Below are positions 1-64,000 of a DNA stretch of 64,000 nucleotides, in pieces. Below the pieces are notes generated by a model. That model was not told where the DNA came from. It saw nothing but the letters and a program-made list of their open reading frames with translations, and made no database searches. The stretch is from contig JAKARS010000005.1 of assembly GCA_021828375.1 (NCBI GenBank), forward strand, positions 1 through 64,000, given 5' to 3'. The translations under genes were made by a program, and so were the position numbers. This DNA is from Nitrospirota bacterium. GTDB taxonomy: Bacteria > Nitrospirota > Leptospirillia > Leptospirillales > Leptospirillaceae. Every line of letters starts with the position of its first letter. The stretch's first letter is position 1.

Positions 1-257
1 TTGGCTGCGGATGGGGTCAAAAATCTCGACAAGGGGTCATGGTCCGACGGAAAAAGTATAACACTCTCGCCCGAGACGGGGAAAGGGGCAGAAGGGGAGA
101 AGGAAAAGCGTCATCGAGGCATTGCAAGATTGGGTTCACCGCTTTATTCCTGTGTGCCAAGGTTGTCGGGGGAGCCATGGGGTCGAAATCGGACTGTCCC
201 ATAGATCAATAAAGGCTGGTGCCGGCGACCTTTATGCGGAAGGGGCTCCCGGTCGCC

Positions 258-286
258 TTCACCTGCTCCGTGTTCTCGGGTATAAT
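258..286 (+). promoter_or_regulatory. Candidate sigma70 promoter TTCACC-N17-TATAAT upstream of the alcohol dehydrogenase
   Basis: TTCACC 258-263, 17 nt spacer, perfect TATAAT 281-286. Confidence 0.5.
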
Positions 287-450
287 TTCATATGAAACAA
301 AATGATGAAATCATGATTCGGTCAATTCTTTCACCGCGATGATGTTCAAGGGGCTCTCTCTGTCTTCTGGAAGCCCCCTCGCCGAGAGGGGTCTTCCCAA
401 AAGACGGGGTTCATGATGGATGTTGAGGATAGGTCTGAGAGGAGTCATTC

Positions 451-1500
451 ATGATCAAAGCATTCGGTTTTGCCGCCAAGGCTCCAAAATCCCCCCTTGT
501 CCCCTATGAGTTCACGCGTCGGGATCCGGGTCCGGGGGATGTCGTGATCGAGATTCTCTATGCGGGCATCTGCCACTCCGACATCCATCAGGTTCGGGAT
601 GAATGGGGAGGCGCCACCTTTCCCATGGTTCCAGGCCACGAGATTGCCGGAAGGGTAACCGCCGTGGGATCGGAAGTCACCCGATTCGCTCCGGGGGACC
701 TGGCCGGGGTTGGATGCATGATTGACTCCTGTCATGTCTGTCCCTCCTGCCGTGAGGGCTTAGAACAATTTTGTGACCATGGACCCGTATGGACTTACAA
801 TTCGGTGGAGAGAGACGGAAAAACCCGAACCCAGGGAGGGTACTCCAACGTCATTGTCGTCCGGGAGGATTTCGTCCTGAAGCTTCCGAAGGGACTCCCC
901 CTCTCTCATGTGGCCCCTCTTCTCTGCGCAGGAATTACGACCTATTCCCCCCTCTCCCGTTTCGGGGCAGGGCCCGGACAGGAGGTGGGAGTCATCGGTC
1001 TAGGGGGCCTGGGACATATGGCCATTAAGTTTGCCCGGGCGATGGGCGCCCGCGTCACTGTTTTCAGCACCTCTCCGGCCAAGGAAAAGGATGCCGCCAA
1101 CCTTGGCGCCCACGATTTTGTCCTGACCCGAAAGGAGGGATGGGGTGCTGGCGTTGCCGGCCGTTTCGACCTTATCCTTGACGCCGTTTCCGGCGATCAC
1201 GATTTGGCGCCCTATCTGGGGGCCCTTCGCCGTGATGGGAATCTGGTGCTTCTTGGGGCTCCGGAGAAGCCGCTTTCTGTTCACTCCTTCATGCTCATTT
1301 CCCGTCGTCGGAATCTGACGGCCTCTCTCATCGGAGGGATTCGGGAAACCCAGGAGATGCTGGACTACTGCGGAGAACATGGGATTGTTTCGGACGTGGA
1401 GGTCATTCCGGTGGAGAAGGTCAACGAGGCCTATGAAAGGACCCTCGCCGGAGATGTCCGCTACCGTTTTGTCATCGATGGAGCGACGATCAAGCCATAG
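451..1500 (+). CDS. Zinc-dependent NAD(P)-dependent alcohol dehydrogenase (cinnamyl-alcohol dehydrogenase/YahK-like family)
   Basis: GICHSDIHQVRDEWG, PGHEIAGRV, Cys-rich structural Zn loop, GLGGLGHMAIKFA Rossmann motif. Confidence 0.9.
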   Translation: MIKAFGFAAKAPKSPLVPYEFTRRDPGPGDVVIEILYAGICHSDIHQVRDEWGGATFPMVPGHEIAGRVTAVGSEVTRFAPGDLAGVGCMIDSCHVCPSCREGLEQFCDHGPVWTYNSVERDGKTRTQGGYSNVIVVREDFVLKLPKGLPLSHVAPLLCAGITTYSPLSRFGAGPGQEVGVIGLGGLGHMAIKFARAMGARVTVFSTSPAKEKDAANLGAHDFVLTRKEGWGAGVAGRFDLILDAVSGDHDLAPYLGALRRDGNLVLLGAPEKPLSVHSFMLISRRRNLTASLIGGIRETQEMLDYCGEHGIVSDVEVIPVEKVNEAYERTLAGDVRYRFVIDGATIKP

Positions 1501-1589
1501 ACAAGTGCGAATAAGGAAATGAGGGCCGCTGAAGGAGTCAGCTTTCACGGCAGATGACAGCCACACGAGGAATCTAGAGGAGGAAAAGA

Positions 1590-2330
1590 ATGGGAGAATG
1601 GATCGAACGAGGTCTGGCATTCAAGGAATTTCCCGCCGGGGAGAAGAAGGTTCCCGGAATCATCCTTTTGATGGAGGCCTATGGAGTCAACGAGCATTTT
1701 CGCCGTCTGGCCGCCAGGCTGGCGGGGTGGGGCTATGCGGTTCTCGTTCCCGACCTCTATCGACGCTTTCCCGAAGAGCGGCGGGTCGTCGCCTATTCCG
1801 ACCGGGAGACCGCCATGGGCAATCTTTCCCGACTCAAGGACGAGGAGGCCAAGGAGGATATTTCGCGATGCCTCGACATTCTCAGAAGTGATCCCCGTGT
1901 CGATCGTGATCGGATCGGCGTGGTCGGTTTCTGCATGGGAGGACGATTGGCCTTTCTTTCGGCAGGATGGTTCGGGGAGAAGATCAAGGCGGCCGTGCCG
2001 TTCTATGGAGGGGGAATCGGGGCTCCCAAGGGATTCTTCCCTGGGCATACGGAGGTTCCCCTCTCGCTGGTTCCGGGGATTCGGGCGGACCTTCTTCTTC
2101 TCTATGGGGAAAAGGATGACTTTATCCCCGAAGAGGAACGCAAGGCTGTAGCCGGGGCTCTCTCCGCTGCCAACCGTTCCTTCCGAATGGAGACCTTTCC
2201 CGAGGCTGGCCACGGATTCTTCTGTGAAGATCGCCCTTCCTATCACAAAGAGTCGGCAGATCGATCGGAAATGCTTCTCCGGGAATTCCTTGACCGCCAT
2301 CTCAAGTCCGCTCCTTCACGAAACGGGTAA
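1590..2330 (+). CDS. Dienelactone hydrolase family protein
   Basis: IGVVGFCMGGRLAF nucleophile elbow, C-terminal GAGHGF-like EAGHGFF; SD gaggagg upstream. Confidence 0.85.
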   Translation: MGEWIERGLAFKEFPAGEKKVPGIILLMEAYGVNEHFRRLAARLAGWGYAVLVPDLYRRFPEERRVVAYSDRETAMGNLSRLKDEEAKEDISRCLDILRSDPRVDRDRIGVVGFCMGGRLAFLSAGWFGEKIKAAVPFYGGGIGAPKGFFPGHTEVPLSLVPGIRADLLLLYGEKDDFIPEEERKAVAGALSAANRSFRMETFPEAGHGFFCEDRPSYHKESADRSEMLLREFLDRHLKSAPSRNG

Positions 2331-2428
2331 CGCTTCCGATGAGTTAAAAGAAGGCAAAGAAAGCATTGCCTCCCGGATCGGAGTTTTTTCGGGGGGAGAG
2401 GGAAACGTGTTCCGGGGGATCTGTCGCG

Positions 2429-3454
2429 ATGGCTGAAAATATTCTGTCTCAGGATGAGGTCAATGCCCTGTTGAGGGGAATTGTCGAGGGGGACGTTGAG
2501 ACCAGCAAGCCGGAGGTTACCGAAGAGGCAGGCAAGAAAACCCGTGAGTACAACCTCGCAAGCCAGGAACGGGTCATTCGGGGACGGATGCCAACCCTTG
2601 AAATTGTCAACGAGCGGTTTGCCCGTTTTTTCCAGATTACCCTCTCCTCTACCCTGAGAAAGGCCGTGGAATTTTCCCCCGTTTCCACTGAGATGATCAA
2701 GTTCGGGGAGTTCATCAAGAAAATCCCGCTCCCGTCGAACATCAACATTCTTCGACTCGAGCCGATGAAACGAAACTTTCTTCTCATCATCGATGCCCGG
2801 ATGGTCTATCTTTTGGTGGATCATCTTTTCGGGGGAGTGGGGCGAGGACATGTCAAGGTTGAGGGCCGGGACTTTTCCCCCATTGAAAACAGGATAACCC
2901 GGAATATTCTCAACCAGGCCATTGGGGATTTCGAAAAAGCTTGGGCTCCGGTCCACCATATCGGAGTTTCCTACATCCGCTCGGAAATCAATCCTCAATT
3001 CTCTGCCATCGTGAGCCCCACCGAAATGGTGATTGCCTTGACCTACAGGCTCGATATCGACGGCCAGGGGCGCCCTGTTTACATATGTATTCCTTACTCC
3101 ACGATCGAGCCGATCAAGGAGAAGCTGTATACCGGCTTCCAGAGTGACCAGTACGAGGTCGATCACCGCTGGATCCTTCGTCTGCGACAACAGATTGACA
3201 GTGTTCCGATCAAGCTTGTTGCCGAACTCGGAACGACGAAGGCGCGCCTCTCCGAAGTCCTGGCCTGGAAGCCCGGAGACATGATCACTCTTGACCAGTA
3301 TGTGGATGATCCGATCAAGATTACCGTGGAGAAGGCCCTCCGATTCATGGCTCGTCCAGGAGTTTACCGCTCCTCGCGGGCGGTGAGGATTGAGGAGCGG
3401 GTTTTTCCGGATCTGACCGACGTCAAGCGAGGGGACGAAGAAGAGGAAGGATAA
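2429..3454 (+). CDS. fliM: Flagellar motor switch protein FliM
   Basis: MAENILSQDEVNALLRGI N-terminus (CheY-binding peptide) and FliM core/C-terminal domain. Confidence 0.93.
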   Translation: MAENILSQDEVNALLRGIVEGDVETSKPEVTEEAGKKTREYNLASQERVIRGRMPTLEIVNERFARFFQITLSSTLRKAVEFSPVSTEMIKFGEFIKKIPLPSNINILRLEPMKRNFLLIIDARMVYLLVDHLFGGVGRGHVKVEGRDFSPIENRITRNILNQAIGDFEKAWAPVHHIGVSYIRSEINPQFSAIVSPTEMVIALTYRLDIDGQGRPVYICIPYSTIEPIKEKLYTGFQSDQYEVDHRWILRLRQQIDSVPIKLVAELGTTKARLSEVLAWKPGDMITLDQYVDDPIKITVEKALRFMARPGVYRSSRAVRIEERVFPDLTDVKRGDEEEEG

Positions 3455-3517
3455 ATTCCGAGTTGACTAGTTGTTGTGGTTGTGGAGGTCCTATCGGTGC
3501 GAGAGGTCGTTAACTTA

Positions 3518-3594
3518 TGGTGCGCCCGGCTGGAATCGAACCAGCGACCCACAGCTTAGAAGGCTGTTGCTCTATCCGACTGAGCTACGAGCGC
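3518..3594 (-). tRNA. tRNA-Arg (anticodon TCT), CCA encoded
   Basis: Reverse complement gcgctcgtagctcagtcggatagagcaacagccttctaagctgtgggtcgctggttcgattccagccgggcgcacca folds as a cloverleaf. Confidence 0.95.
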
Positions 3595-3681
3595 GTGAGA
3601 TAAAAAGAGAAAAAGGGACGAGAGAGATTCACACGGGAATCTCCATTCGCCCCCTTATTTTTAGGAGAGCTTGGCGGAAAA

Positions 3682-3894
3682 TCAGTGGCACATGACAAAG
3701 CTGAATGCATGGCGAACGGGATGAACCATGTCGTGGACCATGGGAAGTGGGGCAAAAAGAAGCAAGTAAAGGGTCACAGGAATCCACACAAAGGCTCCCA
3801 CGACCATTGCCAGTTCTTTCCACTTTGTGCCCTTGGCCAGAACATCCGTTCCGGTGGCAGCCTCTTCTAGTTCCATCAGATCCACTCGATGCAT
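3682..3894 (-). CDS. Small membrane protein with C-terminal His/Cys motif, resembling CbtB (putative cobalt transporter subunit)
   Basis: One predicted TM segment followed by VHDMVHPVRHAFSFVMCH. Confidence 0.45.
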   Translation of the reverse strand: MHRVDLMELEEAATGTDVLAKGTKWKELAMVVGAFVWIPVTLYLLLFAPLPMVHDMVHPVRHAFSFVMCH

Positions 3895-3958
3895 CGGTCA
3901 TCTCCCTTTCATCTGCCTTATCAACGTTCAACCACTGCCTAAGCCATCAATTGGACGG

Positions 3959-4315
3959 TCAGGAGCTCTTGTTCATTCCCCACGATCCCATCTCGACCGG
4001 TTCGCCGTCTTGGCAGCCTCTGTCAAGAGGCGTTGCATCCTTTGACTCAATCGGGACGACATGACCCCTCGAGATCAAGTAGTTTTCCACTTCTTCCCCG
4101 CTCACATCCGCAAGCATCACTCCATCGATTTCGACGCAGGGAGACAGACGTTGGCCCGACTTCCTCACCATTTCACTGTAGGCTTCGGGATCACCGATGA
4201 TGTTGATGTCATTGTAGGGAAGGGAGTACTTGGTGAAGACTGCACGAACTCCTCGGCTCCATCCACAGCTTGGCTTAAGATAGGCCTTGATCGTGATATT
4301 TTTACTGTTTTCCAT
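3959..4315 (-). CDS. Glutaredoxin-family protein (PSCGWS active site)
   Basis: LKPSCGWSRGVRAVFTKYSLPYNDINI ... LSPCVEIDGVMLADVSGEEVENYL; start chosen at internal ATG 4315. Confidence 0.8.
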   Translation of the reverse strand: MENSKNITIKAYLKPSCGWSRGVRAVFTKYSLPYNDINIIGDPEAYSEMVRKSGQRLSPCVEIDGVMLADVSGEEVENYLISRGHVVPIESKDATPLDRGCQDGEPVEMGSWGMNKSS

Positions 4316-4407
4316 GACATCCTCCGAGTGAAGCTGTGTGTCACTGATCATGCAAAATGCTTGAAGCAGAGTGTTATTGTATCCGAAGAGAGCCAGTGGC
4401 TTCAAGG

Positions 4408-5199
4408 TCAGCGAGACAGTGGGTGGGGCGGATTCCAAAAGGCCACTGAGCGAAGGGACAAGGAGCCGTATCGGAAGATATCCACGGGAAAGGTCACATG
4501 AAATCCCTCTCCGGCCGCTCCCATTGCCACGAATAGAGGGGCAAAGTGCTCGATGGTCGGATGGGAGAGTGAGGCATTTGGAGCTTCCTTCCTGAAGTCG
4601 AGAAGGGAGGTTGTGTCGGAAGACTCAAGCTTTCGGACGACCCACTGGTCAAACTCCTGCGCCCAGGGGGCTATCGCGTGATTCTCACCGGCGATAAGGG
4701 CTCCCAGGTTGTGGGTAAGGCCACCGCTACCGATAACAAGAATCCCCTCGTCTCTCAGGGGAGCCAGGGCTTGGCCGAGGGAATAAAGACGACCTGGATC
4801 CGTACCTGGAAGAGAGAGCCCAAGAACAGGAATGTCAGCCTTTGGACGAAGTCCGATCAGCGGTACCCACATTCCATGATCGAGGCCGCGTGATGGTGCG
4901 GGAGTAACCGGCCCGATCTCTGGGAGCTTTTGTAGAATCGGGAGGAGATCCGCTCCGGATGGGGCAGGATAACGAACGCGATAGAGTCTTTCAGGGAAGC
5001 CCCAAAAATCATAAATCAGGGAGGAGGGGAGAAGGGGGCCTGCAAAAAGCCCCCTCTCGACCCAATGGGCAGAGAGGATGATGATGCCTCGGATATCTCC
5101 AAGTTCCTCCCCCAAATTTCGAAGGGACTTCATCCACTCTTCGTCTTCAAGTGAGCTGGGTGCTCCGTGGGAGATGAAAAGCGATGGCAGCCTGTTCAT
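4408..5199 (-). CDS. 4,5-DOPA dioxygenase extradiol / LigB-family dioxygenase (YgiD-like)
   Basis: LFISHGAPSS, SAHW, YDFWGFP, SGGLTHNLGAL motifs. Confidence 0.88.
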   Translation of the reverse strand: MNRLPSLFISHGAPSSLEDEEWMKSLRNLGEELGDIRGIIILSAHWVERGLFAGPLLPSSLIYDFWGFPERLYRVRYPAPSGADLLPILQKLPEIGPVTPAPSRGLDHGMWVPLIGLRPKADIPVLGLSLPGTDPGRLYSLGQALAPLRDEGILVIGSGGLTHNLGALIAGENHAIAPWAQEFDQWVVRKLESSDTTSLLDFRKEAPNASLSHPTIEHFAPLFVAMGAAGEGFHVTFPVDIFRYGSLSLRSVAFWNPPHPLSR

Positions 5200-6098
5200 A
5201 GGCTGGGACTCCCTTCAAGCCAGGCCTCAAGGGCAAGCAGCGTCATTCCAAAATCGGCAACGCATGCATTTTTTTCGGGAACATTGTCGGAGAGGGCCAT
5301 TCTGAGAACGTCCGGCGTCAGGAATGGGCGGGGGAGAAGAAGCTTCTGCAGCACGGCCGATGCCATCATGATGCCGACAGGTGCTCCGAGAATGGGGATT
5401 TTGAGATGGCAAGAGGTTTTTATGGTTTCCATCATCTGTCGGTAGGTGTAGATACGGGGGCCTCCGGCTTCATAAATCTTGCCCAAGGTCTCCGTTCGCG
5501 ATGAAACCATCACGCACAGCCTTGCCAGATCTCCGGCAAAAATTGGCTGGACTCGGGCCGTCCCTGGTCCGATCATGGGGAGAACGTGGACGAGTCGGGC
5601 AATGTCCAGAAATTGATTGATTGAGCGATCTCCTTTTCCAAAGACCAAAGAGGGACGCACGATGGTATAGGGAAGGAGGCTCTTGCGGAGGGCTTCCTCT
5701 CCGCGGGCCTTTGTTCGATGATAGGCACTGGGCGCGTTGGGAGAGGTTCCCACAGCACTTATGTGCACGATTCTCCTCAGAGACCGCTGATCCACCGCGG
5801 ACAATGCATTGACGACACCCTGATGATGAACCATCTCGTAAGATTGTTCCCGGGTTTCGGCAAGAATTCCTGGGAGGTACCAGACGACATTGGCTTGAGA
5901 CAGTCCTTCTTTCATCCCCATTCCTGAGACTGCGTCTGCCGGGTAGAATTCCGTTTCCGGAGGAAGAGAGTCGGGATGCTTTCTTGCAAGGAGTCGGACG
6001 CGAGCTTTCCCCGCAGTTTTGAGGGCATCGGCCAGATAGCGTCCAACAAACCCTGTGCCCCCGATAATTGCATGCACTTCCTGAGTGGCGTCACTCAT
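5196..6098 (-). CDS. NAD(P)-binding epimerase/complex I NDUFA9-like protein
   Basis: IIGGTGFVGRYLADAL Rossmann motif, YHRTKARGE. Confidence 0.82.
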   Translation of the reverse strand: MSDATQEVHAIIGGTGFVGRYLADALKTAGKARVRLLARKHPDSLPPETEFYPADAVSGMGMKEGLSQANVVWYLPGILAETREQSYEMVHHQGVVNALSAVDQRSLRRIVHISAVGTSPNAPSAYHRTKARGEEALRKSLLPYTIVRPSLVFGKGDRSINQFLDIARLVHVLPMIGPGTARVQPIFAGDLARLCVMVSSRTETLGKIYEAGGPRIYTYRQMMETIKTSCHLKIPILGAPVGIMMASAVLQKLLLPRPFLTPDVLRMALSDNVPEKNACVADFGMTLLALEAWLEGSPSL

Positions 6099-6179
6099 GA
6101 TCGACTCCTTCCTCCAATGATGTTGACCGGATCGTCCCGCAACAGTGTGGCCGAGTCAAAAGAAGAAAATGAAGGAGCC

Positions 6180-7376
6180 CTAGGCTGTGGCTCCGGTGAC
6201 ATTGATCCGAGAGAGGATTCGGCGGGATTTATTCAATGCTGACTGAAAAAGGGCGAGATCTGGCTCCCGGTTCCACCACCCGAGAGAGAGCACGATGGAC
6301 CCTTGTGCCTGACGTGCTGGGTAGCCAAGAGCGGTCAAAACATGGGAAACAGTCAGGGATTGGGCCGAGCAGCTGGCGCCGGTTCCAACTTCCACTCCTT
6401 CACGGTCGAGCAATGATAGGAGCGCCTGTCCGTCAACTTCAGGGACGAGGATGTTCAGAATCCCTGGGCGTCTTGGGGCATGAAGGGCCGCAATCTTCGC
6501 ATCCGGATGCTCCTTTTGGATGGCTGAAAGAAAGAGGTGGTCCAAGTGTTCAAGTCGCTGGCGATCTGTCGAGAGGGATTCTTTTTCCTGTCGAAGAGCG
6601 TGGGCAAATCCTGCGGCAAGGAAGACCGGTTGGCTCCCTGCCCGACGTCCGTCTTCCTGGGCCCCTCCCAGAAGCCAGGGATTGATCCGGATCCCCCGGC
6701 GAAGAAGAAGCGCCGCGATTCCTGCCGGACCCCCAGCAACGGAAGAAGATAGGGACATCAGGTCGGGTCCATCACTCTGCAAGGAGAGAGGCTCCCATCC
6801 TTGGGCCGCCGAGGAGTCACTGTGGAGAATCCCGCCTCTTTCCCTTACGATTCCGGCGACCTCCGCTAGGGGCTGGAGGAGACCGGTCTCAGGACTCACT
6901 CGTTGCAGGGAGACCAGTGTTCTCGCTCCCGGCCAATTTCTTTTGAGGGCATCGGTGTCGACCGTCCCTTGGGGAGTCAGCGTGAGAAGCTCCATTTTTG
7001 CGCCCGTCTCACGGGAAAGGGCTTCTGCGCTTCGGAGGACCGAGCTGTGTTCGAGAGGAGAGACCAAAATATGATCCGGTGCAGTGTTTCCGGGAAAACG
7101 GACTCCTCGTATGGCCCACACATTGGCTTCCGTTACGGAGGAGACAAAGATCACTTCTTCCGGCCGGCTATGGGCATACCGTGCGACGTCGTCCCGATAT
7201 CGCTCGAGGCGTTCAGCTTTGTCGAGTCCCCTTCGGGTCCGGGCGGTGGGAACAACGGTATCTTCGAGCTCTTTATCTATCGCTTCCCGGACCCCCGGTC
7301 GAAAATACGGCATTGTGTCGACATGAAGATGGATCATCCTACGTCCCTTAATGTTGTTAAGTTTTTGGGTCCTCAT
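6180..7376 (-). CDS. Cysteine desulfurase (NifS/IscS, class V aminotransferase fold) homologue lacking the PLP lysine motif
   Basis: Family-like LLGGAQEDGRRAGSQPV, GASCSAQSLTVSHVLTALG; canonical S-x-S-x-H-K region reads SLSSSVAGGPAG. Alternative start at 7337 (MIHLHVD). Confidence 0.8.
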   Translation of the reverse strand: MRTQKLNNIKGRRMIHLHVDTMPYFRPGVREAIDKELEDTVVPTARTRRGLDKAERLERYRDDVARYAHSRPEEVIFVSSVTEANVWAIRGVRFPGNTAPDHILVSPLEHSSVLRSAEALSRETGAKMELLTLTPQGTVDTDALKRNWPGARTLVSLQRVSPETGLLQPLAEVAGIVRERGGILHSDSSAAQGWEPLSLQSDGPDLMSLSSSVAGGPAGIAALLLRRGIRINPWLLGGAQEDGRRAGSQPVFLAAGFAHALRQEKESLSTDRQRLEHLDHLFLSAIQKEHPDAKIAALHAPRRPGILNILVPEVDGQALLSLLDREGVEVGTGASCSAQSLTVSHVLTALGYPARQAQGSIVLSLGWWNREPDLALFQSALNKSRRILSRINVTGATA

Positions 7377-7448
7377 CCTTGAAGAGGATTGGCGAGCCTG
7401 TTCACAAAAATCCTAAAAACGCCGAATTCCGTCCTTTTTTTCTCTCCG

Positions 7449-7490
7449 GGTTCCTGTCGGCTATCATTCTATGATAGCATGACGAGAACC
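7449..7490. promoter_or_regulatory. Interrupted dyad GGTTC-ct-GTC-g-GCTATCAT-tct-ATGATAGC-at-GAC-ga-GAACC
   Basis: 8-bp perfect inner arms (7460-7467/7471-7478) plus two outer paired blocks, in a divergent intergenic region. Confidence 0.5.
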
Positions 7491-7576
7491 AGTGGGCGCT
7501 CATTGAAACAGAAGATGGTGACATTTTGGTCGTGTCTGATTTTGTTATTGTCGTCTCCGATCCTTCCCTTTAAAAT

Positions 7577-8044
7577 ATGTCCAAGACGAATCACACGGGG
7601 GAACCCCTTCCGATGGCACATGATGATCTTATCAAATCCATTTTGACCGACTCCAAAACCGTGGCGGTTGTCGGAATTTCCGACAAGCTCGGACGTCCAA
7701 GCCTCACCGTCGCCAGCTACCTTCAGGACCATGGCTTCGATGTTCTTCCTGTCAATCCCAACCTGAGCTCCGTGGCGCATGTTCCCTGTTATCCCGATCT
7801 GAAAAGCCTTCCTGTGACACCTGACCTTGTGGTGATCTTTCGAAAGGCTTCGGATATTCCGGATGTTGTCCGGGAAGCGGTGGCGACGGCGGTTCCCCGC
7901 GTCTGGATTCAGGAAGGGATCGTGAGTGAGGAAGGATATCGTATGGCTGAGATTGCCGGAATGGCGGTCATTATGGACAAGTGCATCATGAAAGAACATG
8001 CCCGCCTGACCCGGGAAGGCCACTTGGGGAAGGAACATCACTAA
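7577..8044 (+). CDS. CoA-binding protein (YccU-like); start probably ATG 7613
   Basis: KTVAVVGISDKLGRPSLTVASYLQDHGFDVLPVNPN, VWIQEGI. Confidence 0.88.
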   Translation: MSKTNHTGEPLPMAHDDLIKSILTDSKTVAVVGISDKLGRPSLTVASYLQDHGFDVLPVNPNLSSVAHVPCYPDLKSLPVTPDLVVIFRKASDIPDVVREAVATAVPRVWIQEGIVSEEGYRMAEIAGMAVIMDKCIMKEHARLTREGHLGKEHH

Positions 8045-8145
8045 AGACCTTCGGTGGATCGTCCTCCTTGCATGGATTGCTCCAGAGCGTTTCCCATGCT
8101 ATAGTACCCAAGTTTTCCCGCAATGAATCACCCCTTTCTCCCCAA

Positions 8146-8221
8146 GGCGATGTAGCTCAGTCGGCAGAGCAGGTGAATCATAATCACTCGGTCGGGGGTT
8201 CGAATCCCTCCATCGCCACCA
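8146..8221 (+). tRNA. tRNA-Met (anticodon CAT), CCA encoded
   Basis: ggcgatgtagctcagtcggcagagcaggtgaatcataatcactcggtcgggggttcgaatccctccatcgccacca; elongator-type acceptor; tRNA-Ile2 (CAT) not fully excluded. Confidence 0.92.
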
Positions 8222-8246
8222 ATTAAAAATCTCTGAATGGATCCCC

Positions 8247-8274
8247 CATTCCAAAATTGGCATTCCAAAATTGG
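8247..8274. repeat. Tandem direct repeat, 2 x 14 bp (cattccaaaattgg)
   Basis: cattccaaaattgg 8247-8260 and 8261-8274, identical. Confidence 0.85.
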
Positions 8275-8383
8275 CAATGCTGTCTTTTTCTCGCACCTGT
8301 ATTTCTGGATGGAACTCCTGTGTAACGATTTGTTCATTGACCTCCTCTCATATTCTCCCCCTCTCGTTAGTGCCAATCAAAAC

Positions 8384-8412
8384 TTGACGGTAGTTCTATA
8401 TGAAATTATATT
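8384..8412 (+). promoter_or_regulatory. Candidate sigma70 promoter TTGACG-N17-TATATT for the radical SAM gene
   Basis: TTGACG 8384-8389, 17 nt, TATATT 8407-8412, AT-rich surroundings. Confidence 0.65.
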
Positions 8413-8470
8413 GAAAGAGGGGATTTTTATTGTGTTTCCCTTGACCCTATGACCTTAAGGAGTCCCAATC

Positions 8471-9814
8471 ATGCCTCCCTCAACGAAAAAACTCAAAATA
8501 CTCATGATCCAGCCGACGCTCATGAGGCTCTCCGGAGTGCCGGTCCAAGCAAAAAAACGCCTTATCATGACGATGGTGACCCCATATCTTGCAGGGCTCA
8601 CCCCGCTTACCGATGATGTTGTGGTTGTCGATGACAAGGTTCAGAAAATTCCCTTCGAAGGGAATTTTGACCTTGTGGCTATCACCACGACAACCGGGTC
8701 TGCGAACCGGGCCTATGAAATTTCCAGGAAGTTTCGGGAACGAAAGATTCCCGTTGTGATGGGAGGGTTTCATTCCACCCTTCACCCAGCCGATACCCTC
8801 CTCCATGCTGACAGTGTTGTCGTAGGAGAGGCGGAAAATGTCTGGGGAGAGCTACTTGATGATTGTCGACGGGGGAAAATCAAGTCCCTTTACAAGGCAG
8901 AACAGCCAAGCGACATGAAAAGCCTTCCCCGGCCTCGCTATGAACTTCTTGATCTCTCCCGTTACCGCATTCATATGATGCCAATTCAGGCGACCCGTGG
9001 CTGCAATTATCATTGTGATTTTTGTGAGGTTCCCGTTGTCTATGACGGAGCCTATCGCATGCGGCCGGTGGAAGATATTGTCGAAGAGATTCGACAGCAA
9101 AAGAAAATCATGGGGATCAACCAGTTCCAGTTCATCGATGATCAGCTGACGGGAAAGCATGCTTTTGCCCGTGAGCTCTTCAAGGCGCTGAAGCCCCTTG
9201 ACATCAAGTGGAGCTGCTTGTGGACGCTCAACACCAACCATGATGAAGAGCTTTTGGATTTGGCCATTGATGCCGGCTGCATTCATGTCAACATTGGGAT
9301 GGAAAGCATCAATCAGGCAAATCTGAACGACATTCACAAGAAACAGAACCATGTGAAAGATTACATCGACTTGCTGAAGGCCATGGAAAAACGTCGGCTT
9401 TTTTACTCGCTGAATCTGATGTTTGGCCTTGATCATGACACTCCGGATGTCTTTCCTGCGACGCTGGACTTTCTGGAGAAAGTTCGTGCTCCGCTGGCCT
9501 TTTTCAGTATTGTCTCTCCAAGGGAGGGCACGCCTTTGCGTGCGCGGCTCAATGTGGAAAATCGGGTGGTTGATCCGACTGCTGACCAATATTCTTCAGG
9601 CCATGTCTGCATGTTCGTCCCTAAAAACATGACGAAAGAACAGGTTGAAGAGGGGATCGATTGGGTTCAGCGCTCGTTTTATTCTCCCCGTTCCATCATG
9701 AAGCGGCTTCTCTACCCCAAGAGCCCCTTTACTTTCCATCGTGATGGGCTTCCCTCAAATCTCTTTTTTCACTATGTATCGCGCAAGGGTATTGATACGG
9801 TGGAGTATTACTGA
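8471..9814 (+). CDS. B12-binding-domain-type radical SAM protein (BchE-like superfamily), function unknown
   Basis: N-terminal Rossmann-like domain ending VVMGGFHSTLHP; ATRGCNYHCDFC [4Fe-4S] motif. Confidence 0.88.
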   Translation: MPPSTKKLKILMIQPTLMRLSGVPVQAKKRLIMTMVTPYLAGLTPLTDDVVVVDDKVQKIPFEGNFDLVAITTTTGSANRAYEISRKFRERKIPVVMGGFHSTLHPADTLLHADSVVVGEAENVWGELLDDCRRGKIKSLYKAEQPSDMKSLPRPRYELLDLSRYRIHMMPIQATRGCNYHCDFCEVPVVYDGAYRMRPVEDIVEEIRQQKKIMGINQFQFIDDQLTGKHAFARELFKALKPLDIKWSCLWTLNTNHDEELLDLAIDAGCIHVNIGMESINQANLNDIHKKQNHVKDYIDLLKAMEKRRLFYSLNLMFGLDHDTPDVFPATLDFLEKVRAPLAFFSIVSPREGTPLRARLNVENRVVDPTADQYSSGHVCMFVPKNMTKEQVEEGIDWVQRSFYSPRSIMKRLLYPKSPFTFHRDGLPSNLFFHYVSRKGIDTVEYY

Positions 9815-9870
9815 CAAGAAAGATTTTCTCTCCCTTGCATTCAAAACCTGAAGGATCGGGGTGCTCGATA

Positions 9871-9915
9871 AAAAAGCCTCTCTCCGAAAATATTTCGGAG
9901 AGAGGCTTTTCTTTT
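9871..9915. terminator. Bidirectional intrinsic terminator between convergent genes
   Basis: aaaaaagcctctctccgaaaatatttcggagagaggcttttctttt; long perfect stem with A- and T-rich flanks. Confidence 0.9.
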
Positions 9916-9964
9916 ATCTGGCTGTGGGAGGAGATTGGTCAGAATGGATCGGCGATGAGAGGCC

Positions 9965-10573
9965 TTAAGAGCCTGAGGATCGGAGTCGGGTCCTGTTAAG
10001 GTACCAGAATAGGGACAGAAGCCCGATGAGAACAAAGGCGCCAATGCCTGAAAGAGCTCCGATGGAAGACTTGATTCCGTAGGTAGGAGTTCTGGCGGGG
10101 TTGTAGATGACAAAGAGGAGAGCATAGACGGTGTAGGCCGTAATGATGGAGAAGACAAACGAGAGAAGGGTGACCCAACCCAGACGTCTGTGAACCATTG
10201 GATTCTTCTTGAGGACCCGGACTCCTCCCGCCACTTCAGTGGTCATGAATCCGTTGAAGACCACCACCCCCGTCAGGATCAGGGCTGCTGTCGAGACGAG
10301 CGAGTGGAAGATGATGATGGGATAGTAGACCATGTACTTGATCATTGATGGACCGCCAAAACCGACGATGCCAACGATATACTGCTGGGCCAGATACATG
10401 AGAAACCATCCCGCCACGAGTATGGTCGAGAGAAGCATCGTATTGTGGTGGGCTGTCCCACGGTGTTTGCGTCCGAGATAGGCGCCAAAAAAAAGGCAGG
10501 AGAAAACAATGGTTTCGCTGGTGATCGTAAGGTCCCACCAGAAGTCTGCTTTGGTACCAAGAAATCCGTGCAT
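9965..10573 (-). CDS. DUF420-like multi-TM membrane protein
   Basis: Several TM helices, HRGTAHHNTML, FHSLVSTAALILTG, HRRLGW pattern. Confidence 0.6.
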   Translation of the reverse strand: MHGFLGTKADFWWDLTITSETIVFSCLFFGAYLGRKHRGTAHHNTMLLSTILVAGWFLMYLAQQYIVGIVGFGGPSMIKYMVYYPIIIFHSLVSTAALILTGVVVFNGFMTTEVAGGVRVLKKNPMVHRRLGWVTLLSFVFSIITAYTVYALLFVIYNPARTPTYGIKSSIGALSGIGAFVLIGLLSLFWYLNRTRLRSSGS

Positions 10574-10578
10574 GGCGG

Positions 10579-11022
10579 CTATCCGTTCTTAGGGGTCTGA
10601 GAGGAAGTGTCGGCACTTTCCAGTGCCTGACAGACAAAGTACCACAGTGCAAAAGGCACGACACCCGCAAAGAGAAACACCATGAAAAAAAGTGCTCCGA
10701 ATCCGAGAAAGACCTTGCCAGGTTCGCTCCCGACCGCATGGAAAAATGCCTGGAGGAATCGTCCACCCAAGAGGTTGGGAACCATAAAGGTATATCCAAA
10801 TCCCCAAAACCCAAAAACTGTGGTCAGGAGGGGATGACGTTTGACGAGCTCCGTCAGGGACAGCTTTTCTTGGCTCATGACGTTTCGGTGTCCGGGGGTG
10901 ATGCCGCAATGGTTGTCAATGCTTTCTGATCGGTCGACAGGTTCAGTCTTCCCACGGGGATCGAGAGGGGCGAGTCCTGTCTCGGCGGCAAAAAGATCTA
11001 CCACCTTCTTTAATTCTAGCAC
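10579..11022 (-). CDS. Hypothetical membrane protein (start may be internal ATG at 10878)
   Basis: Two TM segments downstream of MSQEKLSLTELVKRHPLLTTVFGFWGFGYTF. Confidence 0.5.
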   Translation of the reverse strand: MLELKKVVDLFAAETGLAPLDPRGKTEPVDRSESIDNHCGITPGHRNVMSQEKLSLTELVKRHPLLTTVFGFWGFGYTFMVPNLLGGRFLQAFFHAVGSEPGKVFLGFGALFFMVFLFAGVVPFALWYFVCQALESADTSSQTPKNG

Positions 11023-11073
11023 AAGCCTGATGGGTGATGAAGAGCGAGCCTTGTTGCGGGAGGAGAACAGCTC

Positions 11074-11544
11074 TCAGGACGAGGTCTTGTCGGCAGCGGA
11101 AAGGTTCTTCAAGAGTTCGAGAAGTTCGGTGATTTCTTCCGGGGGAAGGGATCGGCGGCGAATGGTGGCCTGCACCCTCCTTTTGTCGATGGTTTGTCCC
11201 CAAATGCCGAGAATGGTCCGACTTCCATGGAAGTTGATCTTGCGGATGAGTTCGTCAACATCCCCGTTCTTCCACTCAAGAAGAAGGGAATTCCCCCGGA
11301 TGCGGAGCGATTTCAATGAGTGGGGTGTCAGTAAAAGACACTGGTTGCCAATGGACGTTACCGCAGAGAAGAAGACTAGCCAGAATGCGCCAAAGAAGAC
11401 GTAAAACCACATGGTATTGGCTTGCTGGTGGGCATAGTAGGACCAGGAGAGGATTCCCGAAAGAATCAGTGCCGAGCCGTGGAATATGCCGCTAGTCAGG
11501 GCCCCTTTTTTATCGGGGGCGAGAATGAAGTGTTTATCTACCAT
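11074..11544 (-). CDS. Hypothetical membrane protein, PH-like C-terminal region
   Basis: Two TM helices then soluble domain LKSLRIRGNSLLLEWKNGDVDELIRKINFHG; start chosen as MVDKHFIL. Confidence 0.5.
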   Translation of the reverse strand: MVDKHFILAPDKKGALTSGIFHGSALILSGILSWSYYAHQQANTMWFYVFFGAFWLVFFSAVTSIGNQCLLLTPHSLKSLRIRGNSLLLEWKNGDVDELIRKINFHGSRTILGIWGQTIDKRRVQATIRRRSLPPEEITELLELLKNLSAADKTSS

Positions 11545-11596
11545 GGGATGAAAAAATAGCATATAATCGGACCACATTCAATCGTGGGGAGGGGTT

Positions 11597-12112
11597 GTGA
11601 GAGTCTGGCAAGGAAGACGGATTGGGGTGGACTTGTTGGAAGTCCATCGTCCGGGGCAGGCAGGGAAGAGTCAACCTTTCGAGATTGTTCGCTTCGGTCA
11701 AGGGGTTGCCATTCTCCCTGTGACGAACGATGGGCGGGTGGTCCTCATTCGCCAGCTTCGCCCTGCAGTCGGCGAGCCGATCCTTGAGATTCCTGCAGGA
11801 AAAATGGAGGCCGGTGAGGAGATCCTTGAATCGGCCCGTCGCGAGCTCTTTGAAGAAACTGGAATCGAAGGAGCTGATCTTCACCTCATGCACTCCATCT
11901 ATACCACGCCAGGTTTTTGTGATGAGGTGATCCATCTCGTCATGGCCTGCGGGGGGATCGCAGGTCGCCCCCACCCAGAGGAAGACGAGTGGATCGATCC
12001 CCCCCTCTTTCTGAACAGGGAGGAGATTCGCTCTCGAGTCGCTGCGGGAGAGATACGGGATGCCAAGACTCTCGTTGCGTTAGGTTTGGCGGGATTCCTC
12101 ACAATGGTGTGA
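11597..12112 (+). CDS. NUDIX hydrolase (ADP-ribose pyrophosphatase-like)
   Basis: Nudix box GKMEAGEEILESARRELFEETGIEG. Confidence 0.92.
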   Translation: MRVWQGRRIGVDLLEVHRPGQAGKSQPFEIVRFGQGVAILPVTNDGRVVLIRQLRPAVGEPILEIPAGKMEAGEEILESARRELFEETGIEGADLHLMHSIYTTPGFCDEVIHLVMACGGIAGRPHPEEDEWIDPPLFLNREEIRSRVAAGEIRDAKTLVALGLAGFLTMV

Positions 12113-12176
12113 CCCTAAGATTTCAATCAGATCATGCCTTTGTCAATGTTTGGGTTTTGTGTGTTGGGATGATAAA

Positions 12177-12530
12177 ATGAAGCCTTTACGGGGAACCGCA
12201 GGCTCTTTTGTTTCAGAGGGGGATATCCCCGAAAGGCCGCCCGCCAAGGTGGGGGCGAAGGGGGAGTCTTATGGCATGGCCGTGGCCAGGGGAAACATTC
12301 ACTGGAACTTCATGGCCTGTCAAGCCACCGGTCCTTGCGGACACTGCGAGGAGATCTGTCCGACGGGAGTCTTGGGACTGCGAGAATTCTCCCGAGAGGG
12401 GGTTTCAGGAGCGTTGTGTCTGCGGTGCAGGCTTTGCCTGCAAGTGTGTCCTTCTGGAGCTCTTTCTTTTTTGCCCCCGGACAGGGGGGCTTCCGGTACG
12501 GGAGCACTCCAAGATGCTGTTTGTGAATGA
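12177..12530 (+). CDS. 4Fe-4S ferredoxin-like protein
   Basis: [11 protein letters not shown] and [14 protein letters not shown] clusters. Confidence 0.75.
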
Positions 12531-13984
12531 TTTTTCAGGATATGTGTGAGATGGCCAATAAAAAGACTTCGGTGATCCCCCTTCCCCTCCACCCTTCGTG
12601 GGAGGGGGGGGGAGATCCCCCCTCCGAGATGAAGGAGGTTCGGGGAAAGGTTCTCGATGCCCTGGGCCCGGCGAACATCCTCGATTCCCTTGAGGAGGGG
12701 GTGATCGCTATCGGCCTTGACAAGAAGGTCCTCTACCTCAATCGAGCCGCTCGGGAAATGCTCGGACTCTCTCAAGGGGAAGTATTTGGCATGGACTGCC
12801 AAAAGGCCATGCGAAGCTCGGTCTGCAGTGCCCGTTGCCTCATCGAAAAGACGATCGAAAGCGGAGAGCCGTATCGGAACTATGAGATTTCCCTGACCGA
12901 CCGCCATCGAAGAACCCGTCTCGTGCGGGTCAATACCGCCCTCCTCAAGGATGCTGATGGTCACGTGGTCGGCGGGGTGGAGATCTTTCATGATGTCACC
13001 CAGTTGGCTGAACTGAAGAAAGAGCTCAAGGGCCGCTATGCCTTTGGCAAAATTATTGGCCAGAGCGAGAAGATGCGCGAGCTCTTCGATCTTCTCCCCG
13101 TGGTGGCACAGAGCAAGTCCACCGTTTTGATAGAAGGGGAAAGCGGAACGGGAAAGGAGCTCGTTGCCCATGCGATCCATGAAAACAGCCCCAGGAAGGA
13201 TGGTCCCTTTATCAAGGTGAACTGTGCGGCCCTTTCCGAGGGTGTCCTTGAGTCCGAGCTCTTCGGGCATGTAAGGGGGGCCTTTACTGGGGCTGTGTCG
13301 AGCAAGCCAGGACGATTCGAACTCGCCTCCGGAGGCACCCTCTTTCTTGACGAGATCGGAGAAATCTCGGCCTCCATGCAGGTCAAGCTTCTGCGTGTTC
13401 TGCAGGAGGAGGAGTTTGAGAGAGTTGGAGGAACGAAGACCCTCAAAGTCGATGTTCGGGTGATTGCTGCAACAAACCGGGACCTTAAGGCCGCGATCGA
13501 GGCCGGGACCTTCCGTCGGGATCTTTATTATCGGCTTCGAGTGGTGCCCCTCTTCCTCCCCCCCCTTCGAGAGCGAAGAGAGGACATTCCCCTTCTGATT
13601 TCCTCTTTTCTTTCCCGATACAATGCAGAGTTTGGAAAGAATGTCGTGGGACTCTCCCAGGAAGCACAAAATATCCTCATGAACCATTCCTATCCAGGAA
13701 ATATCCGGGAGCTCCAGAACATCATCGAACATGCGGTTCTTCTCTCCACCGGGCGTACCATTGGAGTCCGAGAGCTTCCGCGGGACCTGGCCCCTATCCC
13801 GGAGGAGGGTTCCTTTGCCGATGTGGCCCTGTCCGGCTCAAATGCCCTTCGGACAATGGAGGATGTCATGATCAGAAAGGCCGTTGAGAAGACCCAGGGG
13901 AATATGTCCCAGGCCGCCAAGCTCTTGGGAATCGGCCGCTCGACTCTTTGGCGCAAGCTTCGGGAGATGGGAGACATCGTGTGA
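12527..13984 (+). CDS. PAS domain / sigma54-interaction / Fis HTH transcriptional activator
   Basis: [26 protein letters not shown]-terminal [17 protein letters not shown]. Confidence 0.93.
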
Positions 13985-15483
13985 AGATCCTGACCTCACG
14001 AACCGAGACCCTTGATTCCCTGAAGAAACACCGGATTGTTCCTGTCATTGGAGAGGCTCTGTCAGATCTCCTGACTCCTCCCGCCGCCTATGCAGCCCTT
14101 TCCCAAGAGCGTCCTCGTTTCCTCTTGGAAAGTGCAACGGGAGGAGAGCGGTGGGGGCGTTACTCTTTTGTCGGTTCAGGCGTCCTGGTTGCCTTCTCCG
14201 GATCGGTCGGTGGAGCCCTCAGGATAGAACGCTTTCGAGAGGGGAGCCGAACCGGAGTCACGGAGAGGACGGGCGATCTCTTTTCTGAGTTCTCTCGTGC
14301 GATGGCCGAACTTGATGCCGGGATGGATGATCGCATTCCCGTGTTTGCCCAAGGGGTGGTCGGGTATTTCGGCTATGATATTGTGCGTTGTTTTGAACGC
14401 CTTCCCGAGGCTCTCCCTGCAGCCGATGACTTTCCGGATCTTTCCTTCTTTCTTCCGGAAGTCATGGTCGTTTTTGACCACGCCATCCAACGCCTCAAGC
14501 TTCTCACATGGATCGACCGGGAAGAGGGGAATCCGGACAGTCTCTTCGACGAAGCAACGGTGCGTCTCGCCTCCTTTTGGCAGGCCCTTTCCCTTTCTCG
14601 TCCCCCGGAAAAGCCTTCCGGTGCGTCTGGCAAGCTGACGTTGCGGGAGACGACCGATGCGGAGAGCTTCAAGCGCTCCGTCGACCGGGCCAAAGAACAT
14701 ATTCGTGCCGGAGATATCTTTCAGGTTGTCCTCTCCCGCCGTTTCGAGTTTGATTGGGAGGCGTCTCCGCTCACTCTCTATCGCGTTCTGCGTTCCATCA
14801 ATCCCTCTCCTTATCTTTTCCTGATCGAACATGGGGAGCGGGCTTTGGTCGGATCATCTCCGGAGCTTTTTGTCAGGGTGTCGGGGAAAACGGTTGATCT
14901 GCGTCCCATTGCAGGAACCGTTCGCCGTTCAGGGGACGCCCAGGAGGACGAGCGGCGCTCTCAGGCCCTTCTTTCGGACCCGAAGGAACGGGCCGAACAC
15001 GTCATGCTTGTGGATCTTGGCCGCAATGATGTGGGGCGCGTCGCGGCGAAGGGCGGTGTGGAGGTGAGCGAGATGATGGTTCTGGAGAGATACTCCCATG
15101 TGATTCACATCGTCAGCCATGTGAAGGGTCTCCTCGCTCCCGGCAAGACAGGGTACGATGTTATTCGGGCGGCCCACCCGGCCGGGACTCTTTCGGGAGC
15201 TCCCAAAGTGCGGGCCATGGAAATCATTGAAGAGCTTGAGACGATCCGGCGTGGCCCCTACGCCGGGTGCGTCGGAGTTGTGGCTTTTTCAGGAGAGGTT
15301 GACCTGGCCATTGCCATTCGCTCGGTCTTTCTCTCTGGGAAAAAGGGATTCTTCCAGGCAGGGGCAGGAATTGTTGCTGACAGCGAGCCGGAGAAGGAGA
15401 ATCAGGAGATCCTCGCCAAGGCGCAGGCGATGGTCCGGGCGCTCGAGATCACTCATGCAAGCGAGGGATCATGGCTTTTCTGA
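13981..15483 (+). CDS. trpE: Anthranilate synthase component I
   Basis: [52 protein letters not shown] start overlaps the upstream TGA. Confidence 0.95.
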
Positions 15484-16082
15484 TGGTCGACAACTATGAC
15501 TCCTTCACCTACAACCTCGTCCAGTACTTCTGGGAACTGGGAGTTGAGATGGAGGTCTTTCGCAATGACCGGATATCTCTGTCCGAGATCGAATCAGGGG
15601 GATACGAGGCCATTGTGCTCTCTCCAGGGCCAGGGACTCCTGCCGACTCTGGGATTTGCCCTCAGATTGTCCGGGAGCTGGGGGCCCGATTGCCAATCCT
15701 CGGAGTCTGTCTTGGCCATCAGACCATTGGGGAAGTCTTTGGCGGAACGGTCGCGCGTGCGCCCCGTCTGATGCATGGAAAGACCTCCCCGGTCTTTCAT
15801 GACGGATCGGAACTCTTCACGGGGATTCCCAACCCTTTTGAGGCCACCCGTTACCATTCCCTCATCGTCTTGGAGAGCTCCCTTCCTGAGGAGATCCGGG
15901 TGACCGCCCGGACTGAAGAAGGCGAGGTTATGGCTCTGGCCCATCAGCACCTGCCGGTGTGGGGTGTTCAGTTTCATCCCGAATCCATTCTGACTCTTCA
16001 TGGGAAAAAGATTCTGTCCAATTTTGTCGATCTGGCGAAACGGCGCAATGGCAGGAACTCCCTTGGGAGTCCTTTATCGTGA
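15471..16082 (+). CDS. trpG: Anthranilate synthase component II (glutamine amidotransferase)
   Basis: [39 protein letters not shown]. Confidence 0.95.
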   Translation: MAFLMVDNYDSFTYNLVQYFWELGVEMEVFRNDRISLSEIESGGYEAIVLSPGPGTPADSGICPQIVRELGARLPILGVCLGHQTIGEVFGGTVARAPRLMHGKTSPVFHDGSELFTGIPNPFEATRYHSLIVLESSLPEEIRVTARTEEGEVMALAHQHLPVWGVQFHPESILTLHGKKILSNFVDLAKRRNGRNSLGSPLS

Positions 16083-17101
16083 CTCCTCGGGAGGCGTTGG
16101 CGGCAGTCCTTTCGGGACGCTCGCTTGGGCGTGGAGAAATGGCGGAGGTGATGGGGGCCGTCATGGACGGCAAGGTCTCCGAAAGCCTCTTGGCCGGAAT
16201 CCTTGTGGCACTGGTCTCCAAGGGGGAGACTGCCGAAGAAATCAGCGGGGCGGTGGACGCACTCCGGGCTCGCTGCCGTCCCTTTCCGCCGGAGGGCTCC
16301 GACACTCTCGGAGAGGCCATCGATGTCTGCGGAACGGGAGGGGACCGGGCGGGAACGGTGAACCTTTCCACGGCCGTTTCCTTTGTCCTTGCGGCCGGTG
16401 GAGTCGGTGTGGTGAAGCATGGCAATCGTGCCGTTTCGAGTCAGGCAGGATCGGCGGATGTTCTTGAGGCGTTGGGCATTCCCGTGGAGGTCTCTCCCGA
16501 AAAGGCCTTCCGAATCTTTCGTAAGACGGGGTTGACCTTTCTCTTTGCCCCCTATTACCATCCGGCCCTTCGGGTGGCGGCGGGGGTTCGTCGCGAGCTG
16601 GGAGTCCGGACGCTGTTTAATCTTCTTGGACCATTGGCCAACCCGGCCGGAGTTCGTCGTCAGGTGATCGGTGTCTACGATCCGGCTCGTCTGGAGACGG
16701 TGGTCGACGTCCTTGCCAAGACGGGAAGTTCCGAGGTGATGGCGCTTCATGGAGATGGGCTTGACGAGGTCAACCTCGCCTCCACGACCACACTTCTTCA
16801 CCTGACGAATGGACGGAAAGTATGGAGAGAGCTCCGCGCCTCAGATTTTGGCCTTGCTCCTTCGTCTCTTGATGCGGCCCGGGGAGGTGATCGCATGGAA
16901 AATGCCTCCCTGATCCGGGGAGTTCTTGCGGGAGACCGACATCCTCTTCGGGATTGGGTTCTGGCAGGTGCCGCTCCGGGATTTATGGTGGCAGGACAGG
17001 CCCGAACCCTTCCTGAGGGTGTCTCCATGGCCCGGGAGGCGATCGATTCAGGGAAGGCCTTGGCCGTGCTCACAAGCATCCAGAAGGAAAGTCTCTTATG
17101 A
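16079..17101 (+). CDS. trpD: Anthranilate phosphoribosyltransferase
   Basis: DVCGTGGDRAGTVNLST, VVKHGNRAVSSQAGSADVLEALG; GTG start at the trpG stop. Confidence 0.95.
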   Translation: MTPREALAAVLSGRSLGRGEMAEVMGAVMDGKVSESLLAGILVALVSKGETAEEISGAVDALRARCRPFPPEGSDTLGEAIDVCGTGGDRAGTVNLSTAVSFVLAAGGVGVVKHGNRAVSSQAGSADVLEALGIPVEVSPEKAFRIFRKTGLTFLFAPYYHPALRVAAGVRRELGVRTLFNLLGPLANPAGVRRQVIGVYDPARLETVVDVLAKTGSSEVMALHGDGLDEVNLASTTTLLHLTNGRKVWRELRASDFGLAPSSLDAARGGDRMENASLIRGVLAGDRHPLRDWVLAGAAPGFMVAGQARTLPEGVSMAREAIDSGKALAVLTSIQKESLL

Positions 17102-17898
17102 GTCTTCTTGAAGAGATTGTCTCCCGCAAGAAGTCAGAGATCGTCGTCGCCAGAGAAAGGCGCTCTCTTCAGGATCTTGAGAGGGCCATTCCAACGGCTC
17201 CTTCGGTTCGCCCGTTGACGGCAATCAGGAGAGAGGGGGCGACCGCTTCTCCCGGAGTCATTGCCGAGATGAAGCGACGGAGTCCGTCTCGCGGCCTGAT
17301 CCGGGATCCTTACGATCCGGAGGCTCTGGCCGAGTCCTACTGGCGATCCGGAGCCCGAGCCTTGTCGATCCTGACGGACGGTCCCTTTTTCGGAGGGGCC
17401 CTTGAGGACCTGTCCCGTGTGCGCAAAACCCCTGCCGGAGAGGCGCTCCCTCTTCTCCGGAAGGATTTTGTGGTTGATCCCTACCAAGTGGTCGAAAGTC
17501 GAGTGGCCGGAGCGGACATTCTTCTGCTGATCGTCAGGATACTCCCTGGAGAGCTTCTCTCTGAACTTCTTCATTTGGGCTCATCCCTTGGCCTCACCGT
17601 TCTGGTGGAGGCCCATACCGAGGGAGAGGTCGAGCGGGCATTGGCGGCGGGAGCTCGGGTGGTGGGAGTGAACAGCCGGGATCTGGACACTCTCAAGGTC
17701 GATCTGGACCGGGGTGCCCGGCTTCTCTCGAAACTTGCTCCGGAGATCGTCAAGGTCGCCGAAAGTGGGCTGAAAACCTCAGCCGACTTTCGGCGAATGG
17801 GAGAGCTCGGGGCAGACTTTGTTTTGGTGGGTGAGAGCTTTCTCCTCTCGGAGGATCCGGGTAGGGCTCTGGAGGTCTTTTGTGGGATTGTGGATTAA
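17098..17898 (+). CDS. trpC: Indole-3-glycerol phosphate synthase
   Basis: VIAEMKRRSPSRGLI, LRKDFVVDPYQV, VGVNSRDLDTLKVD. Confidence 0.95.
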   Translation: MSLLEEIVSRKKSEIVVARERRSLQDLERAIPTAPSVRPLTAIRREGATASPGVIAEMKRRSPSRGLIRDPYDPEALAESYWRSGARALSILTDGPFFGGALEDLSRVRKTPAGEALPLLRKDFVVDPYQVVESRVAGADILLLIVRILPGELLSELLHLGSSLGLTVLVEAHTEGEVERALAAGARVVGVNSRDLDTLKVDLDRGARLLSKLAPEIVKVAESGLKTSADFRRMGELGADFVLVGESFLLSEDPGRALEVFCGIVD

Positions 17899-18541
17899 AA
17901 TCTGCGGGATAACTCGCCCGGAGGATGCCATCGCGGTGGAACGGTCTGGTGCCGATGCCCTTGGCCTGATTTTTTCCTCTCGCTCTTCCCGGACGGTCTC
18001 TCCGGAGCGCGCGGCACTCATCGTTGAGGCCCTGTCGGGGCATCTTGAAAAGGTGGCTGTTTTCACAGAGCCGGATTGGGATCGGATCGAGGAAGTGGTG
18101 GAGAGGCTTGGGGTCGATCTGATCCAGTGGCATGGAGGTCCCCTCAGTCGCGATGAAGACGCCAGGATGGGGTCCTTCGGCGTCCCCTGGATGCATGCGG
18201 TCAGATGGGACGGCAGAAGTCGCCTCGATACTCCCCACACCGCTCTCCGTGTTTTGGTGGAAGGACGTTCGGCCAAAGGTTTGGGGGGGACGGGGGAGGG
18301 GTGGAGCTATGGGGCCTTGAGAGAGGTCGAATGGCCTCTTCCGGTAGTCCTCTCCGGCGGGCTCTCCCCGGAGGGAGTGGCCAATGCGCTGGATTCCGTT
18401 TGCCCTCCGGGCACTCCGGACGGGCGGCGCCTCTTTGGGGTGGATGTCAGCTCCGGGGTGGAGTCTCGCCCGGGGGTTAAGGATGAGGTCCGGGTAAGTG
18501 CCTTTGTGAAGAACGTTCGCGCGTGGGAGGCATTGTTGTGA
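17882..18541 (+). CDS. trpF: Phosphoribosylanthranilate isomerase
   Basis: [55 protein letters not shown]. Confidence 0.93.
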
Positions 18542-19794
18542 GCAGGGAATCGGCCGCTATTGAAAAACATAAGGAGGCCTCCCGAAAGGGCTCTCCTTCT
18601 CTTCCCGACTATCGGGGGTATTTCGGGGAGTTCGGAGGCCGCTTTGTCTCGGAGACTCTGATGCCGGCCCTTCTTGAACTCGAAGAAGCCTTTCGCTTGG
18701 CGTGGAAGGATTCCTCTTTCAGGAAGGAGTTCTACGGAATGCTTGCCGAGTATTCCGGTCGCCCCACACCTCTTTACCTGGCGGAATCCCTCTCTCGAGA
18801 AATGGGGGGAGCGAAAATCTGGCTTAAACGCGAAGATCTCAACCACACCGGAGCCCACAAGATCACCAATGCGGTGGGGCAAGCACTTCTGGCCCGCCGG
18901 ATGGGAAAGCGTCGTCTGATCGCTGAAACCGGCGCGGGTCAGCATGGGGTGGCGACGGCGACCGTGGCGGCCAAACTGGGGTTCTCCTGTCAGATCTATA
19001 TGGGATCGGAGGATGTTCGGCGACAGGCACTGAATGTCTTCCGCATGAAGCTCCTGGGAGCGACCGTGAGCCCTGTTGATCTGGGAGGACGAACCCTGAA
19101 GGATGCGATCAGCGAAGCCCTGCGGGACTGGTCCCGCACAGTGGGCGAAACGCACTACCTTTTGGGAACGGCCTTCGGTCCGCATCCATTTCCTCTCATG
19201 GTGAGAACCTTTCAGTCGGTCATCGGACAGGAGGCTCGCCGCCAGTTCCTCCGGAGAGTCGGAGCCCTTCCGGAGGCGCTTGTTGCCTGTGTCGGAGGCG
19301 GAAGCAATGCGATCGGTCTCTTCCATCCCTTCGTGAAGGATGCGGGCGTTCGCATGTATGGCGTGGAGGCCGGAGGAATCTCCATCTCTCCCGGGCTTCA
19401 TGCCGCCCGATTTGCGGGAGGGTCCGTGGGGGTTCTTCAGGGAACACGAACCTATGTTCTTCAGAATCCGGATGGCCAAATAGAGAACACCCATTCCGTT
19501 TCGGCGGGACTCGACTATTCGGCGGTCGGTCCCGAATTGGCCTATTATCGGAATGCCGGACGGATCGTCTTTGATTCTGTCGGAGATGAGGAGGCGCTTG
19601 AGGCGTTCCGGACCCTCTCCCGGACGGAAGGGATCATCCCGGCGCTTGAGAGTTCGCATGCGGTGGCCTATGCTCTTCGTCTTGCCCGGACTCTTCCTCG
19701 GGATTCCAATATCCTTGTGAATCTTTCCGGACGCGGAGACAAGGATGTGATGGAGGTTTCCCGCATCCTCGAAGAGAAAGGGGAACGCTTATGA
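18538..19794 (+). CDS. trpB: Tryptophan synthase beta chain
   Basis: [53 protein letters not shown]. Confidence 0.97.
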
Positions 19795-20603
19795 GCGCCA
19801 TCGTCCCCAATCGATCCTCCATGGACAAGAAGCCCTTCCGACGCGGGGTCTCTCCACCGGCACTCATCCCCTATCTTGTGGCGGGAGATCCGGACCTTGA
19901 GACCACGCGTCGCTATCTCCGATTGGCGGCCTCTGCAGGAGTCTTTGCCGTCGAGTTGGGGGTCCCCTTTTCCGATCCCACAGCGGACGGACCGGTGATT
20001 CAGGAGGCGGCCCGCAGATCTCTTCGCCATGAGACAGCGCTCTCGGAACTTCTCGACTGGCTCGGGACGATTCCTCCCGAAGAGCTTCCCCCCCTTTACC
20101 TGATGACCTACTTCAATCTCTTTCACCATATGGGGGTGGAGTCCTTCTGCAAGAAGGCCCGGGCGACAGGTCGGGTGGCAGGGGTGGTGATTCCGGATCT
20201 CTCGTTTGAAGACAGTCGGGACTATCGGCCGCTTTTCCGCTCGTTCGGGATCAATCTTGTGGGATTTGTGTCGCCCACGACGCCTGTCGACCGGGCCCGA
20301 AGGATTGTCCGGGAGGCCCGTGGCTTTGTCTACTATGTCGGGTTAATGGGGACGACAGGAGCGTCCTTGTCGATCACCCCTGCTGTTCGGGACATGGTCG
20401 GCCAACTGAAACAATGGACGGCTCTCCCCGTTTGTTTGGGGTTCGGAGTCAATGAGCCTCGGATGGCCCGGGAAATTCTGGGGTTTGCCGACGGAGTCAT
20501 CGTCGGAAGCCGATTGGTCAGGGAGGAAGAGGATCCCGGACTCTGGGAGAAAACCTTTCTTGAGTTTGTTGCGGAGTGCCGAAAGGCAGAACCTGAACGG
20601 TGA
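19791..20603 (+). CDS. trpA: Tryptophan synthase alpha chain
   Basis: [38 protein letters not shown]. Confidence 0.95.
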
Positions 20604-20617
20604 AGGAGAAACAAAGA

Positions 20618-21529
20618 ATGGGCTGGCTTGACAGGCCGGGCAAGGATAAAAAAAGTCCCGGAAAGGGTGACCCTGAAGCGGACTCTGGAAAGAAGGTTCG
20701 GATCCCTGAAGGTCTGTGGATCAAATGCAACCATTGCCGCCAGATTGTCTATCGCAAGGAGGTGGATCGGGCGGGAAAGGTCTGTCCAAAGTGCAACTAC
20801 CACTTTCCCATTACCTTGGAAGAGCGTCTCGAACAGCTCGTCGATCCAGGGAGCTTCACGGAATTTGCCCGGGAGGTTGTCTCGTCCGATCCCCTTTCCT
20901 TTACCGACAGTCAACGGTACTCAGATCGGCTTCGGGCCGCCCAGAAAAAAACGGGTCTCGAAGATGCCGTTAAGGTCGGAGAGTGTCGGATCGAAGGAAT
21001 CCCGACCGTTCTTGGTCTCTTCTCCTTTCATTTCATGGGAGGGTCGATGGGGTCCGTGGTGGGAGAAAAGGTGGTTCGAGCCGCCGACCGGGCATTGGAG
21101 GCCCGTCTTCCTCTGATTCTTGTCACCGCTTCCGGAGGAGCGCGGATGCAGGAGGGGATCTTCTCTCTCATGCAGATGGCCCGCACCTCGGCGGCTGTCG
21201 GTCGCCTCGGGAAAGAAGGAATCCCCTATCTCACCGTTCTGACCGATCCCACCTTCGGGGGAGTCACCGCGAGTTTTGCCATGCTAGGTGATGTGATCAT
21301 TGCTGAGCCCCGGGCCCTCATCGGTTTCGCGGGGCCAAGGGTGATTGAGCAAACCATTCGTCAGCAGCTTCCCGAAGGTTTCCAGCGGGCGGAGTTTCTT
21401 CTTGAGCATGGCTTTATCGACATGATTGTCGAGCGCAAACATCTGAAGGACACCCTCGCCCGCCTTCTCTGTCACCTGGGTTCTGCCCGAAACCTCGAGG
21501 GATCTTCCTCCTGTCGAGGGGAGCAGTAA
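20618..21529 (+). CDS. accD: Acetyl-CoA carboxylase carboxyltransferase subunit beta
   Basis: [32 protein letters not shown] zinc ribbon; [19 protein letters not shown]. Confidence 0.95.
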
Positions 21530-21532
21530 GGG

Positions 21533-22930
21533 GTGCCACCACCGGAGGATGTCTCCACCATTCTCTCCAAACTGCTGCGCTTTGGGATCAAGCCGGGGCT
21601 TGAGAGAGTCGATGCGGCTCTGTCTGCCCTCGGACACCCGGAACGCGGACCGTTGACCTTCCAGATTGTCGGGACCAACGGAAAGGGATCGACGGCTGCC
21701 TTCCTCGACTCCATTCTTCGTCAGGCCGGCTATCGAACCGGTCGCTTTACATCGCCTCACCTGACCGATATACGGGAACGGATTTCGATCTCGGGAGAGA
21801 TGCTCTCCCCTGAGTCGTTTTCTGCACTTGTCCGGGAGGTGGCTGCCCTCGATGGCTCTCTTCGGATCGGCCTCACATTTTTCGAATTCTTGACCGTCAT
21901 GGCCCATGTGGCCTTCAGAAGGGCTGAGGTCAGCTGTGTCGTTCTTGAGGCCGGACTGGGAGGCCGTTGGGATGCCACAACTGTCTCCCGCCCCACTGTT
22001 ACCGTTCTGACAGGGGTTTCACTCGATCATGAAGAGATTTTGGGGCCCGGCATCCCTCGTATCTTTGAAGAAAAGGTGGCCGTTGGAAGGATGGGGCGTC
22101 CCTTCGTGGCGAACCTCCACGACCCCTCCCTGAGGGAGCTTTTTCTTGACAGAGCCCGCTCAAAGGGGTTCTTGCCGGTTCTCTCCGGAAGGGATTTTGA
22201 GGCCAGATGGGAAGATAAAACGCCACGTCCTTCTTCGGACGGCTTAGAGGGGAAGGGACGGAGACTCCTCTATCAGGGACGCTGGGGAAGGAGAACCTTC
22301 TCTTCGGGGATGACCGCCGCCTACCAAGTGGAGAACGTGGGAGCCGCTGTCGCGGCCATTGAGTGGAGCCCGCTCCCGATCTCCCTGAGCGCTTTTCGGG
22401 AGGGGGTTTTTCGCGCTGCCCATCCCGGGCGCTTTGAGACGATCTCGCGCCATCCTTCCATTCTTCTCGATGGGGCCCATAATCCGGAGGCCATGGAGAG
22501 GCTGCTTGACTCCCTTCTCGATCGATTCGGCACTCAGGCCTCCGTCGGATGGTTCCTGGCGGTTCACTCAGACAAGAACTGGCAACGGATGTTGGAGTTC
22601 ATGCATGATTCCCCCCTTGTTTCGCAGGCCTTGTTCTTTCCCGAACGGGGGAATCTAGAAAGCGTGAGAGGACAATGGGCAGAGGCCCGCGAGATGGAGT
22701 CCTATGCGCGAGCTCTCTGGGAAGAGACGAATGTACGGATAGAACGGGGGGCTCAAGAAAGCCTCCTTGATCAGGCAGTCCGTTGGGCGGAAGCGGCTCC
22801 TGCTCGCGTTCTTGTGGTGTCCGGATCGCTCTATCTTGTGGGTGAGGTGCGCCCACGCTTCGTTACCGCCCCCCCACCCGTCCTTTTTTCGGGAAATGAA
22901 AGGGATCGGCCCCTTTCGGAGGACGCTTGA
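21533..22930 (+). CDS. folC: Bifunctional folylpolyglutamate synthase/dihydrofolate synthase
   Basis: VGTNGKGSTAAFLDSILR, TSPHLTDIRERI, LEAGLGGRWDAT. Confidence 0.92.
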   Translation: MPPPEDVSTILSKLLRFGIKPGLERVDAALSALGHPERGPLTFQIVGTNGKGSTAAFLDSILRQAGYRTGRFTSPHLTDIRERISISGEMLSPESFSALVREVAALDGSLRIGLTFFEFLTVMAHVAFRRAEVSCVVLEAGLGGRWDATTVSRPTVTVLTGVSLDHEEILGPGIPRIFEEKVAVGRMGRPFVANLHDPSLRELFLDRARSKGFLPVLSGRDFEARWEDKTPRPSSDGLEGKGRRLLYQGRWGRRTFSSGMTAAYQVENVGAAVAAIEWSPLPISLSAFREGVFRAAHPGRFETISRHPSILLDGAHNPEAMERLLDSLLDRFGTQASVGWFLAVHSDKNWQRMLEFMHDSPLVSQALFFPERGNLESVRGQWAEAREMESYARALWEETNVRIERGAQESLLDQAVRWAEAAPARVLVVSGSLYLVGEVRPRFVTAPPPVLFSGNERDRPLSEDA

Positions 22931-25215
22931 ATCCTCAGGGGAGGCTGGTCCGGCTCTCAGGGATTATCCTCATCCTGGCATGGCTTTTATCGTCTCTGGG
23001 GAGGGACGCCGATGCGGCCTCACCTCCCGCCACTCCCGTCGGAGGAGCCGATACCGACAAGGTCGTCGTGCTGGCCGACCACATCCGCCTTAATCGGAAC
23101 ACATCCCTTCTCCATGCCAATGGACACGCCTATATCTCTCGCCATCCTTGGTCTCTCCGGGCCGACTCCCTGATCCTCAATAAAAAGACCAGTATCGTAT
23201 GGGGTGCGGGCCATGTGATTTTCAAGGGTCCTCGGACAACCATGAAAGGAGACAGGATTCGGGCGAATCTTTTGACGGGAGAGGCCATCCTTTACCATGG
23301 GACGGTGAAAACCCGGCAATATTACTCGATGAACAACTCCCAAGTCCTCTATACCTACCACATCAAGGGGGAGGTGATTCATCGGAAGGACCACAAGCAC
23401 TACCACGTCAGGAAGGGGTCGGTGACGACCTGCGACTGCGGAGAGAACAGTTCTCCCTCCTGGTCGATCTCGACTCTGTCAGGAGACATGACGTTGGGGG
23501 ATGCCTTCTCGGGACTTTCGGACTCGCTGGACATCAAAGGGATACCGGCGTTGTACATGCCGTACTTTTCCTTTCCCGTGGCGTCGAAAAAAACGGGCTT
23601 CCTTTTTCCTTTCGTTCAATTCAACTCCGTCCAGGGATTGGTATTCTACGACACCTTCTTCTGGAACCTCGATCCATCCTATGACCTGGCCGTCACGATG
23701 GATGACATGTCGAACTTCGGGGTGGGGGAGGGCGTCACCTATCGTCAGGCCATTAGCTCCAACCAGAACCTCTTTCTCAATATCACGAACCAGGCGGTCG
23801 ACTACTCGGCATTGGGGCTTCGGACGAACATCTCCTCCACGACCGACCTTTATAACTACAACACTGACAATGTCTCCATCATGGGAAACATCAACTATGT
23901 CAATGCCCAGGACTTCTACCAGCTCATGAGTGTGGGATCCACCATGAGCTTCAATCCTGAGCTGCTCTCCACCTTCTATGTCAGTGCCTATCAGGACAAC
24001 AGCGAAATCAACCTCATCGCCGACTACAACCAGGATATCTTTCCGGGCCTCAATACGACGGTGAGCAAGCTTCCCCAGGGGAGTGCCAGCCTCTATGATT
24101 ATTCTCTCGGAGGCTCCGGAATCTATTTTTCGTCCTTTCTTTCGGGGGCGGAAATCGAAAGCGGTCCTCTCATGCTTCAGCGCGGGCTCGTCTATCCCCA
24201 TGCCACAGGTTCCTACGTGCTGGGCGACGGAGCACTGGTCCTCACGCCGCATGCCGGCGTCCTGACGACAGCCTACAGCCAGAGTTATCAGGGGGCCACT
24301 CCGCTCGATCAGGCCGTTCCCAATCTTGGCTTAGGGGCCCAGTCGACGGTGGAGCGGGATTTCTATACGGCCGGCGGGGGGGATCTGACGCACCAGATGC
24401 AGATGGATCTCGACTTTGACTATGCTCCCCAGAACAACGAGACCCAGATCATTCAAAGTGGATTTTCCGATAACATTCTAGGGATGAATGCCACAACACT
24501 GACAATGACCCAGAGGCTTTTCTGGCAGGGATCTGACGGTCAGTCCAAGGAGCTCGTGTCGCTCAAGCTCGCCGACACCTATCAGTATTCGACCCTTCCG
24601 GGAAATGCCCAGACAATGTATTTCGGGGGGCAGAGCCTGCCGGACCCCTTCCTTCCCATTCAGACGCCTTTTTCTCCGGTCTATGGTTCGCTCCATATCT
24701 TGAGCGGACAGCCTGTGTCCTTTTTTGCCGAAGGATTCTTTGACATGAGTCAGCGGACAATGCCAACAGAGGATTCCGCGATTATGTTCAATCAGGCCGC
24801 CATCGCCCCCGGACCGATCATGCTCAATGCCATCCTCGGGCAGACCGAGGCCCATGCCGGAAATATTCCTCTCATGGGAAATTTCTTTAGCCCGGACGAG
24901 ATAACCGAGACGTATACCCAGCCTTTCGGGACGAACTTCCTCGTACCCTATCTGGGAATTACTACCAGCAATGGCCTTTATATGGGAGCGGCCTATTACT
25001 ATGATCTGGGGCAGGGGCCCGGGGCAGGAACACAGATGGAGTCCTTTAACTTTGGCTACAACGGACAGTGCTGGTCGGGGGCCTTCATGTACTATATCGT
25101 GAACGAGCCTGCGCCTCTCCCCGTTCAGACAGGGTTCGGTTTCACCATCAGTCTCAATGGGGTGGCGGCCCTTGCGCCGATCATGAACGTGATCATGCCT
25201 CCAGTGGTGCCGTAG
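22927..25215 (+). CDS. lptD: LPS-assembly protein LptD (OstA-like organic solvent tolerance protein)
   Basis: OstA-like N-terminal domain, CDCGENSSPSW, DIKGIPALYMPYFSFPV, beta-barrel-like C-terminus; TTG start overlapping the folC stop. Confidence 0.88.
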   Translation: MNPQGRLVRLSGIILILAWLLSSLGRDADAASPPATPVGGADTDKVVVLADHIRLNRNTSLLHANGHAYISRHPWSLRADSLILNKKTSIVWGAGHVIFKGPRTTMKGDRIRANLLTGEAILYHGTVKTRQYYSMNNSQVLYTYHIKGEVIHRKDHKHYHVRKGSVTTCDCGENSSPSWSISTLSGDMTLGDAFSGLSDSLDIKGIPALYMPYFSFPVASKKTGFLFPFVQFNSVQGLVFYDTFFWNLDPSYDLAVTMDDMSNFGVGEGVTYRQAISSNQNLFLNITNQAVDYSALGLRTNISSTTDLYNYNTDNVSIMGNINYVNAQDFYQLMSVGSTMSFNPELLSTFYVSAYQDNSEINLIADYNQDIFPGLNTTVSKLPQGSASLYDYSLGGSGIYFSSFLSGAEIESGPLMLQRGLVYPHATGSYVLGDGALVLTPHAGVLTTAYSQSYQGATPLDQAVPNLGLGAQSTVERDFYTAGGGDLTHQMQMDLDFDYAPQNNETQIIQSGFSDNILGMNATTLTMTQRLFWQGSDGQSKELVSLKLADTYQYSTLPGNAQTMYFGGQSLPDPFLPIQTPFSPVYGSLHILSGQPVSFFAEGFFDMSQRTMPTEDSAIMFNQAAIAPGPIMLNAILGQTEAHAGNIPLMGNFFSPDEITETYTQPFGTNFLVPYLGITTSNGLYMGAAYYYDLGQGPGAGTQMESFNFGYNGQCWSGAFMYYIVNEPAPLPVQTGFGFTISLNGVAALAPIMNVIMPPVVP

Positions 25216-25252
25216 GCTGTATGATCAGTCAGTGTCGAGAGAATCGAGACGG

Positions 25253-26041
25253 TTAGGGAACAAATTGCTCCACGACGGTCCGAAGGGCAAGCCGCTGCAT
25301 GGCGACTCGTTCGGAGAGGGGAAGCTTGGGGGGAGATTCAAAGGTCAATGTCCGGCGGGTTCCAAGGCGTTTCATATAGAGGCCTTGAGGCGCACCCTGA
25401 CGGAAGAATCGCGGTGTGGACCGGGATGTTCGGAGGATCAATCCATCGGTGGCCGCCATTCCCTCAATGATCGGGGATTGATTGATGGGGTGCCCGGCGG
25501 ACCGGAGAGCGGAAATGATGTGAGGGCCAAAGGCTGTCGCAGTGTCAGGGGAAAGCTCATAGAGGTAGAAGCCGGGGGTGTCGACATCCTCATGCAGATC
25601 GATAAAGAGGTCGATTCGTCTTCTTCTGTAGTCGTCCATCAGATACCGGATCTCCTGAGGTGGGGAGGGGGATCCAAAGGCCCTGTTGGGGTCGACGCCG
25701 GATGCATCGTGACGTTGCCTCCGGTCAAAACCAGAAGGGTTGATCAAGGGAACGATTTCAAGATGGAATCGACGAAGCTCCTCCCACTTTTCCGTGAAGT
25801 CCTGAAGCAGGGAAAGAATCGTGTGGGGACCGGCCGGTTCATCTCCATGAATGCCTGCGGCAATGAGAATCCGGGGTGCGAGGCCCGGAAGCTTCCGGGA
25901 AAGCGAGAGGATCGGGACAGTGCCGGTGTCGCCCGTAACGGTCCCAAGAATTCTAGGGCGGAAACCCGCGGCTTCTCCCTTTCTGGTGACCTCCGACAGA
26001 AACTCATGGCTGGAGAAAATCTCTTTCATGCATCTCCCCAT
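25253..26041 (-). CDS. M14/succinylglutamate desuccinylase-family zinc carboxypeptidase-like protein
   Basis: AAGIHGDEPAG, NPSGFDRRQRHDASGVDPNRAFG, DLHEDVDTPGFY. Confidence 0.83.
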   Translation of the reverse strand: MGRCMKEIFSSHEFLSEVTRKGEAAGFRPRILGTVTGDTGTVPILSLSRKLPGLAPRILIAAGIHGDEPAGPHTILSLLQDFTEKWEELRRFHLEIVPLINPSGFDRRQRHDASGVDPNRAFGSPSPPQEIRYLMDDYRRRRIDLFIDLHEDVDTPGFYLYELSPDTATAFGPHIISALRSAGHPINQSPIIEGMAATDGLILRTSRSTPRFFRQGAPQGLYMKRLGTRRTLTFESPPKLPLSERVAMQRLALRTVVEQFVP

Positions 26042-26910
26042 CGAAGTTTGTCCCGGAGAACTTCAAAGTAATTCCGGTCCGGAGAAACCAGAAGCCGGGT
26101 AACATGATCGGATCGGGAGATCCTGAGCACATCGCCTTTTTCCAGAGGAACACTGATCTGACCGTCAAAGATGACCATGACATGGGCATCCGCCGTCTTG
26201 AAGAGAGTTTCAAGGCGAACTGACTCAGGAAAGACAATGGGGCGTTGCGTCAATGTATGTGGACAGATCGGCGTCATCACGATCCCTTGGGACTCTGGGT
26301 GAAGAATGGGGCCACCCGCTGCCATTGAATAGGCGGTGGAGCCAGTGGCGGAAGAGAAAATGACTCCATCCCCCTTCATCTCCGTGACGAAGTGGTTGTT
26401 TGCGTAGATTTCAACTTCGATCATTCGGGCTGTTGTCCCTTTGTTGATGACCACATCATTGAGAACATCATGGGACTCCGTGATCCGTTCGCCGTTTTTC
26501 AAGAGGTCCGCATGGATCATCGCCCGTCTTTCGGCGACATAATGGCCGGATATCACCGAATCCAGAACAAGAAAGGTCTCTTCTTTAGGGACTTCTGCCA
26601 GAAAGCCCAGCGTTCCAAGGTTGATCCCGAGAATGGGAATTTGGCGCTGGGTGGCAATTCGGGCGGCTGAAAGGATCGTTCCGTCGCCTCCAAGAACGAT
26701 AAGCAAATCGGCAAATCTGGCAATTTCCTCCCGATCAAAGACCGGAAGGGGAGAGGGTCCCATTGAAAGTATCGCCTCGCGATCCAGCATCACTGACAAG
26801 CCTTTGCCAGCAAGCCATGGAAGAAGGGGGGTCAGGAGCTGGCGGACCTCGGTCGAACGGTGAGGCTTTGTGAGAATGCCAATCGTTTTCGGGAGAATCT
26901 TTTTCGACAT
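26026..26910 (-). CDS. nadK: NAD kinase
   Basis: LIVLGGDGTILSAAR, GINLGTLGFLAEV, ATGSTAYSMAAGGPI. Confidence 0.94.
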   Translation of the reverse strand: MSKKILPKTIGILTKPHRSTEVRQLLTPLLPWLAGKGLSVMLDREAILSMGPSPLPVFDREEIARFADLLIVLGGDGTILSAARIATQRQIPILGINLGTLGFLAEVPKEETFLVLDSVISGHYVAERRAMIHADLLKNGERITESHDVLNDVVINKGTTARMIEVEIYANNHFVTEMKGDGVIFSSATGSTAYSMAAGGPILHPESQGIVMTPICPHTLTQRPIVFPESVRLETLFKTADAHVMVIFDGQISVPLEKGDVLRISRSDHVTRLLVSPDRNYFEVLRDKLRWGDA

Positions 26911-27094
26911 CATCCATCCGTGAAAAGAGGTCCGGGAGGCTCTGTCTGACATCGGCCCAGGGGGCGATTCCCCGATTCCTGCCGCTAGCCCGTTGAGATT
27001 GTAGCACAATGGCCATTCGAGGTCATTGGGGAGTCGGCGGCTGTTTGTCGGATGAACCAATGGTTGTCAGGGAATAAAGTCTGTTGACGACATC

Positions 27095-27123
27095 TTGACT
27101 CTCCGGGATGGAAATGTTATAAA
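27095..27123 (+). promoter_or_regulatory. Candidate strong sigma70 promoter TTGACT-N17-TATAAA for the bc-complex operon
   Basis: TTGACT 27095-27100, 17 nt, TATAAA 27118-27123. Confidence 0.7.
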
Positions 27124-27274
27124 TTGCGCCACTGCAAATTTAATCCGAAAATCATTCTCATCGTTGGACCGGATAGGGAACCCTGGGGGTTTTGGCTGAA
27201 CCTTGGCTAGACCTCGCAAGCTTGGTGTCCCTCTTTCCGTATGGGATCTTTGCAACCCGCGGAGGAGGAACGGA

Positions 27275-29122
27275 ATGAAGGGAAAATACAAGCTTCACAT
27301 ACCAGATTATCAGTACTATGCCGATCAGGTGGCCTGCCGGAAAGCCTGTCCGGTAGGCACTGATGCCGGCGGATATGTTCAGGCAATTGCTCAAGGCCGC
27401 TATGAGCGCGCCTATGCCATCGCCCGAGGGCCCAACCCGTTTGCCTCGGTATGCGGGTGGGTTTGCAACGCACCCTGTGAGTCGGCGTGTACGCGGGGGA
27501 ATATTGATGCCCCGGTAACGATTCGGGCCCTCAAGAGATTTGTGACTGAAAAGTTTGGGGCAGAAGCCGTCTCTGATCCGGCCTCAACCTTGCGTTATTC
27601 GACAGCGCCCGGGGTTCCTTACGGGAAGGCAACCGGCCCAAAGGTTGCCATAGTCGGCGGCGGCCCTGCCGGTCTTTCTGCAGCCCATGATCTGGCTCGT
27701 CTCGGTTATCGTGTCACGATCTTTGAGGCTCAAGATCGATTGGGTGGTCTCTTTTATCTCGTTCCGGAATATCGTCTTCCTCGTCCGCTATTCCAGGCGG
27801 AGATCGCGGCGATCCTCAGCATGGGGGTTGAGGCCCGCCTCAATGTCAAGGTCGGCAAGGATGTTACCCTCGCCCAGCTTCGCGAAGAGTATGCCGCGGT
27901 TGTTCTTTCGTCTGGTGCATGGGGAAGTCGTCAGGTCCCATTTGAAGGGCGCGAGCTTGAAGGCGTTTATTCAGCCCTTCCCTTCCTCCAGTCGGTCTAT
28001 CACCGACATGATCCCCTTCCGATCGGCCCTCGCCCTGTCGTTGTCGGGGCAGGAAATGTGGCGATGGATGTGGTAAGAACAGCCATTCGCGTTCCCGGGG
28101 TGGAGAAGGTCACGGTTGTGACCCTTGAAACATGGGACGAGATGCCGGCTGATGATCTTGAGATTGAAGATGCGGTCCACGAAGGCGCAGAATTTGCAGT
28201 TCGTCTAGGGACAAAGCGTATCCTGGGTTCTGGTGGAAGATTTGAAGGTCTTGAAGTCAAGAAGGTGCTCTCGGTATTCGATGATCAGGGACGATTCTCT
28301 CCGTCGTTTGATGAGGAAAAAATCAGTGTGGTCCATGGATCGTCTGTCACCTTCGCAATCGGCCAGGTGATTGATACGACCTATGTTCCGGAAGATCTTG
28401 AAGGCATCGTCGGCCGCAATGGGGTCATTCGTGCGAACATGCATACCATGGATACAGGTGTTCCAGGGGTCTTTGCTGCCGGAGATGTTGTTACGGGGCC
28501 GAGGATCTTCATAGACGCTATTGCCGGAGGGCAAAAAGCTGCCCAATCGGTTCACTCCTACCTGATGAAGCGGGGAGTGGCAAAGAATCTCAGCGGTATT
28601 TCGACGCCGATTCCCCATCGTGCGAATCCATCGCCGATCTGGCCTGAAGATTTTAATAAAAAAGGCTACTATACGATTGAGCGGAAGAATCCGGATTTGC
28701 TTCATCCTGATTTCCGTAGGACAAACTTTGATCTTGCAGAACTCTCCATGACCGAAGAGCAGGCGCGTACTCAGGCCTCTCGCTGTTTGACCTGTCATGT
28801 GAATCCGATCTTTGAGGGACATAAGTGTGTGCTATGCGGGGGATGTGTCGATGTTTGCCCCGAATATGCCTTGAAGATGGTTCCTCTTGCCGATGTGGAT
28901 CTTGAGCATGGCAAAATGGAGCCGCTTGTCGAGGCTTTTACCGAAACGGAAATCTCTCCAGACCACATTGAAGAGCCGGTTGTTCAAACTCTTTCGCAGT
29001 CAACGGCAATGATATGGGACGGGATGCGCTGCATCCGGTGCGGATTGTGCGCAAAGCGCTGCCCCACCGGGGCCATCGCCATGGAACATCTCGAAATTAA
29101 ACAGGAGGTTGCGCTCCAATGA
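27275..29122 (+). CDS. NAD(P)-binding Fe-S/FAD oxidoreductase (GltD-like core with N- and C-terminal Fe-S domains)
   Basis: [104 protein letters not shown]. Confidence 0.9.
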
Positions 29123-29739
29123 CAAATCTAACGGCCCAAACGCAACACCCCGGAGACACCGGTGATATGGCAAGTCCCGCCGATAAGGGGCGAAGAAAAT
29201 TTCTCGTGGCAGCGGGATGGTCCCTCATGGGCGCTTCGATGGCTGGGACGGCATTTGCTGCATACAAGTACCTTTTCCCTCCAGTTCTCTATGAGCCACC
29301 GACTGTTTTCAAGATCGGTCATGTCTCGATCTATGGTCTGGGAGTGGACGAGCGCTGGAAGCTGAAGGGGCGTTTCTGGGTTGTCCGAAACATGAGGGGA
29401 ATCTACAACATGATTTCCATCTGCCGTCATCTCGGCTGTACTCCGAATTGGTTCCCGGACCAGAAGAGATTCCGATGTCCATGTCATGGGTCGATTTACG
29501 ATGCTCATGGCAATGTTCGTGGGGGACCTGCTCCAAGAACGCTCTGGCGTGGTCAAATCACCCGTGATCCTCTTGACGGGGAGTTGATCGTCAATACGGT
29601 GATCCGGCTTGACCCGGATCCGGTTCAGACGCCCCAAGGCCTCTGGGTCAAAGAAAAGGTCAAGGAAGTCACACCTTTCTACATTGATCATTCAGCTCCT
29701 GCAGGAGCTTCTTGCGCCTCCAACCGCCTTCTCTGCTGA
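29119..29739 (+). CDS. petC: Rieske [2Fe-2S] protein of the bc/b6f complex (Tat-like signal)
   Basis: [11 protein letters not shown] signal, [19 protein letters not shown]. Confidence 0.93.
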
Positions 29740-29782
29740 TTGGGGCGGTCAATATAAACTCACGGATTCGTTAGCGGTTAAA

Positions 29783-29812
29783 CGGTGACGCATGATTCAT
29801 CATGCGTCACCG
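29783..29812. promoter_or_regulatory. Perfect 13-bp-stem hairpin between the Rieske and cytochrome b genes, no U-tract
   Basis: cggtgacgcatga-ttca-tcatgcgtcaccg. Confidence 0.8.
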
Positions 29813-29927
29813 CACACCCATGCAAGGATCCTTTATCCCTGCACCAGTTCCGAGTCGCCAATGGACATCGGAAAATCTGGCCGATGCTTATCAGGGAATG
29901 GTCCTATTAACGGAAGGGACTTAAGGC

Positions 29928-30689
29928 ATGCTCCAGAAAATTAAAAACGAGATCGTCGAATCTCAGATCTTCAAATCTGTTTTTCGGCACGGCTATCCCG
30001 ACAACGACCTCGACCGGGCCTATGCAATCTTTTCAAGCGTCTTCCTTCATATCCATCCGGTCAAGGTTCGCCGTTCGGCACTCAGAATGCGTTATACCTT
30101 TTGCCTCGGGGGAATTACCCTCTTTCTTTTCATCATATTGGCTGTAACAGGAATTTGGCTCATGTTCTACTATACTCCTTATACCGGGTTGGCCTATCGC
30201 AATATTAAAGATCTCCAGTTCGTCATCTTCGGCGGAAACCTGATGCGCGATCTTCACCGTTTCGCCGCCCATGGAATGGTTCTCTTCGTATGGCTTCATA
30301 TGACCCGTGTGTTTCTTACCGGTGCCTACAAAGCGCCTCGTGAATTTAACTGGGTGGTTGGTGTGGTCCTGCTTGTGAATACTCTGGTCCTTTCTTGGAC
30401 AGGATATCTTCTTCCCTGGGACCAGCTCGCTTACTGGGCAGTGACGGTCGGTGCCAAGATGGCCTCTTATACCCCCCTTATCGGACAAAACGGTCCTTGG
30501 GGGCCACAGCTTGGATTCCTTCCGACGAACGACATCATGTTTATGCTTCTCGGTGGAACGGTGGTGGGCCAAAATGCCCTCATCCGATTCTACGTGCTTC
30601 ATTGTGTCGTCCTTCCGCTCGTCGTCACAGTCTTTCTTGCGGTCCATTTCTGGCGGATCCGGAAAGATGGTTTCTCCGGTCCCCTCTAA
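29928..30689 (+). CDS. petB: Cytochrome b N-terminal subunit (b6-type, bis-heme)
   Basis: [45 protein letters not shown], second His pair with 14 intervening residues ([19 protein letters not shown]). Confidence 0.93.
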
Positions 30690-30775
30690 GGCTGTTCTTG
30701 GGGACCGCCGCACTTATGGCATAAATGGTTATTATATGAGCCGTTGAAAGTGTTATATGGAGAGGTGGGGCAATA

Positions 30776-31606
30776 ATGGATGAAAAGGTGACCCGGGAGA
30801 TTTTTCCCCGCGACTCGAGAAAGTCTTACGGACTTGTCGAGCTAATGAAAAAGACGGCACCCATCGTCAAGAAGGAGCCAGAAGACACCGTCTATGTCTG
30901 GCCGAACCTACTGATGATCGAGATCATTTGTGCCATCCTCGTGACAGTCGGTCTTATGGTTTTGATTCAGTTTGAACATGCTCCCCTTCGTTCCTTGGCC
31001 GATCCTTCGACCACGCCGAATCCTATGCGCGCTCCTTGGTACTTCCTTGGCCTTCAGGAGTTGCTCGTTTACTTCGATCCATGGTATGCCGGAGTGGTGT
31101 TGCCAGGAATGATTATTGTCGGACTGATGCTCTTCCCATACCTTGATGTGAATCCCAAGGGGGTCGGATACTACACATATTCTGAGCGCAAGTTTGCACT
31201 CTTCAACTACTCCTTCGGCTTTGCGATCTGGTGGATCACGATTATTATCGGAACTTACCTTCGTGGTCTGGACTGGCAGTGGTATTGGCCTTGGAGCAAC
31301 CATCTGGAGCACATGAATCCGGCTCTGGTGACTCTTATTCCCCTCCACCTTATCTTTGTGAATTGGTTTCACGTAAGCGAAGGCGTGGGCAAGCTCTTTG
31401 GAGACATCATCTTCATCGGGTACTTTGCGCTCGGGACAATCATCCCGATGATCGTCTGGAAGCCAATGTACAAGGCGATGGGCTTGTGGCGCTATCTGAC
31501 ATTCTCCTTCTTCTTCCTTTCGATGATGGGGGTTGCGCTCAAGATCGTGCTTAGACTTCTCTTTAACGTCAAATATGTACTTGTCACACCTTGGATCAAT
31601 ATCTGA
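30776..31606 (+). CDS. Cytochrome b C-terminal subunit (subunit IV-like), APWY at the Qo motif
   Basis: NPMRAPWYFLGLQELLVYFDPWYAG and TM segments. Confidence 0.87.
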   Translation: MDEKVTREIFPRDSRKSYGLVELMKKTAPIVKKEPEDTVYVWPNLLMIEIICAILVTVGLMVLIQFEHAPLRSLADPSTTPNPMRAPWYFLGLQELLVYFDPWYAGVVLPGMIIVGLMLFPYLDVNPKGVGYYTYSERKFALFNYSFGFAIWWITIIIGTYLRGLDWQWYWPWSNHLEHMNPALVTLIPLHLIFVNWFHVSEGVGKLFGDIIFIGYFALGTIIPMIVWKPMYKAMGLWRYLTFSFFFLSMMGVALKIVLRLLFNVKYVLVTPWINI

Positions 31607-31704
31607 CGATATTAACGCACTGACTTGTCACGGAGGGGCAGCCTGCCCGCTAGCCCTGCCTCCGATACGTCAAAATGTCCGGCCTGTTCGGGCAAGGAGG
31701 TTCG

Positions 31705-31920
31705 ATGGACCAGTTTCATCAGTTACTCAATGCCCCCTGGGTTGAGGAGTATTTCGGCTATCCCTACCGAATTGGTATCTCTTTGACTCTATTCGTTGGC
31801 ACTGCCATTTTCTATTACCTTGTCATTTGGTTCCAGAAGTGGCAGGAAGGGTCTTTCTATCCTGAGGGGCACCCCCTTCGTAAGTCGGCCCAAAGCACGG
31901 AAAGGGGACGAAAAGAATGA
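31705..31920 (+). CDS. Small single-TM protein within the bc-complex operon
   Basis: SD aaggagg then ATG 31705; MDQFHQLLNAPWVEEYFGYPYRIGISLTLFVGTAIFYYLVIWFQKW; overlaps the next start. Confidence 0.65.
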   Translation: MDQFHQLLNAPWVEEYFGYPYRIGISLTLFVGTAIFYYLVIWFQKWQEGSFYPEGHPLRKSAQSTERGRKE

Positions 31921-32876
31921 AAATGCGCATTTATGCCCTTTTTTTCCTCTCGACAGTTCTTCTCGGAGGAGTCTTTTTCTATGAGTTATATAAAGATACC
32001 CACCCAGAATGGATGACGTATCAACGCTCCTACTATCAGCTCTTGGCCAAAATCACGAAAAAGCCTGAGCTTGCCAACTCCACTCTGACGGTGGTTCAGA
32101 TCTGGAACCCGATCATGAACAAGCCAGACCGTTGTATGACCTGTCATATGGGGATTTCAGTTCCTGCGTTCAAGACCGCCCCGGAGCCATTTACCACACA
32201 TCCTGACCTCTCCGGTTACATCGGAAAGCACCCTTTTGAAAAGTTCGGATGCACTATTTGTCATGATGGCCAAGGGGTAGCCACCACAGTTGCAGAAGCC
32301 CATGGATTCAATGTGTCACTTAATTACCAGCCAAAGCGGGGAGCGTTTGCCGAAGCCTCCTGTTTAAAGTGCCATACAGACCTTTTCAAACCGGGAATCA
32401 ATCCCCCGATGACTCCCTTTCTAAACCTTGCAAAGAAGACGATTGTTCAGAAAGGTTGTGGATCCTGCCATACCATGACCCAGTTTAACCTTCATGGAGT
32501 CTTGGCTCCTGATCTTTCGGGTTTCGGAAGTCGTACGGAGCTGGGCTTCTATAACGTCCATGACTTTAACCATGTCGGAGGGCTTCACTCAGAGCGAGAA
32601 TGGGAGTGGGAGCATTTTAAAAACCCACGGAAGATTTCTCCGGGCATTCCTGCATTTAAGGTTCCGCCCACCATCATGCCTAACTTCCACCTGACGGATC
32701 TCCAGACCACTGCCCTTACCACATGGGTCTTGGGGCTTGACGATCCTTCGGTCATTACCATTCCGCAGAAATACCTTCCGATCGACCGTGATAATGGTCG
32801 CCCGATTCCCATCCCCATCACGAATTATAAGGGCGTCTTCATCCCGGGAGAGCCTAAGGCTGACCAATCAAATTAA
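31917..32876 (+). CDS. Membrane-anchored tetraheme cytochrome c
   Basis: Four CXXCH motifs: CMTCH, CTICH, CLKCH, CGSCH; N-terminal TM. Confidence 0.88.
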   Translation: MKMRIYALFFLSTVLLGGVFFYELYKDTHPEWMTYQRSYYQLLAKITKKPELANSTLTVVQIWNPIMNKPDRCMTCHMGISVPAFKTAPEPFTTHPDLSGYIGKHPFEKFGCTICHDGQGVATTVAEAHGFNVSLNYQPKRGAFAEASCLKCHTDLFKPGINPPMTPFLNLAKKTIVQKGCGSCHTMTQFNLHGVLAPDLSGFGSRTELGFYNVHDFNHVGGLHSEREWEWEHFKNPRKISPGIPAFKVPPTIMPNFHLTDLQTTALTTWVLGLDDPSVITIPQKYLPIDRDNGRPIPIPITNYKGVFIPGEPKADQSN

Positions 32877-32899
32877 TCATGGTTAATCTTCACTAAAGG

Positions 32900-32928
32900 C
32901 GGCAGGAGAAATCCTGCCGTTTTTTTTT
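32900..32928 (+). terminator. Intrinsic terminator of the bc-complex operon
   Basis: cggcagga-gaaa-tcctgccg followed by ttttttttt. Confidence 0.93.
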
Positions 32929-33011
32929 GAAAAATTCCTCGAATTGAAATCCTTTGTCAGAATAAAATAAGAGGACCAGTAACCCACTCTATGGAAAGAA
33001 GCCACAATTAG

Positions 33012-33977
33012 ATGATCGAAGCAATAAATCTCAAGAAGGTCTACAGGTCAAGACGCGGAGATCGAGTAGCCGTCGATGGAATATCATTTTCTGTCCGGGA
33101 GGGAGAGTTTTTTTCATTCTTGGGTCCAAACGGGGCCGGTAAAACGACAACCATTCAAATGATGGTGGCGCTCCTTGCACCAACAAGCGGAGAGATCATC
33201 ATTGACGGCCTGAATGTCGTGACCTATCCACATCAGGTAAGGCAACGAATAGGAATTATTTTCCAAGACCCCAGCCTTGATGACCGGTTGACCGCATGGG
33301 AGAACCTCGAATTTCATGGCCGACTCTATGGCATTGATTCGCGAACACGCGATAAAAGGAGCAATTTTCTCCTTGACGTTATGGGGATCTCAGAAAGACG
33401 CAATGATCTTGTCCGAACCTTCTCCGGAGGAATGAAAAGACGCCTTGAAATTGCGCGGGGTCTTCTTCATTCACCCCGACTTCTCATCCTCGATGAACCG
33501 ACGTTGGGACTCGACCCTCATTCCCGACGGTCTGTCTGGGAATACATACACCGTGTACGAAGAGACGTTGGGATGACAGTTTTTCTGACCACACATTATC
33601 TTGAAGAGGCAGACTCATCTGACCGGGTTGCAATCATGAGCTCTGGAAAAATCGTGGCGCAAGGGACCCCTGACCGCCTGAAAAAAGACCTCTCATCCGA
33701 AATGCTCTCTGTGGAAACAGCAAATCCTGATGCCCTCAATGCTTATCTGATTGCCCATTACCCCTCTTTGCAGAACCAAATTAGAAGAGAAGGCGATGGG
33801 ATCCTCCTTTTTCCCCTTCCTCCGGGAATCGACCTCTCTCCTTGGGACCTTCTTCGTTCAATTCCTTTGCCGATTCGTGAGGCCTCGGTCAGACGCCCCA
33901 ACCTTGATGATGTTTTCATTTACCATACGGGAAGTGGTTTGAAAAATGAAAATGCCGACAAAAGGGGGGAACGATGA
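33012..33977 (+). CDS. ABC transporter ATP-binding protein (DrrA-like)
   Basis: GPNGAGKTTTIQMM, TFSGGMKRRLEIARGLLHSPRLLILDEPTLGLDP. Confidence 0.93.
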   Translation: MIEAINLKKVYRSRRGDRVAVDGISFSVREGEFFSFLGPNGAGKTTTIQMMVALLAPTSGEIIIDGLNVVTYPHQVRQRIGIIFQDPSLDDRLTAWENLEFHGRLYGIDSRTRDKRSNFLLDVMGISERRNDLVRTFSGGMKRRLEIARGLLHSPRLLILDEPTLGLDPHSRRSVWEYIHRVRRDVGMTVFLTTHYLEEADSSDRVAIMSSGKIVAQGTPDRLKKDLSSEMLSVETANPDALNAYLIAHYPSLQNQIRREGDGILLFPLPPGIDLSPWDLLRSIPLPIREASVRRPNLDDVFIYHTGSGLKNENADKRGER

Positions 33978-34813
33978 TGATGGAAAAAGATGTCTCCTTT
34001 AAGGCAACATTGGGGGGAGCCCCGCCCATATTGGCCTCACCACTCAAGCGAGACCTGATGGGGATTTATACCCTGTGGCAACGGGATGTGATTCGCCTCT
34101 GGCGGGACAGGATTCGCCTTGTCGGTTCCTTCATTCAACCCCTTTTATTTCTCTTCATTCTCGGAAGCGGACTGTCCCCGCGAATGGGGGCAATGGGAAT
34201 CATGCGTTCGGGGGGCCCCCTGGGCTATCAGGGATTCCTTTTTCCCGGAATTGTGGCGATGAGCGTTCTGTTCACCGCCTCCTTTGCAGGGGTGGCCATT
34301 GTCTGGGATCGGGAGGTTGGATTTTTGAAGGAGGTCTTGGTGGCCCCCCTTTCCCGGACTGCCGTAGTCCTTGGAAAGATTTTCGGTGGGGCGACAAACT
34401 CTGTTGTACAGGGAAGCCTGATTTTACTTCTCTTTCCACTCTTCCACCTCCACATCTCCCCTGAAAGATTGATCCTGGCATTTCTTGTCATGATTCTCAT
34501 CGGACTGACCCAAACCTCGGTGGGGGTTCTTCTGGGAGTGAGAATGACCTCAAGTCAGGGGTTTATGGTATTGATGAATTTTGTCATACTCCCGCTCTTT
34601 TTCCTTTCGGGGGCACTCTATCCCCTCGACCGTCTTCCAGGGTGGCTCTCTGTCGCCTCCCGCGTCGATCCTCTGTCATACGGCGTTGACCTGCTCCGAT
34701 GGGACTTGGTGGGGGTCCATTATCACTCCCTATGGACAGATCTCAGCAGTCTTTTCGTTTTTATGGGGATCATGGGGGTTCTTTCAGTTGTTCTGTTTAA
34801 CAAAACGGACTAA
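33974..34813 (+). CDS. ABC-2 type transporter permease
   Basis: Six-TM ABC-2 pattern, DREVGFLKEVLVAPLSRTAVVLGK. Confidence 0.9.
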   Translation: MMMEKDVSFKATLGGAPPILASPLKRDLMGIYTLWQRDVIRLWRDRIRLVGSFIQPLLFLFILGSGLSPRMGAMGIMRSGGPLGYQGFLFPGIVAMSVLFTASFAGVAIVWDREVGFLKEVLVAPLSRTAVVLGKIFGGATNSVVQGSLILLLFPLFHLHISPERLILAFLVMILIGLTQTSVGVLLGVRMTSSQGFMVLMNFVILPLFFLSGALYPLDRLPGWLSVASRVDPLSYGVDLLRWDLVGVHYHSLWTDLSSLFVFMGIMGVLSVVLFNKTD

Positions 34814-34844
34814 TCTAGAACTAGTTTTGTTTGTGGAGGTAAAA

Positions 34845-35336
34845 ATGGCTACAGAGGCGTCTTTCGATGTGGTGTCAAAGGTTGATCTTCAGGAGGCAAA
34901 AAATGCCGTTGATCAGGCCCTGAAAGAAATTGGGACGCGATTTGATCTCAAGGACAGTGGCTCCCGGATCGAGTGGGAAAAAGAGGAGCTTGTCGTATCG
35001 GCCAAAGACGCTCACAAATTAACGGCTGTGATCGATATCCTCGAATCCAAGATGATCCGTCGGGGAATTCCCCTGAAGAACCTTGATAAGAAAAAAATTG
35101 AGGAGGCTCTTGGAGGGACCGTGAGGCAAAGGATTGCGATCAAGCAGGGACTTACAGCGGAAATTGCAAAAAAAGTGGCCCAGGAAATCAAAGGGTCGAA
35201 GCTAAAGGTTCAGGCACAGATTCAAGGAGACAGCGTCCGGGTCAATGGTAAATCCCGAGACGATCTTCAGGCAGTGATTGCTCGTCTGAAAAACGTCGAC
35301 TTTGGTATCGACCTTCAGTTCACGAATTACCGGTAG
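34845..35336 (+). CDS. YajQ family cyclic-di-GMP/nucleotide-binding protein
   Basis: EASFDVVSKVDLQEAKNAVDQALKEIGTRFDLKDS; FGIDLQFTNYR C-terminus. Confidence 0.93.
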   Translation: MATEASFDVVSKVDLQEAKNAVDQALKEIGTRFDLKDSGSRIEWEKEELVVSAKDAHKLTAVIDILESKMIRRGIPLKNLDKKKIEEALGGTVRQRIAIKQGLTAEIAKKVAQEIKGSKLKVQAQIQGDSVRVNGKSRDDLQAVIARLKNVDFGIDLQFTNYR

Positions 35337-35361
35337 ACGAATAAAAAGGAAGGGGAGATAG

Positions 35362-36363
35362 GTGATGCGTGCCAAGACATTGAGAAACTTTTTCGGCCCC
35401 ATTTTTGCCGGGACGGCTCTCCTCGCGATGGGAGGATGTATCACAGTCAATCTTTTCCCCCAGGACCGGGGCCTGGAGGAAAAAAAACTACGCCCTCAAG
35501 AGGGAGCCACAGAAAAGGTTGTTTTTCTTCCGATTCGTGGCTTCATCGGAGATCAGGAAAAAAAGGGAGGAACGCCTTTACTCGGTGGAAAAACTGATCA
35601 GGTGCGCCTATTGGATCGGGAGCTTGAAAAGGCGCGACGGGATCCCCATGTCAGAGCCATCATTCTGGATATTGACAGCCCTGGCGGATCAGTCACTGCT
35701 TCAGACCGCCTCTACCACAAGATCCTTCTCTTTCGACAGCGGACGAAGATCCCAGTCATCGCTTTTTTTGGAGATTTGGGAGCGTCGGGAGCCTATTACA
35801 CGGCGATGGGAACGGATGAAGTCTGGGCTCGGCCGACTAGTGTCGTCGGGAGTATCGGGGTCATGATTGCCAACGTCGGGGTGGAAGGCCTGATGAAAAA
35901 AGTTGGGGTGACAGACCGAACTGTCGCCTCGGGGCCTGAAAAGGAAATGGGGTCGCCATTTCGGGAGATGACCCCAGAGGATCGAAGGATATTTGAAGGC
36001 CTTGTGGCAGACTTTTACGCAACCTTTCTTAAAGTTGTGGAGCGGGGTCGGCGAATGGACGCCAACCATCTTGGCCCGTTGGCGGATGGGCGTGTCTTTA
36101 CGGCTCGGCAGGCGTTGGCAGATGGGTTGATTGACCGGGTGGGATATCGATCGGATCTGGTGAGTCATCTCAAGAAAAAGTTGGGTGTGAACAAACTGAT
36201 GCTGGTGACTTATCGAGAGTCTGACGAAGGGTCGCCCTCTCTTCTTGGAATGGAGGCCGGAGGGTTTGGTTCCGTTTCAGCTCAGGCCCTCGCGGGTCTT
36301 ATCCGTTCGCTCGGACCGACTCCCCTCTACTTCTGGTCTCCCGGCGGCCTGACCATGAAATAA
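35362..36363 (+). CDS. sppA: Signal peptide peptidase SppA, short (S49) form
   Basis: DIDSPGGSVTASDRLY, DLGASGAYYTAMGTDEVWA, VVGSIGVM. Confidence 0.92.
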   Translation: MMRAKTLRNFFGPIFAGTALLAMGGCITVNLFPQDRGLEEKKLRPQEGATEKVVFLPIRGFIGDQEKKGGTPLLGGKTDQVRLLDRELEKARRDPHVRAIILDIDSPGGSVTASDRLYHKILLFRQRTKIPVIAFFGDLGASGAYYTAMGTDEVWARPTSVVGSIGVMIANVGVEGLMKKVGVTDRTVASGPEKEMGSPFREMTPEDRRIFEGLVADFYATFLKVVERGRRMDANHLGPLADGRVFTARQALADGLIDRVGYRSDLVSHLKKKLGVNKLMLVTYRESDEGSPSLLGMEAGGFGSVSAQALAGLIRSLGPTPLYFWSPGGLTMK

Positions 36364-36701
36364 GGAGCCTCCTGGAGAAGGTGGTGAGTGGGACCCGGGT
36401 AGTGACGGCAGAAACTCTGTCGTTTGGGATTCCTGAGAAAATCCTGAAAGCTATCATCGAGGGCCGGGTCGGGGAAGTGACCGATACGGCAGGCGGCTCC
36501 GAGTGATTCCCAGGTGGTGTGGCTAAAGATTCCCAGAGCCGCCTTGACATGATTCTGGGCCCACCAGACGACAGGAAATTCCTCGCCGGGGGAGGGTAGC
36601 CCTGCGGGTTGAGCCGCGTGGGGTTCGCCGACGAGAAGGATGATGGAGGCGCAAAGCAACAAAAGAATGCGGGAGAGGCATGACCGCGGAATTGTTTTCA
36701 C
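36327..36701 (-). CDS. Hypothetical exported protein
   Basis: Signal-peptide-like N-terminus; overlaps the preceding minus-strand gene start by 4 nt; convergent 37-nt overlap with sppA. Confidence 0.5.
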   Translation of the reverse strand: MKTIPRSCLSRILLLLCASIILLVGEPHAAQPAGLPSPGEEFPVVWWAQNHVKAALGIFSHTTWESLGAACRIGHFPDPALDDSFQDFLRNPKRQSFCRHYPGPTHHLLQEAPYFMVRPPGDQK

Positions 36702-38017
36702 GACGGGGTCCTTTGGCTAAATCGCGGAGAGACGACAACCATGAGAAGGTCATTGACGTTTGTTCCCGAAGGCCCTGTCCGTATCTCTAACCCATTTTCC
36801 TCGAGAAAACGCCCGGAGTCATGATGACGGAGAGCCAACTGGCCCTCGATCCTCCGTTGGGGGGATGAAAAGAAAGAGGTAGGGACGAGGGCCCCTGCCA
36901 GTCCGGAGTTTCCGTCAAAGCCATCGGATGCGAGAGAGAGAACGAGGGCGGGAAGAGGGAAAAGGGAGATGGCCAGGGACAACCCCAGCTCTAGAGTTCT
37001 CCCGCCTTTTCCTGTGGGGCCTCCTGTCAGGGACACGGTGGTTTCCCCTGATGCGGCCCAGATGCCCCCCGTCGGGTCCTTTGGAGATGACCTCGCCTCC
37101 CAGGCAATGAGAGAGGCAAGGATGCGTCCCGCCTCCCGAGACTCCCCGCATAGCTCATCGGTGAGGAGGTGAAGGGGAAGATCCGAGATCTCCGGGATCC
37201 CCATAAAATGCGAGTTCATCGACCGGATCAGGCTTGTTGACGATCCGATGACCCGGAGCGGAGAGTCCGAGAGCGGGTCGGTGAGGAAAGGATCCTGCGA
37301 TCGACCGAGAAGAATGTTTCGTACTGAAGAGGGGATCTTTTCAAGGGGAAGAAAAAGTCCCAACTCTTCAAGCAGTCGGGGGCCATCCCGATGAACCGGG
37401 GTCATGGGAGCAGAGCCAACAAGTGAGACCCCTGCCCCTGGGATATCGGACAGGACGAAGGTCACATGGGGGCGGGGGGAGAGCATCCGGGCGAGACCTC
37501 CCCCTTTAAATTGCGAGAGATGAAGCCGCAGGGAATTGAGGGTCTCGATGGGAGCGCCGGCCTCCATAAGCTGTCGGGAGACGAGGGTCTTTTCTTCGAG
37601 AGTCACCGGGGGAATCGGGGAGGCAATGAGGCTGGAACTTCCCCCGGAGAGGGCAATCACCACCGGGGACGAGGGAGGAATCCCATGGATGAAGTGCTGG
37701 ATTCTGTCGAAGGCCTCAAGGCTTCTCCTGTCAGGCAGGGGATGCGCCCCTTCAAAAAAAGGAAAGTCGAGGGAGGGTCTCGGGTAGCCTTCTGGCAGGA
37801 TTGACAGGGTCTGGGCTGAAGAGAGGGGAAAAATCTCTGCCAGTGCCTCTGTGAGGGGCCCTGCAGCCTTTCCCATCGAAAGAATTCCTCCGGGAAGGAA
37901 GGATTCGGGAAGAGGATGATCCTTCAGGTGACGGCGGAGAAGAATGCCCGGAGCAATGTCGGCCATGAACTCCGGAATTTTCTCGATGATCCTTCTTCTA
38001 AGACGGTCCTCTTCCAC
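36698..38017 (-). CDS. Glycerate 2-kinase (DUF4147/MOFRL family)
   Basis: VIALSGGSSSLIASP, VLSDIPGAG, LSLASDGFDGNSGLAGALV. Confidence 0.88.
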   Translation of the reverse strand: MEEDRLRRRIIEKIPEFMADIAPGILLRRHLKDHPLPESFLPGGILSMGKAAGPLTEALAEIFPLSSAQTLSILPEGYPRPSLDFPFFEGAHPLPDRRSLEAFDRIQHFIHGIPPSSPVVIALSGGSSSLIASPIPPVTLEEKTLVSRQLMEAGAPIETLNSLRLHLSQFKGGGLARMLSPRPHVTFVLSDIPGAGVSLVGSAPMTPVHRDGPRLLEELGLFLPLEKIPSSVRNILLGRSQDPFLTDPLSDSPLRVIGSSTSLIRSMNSHFMGIPEISDLPLHLLTDELCGESREAGRILASLIAWEARSSPKDPTGGIWAASGETTVSLTGGPTGKGGRTLELGLSLAISLFPLPALVLSLASDGFDGNSGLAGALVPTSFFSSPQRRIEGQLALRHHDSGRFLEENGLEIRTGPSGTNVNDLLMVVVSPRFSQRTPS

Positions 38018-38304
38018 TATTCAGATCTCTGTTTCGGGAGCAAGGGCGGAGGAGAGCTTTCGGGGGAAGGCGGCGCGAGGTATTTATCCCGACACGTCTG
38101 GGAGCAAAAGTAGACGGGCTCTCCCGACGGGCTTTTGGCCACCAGCGCCCGGTCCCTGTCAACATAGAGGCCACAAACCGGGTCGTGGACAAGAGGCGTT
38201 GGCGAAATGTCCCGGGATTGTGAGGGCCCTTTGCCGAGGAAGGCCCGCACCGTTCGGCCCACAAGTACAAGGATGAATGCGATGAGAAGGAGGCGGATCA
38301 GCAT
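38017..38304 (-). CDS. Small membrane protein with YHS/TRASH-like Cys motif
   Basis: DPVCGLYVDRDRALVAKSPSGEPVYFCSQTCRDKYL. Confidence 0.7.
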   Translation of the reverse strand: MLIRLLLIAFILVLVGRTVRAFLGKGPSQSRDISPTPLVHDPVCGLYVDRDRALVAKSPSGEPVYFCSQTCRDKYLAPPSPESSPPPLLPKQRSE

Positions 38305-38332
38305 GTGTGCCTGCAGGGATAAGGATTAGGAG

Positions 38333-39463
38333 ATGATCACATTTTGTGAGTTCATGAGACAGGCGGCCGCCGGTCCTGACGGAGGGTATTACACCCGCCA
38401 TGCCGGGATCGGGCGCGAGGGAGGGGATTTCCTCACTGCCCCCGAGACAAGTCCTGCCTTTGCGACTCTTCTGGCACTCCAGATCGGAGAGTTGGATCGG
38501 GCACTTGGTTCTCCCGATCCATTCTATCTGATCGAGGCGGGACCGGGCAACGGAACCTTGATGTCAGATTTGCTGTCGATTTTCCGAAGGGCAGATCCGG
38601 CTTTTTTCGAGCGGGTCTCCCCCATTCTTTGCGAATTGCCGGGAGTTCTCGAGGCACGCCAGCGGGAGAGGCTTCGGGAGTTCGAGCTCCGACACCCTCC
38701 TCGCTGGATTGCCCTTCCGGAAAACTTGGCATGCACCTCCGGGGAGGCCCCGTCAGGTTGGCCCGGGCCGGGCCCAGGGCTTGTCATGGGCAACGAATTT
38801 CTTGATGCCCTTCCCGTCCATCGTCTCAGGGTCAAGGGAGGGCGGTGGGAAGAGTGCTATGTCCGGGGGGGGGTGGCGGGAGTGTGGGAGGAGGTCTGGG
38901 GAGACCTGTCGGATGGGGAGCTCTCGAGCATCCTTCTTGAAGGATTCGGCTCAGACCTGTCGCGGCGGGAAGGCCAGGAAGCCGAGGTTTGCCAGGATCT
39001 TCCCCGAGTGCTCTCTCTGCTGGATCGGTGCCTGTCCGCTGGGTTCATGCTCTGGGTCGACTACGGGGATATCGGCTCCGAAATTCGTTCTGAACGTCGG
39101 CGAGGTGGAACTCTTCGGGCCTACCGGGGACATCAGGTCTCCGACCGCCTCACAGAATCTCCCGGACATACCGATCTCACGGCCTTTGTCGATTTTTCTC
39201 AGGTGGCCAGGGCTCTGGCAGGGCGCGGATACCGTCTTGAGGGATATACGGACCAGATGTCCTGGTTGATGGGACTTGGCTTCGAAGAGTGGATCCAGGT
39301 TAATGCCGATCGCCTGTCTGACGCGGCCATCCAGGAGGCAGCAACACTTGTCCACCCCCTGCGGATGGGGAGAATATTCAAGGTCCTCTTGATGTCAAAA
39401 GGGATGGCGCCCATGGCTCCCCTTGGCGGCTTTCGCTTCGGGGGACTTCGTTCTCCCTTGTGA
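38333..39463 (+). CDS. SAM-dependent methyltransferase, MidA/NDUFAF7 family
   Basis: GGYYTRHAGIGREGGDFLTAPETSPAFATLLA, EAGPGNGTLMSDLL, GNEFLDALPVHRL. Confidence 0.92.
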   Translation: MITFCEFMRQAAAGPDGGYYTRHAGIGREGGDFLTAPETSPAFATLLALQIGELDRALGSPDPFYLIEAGPGNGTLMSDLLSIFRRADPAFFERVSPILCELPGVLEARQRERLREFELRHPPRWIALPENLACTSGEAPSGWPGPGPGLVMGNEFLDALPVHRLRVKGGRWEECYVRGGVAGVWEEVWGDLSDGELSSILLEGFGSDLSRREGQEAEVCQDLPRVLSLLDRCLSAGFMLWVDYGDIGSEIRSERRRGGTLRAYRGHQVSDRLTESPGHTDLTAFVDFSQVARALAGRGYRLEGYTDQMSWLMGLGFEEWIQVNADRLSDAAIQEAATLVHPLRMGRIFKVLLMSKGMAPMAPLGGFRFGGLRSPL

Positions 39464-39480
39464 CATCCCAGGAGTCATGG

Positions 39481-39831
39481 TCATTTCTGATTTTTGACGA
39501 TATAGTCGGTCACCGCCTGGGCTTCGCTGGCGGTCAGGAACACCCGTCCGGTCTGCTGCATGTATCGGTTCATCTTGAGCACGAGAATCCGCCAGTCCTC
39601 CGGACTTCGGTGTGTCAACGCCGGAAGGGCATGGCACTGGACGCACCGGCTTCGGAAGAGAGATTCCGCGGCCAGGGGAGTACCGGTTGGCTCCGGGTTC
39701 GTCATCGGTGCCATGGGAGGGGAGTGGCGCTCGGGAGAGGGAAGGGCAAGGAGAAGGACGGCAAAAAGAACGGCGGCCCCGGCCGTTATGGCCAGGGCCT
39801 TGCCGTTTGAAAGAGGGGTGCTGCGGCTCAA
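39481..39831 (-). CDS. Monoheme cytochrome c-like protein
   Basis: N-terminal TM, CVQCHALP, C-terminal helix EAQAVTDYIVKNQK. Confidence 0.75.
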   Translation of the reverse strand: MSRSTPLSNGKALAITAGAAVLFAVLLLALPSPERHSPPMAPMTNPEPTGTPLAAESLFRSRCVQCHALPALTHRSPEDWRILVLKMNRYMQQTGRVFLTASEAQAVTDYIVKNQK

Positions 39832-40544
39832 TGCGTGGCTCCTGTTTTGGTCTTAATGGTCGGAAGGAGATCCTTCCTGATGCTTTTGGCAAAGAGGTCT
39901 CCCATCAGTTCGGGGAGTTTCTCCGGATCGAAGGAGACGGAAGGCTTGGGCAAGAAGTGGCGTTCGATCTTGCGGGTGATTGTCCGGGTGGTTCTCCCTT
40001 CGTGAAGAACCAATGTTGCCGTATAGGCGATCCGGACAGTCTGTTTCGCCTCGACAAGGCTTTGGCGGACACGATCCTCAAATGTGCCGATGGAGAGGGA
40101 AAGCGTCGTGGCATTCCCGGGAATAGCCCCCTGGGCCAGTGTCGGAGCGAATCCGGCTCCGGAAAGGGTTCGAACGAGAATCGCGTCGAGAGCGGGACCG
40201 ACGGGATTCTGGGGAACGAGTTGGGAATAGGTTCCGTCCTGGTGGAAGAGGGTTCCGACATCGGCCATCTCCGAAGGGGTCTGGGTCGGGATGACGACGA
40301 TCGGGATCGTTCCGGCCACATGATCGGATGCGGCCCCTTCGGCGGTCGGAGCAGAGACGACCACCGGAGGCGCCGGTCCGTAGGAGGCACATCCCGGGAA
40401 AAGGAAGAGACCTGCGACTGCGGCAAGGGAGAGTATCCCGGCGGGGATTGTCGTGTGAAGCCTTTTTCTCAGGGAATGCCCATGAAGAGGCATGGATGGC
40501 ATTGGTTTCATAACGCAACTCCTTTCTGGGTGGGAAGGTCCCAT
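39828..40544 (-). CDS. Putative lipoprotein (YajG-like), function unknown
   Basis: LFLFPGCASYGPAPP lipobox-like segment; probable internal start. Confidence 0.6.
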   Translation of the reverse strand: MGPSHPERSCVMKPMPSMPLHGHSLRKRLHTTIPAGILSLAAVAGLFLFPGCASYGPAPPVVVSAPTAEGAASDHVAGTIPIVVIPTQTPSEMADVGTLFHQDGTYSQLVPQNPVGPALDAILVRTLSGAGFAPTLAQGAIPGNATTLSLSIGTFEDRVRQSLVEAKQTVRIAYTATLVLHEGRTTRTITRKIERHFLPKPSVSFDPEKLPELMGDLFAKSIRKDLLPTIKTKTGATH

Positions 40545-40572
40545 TCTTCCTTGGAGGATTCCTGGACTGATC

Positions 40573-41043
40573 CTATGGAAGAACCGTCAGGACCTTGGTT
40601 TGGGTCAGGGATGTCTTTCCGGGAGGATTCTTCCAGACAACTGCCACGGTATGAATTCCTGCCGCCTGGGCCGGGAGTGTGACCCAGATGGCGTCGGCTT
40701 CCGAGAGATCCGAAAGGGCCACCGGAGTTTTGTCGACATCGGCTTCAAGACGGTAGAATTCGCCCGGGGGGGGCGGATGCGAAAAATGAACGCGTATCTT
40801 GATGGCCTTTCCCTGGTGCGGATTGTCGGGGAAAACCACCGTCATGAGCGGATTCTCTTTGGCAAAGGCCGGAGGGAGTGAGGTTGTTCCCCACAGGAGG
40901 CCGCATAGAAAGCCCCATAGAAGGAAGGATCGCCCCAATCCTTCGAGCGTTCTGTGGACCCTCCGGCTTCGGAGAAAATCGCGGGAAGATGATATCCCCG
41001 GCTTGGGACCCCTGGCTTCTTCATCCTCTTTTTTTCTATCCAT
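40573..41043 (-). CDS. Hypothetical exported protein
   Basis: Hydrophobic N-terminal segment then Ig-like-looking beta pattern; no motif recognised. Confidence 0.5.
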   Translation of the reverse strand: MDRKKEDEEARGPKPGISSSRDFLRSRRVHRTLEGLGRSFLLWGFLCGLLWGTTSLPPAFAKENPLMTVVFPDNPHQGKAIKIRVHFSHPPPPGEFYRLEADVDKTPVALSDLSEADAIWVTLPAQAAGIHTVAVVWKNPPGKTSLTQTKVLTVLP

Positions 41044-41072
41044 CCAAGCCCCTCATCTGATACAATGGCCCC

Positions 41073-41567
41073 ATGATCATCAACCATCGTTCTCCCCTCT
41101 TTTTAAAATACATCATCCTCGAACGTATTGCGAAGGGGGCCGTCGCCTTTCTCATCGGTCTCGGGGGGCTTTCCTTGGGCCCGGTTCGCCTCAATCACCT
41201 CCTTTACCATTGGGCGCAAAACTTTAATATTGATACGGACAATGCCTTTACCGGACAGATTTTCCGGAAGACCGGCCTTGTGGGGCCGAACATGCTGATG
41301 ATCATTTCCGTTGGGGGAATCGTCTACGGGTTGGTCAACTTTACTGTGGCCTGGGGGCTCCACCGTCGTTTCCGCTGGGCAGAGTACATGACCATCATCG
41401 AGATCTCGGCCTTGATTCCCCTCGAGGTATACGCCATGCACTCCCACTTTTCTCCATGGAGGCTGGGAGCCTTTATCCTCAATGTGATCATCGTGATCTA
41501 CCTTCTCCGCAACAGACAGCTGTTCCATGGGATTCACGAGGCGGTCGACGAGGGAGATCCTGCCTGA
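41073..41567 (+). CDS. DUF2127-like membrane protein
   Basis: ILERIAKGAVAFLIGLGGL, YGLVNFTVAWGLHRRFRWAEYMTIIEISALIPLEVYA. Confidence 0.75.
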   Translation: MIINHRSPLFLKYIILERIAKGAVAFLIGLGGLSLGPVRLNHLLYHWAQNFNIDTDNAFTGQIFRKTGLVGPNMLMIISVGGIVYGLVNFTVAWGLHRRFRWAEYMTIIEISALIPLEVYAMHSHFSPWRLGAFILNVIIVIYLLRNRQLFHGIHEAVDEGDPA

Positions 41568-41597
41568 TCTTCCCTCCGTGAGACAAAGAGGAAGTTC

Positions 41598-42821
41598 ATG
41601 GCCGTCTTTCTTCCCGTTCTGCTTTTTCTTTCCAATCTGCTCAACTACCTGGACCGTCAGCTTTTCACGGCACTGTTCCCGGTGCTGGCTCCGGCCTATC
41701 ACCTCTCTGATACGAAAATGGGCCTCCTCGGCTCTTCCTTTACCCTGTCCTATTTGCTGGCGGCTCCTGTGGTCGGGGTCCTCCTCGATCGCGTCTCTCC
41801 CCGAATTCTTCTGTCCGCCGGCGTTCTCGTTTTCTCTCTTGGCATGGCCATTGCCAGCACGGCTTCCGGGACGGTCGGGCTTTTTTCGGGCCGGATTCTG
41901 ACGGGAGTGGGAGAGGCGTCTCTCATTGTTGTGGGACCCCGGATCCTGGGGGGCCGAAAGGGAGGGGGGGTAAGGCTGGGCCTTTTTTTCCTGGCATTGC
42001 CCCTCGGTGTCGCCACGGGATTCCTGCTGGCCTCCCGGGCCCTTTCCGATTTTCACCGGATCCTGTTTCTCCCGGTTCTCCCGGGAATTCTCCTGGGTGG
42101 GATGTTCCTTCTTCCCTTTGTTAAGGGGGGGCAGACCCCAGAAAAGGTTGACGATTGTTCGCCCCCCTCCCTCCCGGTGATCTCCCGGTTCTCGCTGCTT
42201 TTTCTCGATGCGCGTTTGCGGACCTTGGTTTTTCTGCAGAGCGTGACCTTTTTTGTCATGGGAGGGATGGCCGTCTGGCTTTCCGTGTACCTGACACGCG
42301 TTCGACATCTGTCGATCAGGGAGGCCGGACAGACGAGTGCCGTTGCCCTGGTGATCGGCGGGGTTGTTGGAATCCTCCTGTCAGGATATTTTTGCGACAA
42401 GATTAAGGAGGGAGACCCGGCCGGAATGTTTTTTCTCCTGTCGCGGACACAATTCCTGGCACTGGCAGGAATCTGTCTGGTGCTTGTGGCGGATCGTCGT
42501 TCGCTCCTTTTGGTTGGGATGGTTCTCTCAAGTGGTGCTCTTTTCGGCCTGAATGTCAGTCTGGTGGCCGCATTCATGAGGGTGAGCGCTCCCTCGCTTT
42601 GGGGGTGTGTTCTGGGCGGAGGTCTCTTCCTCTCTCATCTTGGGGGAGATCTTCCGGCAGGAACCCTGATTGGGATCATCTCCACCCATCTGGGACTCAA
42701 GGCCGGAGTTGAGATTCTTCTTCCCGGTCCCCTGCTGGCAGGTCTTCTTGTTGTCAGCTGGCGGGGAATGAGGGAAAGGGCCCAGATTGGGTCTTCCGGA
42801 CCGCCATTCTTTTCGGGATGA
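41598..42821 (+). CDS. MFS transporter
   Basis: LLNYLDRQLFTALFPVLAPAYHLSDTKMGLLGSSFTLSYLLAAPVVGVLLDR. Confidence 0.9.
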   Translation: MAVFLPVLLFLSNLLNYLDRQLFTALFPVLAPAYHLSDTKMGLLGSSFTLSYLLAAPVVGVLLDRVSPRILLSAGVLVFSLGMAIASTASGTVGLFSGRILTGVGEASLIVVGPRILGGRKGGGVRLGLFFLALPLGVATGFLLASRALSDFHRILFLPVLPGILLGGMFLLPFVKGGQTPEKVDDCSPPSLPVISRFSLLFLDARLRTLVFLQSVTFFVMGGMAVWLSVYLTRVRHLSIREAGQTSAVALVIGGVVGILLSGYFCDKIKEGDPAGMFFLLSRTQFLALAGICLVLVADRRSLLLVGMVLSSGALFGLNVSLVAAFMRVSAPSLWGCVLGGGLFLSHLGGDLPAGTLIGIISTHLGLKAGVEILLPGPLLAGLLVVSWRGMRERAQIGSSGPPFFSG

Positions 42822-42916
42822 GTCTCCATGCTATACTTTCTAAAAAGAACGATGGCTGTCCCTTCGGATCGAAGGCGAAGGGCTGAAGATGAAACTGTGT
42901 CCTGTAGGAGAGGCGC

Positions 42917-43387
42917 GTGAATAAAACGGTGGCAGATATCATGACGAAAAAGGTAATCACGGTCTCCCCGGAGGATTCCCTCAGAAAGCTTGCCGAGGTG
43001 CTGACGGCTGAGAAGATCTCCGGAGCTCCTGTCGTTGACTCCACGGGGCGTTATCTCGGGGTCGTGGGGGAGCATGACCTGATCCGCCATGAAAAGCCCC
43101 TTCACATTCCGACGGTGCTGACACTTTTTGATTCGTGGATTCCTCTCGAGCTTCCCTCGACCCTGAAAAAAGAAATCTCTCGCATTGGCGCGACATCGGT
43201 GCGGGATATCCTGAACAAGACAGCGCCGACTCTTGCGCTGCAGGATCCTTTACGCAAGGCGGTCGAGCTTTTCGACCGGGAGGATGTGGACATCCTTCCC
43301 GTTGTCGATAAGGGGACGCTGGTCGGTGTCGTGGGGCGGGAGGACCTGGTCCGTCTCCTGTTGACGGGTGATGACGTCGTCGACTGA
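42917..43387 (+). CDS. Tandem CBS-domain protein
   Basis: VADIMTKKVITVSPEDSLRKLAEVLTAEKISGAPVVD and a second CBS repeat. Confidence 0.9.
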   Translation: MNKTVADIMTKKVITVSPEDSLRKLAEVLTAEKISGAPVVDSTGRYLGVVGEHDLIRHEKPLHIPTVLTLFDSWIPLELPSTLKKEISRIGATSVRDILNKTAPTLALQDPLRKAVELFDREDVDILPVVDKGTLVGVVGREDLVRLLLTGDDVVD

Positions 43388-43943
43388 TCCTTTCTCAGTG
43401 GAGTCCGAGGAGTTTTTTGTTCCTTCCGGGATCGGACTGGGAGCGGTGGGAGAGCTTTTGGGTCATGCGGCCCTCCCGGGTCTCCTCTTTCTTCTGACGG
43501 GACCCATGGGATCAGGAAAGACCTCCCTGGCTGCCGGTGTTGCCCGAGGAATGGGCATCACCTCCCGGATCGCCTCTCCGACCTTTCTCTACCTGCAGTC
43601 CTATGCGTCTTCCGGAGGCCCCTCCTCCTTGGCCCTTCTGCACGCTGACTGGGACCGGGTCGCTCCCGGATCGGAGGATCTTGAAGAGACTCTGGTCGCT
43701 GGAGCGGAAGACCGGGTGACCCTCGTCGAATGGGGAGAAAAGCTTCCAGACTCCCTTGTGGCAAGTTTTTCTCTGAGGGTCCGTCTTTTGTTGTCAATCC
43801 CGGAGGACCGGGAGGGCCGTCTGCTTAAGATGTTCTGGGATCCTGCCACAGACAGGCCCGAGGATCTCCGGCTGATGAGGAGAACCGTGCGGACCCTGCT
43901 GGATGACAGGCTTCCTTCTCTTCGTCGAAAAACCAAGAACTGA
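43371..43943 (+). CDS. tsaE: tRNA t6A biosynthesis ATPase TsaE
   Basis: LLTGPMGSGKTSLAAGVARGMGI, IASPTFLYLQSY, VEWGEKLPD. Confidence 0.9.
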   Translation: MTSSTDPFSVESEEFFVPSGIGLGAVGELLGHAALPGLLFLLTGPMGSGKTSLAAGVARGMGITSRIASPTFLYLQSYASSGGPSSLALLHADWDRVAPGSEDLEETLVAGAEDRVTLVEWGEKLPDSLVASFSLRVRLLLSIPEDREGRLLKMFWDPATDRPEDLRLMRRTVRTLLDDRLPSLRRKTKN

Positions 43944-43968
43944 ACATAGATCCCCTCTCAGGGAGGAG

Positions 43969-44487
43969 ATGCCGATGAATCACCTCTTTGCCCCTTGGCG
44001 AATGCGCTATATCAAGGGAGAATCGCGTACCGCCGATGATGGGAGCTGTCTTCTGTGCGAGATTCCCCGGGATGGTGTGAGTCGTGACCGTCTGGTCCTC
44101 TATCGGGGCAACCTTTGCTATGTGGTGATGAATGCCTTTCCTTACACGAGCGGACATCTTATGGTCGTTCCCCTCGACCATGGAGCCAAGATGGGGGATT
44201 TTCCTCTCCCGGTCCTTTCCGAAATGACCTCCCTCCTGCGGGAGTGCGAGAGAATCATCGGGGAGATCTACCGGCCGGGGGGATTCAACATGGGAATCAA
44301 TGTGGGAAGTGCCGCGGGAGCCGGAATTGCCGGCCATCTTCACGCCCATATTCTTCCCCGCTGGGACGGGGACACGAATTTTCTGACGACTGTCGCCGAG
44401 GCCCGGGTTGTTCCGGAGGACCTTCGCGAAAGCTACGACCGCCTCCGGCCCTCCTTTACCCGTCTTTCGCCCGTTTCCACCCCCTGA
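43969..44487 (+). CDS. HIT-family hydrolase
   Basis: NHLFAPWRMRYI, GHLMVVPLDH, GIAGHLHAHILPRWDGD. Confidence 0.93.
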   Translation: MPMNHLFAPWRMRYIKGESRTADDGSCLLCEIPRDGVSRDRLVLYRGNLCYVVMNAFPYTSGHLMVVPLDHGAKMGDFPLPVLSEMTSLLRECERIIGEIYRPGGFNMGINVGSAAGAGIAGHLHAHILPRWDGDTNFLTTVAEARVVPEDLRESYDRLRPSFTRLSPVSTP

Positions 44488-44608
44488 AAAAGAACGGGGG
44501 GTGGGGCTTCAGGGATGAGAGGGATCTCCTTCCGGAAGACTTGATTGGCGCAAGGTGCCGGCGTAGGATGAAGAGGTGTCTTCTTCTTCAGTTGCAGGGA
44601 GGTTTGAA

Positions 44609-45328
44609 ATGAGACGATTTCGGTATTTGATTGTTCTGCCGGCTGTTCTTGTGGGCTTGACGATTTCTTTGGCGATGAAGCCAGGCACCGCCAGTGCTTG
44701 GGTCGTTGATGAGAAGACGAATTATCCTGTGGCCCAAGTCCATGCCCAGCTCGCGACTTTGTATAACCAGTACAAGACGCTTGCGACGGAGATGGATTCG
44801 ATGCTGGCAGATCCGAAGGTCTCCCCCGCCCGGTATGAGGCATGGAAGAAGGACTGGACGAAGCGAATGTTTGCGGCGGAGGCCAATCTTCGCACCTTTT
44901 ATCCCTACTTCATGCCCATCAATCAGCATCCCTGGACCCGGGAAGCCGCTGTCTTTACCAATCTTCAGGGCGTCAGGGAGTGGCTCTGGACGGTGGAGCA
45001 GGACAAGGAGAGCCTGGTCCTGGGCAAGCCCAATTTCGATATCGACAATGGGGCGATCTATCCCCGCAATATTGATATGTATCGGGGGTTTCTGCAAAAA
45101 GCCGGAGGGATCTTGACCGGAGGTCCCTTTTACGGTAATTTCTTCAAGGACACTCAGGCGACCATTCTGGCAAATTATTGCGTCTATCCCGAGGTTCATG
45201 GGGACGGTTCCACCCATATGACAAAGCTCGTCAAGCCCTCCTTTCACAAGATGGGCCTCGTCAATGGTCTGAAGGAGCGCCAGGAGGCCAAGAATACACA
45301 GGCCGCTCCCGCTTCCGTGGCCCGTTAA
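44609..45328 (+). CDS. Hypothetical secreted protein, no recognised domain
   Basis: Signal peptide MRRFRYLIVLPAVLVGLTISLAMKPGTASA; SD gggagg; helical Trp/Tyr-rich body. Confidence 0.75.
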   Translation: MRRFRYLIVLPAVLVGLTISLAMKPGTASAWVVDEKTNYPVAQVHAQLATLYNQYKTLATEMDSMLADPKVSPARYEAWKKDWTKRMFAAEANLRTFYPYFMPINQHPWTREAAVFTNLQGVREWLWTVEQDKESLVLGKPNFDIDNGAIYPRNIDMYRGFLQKAGGILTGGPFYGNFFKDTQATILANYCVYPEVHGDGSTHMTKLVKPSFHKMGLVNGLKERQEAKNTQAAPASVAR

Positions 45329-45441
45329 CCTCCGAAGCTTCCTTTACTCTCCCGTCCTGATGCGGGGGTGATTATCGGGAACATGCCTTGTCATCGACTC
45401 CTTTAAGTCTGGGACTGCGAGCCCGGAAAGGGGATCTTACC

Positions 45442-45597
45442 ATGTCATGCGTCAGCCGGATGCCTGATCGGCATCAGCGTTGCGTTTTTTTCCTGCCGAA
45501 GAGTCTTCTCTCCTTTTTTTTCCTGAAATCTCAGAACCTCGCTGTATTCTTTCAGCACCAATTCCGGCAGCCCTTCCACGAGATGTGTCGTCCGTGA
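45442..45597 (+). other. Candidate U-rich leader ORF of the pyr operon (51 codons)
   Basis: [52 protein letters not shown]7 and T8 tracts; TGA overlaps the pyrR GTG. Confidence 0.4.
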
Positions 45598-46154
45598 ACC
45601 CCTCCGATCCCTCCCGACTTCTTCTGGATTCTCCGAGAATCGACCGGATCCTGCGCCGCATGGCCCATGAAATCCTCGAGAAGAATCAGGGCCCCTCCGG
45701 ACTCTATCTTGTGGGAATTCTTCAAGGGGGAGAACCCTTGGCAAATAGGCTCGCGGATCTGATCGAATCCTTCGAAGGGATCCGGCCTCCGGCCGGCGCC
45801 CTCGATGTCACCCTCTACCGGGATGACCTGTCCGGCCGGGAGGCCCTTCCCCTCCTGAGACAGAGCCACCTGCCTCTTTCGATCGATGGAAAAAAGATCG
45901 TTCTCGTGGACGATGTTCTCTTCACGGGACGGACGGTTCGTGCCGCCATGGACTTCCTTGTCGACTTCGGGCGTCCTGCCCGGATCATGCTGGCCGTTCT
46001 GGTGGATCGGGGCCATCGGGAACTCCCCATCCGTGCAGATTTTGTCGGGAAAAACATTCCGACCGCCCATGAGGAGAAGGTCTTGGTCGACCTGGCTCCG
46101 GGGGCGGAAAGCGTGACCGTTGTTCGTCCTTCCCTGGGAGACCTCCATGCCTGA
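45594..46154 (+). CDS. pyrR: PyrR bifunctional regulator/uracil phosphoribosyltransferase
   Basis: [42 protein letters not shown]-like PRPP loop ([23 protein letters not shown]). Confidence 0.92.
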
Positions 46155-47142
46155 ACGACTCATGCCCTCGCCCTTGCCGGCCTTCGGGCCCCATCTCCTC
46201 TCCCTGTCGGGGATGACGCAGGAACGGATTGTCGGGATCCTTGATGCGGCCGAAGCCTTTCTTGATGTCGGCCAGCAGTCGGTGAAGAAGGTTCCGGTTC
46301 TCCGAGGAAAAACGCTGGTCAACCTCTTCTATGAATCCTCCACCCGAACCCGATCCTCCTTTGAGATTGCTGCCAAGCGACTCTCGGCGGACGTGATCAA
46401 CGTGACGCCCTCGCAAAGCAGCGTGACGAAGGGAGAGAGCCTGTCCGATACGGTGAAGACGATTGAAGCCCTCGGAGCCGACGGCATCGTGATTCGCCAT
46501 GCCTCTTCGGGAGCGGCCGAGTTTGTGGCGGAACGGGTGGAATGCCATGTGGTGAACGGAGGAGACGGATGCCATGAGCATCCGACCCAGGCCCTGCTCG
46601 ACCTCTTCACGATCCGGAAAAAGAAGGGACGAGTCGCCGGACTCACCGTGGCCATCGTCGGAGACATCCTTCACAGTCGGGTGGCGAGATCGAACATTCT
46701 GGGGCTCTCTGCCCTGGGGGCCAACATTCGTCTTGTGGCTCCGCCCACACTCCTGCCGCGGGGGATCGATCGCTGGCCGGTGACGGTCTACGACCGCCTC
46801 GACCGGGGGATCGACGGCGCCGATGTGGTCATGGCCCTTCGTCTTCAGCTCGAACGGGCCTCGGGGGGGTATATCCCGTCTCTGGCGGAGTACTCCCGGC
46901 TCTACGGCCTCTCGCGGGAGGTTTTGGAGAGACACGCTCCGAAGGCCGTGGTGCTTCATCCGGGGCCGGTGAACCGGGGAGTGGAGATCTCGGGAGAGGA
47001 AAGCTGGAGCAACGATGTGGCCATTCTCGATCAGGTTGAATATGGTGTGGCCGTCCGGATGGCGGTTCTGTATCTGTTGATGGGCGGACGGGGGGAGGAC
47101 ACGTCCCTCCCCGCTGCCGGGTCAAGGGGGGAGGGGTTGTGA
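46147..47142 (+). CDS. pyrB: Aspartate carbamoyltransferase catalytic subunit
   Basis: [44 protein letters not shown]. Confidence 0.95.
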
Positions 47143-48437
47143 GGGACGGTTCACCAGGCAATCTTCTGATCACGAACGTGACACTGTTTGATCCCGCCGA
47201 GGGGATCCTCGGCGGGGAAGGGGCTCTCCTGGTGAAGGAGGGGCGCATTGCTCCCGCGGGAACACCCATTCCCTCCGGGACTCCCGAGCTTGATGGCCGG
47301 GGGGGAGTCCTGTGTCCGGGCTTTGTCGATCTTCATGCCCATTTTCGCGAACCAGGATTCGAATACAAGGAAACGATTGCCAGCGGTTCCCGGGCCGCAG
47401 CGGCCGGTGGCTTCACCTCGGTCTGCGTCATGGCCAACACCAGCCCGGTCAATGACAACGACGCCGTCACGAGGGCCATCCTTGACCGTGCGCGTGAGGT
47501 CAATCTGGTGCGGGTCTTTCCCATCGGAGCCGTGACCCGGGGACTCGAAGGGCAGGAACTGACTGAAATGGGGGCCTTGGCGGCGGCCGGATGTGTGGCG
47601 TTTTCTGACGATGGTCGACCTGTTTCGACGGCCCTCATGATGCGCCGGGCGTTGGAGTACAGTCGCATCTTCGGACGACCGGTGATCGACCATTGCGAAG
47701 ACCTCGTCCTGTCAAACCGCGGCGTCATGAACGAGGGAAGCGTCTCGGCCGAGCTAGGCCTAGCCGGGATCCCCAACGCCTCGGAGGAGGTCTCCATCGC
47801 GCGGGATCTCTCCGTCCTGGAGCTCGCCGGAGGGCGCCTCCATGTGGCCCACCTCTCCACCGCCGGAGGAGTGAGGCTGGTCAGGGAGGCCAAACGACGA
47901 CACCTTCCCGTGACGGCCGAGACCTGCCCCCACTACTTTGCCCTGACCGACGAGGCGGTCCGCTGCCACGGGACCCATGCCAAAATGAACCCTCCCCTGC
48001 GTCGGGAGGAGGACCGGCTGGCGGTCATTGAGGGGCTCAAGGACGGGACAATCGATGTCATCGCCACCGATCATGCCCCTCACGCGCCGCACGAGAAAGA
48101 GCAGGAGTTCGACCGGGCCCCGTTCGGAATTATCGGCTTGGAAACGGCCTTTTCCCTCTCCCTCGACCTTGTCCGGGAGGGGGCGCTGACCTTTTCGGAG
48201 TTGATCTATCGCCTGTCGACCCGGCCAGCCGAGCTGTTCGGACTTCCCCGGGGAAGCCTGAGGATCGGGGGACTGGCCGATCTCGTTCTTCTTGACCTTT
48301 CGGACGAATGGGAGGCGGGCCGCTCAGGATATCGATCAAAGAGCCGGAACTCTCCCTTTACGGGGAGAAGGATGAAGGGCCGGGTGGCCGCCACGATTGT
48401 GGGCGGGCGAGTCGTCTTTTCGGGGGAGAAGCCATGA
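47139..48437 (+). CDS. pyrC: Dihydroorotase
   Basis: [45 protein letters not shown]. Confidence 0.95.
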
Positions 48438-49540
48438 GCGGGCTTTTGGGGAAGCAGAAGATCTCCCTGGCGCTTGAGGACGGGACGGTCCTCTCGGGAA
48501 TTTCGGCCGGGGTCCCCGGGACGGTCACCGGAGAGTTTGTCTTCAATACGGCCATGTCGGGCTATGAAGAAGTCCTGACAGATCCTTCCTACGCCGGTCA
48601 GATCGTGACAATGACCTCTCCCATGATCGGAAACACCGGGATCACTCGGGATGATGCCGAGTCCGCCGGAGTGCATCTCTCCGGCTTTGTTGCCCGGGAA
48701 ATCGTTGCCCTTCCCTCGAACCACCGATCCCGGCTCTCCTTGCCGGACTACTTTCAGGAGCGGGGGGTTGTGGCGGCTTCCGGGATCGACACCCGCCTTC
48801 TGACGCTTCGTCTCCGGGACCGGGGAGTCCTCCGGGGGATTCTGACGACGGAGGAGCACGATCCTGCCGCCCTTCGGAAGGCGGCCAATGAAATTGTGCC
48901 CATCTCCGAGGTTGATCTTGTGGGCCGGGTCGCCTCCCGGGAGCGGACGACACTTTTTCCGGAGGGACCCTCCTCCCTCCGCGTCGTCCTCATCGACTAC
49001 GGGGCCAAGGCCTCCATCGCCCGATCCCTTCTTGGCCTGGGGATCGGAGTCACTGTGGTGCCTCCCCGAACGACGGCCCGCCAGATTCTTGACGACAGCC
49101 CTGACGGGGTGATTCTGTCCAATGGTCCGGGCGATCCCGCCAGTCTCGACTCCGAAGTGGAGGCAATCCGTGGGCTGGTCGGACGCCTCCCCCTCTTTGG
49201 AATCTGCCTCGGCCACCAGCTTCTCGCCAGAGCTGTCGGCTCCCGAACCTTCAAGTTGCCCTTTGGCCACCACGGGATCAACCATCCGGTCCTTGACCTT
49301 CGTGATGGGAGGGTTCTGATCACCTCCCAGAACCATAATTATGCGGTCGATCCCCGCTCTCTGCCTGCGGGTGCGATCCGGACCTTCGAGAGCTTATATG
49401 ATCATTCCCTTGAGGGACTCTGGTTCCGGGAGGCGAGGATCTATTCGGTCCAGTTTCATCCGGAATCAGCCCCGGGTCCTCATGATGCCCGCTCTGTCTT
49501 TTCCAGCTTCCATTCGATTCTCCAAGGAGAAGACCCGTGA
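48434..49540 (+). CDS. carA: Carbamoyl-phosphate synthase small chain
   Basis: FNTAMSGYEEVLTDPSYAGQIVTMT, LFGICLGHQLLARAVG, VQFHPESAPGPHD. Confidence 0.95.
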   Translation: MSGLLGKQKISLALEDGTVLSGISAGVPGTVTGEFVFNTAMSGYEEVLTDPSYAGQIVTMTSPMIGNTGITRDDAESAGVHLSGFVAREIVALPSNHRSRLSLPDYFQERGVVAASGIDTRLLTLRLRDRGVLRGILTTEEHDPAALRKAANEIVPISEVDLVGRVASRERTTLFPEGPSSLRVVLIDYGAKASIARSLLGLGIGVTVVPPRTTARQILDDSPDGVILSNGPGDPASLDSEVEAIRGLVGRLPLFGICLGHQLLARAVGSRTFKLPFGHHGINHPVLDLRDGRVLITSQNHNYAVDPRSLPAGAIRTFESLYDHSLEGLWFREARIYSVQFHPESAPGPHDARSVFSSFHSILQGEDP

Positions 49541-50529
49541 GCTTTTCCTGTCTCGAAGATCTCCTCTCTCCGGAGGTCCGGGAAAACATCGCCGAGGCTT
49601 ACCGGGCCCTTTATTCCTGCTGGGTCTGCCCCCGCCACTGCGGGGTGAACCGTCTGTCGGGGGAGCAGGGGACATGTCGAACGGGGGCCCTGGCAAAAGT
49701 GGCTGCCGCGAATCTCCACTTCGGGGAGGAGCCCTGTCTCACCGGAACCCGAGGATCGGGAACCGTCTTCTTTTCCGGGTGCAATCTGGCCTGCGACTTC
49801 TGCCAGAACTTTCCCCTGAGCCAATATGGTCAGGGAGTCGAGCGAACCCCCGGAGAGATCGCGGAGATCTACCTCGACCTTCAGCGCCGAGGGGCCCACA
49901 ACATCAATCTTGTGACCCCCAGCCATGTCGTGCCCCAGGTCCTTCACTCCCTGGCGCTGGCCCGGGCCAGGGGACTTGCGATTCCTGTTGTTTACAACTC
50001 CAACGGATATGATGAACCCGCCATGCTCCGCCTCCTGGAGGGCTGGGTCGACGTCTACCTGCCCGACATGAAGTATTCCGCAGAGGCCCCCGCCCTTCGC
50101 TACTCCAAGGCGCCGGCCTATGTGCAGCGCAACCGGGCCGCCGTCCGCGAGATGTTTCGGCAGGTGGGGCCGCTCACCCTCGATGGACAGGGGTTGGCCC
50201 AACGGGGGGTTCTGGTCCGCCACCTTCTCCTTCCGTCAGGAATCTCGGGATTTGAGGGCGTGGCGCGCTTCATCCGGGAAGAGCTGGGTGATCGTGTGGC
50301 CGTCTCCTTCATGGGGCAGTACTTTCCCGCCCATCGCGCCTTGCGGGTTCCCCTCCTGGCCCGGAGGCTGACGGCCGAGGAATACGAAAAAGGATTGGGA
50401 ATCCTCTTTTCTGAGGGACTTCTCGAGGGATATGTGCAGGAATTTGAAGAGGAGGAGCCGATTTCCTCCTCCCGACCGGAAACAGAGGAGAGCGCGTGCC
50501 AAAAAGAGATGACCTTCGCCATATCCTGA
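49537..50529 (+). CDS. PflX-like (COG1313-type) radical SAM protein
   Basis: [46 protein letters not shown] start overlap with carA, 34-nt overlap with carB. Confidence 0.88.
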
Positions 50530-53500
50530 TCATCGGCAGTGGTCCCATCGTGATCGGACAGGCCGGAGAATTCGACTATTCGGGAACACAGGCGGTGAAG
50601 ACACTGAAGGAAGAAGGATATCGTGTCAGCCTGGTGAACTCGAATCCTGCCACCATCATGACCGACCCCGATCTCGCCGACGCGACCTACATGGTTCCCC
50701 TGACCGTGGAGAAGGTGAGCGAAGTTCTTGAGCGGGAAAGGCCCGATGCCATCCTCCCCACCATGGGAGGTCAGACCGCCCTGAACCTGGCTGTCGCCCT
50801 TGCCCGGGACGGAATCCTCGATCGCCTGGGGATCGTTCTTCTGGGGAGCTCGCTTGAGACGATCGAGATGGCCGAGGATCGGGGCAAGTTCAAGGAGGCC
50901 ATGGCCCGGATCGGCCTCTCCGTTCCCCAAAGCTTTCTCGTGCGCTCCCTTCCGGAGGCCATGGAGACCCTCTCCTCCCTCTCTTTTCCCCTTCTCATCC
51001 GACCCTCCTTTACCCTCGGAGGGACGGGGCAATCGGTCGTCTACAACCGTGAGGAGTTTTCCCGGGCGGTTCTCTTCGGGATCGATCAAAGCCCCATCGG
51101 CGAGATCCTGGTGGAGGAGTCACTGATCGGATGGAAGGAGTTTGAGCTGGAGGTTGTCCGGGACAAGAAGGACAATGCCATCATCATCTGCAGCATTGAA
51201 AATGTCGACCCCATGGGAGTTCATACCGGGGATAGCATCACCGTGGCTCCGGCCATGACCCTGACCGACCAGGAGTACCAGAGGCTTCGGGACGCCGCCA
51301 TCGACATTCTTCGGGAGGTGGGGGTGGAGACCGGAGGGTCCAACGTCCAGTTTGCGGTGAACCCCGTGGACGGGCGATTTGTGGTCATCGAGATGAATCC
51401 CCGGGTGTCCCGGAGCTCGGCCCTGGCCTCCAAGGCCACAGGCTTCCCCATTGCCCGGGTCGCAACCCGGGTGGCCATCGGCTACTCCCTCGACGAGATT
51501 GCCAATGAGATCACCGGGACGACTCCGGCCGCCTTCGAACCCTCTCTCGACTATGTGGTGGTCAAGATCCCCCGGTTTCACTTCGAGAAGTTTCCCCAGT
51601 CCGACCGGACGCTGGGGCCCCAGATGAAGTCCGTGGGAGAGGTCATGGGGATTGGACACAACTTTCGGGAGGCCTTCCTCAAGGCTCTTCGCTCGTTGGA
51701 GAATGGGACGGATCATTTGATGCCGGTGGCCCTTCCCGAGGATCCCGATGGGCGCGACCGGGTGCTGTCCCAGCCGTCCGACCGTCGGATCCACCAGATC
51801 GGCGAAGCCTTGAGACACGGGGTTTCGGTGGAAGATCTCTCCCGGGTTACCGGCTTTGATCCCTGGTTTCTCCGGGAATTTGCCGCCATTGTGGAGCTCG
51901 AACGGGAGGTCGGCGAGTTCCGGGGGCAGCCTCTTGACGCCATTCCTTACGAATTCTTCCGGTTCCTCAAGGAAAATGGCTTTTCCGACCGGGCTCTGGC
52001 CCGTCTTCTTGGGACCTCGGAAACCGAAGTCCGGGAGCGGAGAAGGGCCACCGGGATCACCATGCGTCTTCGAACAGTCGATACCTGCGCGGGGGAGTTT
52101 GCCGCCCGAACCCCCTACCTCTATGGAACCTATCATGGCTCCCCGGAGTGGAATCGCTCCTCCACGAAAGACTCGGTGGTCATCCTGGGATCCGGCCCCA
52201 ACCGGATCGGGCAGGGAGTGGAGTTTGACTATTGCTGCGTCCATGGGGTCATGGCTCTCCGGGACATGGGCGTCGAGGCGGTCATGATGAATTGCAACCC
52301 TGAGACCGTGTCGACCGACTTCAATGTCTCGGACCGTCTCTTCTTTGATCCGCTGACCCTGGAGGATGTTCTGGGGGTTCTGGAGGCAGAGCGCCCGCGG
52401 GGCGTGGTGGTTCAATTCGGAGGACAGACTCCGCTTCGCCTCATGAAGGGGCTCTCCGAGGCCGGCATTCCGATCCTGGGAACCTCCTTCGAGATGACCG
52501 ATCTGGCGGAGGACCGGGAGCGCTTTCGGGAGCTGATCGACCGCCTGGGCCTTCTCCAGCCCCGGAGCGGACTCGTCCATCGGATCGAAGAGGCCCTTCC
52601 GGAGATCCTGCGCATCGGATTCCCCGTGCTGGTACGCCCCTCCTATGTTCTGGGGGGAGAGGCCATGGAGATCCTCTACGATCTCGAGGACTGGCAAGAA
52701 TATGAACGACGGATTGCCTCTCTGGACTTCCGCTTCCCGCTTCTTGTGGACTCCTTCTTCTCCGATGCGACTGAAGTGGATGTGGATGCCTTGGGAGACG
52801 GTCGGGAAATCATGGTAGGAGGGATCCTGGAGCATGTGGAGCAGGCGGGAATCCACTCCGGGGATTCCGCCTGCTTTATTCCCCCCCGCTCGCTTTCGGA
52901 GACGGTTCTTGCCGAAATCTGCCGGCAGACCCGGATTCTGGGAGAAGCCCTGTCTGTGAAGGGGCTCATGAATATCCAGTTTGCTGTTCAAAATGAAACA
53001 GTCTATGTTCTGGAGGTCAACCCCCGGGCCTCGAGAACGGTTCCCTTCACCTCCAAGGCCATCGGACTCTCCCTTCCCAAGCTGGCCATGCGCATTATGA
53101 TGGGGGAGACACTGGCCTCACTGGGCCTTTCCGGACACCGCCCCCGTCCCCTTCCCTATACCGCGGTCAAGGAGGCCGTCTTCCCCTTTCGCCGTTTCAG
53201 GGGAGCCGATATCCTCTTGAGTCCGGAGATGAAGTCCACCGGAGAGGTGATGGGAATCTCCGGAAACTTCGGGGGGGCCTTTCGGGATGCGCAGGAGGCC
53301 TCGGGCATGCGACTTCCGCAGCAAGGAACGGTCTTCGTGAGCGTCAGTGACCGGGACAAGCCGGCGGCCGTGGAGGTCTCCCGAAATCTCCACGAGATGG
53401 GCTTTCGGATTGTGGCAACCGGAGGAACCTCCCGGGCCTTGGAGTTGGCGAACATTCCCTCTGTGCGCGTCCTCAAGGTCAAGGAAGGACGTCCCCACAT

Positions 53501-53738
53501 CGTCGATCTCATCAAGGACGGCGAGGTTCAGCTGGTGATCAACACCGTCTCCGGAAAACAGGCCCAGAAGGACTCGCTCTCCATCCGGCAGGAGACGCTC
53601 CTTCGGAACATTCCCTATTACACAACGATTGAAGGGGCGCGGGCCCTGGTGCTGGCTCTGGAGAAAAACCAGGCTCCGGCCGGTCCCCGCTCCCTTCAGG
53701 AGCTCCATCGCCTTCTTTCGGAAGAATCCGGCGCTTGA
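50496..53738 (+). CDS. carB: Carbamoyl-phosphate synthase large chain
   Basis: [26 protein letters not shown], two ATP-grasp repeats, C-terminal MGS domain; GTG start. Confidence 0.96.
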
Positions 53739-53785
53739 GTTTCCTCCGAAAATTTGTTTAAGCTCGAAGAGACGACAATTCTCTT

Positions 53786-54295
53786 ATGGAGACAGACAGG
53801 ACAGAGACAGGGGGATTCATGCAACAGACACCCATGACGAAAGAAGGGTACGCCAAGCTCCAGGAAGAGCTCGAGCGTCTCAAGAAAGTGGATCGCACCA
53901 AGAACATCCAGGATATCGCCGAGGCCCGGGCCCACGGAGATCTCTCCGAAAATGCCGAGTACCATGCCGCCAAGGAAAAGCAGTCCTTCATCGAAGGAAG
54001 GATCAAGGAGCTCGAGGCGAAGCTCTCGACGGCCATTGTGGTCTCCCCTGCCCATCAGGACCGGGATCGTGTGACCTTCGGGGCCACCGTCAGCCTGAAA
54101 AATACCTCGACGGGGGAGGAAAAAACCTATACCCTCGTGGGACAGGAAGAAGTAGACCTCAAGCGTGGCCGCCTCTCCGTGGCCTCCCCTGTCGGGAAGG
54201 CGCTTGTGGGCCATCGCGTAGGAGAGAACGTGTTGATCCGGGTTCCTGCCGGAGAGATCGAATACGAAGTCTGTCGGATCGACTACGAGGAGTGA
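53786..54295 (+). CDS. greA: Transcription elongation factor GreA
   Basis: MTKEGYAKLQEELERLKKVDR, EARAHGDLSENAEYHAAKEKQSFIEGRIKELE; start probably 53819 or 53834. Confidence 0.94.
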   Translation: METDRTETGGFMQQTPMTKEGYAKLQEELERLKKVDRTKNIQDIAEARAHGDLSENAEYHAAKEKQSFIEGRIKELEAKLSTAIVVSPAHQDRDRVTFGATVSLKNTSTGEEKTYTLVGQEEVDLKRGRLSVASPVGKALVGHRVGENVLIRVPAGEIEYEVCRIDYEE

Positions 54296-54320
54296 TTCTC
54301 TCCCGGAAAGGGGAACTTTC

Positions 54321-54437
54321 ATGAAAAAGGCCCTGACGATCCTTCTCTTTGCGTTGACGGTGGCCATTCCGGCCCTGGTCGTCTTCGGAATCTACTTTTT
54401 TGGCCCCCAGCTCTCCCGATTCCTGACGGGGGGGTAG
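54321..54437 (+). CDS. Tiny single-TM protein (38 aa)
   Basis: MKKALTILLFALTVAIPALVVFGIYFFGPQLSRFLTGG*; SD ggggaa just upstream. Confidence 0.5.
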   Translation: MKKALTILLFALTVAIPALVVFGIYFFGPQLSRFLTGG

Positions 54438-54581
54438 TGTTTCAAATTCAAAAAAAAATTCCGATGTGTTTCAATTGAGAACGGATTTTGGATGGGTGCC
54501 GGCAGGGTTTGGAAGCGGATTGGGGAGGAATGACCTCTTAAGTCTTCAGTAGTTTAATGTTTTTTGTTCTTTCTCGTTTTT

Positions 54582-54597
54582 TGGCATCTGAATTGCA
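54582..54597 (+). promoter_or_regulatory. Candidate sigma54 (-24/-12) promoter TGGCATCTGAATTGCA
   Basis: GG 54583-54584, exactly 10 nt, GC 54595-54596; TGGCAY and TTGCW blocks intact. Confidence 0.75.
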
Positions 54598-54660
54598 TCT
54601 CTTTTGTGGCAACGGGGAAAGATTCCTGAATGGCTCCCCGTTCCACGAAGGAGGAGTGCA

Positions 54661-54858
54661 ATGGACTGTCAGCGATGTCATGGGAAGATGGTGGAAGAGG
54701 AATTCAGCGATCTCAAGGATGATTCGGGTTCGCTGAACTTTCGTGGGTGGCGGTGTCTCCTGTGTGGAGAGATTGTGGACTCGGTCATCCTTTCGAACCG
54801 TAGCCACAGGCCTTCTCCCATCGTGAGCCGCAACCGGAAGATCATGGCCTATCATTGA
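54661..54858 (+). CDS. Small double-CXXC (zinc-ribbon-like) protein
   Basis: MDCQRCHGKMVEEEFSDLKDDSGSLNFRGWRCLLCGEIVDS; SD gaaggagg upstream. Confidence 0.75.
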   Translation: MDCQRCHGKMVEEEFSDLKDDSGSLNFRGWRCLLCGEIVDSVILSNRSHRPSPIVSRNRKIMAYH

Positions 54859-54999
54859 ATCCGGCCCAAACGCCGGTTCTGGCCGGTTCCGGGAGTCGTT
54901 GCAGGAAGACTTCCCGGACCGGAAGCTCTCATCGGGGAGACCTGCTCCCCGCCCATCATACAATATGGAACCTTCACTGGAAAAGACAGGAGTCAGACA

Positions 55000-55323
55000 A
55001 TGATTACAATGAGCGAAAAGGCCGTTGAAAAGGTCAACGAGTATCTGAAGACGGAAAACAAGGAAGGCTATGGACTTCGCGTCTACGTTTCCGGAGGGGG
55101 CTGTCATGGATTTCAGTACGGCATGTCCTTCGAGGAGGCTCCTGGGGATATGGATCAGGTGATCGAGGAGTCTGGCGTGAAGCTCTTTATCGACTCCCAG
55201 AGCTACCCCCTTCTCTCCGGTGCGACCGTCGACTATGTCGAGAATCTTTATGGTTCGGGATTTGCCATCAAGAACCCGAACGCCAAGAGCTCCTGCGGAT
55301 GCGGAAGCTCCTTTTCGGTCTGA
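55000..55323 (+). CDS. erpA: A-type iron-sulfur cluster insertion protein (ErpA/HesB family)
   Basis: VYVSGGGCHGFQYGMSFEE, C-terminal SSCGCGSSFSV. Confidence 0.92.
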   Translation: MITMSEKAVEKVNEYLKTENKEGYGLRVYVSGGGCHGFQYGMSFEEAPGDMDQVIEESGVKLFIDSQSYPLLSGATVDYVENLYGSGFAIKNPNAKSSCGCGSSFSV

Positions 55324-55934
55324 GACTTCCGGGACAGCTTCCGGAAGGTCAGGGAGGGTCTGTGGCACGGCAGACCCTCTTTTTTTGTGCCTTTTTTCTC
55401 CTCCTCTTCATTTTTCCTCTGTCGAAAAAGGCCGGGGCCGACTCCTGCTCACTCCCCTCGGTAGCCCAGTATATTGCCTCGCACAGCCGTCCCGCCGAAT
55501 CCCTCCCCGTCTCTTTCCGGATCGCCGGGGCCTTGATGGCCGCTTCCCGGAGAACCCATCTCCCGCTCTACCTTTTGGTGGCAGTCGCCCAGCAGGAGTC
55601 CTCCTTCAATCCCGGTGCGGTGAACCTTGAGTCGGGGGACTACGGGCTCTTTCAGGTGCACTACCGCTTCTGGCGTTCACGCCTGGCCAAGAGGTCGCCC
55701 CAGGGGCTCAGGGAGATCCGTCGGAGCGATCTTTTGGGAATCGATGTCAATGTCCGGGCTGCGTCATTGATTCTGGTCCACGATCTCCGGCTCGCCGGAG
55801 GAGATCCCGTCGGGATGCTGGGCCGGTTTTCCGGTCGGGTGGGGCGAGCTCACAGGCAATACGTGGAGAGTGTTCTGGCGAAGGGAATGGGATTTCTTGG
55901 AGCGCTCAAGCGGCAGGGAGTCCTCTGCCGTTAG
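55299..55934 (+). CDS. Lytic transglycosylase (SLT domain)
   Basis: VAVAQQESSFNPGAVNLESGDYGLFQVHYRFW. Confidence 0.85.
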   Translation: MRKLLFGLRLPGQLPEGQGGSVARQTLFFCAFFLLLFIFPLSKKAGADSCSLPSVAQYIASHSRPAESLPVSFRIAGALMAASRRTHLPLYLLVAVAQQESSFNPGAVNLESGDYGLFQVHYRFWRSRLAKRSPQGLREIRRSDLLGIDVNVRAASLILVHDLRLAGGDPVGMLGRFSGRVGRAHRQYVESVLAKGMGFLGALKRQGVLCR

Positions 55935-57313
55935 ACGCTTGATGAAGGGGCGGCAGCGGCCCGGTTTCGACCGGCCCGCTTCGCTTCATAAAGCATTCGG
56001 TCGGCCAGCGCCACAAGCTCCTCTTCCCGAGAGAGGTCCGCCGGGTAGCTTGCGACCCCAATGCTCACGGTAATGTTTCTGGCCTGGGGATGGGCCAGGG
56101 ACCGGACAGCCCCCAAGATGCGTTCTGCAATCCTGAGCCCCGTTTCCTTGTCGATCTCCGGGAGAACGACAACAAACTCCTCTCCCCCATACCTCCCGAA
56201 GCCATCTCTGGCACGAAGCGTTCCCGCGATCTTTTCCGTCACGGAGACAATGACCTCGTCCCCAATCTGGTGGCCCAGTGTGTCGTTGACCTGCTTGAAG
56301 TGGTCGATGTCGATCATGAGAAGTGTCAGGGGAGTCTTTCTGAAAAGGGCCTCTTTCCAGGCCTTGTGGATGAAGAGATCAAGCGACTCCCGGTTAAGGA
56401 TCTTTGTGAGGGGGTCATGCTCGGATTTGCGTTTGAGGAGGCTCCGGTGAGCAAAGAGGGCATGGCTCGTCTCAAGGACCGGAGCCGACAGTTCGAGCGC
56501 GTTCTGGAACTCCGACTCAGGAAGGGGATTTTCTTCGGGAAAGGGCGGGGGAAAGATCAGGAGAAAGGGAATGGTGGCATTTGTGTCCTGCTGGAGCTTG
56601 AAAACGACGATTCTTCGGGATCCGGTGCGGGGAAGGTGAAGGATTCCCGTCTTATCGGGGTCAAGGTCGTCGAAGTAGCGATCCCGGAGAAGGAGAATTT
56701 CCCGGATGGCCTCTGTCAGGGGAAAGGAGGCCTCCAGGGCAAAGAGGCTCTCCGGGTCGCTTGAAAGGACGGTGACCGACCGCTCCTTCAGAGCGGCTTC
56801 GCAGTAGGCCGTGGCATTGGCCGAGAGGAGGTGACGCAACGACTGGCAGATGAAGGACTCGTACGAAAAGGTCGTGTCGAGAGGAATCAGGTTTGTGAGG
56901 CTTTGGGCAAAGGAACGGTAGCGGTTGAAGATGGCCATGAGACCGTTGCGGGCGGCCACCTGTTCGGCCAAAAGGGCCACCACGGAAAAGGCGATGCGAG
57001 GCCAGGCCGTTCCATCGGAATCGAGGATGTCGGGGGCATCATCCGGAAGGACGACATGCGTGAAGGTTCCCGCAGGCAGATCGTTGGCTTGGGCGACGAT
57101 GGGAAGTCCGTCCATGGAGGCCACAATCTGAAGGTTGGAGGAGGGGTGGGAGTCGACAACGGCCGCAAGGAGCACCCCCGGATCCGACAGCTGCATCAGG
57201 GTCTGGACAACAAGATCCCATCGCGACGGAGAGAGATGGCGTGGGCGGACGAGAAGAAGTCGGCAGACGGTCGTCGGGAGGGAAAAAGAGGTCATGGGGC
57301 CTTTTCTTGTCAA
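55931..57313 (-). CDS. GGDEF-domain diguanylate cyclase with I-site
   Basis: DPLTKILNRESLD, IDIDHFKQVNDTLGHQIGDEV, RARD-X5-GGEEF. Confidence 0.92.
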   Translation of the reverse strand: MTRKGPMTSFSLPTTVCRLLLVRPRHLSPSRWDLVVQTLMQLSDPGVLLAAVVDSHPSSNLQIVASMDGLPIVAQANDLPAGTFTHVVLPDDAPDILDSDGTAWPRIAFSVVALLAEQVAARNGLMAIFNRYRSFAQSLTNLIPLDTTFSYESFICQSLRHLLSANATAYCEAALKERSVTVLSSDPESLFALEASFPLTEAIREILLLRDRYFDDLDPDKTGILHLPRTGSRRIVVFKLQQDTNATIPFLLIFPPPFPEENPLPESEFQNALELSAPVLETSHALFAHRSLLKRKSEHDPLTKILNRESLDLFIHKAWKEALFRKTPLTLLMIDIDHFKQVNDTLGHQIGDEVIVSVTEKIAGTLRARDGFGRYGGEEFVVVLPEIDKETGLRIAERILGAVRSLAHPQARNITVSIGVASYPADLSREEELVALADRMLYEAKRAGRNRAAAAPSSSV

Positions 57314-57431
57314 AGTGCAACGGCGCGGTTATGCCAGAGCTGTGCCTGATCGGGACCTTGTCCGACATCCTACCATAGGGTCATGTCCTTGTGGCAGAAG
57401 ACGGTGGAAATCGAGAAGGGCTCGTGCCCCC

Positions 57432-58818
57432 TCAAAGGGCTCCGGTCATCTCATCGATGACATAGCGGACGATCTCGGCCATGGTCGGGTGAATGTGGAG
57501 AATCCTCTGGTAGCTGTCGATGGTGGCCCGGAGAGAAAGTGCCACACCCATGAGGTGAATGAGGTCGGCGGCTCCGGCGCCGAACATTTCTGCGCCCAGG
57601 ATTTCCCGGGTCGTCGCCGAGGCGGTGATCTTCAGGGCTCCGTCAGTCTGTCTGTTGACGATGGCCCGTCCGAGCTCCGTGAAGGGGAGATACCCTGTCA
57701 GAACGGGAATGGCCCTCTCCTTGGCCTCGGCTTCGGTCAGCCCCACCCGGGCAAACTCGGGTTCGGTAAAGATCGACACGGGGACGGTGCGCTCCTCCAC
57801 CAGCAAGGGCTTGTCGAGAACGGCATTTGTCCCGGCCATCTCTCCATGGTAGGTGGCCAGGTTAAGGACCGGGAGCTGTCCTGTCACGTCTCCGGCGGCG
57901 AATATCCGGGGATTCGAGGTGCGGAGGTAGGGGTCGACGGAGACGGCTTCGGAGGGGGTGAGTCGGACCTTGGCGGCATCGAGGTCGAGTCCTCGGATGG
58001 CGGCCTGGCGGCCTGTGGCAAAGAGAACCCGGTCAGCGTCGAACTGGCGGGAAGTCCCTTCGTGGGTGGTGGCGTGCAGGAGGGCCCGCCCCTGAATCGT
58101 TTCAAACTTCTGGACAGTCATTCCCAAATGAATGGGGAGGCCACTCTTTCTGATCGCTTCGAGATAGCCGGCGGCCAAGCGTGGATCGAGGGAGCGATTC
58201 CAGGGATGGAGAATTTCCACAACCTCAACCTCCACCCCCAGCATCGCCAGATACTGACCCAGCTCGAGTCCGATCGGTCCGGCTCCCATGACGACGACCG
58301 ATCGGGGCAGTGAGCGACACTGAAGAACATCGTCGGATGTCCAGAGCCAGTCTTGGGAAATTCCAGGGATCGGGGGGATTCGGGGCAGGGAGCCGGTGGC
58401 AATGACGGCCCGGTCAAACAGTAATGTTTCCTCCCCGACCCGGGCGGAATTTTCAGAGAGGAAGCGGGCCTCGACAGGAAGAAAGCGGATGTCGGGATTG
58501 TTGGTGACGCTCAGGTGCGCGGATTCGGCCATCTCCCGGATCATGTCGTCCTTCATGGAGACCATGGCAGAGATGTCGGCCCGAAGTGTGGAGGTGTCGA
58601 GAGAGAGTGCAAGGTCGGAGAGGCCGGTCCGGATAAAGTGGTACACATGGGCTGACCTGAGCAGGGCCTTGGATGGCATGCAGCCGGACAGAATGCAGAG
58701 GCCCCCGAAGGGGGGAGGAGAGGCCAGGGTGACCTCGGCGCCCAGCCGGGCTGCCTGACGGGCGGCATAGCGGCCGGCCGATCCGGCGCCGATGACAAGG
58801 ACTTTTCTTTTGCTCACG
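57432..58818 (-). CDS. Dihydrolipoyl dehydrogenase/mercuric-reductase-like FAD disulfide oxidoreductase
   Basis: VLVIGAGSAGRYAARQAARLGAEVTL, GGLCILSGCMPSKALL, C-terminal dimerisation domain HIHPTMAEI; GTG start VSKRK at 58818. Confidence 0.9.
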
Positions 58819-58961
58819 GAGACCTCCGATGAGGGGTGACTGAATCCGGTGATGCTCCCTTCCCGATCATACCGAATCCCTCCGCCCAAAGTCATCCGTT
58901 GGCCGTTTTTTCTTGGTTTTCTTGAAACCCGGGCGTCCCGTGTTCATTTCGAGAAAGGATC

Positions 58962-58990
58962 TTGCCTTTTTTTCTCTCAACGTGTACTAT
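58962..58990 (+). promoter_or_regulatory. Candidate sigma70 promoter TTGCCT-N17-TACTAT upstream of the glnA leader
   Basis: TTGCCT 58962-58967, 17 nt, TACTAT 58985-58990. Confidence 0.4.
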
Positions 58991-59035
58991 TTTTTTACAC
59001 GGTATCGCGAAAACGCATCCGTCTCTTCCGGACCG

Positions 59036-59068
59036 TCGTCAGGTTCCGGCGGAGGATCGTCAGGTTCC
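59036..59068. repeat. Direct repeat tcgtcaggttcc x2 with 21-bp period in the glnA leader
   Basis: 59036-59047 and 59057-59068. Confidence 0.8.
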
Positions 59069-59169
59069 CCTCGGAAGCAATTCCAGCCTGCTGGACGTTG
59101 ACATCTCGATCTTCCAGACAAGTCGAGCCAGGGGGGCCAAGATCAGGAGCGAGAATAAGGGGCGAAGAC

Positions 59170-59210
59170 AAGGGAGTCTTCATGAATTGTCATGGAGTCT
59201 CCCTTTTTTT
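59170..59210 (+). terminator. Intrinsic terminator-like hairpin in the glnA 5' leader
   Basis: AAGGGAGTCTTCATGA-attg-TCATGGAGTCTCCCTT, 15 of 16 positions paired (one G.T, one T.T mismatch), then T-run to 59210. Confidence 0.8.
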
Positions 59211-59307
59211 GTGTTTCGCCCCCGTTTGGTGATCGGATGACCGAGAGTTCCGCCGTCTTTCCGGAACGTTGACCCTTCATGACCTTCCTACACAGGAGCC
59301 AGACCGC

Positions 59308-60717
59308 ATGACCCCGAAAGAAGTGCTTGATTACGCCAAGAAAAACAACGTTCAGATCATCGACGTGAAGTTTACCGACCTGTTTGGCACCTGGCAGCAT
59401 TTTTCCATTACTCCCCACCAGCTCACCGAAGAGACCTTCGAGGAAGGGCTGGGATTTGACGGGTCCAGCATTCGCGGCTTCCAGAGCATCAACGAGTCCG
59501 ACATGCTTCTGGTCCCGGACCCGAAGACGGCCTTTCTCGATCCGTTCACCCAGGTTCCCACACTCTCCCTGATCTGCAACATCAAGGACCCCATTACCGG
59601 AGAGTCCTATGGCAAGGATCCCCGCCATATCGCCCAGAAGGCCGAAAACTACGTGAAGAAGGTGGCCGATATTTCCTATTGGGGCCCCGAATGCGAATTC
59701 TTCGTCTTCGATGACGTTCGCTACGGTTCGAGCTCGAACTTCTCCCACTATTCCGTGGACTCCATTGAAGGTGCCTGGAACACCGGCCGGGAGGAGGATC
59801 CCAACCTCGGATACAAGGTCCGCCACAAGGAAGGCTACTTCCCTGTTCCTCCCACCGACACCCTGCAGGATCTCCGAAGCGAAATGGTCCTGACCATGGA
59901 ACAGATCGGCATCCGCTGCGAGGTTCACCACCACGAAGTCGCCACCGCCGGACAGTGCGAGATCGACATGCGGTTCGATACCCTGACCAAAATGGCCGAC
60001 AACGTCATGAAGTACAAGTACGTGGTGAAAAATACCGCGGTCAAGTACGGTAAGACAGCGACCTTCATGCCCAAGCCCCTTTTCCAGGACAATGGCTCCG
60101 GAATGCATGTCCACCAGAGCCTCTGGAAGGCCGGCAAGAACCTTTTCTACCAAAAGGGCGGATACGGGGACATCTCCGAGATGGCCCGCCATTACATCGG
60201 GGGACTCATTCACCATGCGCCGGCCCTTCTGGCCTTCATCGCCCCCACGACGAACTCCTACCGTCGTCTCGTTCCCGGCTATGAAGCTCCCATCAACCTC
60301 ATGTACTCGAAGCGGAACCGGTCGGCCTGCGTGCGCATTCCCATGTATTCCAAGAGCGAAAAGTCCAAGCGCATCGAATTTCGGACTCCCGATCCCTCGA
60401 GCAATCCCTATATCGTCTTCGCCGCCCTTTTGATGGCGGGACTTGACGGGATTGAGCGCAAGCTTGAGCCGCCGGCTCCCCTCGACAAGGATCTCTACGA
60501 GCTGTCCGACCGGGAAAAGAAGAAGATCCGGCAGATGCCCGGAAGCCTTGACCAGGCTCTGGCGGCTCTCGAGAAGGATCACGACTTCCTTCTCAAGGGC
60601 GGCGTCTTCACCAAGGAGCTCATCGAGACCTGGATCCATGAAAAGACAAAGAAGGAAGTGGACGCCATTCGGCTTCGTCCTCATCCCCACGAGTTCTTCC
60701 TGTATTTCGACATCTAG
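59308..60717 (+). CDS. glnA: Glutamine synthetase type I
   Basis: [57 protein letters not shown], adenylylation-type Tyr in [10 protein letters not shown]. Confidence 0.97.
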
Positions 60718-60797
60718 AAGTCAGGGAGTTTTAAGGGATCATCTTTTCGGCAACGGTGCCGCGGGGAGAGTCAGCCCTGGGCCCGACAATCACGACA

Positions 60798-60836
60798 GGG
60801 CCCGGACAAAGCTATTTGTCCGGGCCTTTTTTTTGC
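60798..60836 (+). terminator. Intrinsic terminator after glnA
   Basis: gggcccggacaaagctatttgtccgggcctttttttt. Confidence 0.93.
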
Positions 60837-60844
60837 GGGGACTT

Positions 60845-62455
60845 ATGAATCACGAACAGAAGATCATTCAGGAATTGACGGCCTTTTTCGAGATCAGCCG
60901 GGAACTTGCAAGCTCCCCTGACCTCGACAGCGCGTTGTCTCACATCCTGGGCATCATGGACTCCCAGCTCAACCTCCACCGGGGAGCCATTCTTCTCCTC
61001 GACGCACAGACCGACGAACTCATGACCGAACTGGCCTTTGGCATGTCGGAGGAGGAAAAACGGAAGGGGAGGTTCAAGGCGGGGGAAGGGATCAGCGGAA
61101 CGGTCCTCTCCACCGGTCAGCCCATTGTGGTTCCGGATATCGATGCGGAGCCCCGCTTCCTCAACCGGACGGGAAGCCGCAAGGGAAAGGGACGGACCAA
61201 GACGGCCTTCATCGCCGTTCCTCTCATCTTTCAGGGGAAGAAGATCGGTGTTCTCTCCGCCGACTGCGACATGTCCCAGGGGGAGCGCGATCTCGAGGAA
61301 GATACGCGGGTTCTTTCGATCATCGGGTCGACCATTGCCCAGGCCGTTCTTCTTCGTCAGCGCCTGAGCCACGAGAACAAAAAGCTCCTCGAGGAGGCGA
61401 CGCGGCTTGAGCATGCCCTGAAGGGCCGCTATGCCATCGAAGGATGGATCGGCCGCTCGAAGGTCATGAACCAGATCGCCGAAAGCGTCCATCAGGTCGC
61501 AGGAAGCCGAGCCACCGTTCTCATCTTGGGAGAGAGCGGCACGGGCAAGGAGGTCATCGCCAAGGCTCTCCACTTCATGAGCCCCCGGGCGAAGAACCCC
61601 TTCGTTCAGATCAACTGCGCCGCGATCCCCGAGACCCTTCTCGAGAGCCAGCTCTTTGGCCATGAAAAGGGGGCTTTTACCGGCGCCCATCTGTCCCGTC
61701 CGGGAAAGTTCGAGGCGGCGGCGGGCGGGACAATCTTCCTCGACGAGATCGGGGAGGTCTCGCCTGCGGTCCAGGTGAAGCTCCTGAGGGTCCTTCAGGA
61801 GCGTTCGGTGGAGCGTCTGGGGGGACAGCGGGTCATTCCGGTGGATGTGAGGATAGTCGCGGCCACGAATCGCAACCTCGAGGAGCTGATCCGGCGCAAT
61901 CAGTTCCGGGAGGATCTTTACTACCGCCTCAACGTGGTTCCCCTGGTCCTTCCCCCCCTTCGCGATCGCCGGGAAGACATTCCTTTGCTTGTCAACCATT
62001 TCATCGACAAGTTCAACACGGATAACGCCCGCTCGGTGACCCTGGGGGAGGGGGTGATCGATCTTTTGGTGGATTATGAGTGGCCCGGCAATGTGCGGGA
62101 GCTTGAGAACATGGTGGAGAGACTGGTGGTCATGGCCCGGGAGGAAAAAATTGCCCTGGAGGACGTTCGCAAGGCGATGACGCTCTACCCCCGTCCCGGA
62201 CGGACGGAGATGCCGTCGGAACGAGAGCGGGAGGAGCGCCCGGAGATGTCAACCCGGCGGTCCTTCCCCGAGCCGGGAGGAGACAAGGGGCTTTTGGGTG
62301 CGGTCGGCTCTCTTGAGCGGGAGCAGATCGAGACGGTCCTCAAACGCTACGGGTATGTGAAGACCCGGGCGGCCCGGGCCCTGGGAGTGACGCCCCGCCA
62401 GCTCCGGTACCGGATGATCAAATACCAGATCCCCGATGAGGTCCCGGAGGAGTAA
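60845..62455 (+). CDS. nifA: NifA-like sigma54-dependent activator (GAF-AAA-Fis HTH)
   Basis: GAF domain, [22 protein letters not shown]-terminal [21 protein letters not shown]. Confidence 0.85.
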
Positions 62456-62465
62456 TGCCGAACCC

Positions 62466-63995
62466 TTAAGAGAGGCGGATGCCCAGCTCCTTGAGCTGAC
62501 CTCCATCCACAGGGGAGGGAGCCTCCGTGAGAAGACAGGATCCTTTCTGGGTCTTGGGGAAGGCCATGACCTCCCGGATGGAATCCCGTCCCAAGAGAAT
62601 CATTGCCAGCCGGTCGAGTCCGATGGCCATGCCCCCGTGAGGCGGGGCCCCGAAGGAGAGTGCTTCCAGGAGGAAGCCGAACCTGCGGGTGGCCTCCTCT
62701 TCGGAGAGTCCGATCAGGTCGAAGATCCGTCGCTGGAGTTCGAGCTCGTGGTTTCTGAGGCTTCCTCCCCCCACTTCCGTTCCGTTCAGCACGAGGTCAT
62801 ACGCCAGGGACCGTGTCTTCTCCGGGGTCTCCGACAGGATCCCCAGATCGTCGGGATGGGGGGCGGTGAAGGGGTGATGGATCGCCTCGTAGCGTTTCTC
62901 ATCGGGGTTCCATTCCAGAAGCGGAAAGTCGACCACCCAGAACAGGGAGGTCTTGGCCCGGTCGATGAGTCCGGCCCGCTCCGCCACATGCTGCCTGAGG
63001 GCTCCCAGGATCCTCAGGGCGGTCTTTCGGGTGTCGGCAATGAAGAGAAGGAGATCTCCGGGCTGAGCCTCCAGTCGCTCCTTCACCCCCTTCTGGACCT
63101 CCTCCGGGATAAACTTGAGGATGGGGCTGGCGAGTCCCCCTGTCTCCGACTTGATCCAGGCGAGGCCCTTTGCCCCCTGTCCCATGGCCCAGGCCGTGAG
63201 GTCTTCGATCTCCTTCCGGCTGAGGGCGGCCCCCCCCGGATAGCGGATCCCCCGAACCGTTCCCTCCTCCGCCGCCACGGCACTGGTAAAGACTGAAAAC
63301 TGGGTGTTACGGGCAAGGTCCGTGAGATCGACGATGGGAAGGTCGTAGCGGAGGTCGGGCTTGTCGCTTCCATAGCGGTTCATCGCCTCGTCGTAGGTCA
63401 GGCGCATGAAGGGTCGGGAGAGTGTCTCGCCGCGGAATTTCTGGAAGATGTCGCAGAAGAGCTCCTCGATGATTCCCAAAAATTTATCCCGCGTCAGGAA
63501 GGAGGCCTCGATGTCCACCTGGGTGAACTCCGGCTGCCGATCGGCGCGCAGGTCCTCGTCCCGGAAGCAGCGGGCGATCTGAAAATATCTCTCAAGACCT
63601 CCCACCATCAACAATTGCTTGAAGAGCTGGGGAGACTGGGGCAGCGCATAGAAAGATCCCTTTTCCAGCCGGGAGGGAACCAGAAAGTCCCGGGCCCCTT
63701 CAGGGGTGGAACGGGTGAGAAGGGGGGTCTCGATCTCCCAGAACTGGCAGGCGGTCATGTGGTTCCGGATCAGTGCCGTGAGCTCCGATCGGAACCTCAG
63801 TGCCTCCAGAAGCCGGGGAGAGCGCATGTCGAGGTACCGGTAGGTCAGTCGGAGGCTCTCCGAGACCTCCTCCGATGTCCCCACCGGGAAGGGCGGGGTT
63901 TTTGCGGAGTTCAGGATGGTCAGCTGGGTGACCCTGACCTCGCGGTCCCCTCCGGCCACGGAGGCGTTCACCGTTCCCTCGGGCCGCATCCCCAC
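62466..63995 (-). CDS. aspS: Aspartyl-tRNA synthetase, N-terminus runs off the window
   Basis: LTYRYLDMRSPRLLEALRFRSELTALIRNHM, FDLIGLSEEEATRRFGFLLEALSFGAPPHGGMAIGLDRLAMILLG. Confidence 0.95.
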   Translation of the reverse strand: MGMRPEGTVNASVAGGDREVRVTQLTILNSAKTPPFPVGTSEEVSESLRLTYRYLDMRSPRLLEALRFRSELTALIRNHMTACQFWEIETPLLTRSTPEGARDFLVPSRLEKGSFYALPQSPQLFKQLLMVGGLERYFQIARCFRDEDLRADRQPEFTQVDIEASFLTRDKFLGIIEELFCDIFQKFRGETLSRPFMRLTYDEAMNRYGSDKPDLRYDLPIVDLTDLARNTQFSVFTSAVAAEEGTVRGIRYPGGAALSRKEIEDLTAWAMGQGAKGLAWIKSETGGLASPILKFIPEEVQKGVKERLEAQPGDLLLFIADTRKTALRILGALRQHVAERAGLIDRAKTSLFWVVDFPLLEWNPDEKRYEAIHHPFTAPHPDDLGILSETPEKTRSLAYDLVLNGTEVGGGSLRNHELELQRRIFDLIGLSEEEATRRFGFLLEALSFGAPPHGGMAIGLDRLAMILLGRDSIREVMAFPKTQKGSCLLTEAPSPVDGGQLKELGIRLS

Positions 63996-64000
63996 GGTGC

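Follow-up and report, generated by a model that had tools for sequence, protein, structure and literature searches.

The window, that is, the whole 64,000-nucleotide stretch of DNA analysed here, comes from an iron-oxidising bacterium and carries on its minus strand a gene for a NifS/IscS-type protein of aminotransferase class V (F0, the product of the open reading frame at 6180-7376; residue numbers follow E. coli IscS throughout). The genes and codons considered below are the following.

3682..3894, minus strand: F5, small CbtB-like membrane protein (PF09489, E=1.1e-7)
3959..4315, minus strand: F3, CGWS glutaredoxin-like protein (PF00462, E=7.8e-10), syntenic, likely start at 4315
4408..5199, minus strand: F4, LigB-type dioxygenase family protein (PF02900, E=2.1e-26), here only in the window's genus
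5196..6098, minus strand: F2, NAD(P)-binding epimerase/NmrA-like protein (PF01370, E=1.9e-14), directly 3' of F0 in nearly all loci
6180..7376, minus strand: F0, predicted Lys-less NifS/IscS-like pseudo-desulfurase (PF00266, E=2e-40; 17 orthologue sequences, five genera)
6291..6293, minus strand: GTG, encoding Val where IscS has Arg354, which binds the substrate carboxylate (V in 17/17)
6369..6371, minus strand: TGC, encoding the mobile-loop Cys (equivalent to Cys328), kept (invariant, 17/17)
6738..6740, minus strand: GTT, encoding Val where IscS has Lys206, the Schiff-base Lys for PLP (ungapped alignment; V, A, S or R in 17 orthologues)
6741..6743, minus strand: Ser codon at the His205 position (alignment)
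6816..6818, minus strand: GAC, Asp180-equivalent codon, kept (invariant, 17/17)
7047..7049, minus strand: CAC, His104-equivalent codon, kept (invariant, 17/17)
7577..8044, plus strand: F1, CoA-binding domain protein (PF13380, E=3.9e-36), divergent neighbour in most loci

The open reading frame of F0 spans 398 aa without interruption and matches PF00266 (Aminotran_5) with E=2e-40 and 139 bits (Pfam cutoff, 21.5). The best NCBIfam model is NifS, at 217.8 bits, far below its cutoff of 530.75 bits, and the IscS model scores 164.6 bits, also below its cutoff (643.2). The initial annotation had described an intact frame with family landmarks and a degraded N-terminal motif. The frame is indeed intact, the landmarks LEH, ILHSDSS, LLGGAQEDGRR and GASCSAQSL were all recovered, and HVDTMP replaces DNAATTP at the N-terminus. 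The start at 7376, however, is probably not the one used: the extension upstream of the ATG at 7337 is absent from all orthologues except the nearest, and this internal ATG (MIHLHVDTMP...) is probably the true, conserved start. An AlphaFold model built from F0 of the window and four orthologues was of low confidence (mean pLDDT 50, pTM 0.42) and speaks neither for nor against any reading of F0.

In NifS, IscS and SufS, the motif Lys forms the Schiff base with PLP. We aligned F0 to E. coli IscS (K-12 MG1655, L089, 404 aa) with MAFFT and to desulfurases from the PDB with HMMER. As had been proposed from the sequence, the F0 motif DLMSFSGHKIYGPKG aligns without gaps to DLMSLSSSVAGGPAG, with Ser at His205 and Val at Lys206, and the Val codon GTT lies at 6738-6740 on the minus strand, where it had been placed. 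Two more catalytic residues that had not been noticed before are lost as well, namely Arg354, replaced by Val, and Asn155, replaced by Pro, and the Gln183 equivalent is lost too. Arg354 is R in 28/28 sequences of our reference set, which was chosen by having both K206 and R354. In a solved cysteine desulfurase, the carboxylate of the substrate is bound by the residues equivalent to this Arg and Asn (PMC5426080). Thus, with the equivalents of Lys206, Arg354 and Asn155 gone, both cofactor anchoring and substrate binding appear to be lost in F0. In IscS, His205 and Thr243 contact the PLP phosphate, and His104 and Asp180 contact the PLP ring. Among the F0 orthologues, the position of Thr243 is variable and so, across all 17, is that of His205, whereas the Ser203 equivalent is invariant; His104 and Asp180 are kept in 17/17, so that F0 might still accommodate a ring-like ligand. 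The mobile loop is of the group I type, with its Cys retained. In sum, F0 has the fold, mobile Cys loop, His104 and Asp180 in common with group I NifS/IscS enzymes, such as E. coli IscS and human NFS1, but lacks the catalytic Lys and the carboxylate Arg and Asn of these enzymes.

Orthologues were collected by a scan of contigs and a search, covering 21 genomes of the window's family, and the resulting alignment (A1) consists of 17 orthologue sequences from five genera of this one family, the window included. The search for an intact His-Lys among the orthologues, which the initial annotation had called for, showed Lys to be missing in 17/17 (V, A, S or R in its place). The 17 sequences come from separate assemblies, which rules out a sequencing error or unique mutation. 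The invariant columns of A1 include the loop Cys, His104, Asp180, Ser203 and GGP, as well as a Trp that replaces the downstream GR Arg, and across the columns of these 17 sequences we found no invariant or nearly invariant Lys that might be a substitute. The ratio dN/dS, estimated by the NG86 method, is 0.09-0.18 over nine pairs of F0 orthologues, which indicates a maintained protein; among five control pairs of paralogues, four gave 0.05-0.08 and one 0.26, the latter from a frame taken from stop to stop that carries a non-genic extension. In two F0 loci a single stop was reported, and it precedes the conserved start.

Searched against 296 Nitrospirota genomes, the A1 profile scores the copies in the window's family at 573-648 bits and all others at 324 bits or less. 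The Lys is absent from all 13 of the next-best loci retrieved with this profile, where the motif reads AHQFYGPKG, AHLFYGPKG, AHEFYGPKG and others. Thus, the uniqueness that the initial annotation implied has to be abandoned, given that Lys-less homologues are already known (A. fulgidus IscS and M. acetivorans IscS1; PMC7585200) and are common across Nitrospirota. Arg354 is lost in every sampled sequence outside the canonical K206/R354 group and the set of isc-operon IscS proteins described below. Two families (f3 and f35) keep Lys206 and have lost Arg354, the state that an intermediate would be expected to show. In an IQ-TREE tree of 102 sequences, which was midpoint-rooted and includes A. fulgidus and 9wfy sequences copied from printed alignments, the 17 F0 proteins form one clade with support 100, joined at support 100 by Lys-less proteins of two other families (L154 and L153); deeper nodes are weaker. 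Given the midpoint root and the copied sequences, the order in which Arg and Lys were lost is a matter of interpretation and not proven. The placement of the F0 clade as nested within a wide Nitrospirota lineage, in which Arg354 was apparently lost throughout and Lys206 almost throughout, is supported by these comparisons. The same loss in relatives from many Nitrospirota families points to a long-maintained non-catalytic protein and not to a sequencing error.

The Lys-less relatives at 18 Nitrospirota loci (L090-L107) belong to the same broad lineage as F0, resemble it in the absence of Lys206 and Arg354 and the retention of the loop Cys, and share with it the SLK/ALK and QGS-V motifs. Unlike F0, in which these features are absent or degraded, they have TusA and IscU genes beside them and carry an LRE-SP tail. 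A TusA-family gene is found at 17 of the 18 loci, and IscU/NifU_N and Rrf2 at 16 each (Pfam assignments made on one representative per cluster). The recurrent arrangement is an Rrf2 - TusA - Lys-less NifS - IscU cluster, with TusA present even in the absence of IscU (L094, L102).

Some side observations were made in other genomes. One that is 98% complete (G113) contains, at a PF00266 threshold of 1e-15, only one Lys-less NifS-like protein and one protein without IscS-like similarity (L228, L237), and no canonical desulfurase was seen in it at this threshold. In two others (G273, L223; G151, L232), we noted by eye open frames of ~1130 aa that are apparent fusions of a molybdopterin-oxidoreductase-like part with a canonical, Lys-containing desulfurase.

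Within the window's family, F0 is followed by F2 in 13 of 14 loci, the window counted; no F2 was called in L053 (G001), and L045, which ends near F0, was left out of this count. F3 was called in 12 family copies besides that of the window (not in L045 or L051), and the CbtB-like F5 in 8 loci. In F3 and its orthologues, a C-terminal Gly-Cys is conserved in complete copies; Leptospirillum is said to lack glutaredoxins (PMC7084401). Directly upstream of F0, four of the five genera carry DUF3501, which is preceded in three of the genera (g2, g3, g5) by an Fe-S CCG-domain protein; no DUF3501 was found in the six genomes searched of the window's own genus. Neither an IscU nor a TusA gene lies beside F0 in the operon of the window. 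In E. coli IscS, deletion of residues 376-404 abolishes IscU binding (PMC2854127), and the corresponding IscU-docking C-terminus of F0 has, in the window's genus, become shorter and dissimilar to that of IscS, and is partly IscS-like in the other genera. A DndA/SspA role in phosphorothioation was considered and rejected: the PADLOC profiles match F0 by homology only, the scanned neighbours are not dnd/ssp genes, and the Lys is missing.

The best PDB match of the F0 family profile is A. fulgidus IscS (4r5f/4eb5), which lacks the Lys and is reported to be without desulfurase activity and to provide one Cys ligand for the cluster on IscU (PMC7585200). Like F0, A. fulgidus IscS (PDB 4eb5, 4hvk, 4r5f) combines a NifS/IscS fold and a retained loop Cys with the loss of Lys206 (Asp there), Arg354 (Leu) and Gln183 (Ala). 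However, it works with IscU and keeps Asn155, whereas F0 has no adjacent IscU, a degraded docking tail and no Asn155. M. acetivorans IscS1, which also lacks the catalytic Lys (PMC7585200), is similar to F0 in this respect, going by its published description, but is archaeal and has an IscU1 partner. A 406-aa 'cysteine desulfurase' in the PDB, 9wfy, carries Leu at Lys206, Val at Arg354 and Arg at Asn155. Four sibling entries each carry some canonical residues, with all of them in 9wep, so that the series, of which five of seven sequences were seen, looks like a stepwise restoration of canonical residues. With about 455 bits to L090 and 160 bits to F0, this protein is nearer to the TusA/IscU-associated group. 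In the open-licence literature, we found nothing specific on a Lys-less desulfurase with TusA, or on a pseudo-desulfurase, beyond the archaeal precedents. We class F0 as a new and diverged subfamily within the Lys-less IscS/NifS type already known, found in a new genetic setting.

The window's family also encodes a second Lys-less protein. In its isc-operon IscS, Lys206 is replaced by Leu, Asp180 by Asn, Gln183 by Tyr and His104 by Gly or Ile; the protein is Lys-less and retains Cys328 and Arg354 in each of the ten genomes examined (the window's own, G000, and G001, G003, G004, G007, G009, G011, G012, G013 and G018; loci G000:C16 [L006, L057], G004 L058 and L191-L199). Its C-terminal tail was seen in L006, L033, L041 and L042, and in the operons that were read (L057, L058), the IscU gene, one of which is found in nearly all genomes, adjoins this tail-bearing Lys-less IscS. 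In the IQ-TREE tree, a node with support 100 unites the isc-operon IscS with E. coli IscS and human NFS1, which indicates that its loss of Lys was separate from that in F0.

The separate canonical desulfurase that the initial annotation had suggested looking for exists only in part: the window's own genome has two Lys-containing paralogues (G000:C33 and C11), but the isc-operon IscS itself is Lys-less. Lys-containing paralogues were also found in G003, G004, G009, G012 and G013 (by alignment) and in G011 (L165). In G001 (99% complete), G018 (95%) and G007 (89%), PF00266 matches both Lys-less proteins, an AGXT-like protein, for which the open reading frame was read in each genome (L215, L216, L217), and weaker hits; among the matches read in these three genomes, no Lys-containing IscS, NifS or SufS was detected with PF00266. 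The open reading frames of the window's own genome that match those weaker hits are GcvPB-like and decarboxylase-like (L011, L012). Whole-cell extracts of Leptospirillum CF-1, a strain outside the genomes examined, show desulfurase activity that has been attributed to IscS (PMC9628965). Where a desulfurase is missing, sulfide can be the sulfur source (PMC13015791, PMC12192291). It is conceivable, if still doubtful, that members of the family build their Fe-S clusters without a PLP-dependent cysteine desulfurase, with both IscS proteins being Cys-loop carriers fed by sulfide or by TusA/DsrE-type persulfide.

By eye, we also noted that in the window's own genome a TusA open reading frame adjoins a DsrE-like one (L190 7646-8340; G000:C26), a possible sulfane-sulfur route, and that a Lys-containing paralogue with the motif GHKFYAPKG (L188; G000:C33) lies near ArsD/ArsA-like and OsmC-like open reading frames.

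The view of F0 as a non-PLP pseudoenzyme, now with evidence of purifying selection, is supported by the loss of Lys in 17/17 orthologues and in sister lineages, the loss of Arg and Asn, the lack of any other invariant Lys and the dN/dS of 0.09-0.18. That F0 is a pseudo-desulfurase is strongly supported at the level of sequence and evolution, and the putative role offered in the initial annotation, a scaffold, regulator or sulfur acceptor acting via the retained Cys, fits these data. We favor, with a probability of roughly 0.55, the reading that F0 is a PLP-free pseudo-desulfurase working via its loop Cys, probably as a sulfur (persulfide) carrier with an operon partner. With the Lys, the carboxylate Arg and Asn and part of the phosphate contacts gone, F0 would be unable to run PLP-dependent cysteine desulfuration. 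Instead, its loop Cys would take up sulfur (sulfide or persulfide) supplied by another source and then present the sulfur, or a thiolate, to a partner. Given the degraded docking C-terminus and the absence of an IscU or TusA gene next to F0, this partner would more likely be the glutaredoxin-like F3, the epimerase-like F2 or DUF3501 than IscU. From the retained Cys and by analogy with the distant relatives, we infer this sulfur-relay step, and carriage of sulfur through the loop Cys would be the most likely role of F0.

Less probably, F0 could be a Cys-ligand scaffold that docks IscU and gives its loop Cys to a nascent [2Fe-2S] cluster, as has been reported for its best PDB match, A. fulgidus IscS, which has Asp for Lys (PMC7585200). 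The invariance of the loop Cys among the F0 orthologues is consistent with such a function; however, the IscU-binding C-terminal region has degenerated, most strongly in the window's genus, and the IscU gene, in the operons read, adjoins the different, tail-bearing Lys-less IscS. Enzymes of class V form dimers whose active sites lie at the interface, and an improbable reading is that F0 serves as a regulatory or structural pseudo-subunit, pairing with another desulfurase homolog in a heterodimer and tuning or localizing it. The fold-defining motifs of F0 are conserved while the active site decays, and IscS paralogues occur in 10/10 genomes examined, but the only other NifS/IscS-type protein found in G001 and G018 is itself Lys-less, and F0 is only about 30% identical to the paralogues. 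Certain sugar dehydratases employ PMP together with a His, and the invariant His104, Asp180 and Ser203 equivalents would suit a protein in which PLP or PMP is still at work, in a new chemistry that needs no Schiff-base Lys. We consider this quite unlikely, given the variation at His205 and Thr243, the loss of Asn155 and Gln183, the Val found at Arg354 in 17/17 and the lack of an alternative invariant Lys. Finally, a sequencing error, a unique mutation or a decaying pseudogene can be dismissed, with Lys missing in 17/17, frames open and dN/dS at 0.09-0.18.

Cysteine desulfuration is the usual presumed first step of ISC-type sulfur trafficking. If our reading of F0 and of the isc-operon IscS is correct, at least two losses of this step have occurred within a single bacterial phylum, with the fold and the Cys loop kept. 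The role of the desulfurase fold as a scaffold or carrier, apart from its chemistry, would then be directly testable. Furthermore, such a loss would cast doubt on the isc-operon IscS as the cysteine desulfurase of Leptospirillum, as assumed previously (PMC9628965).
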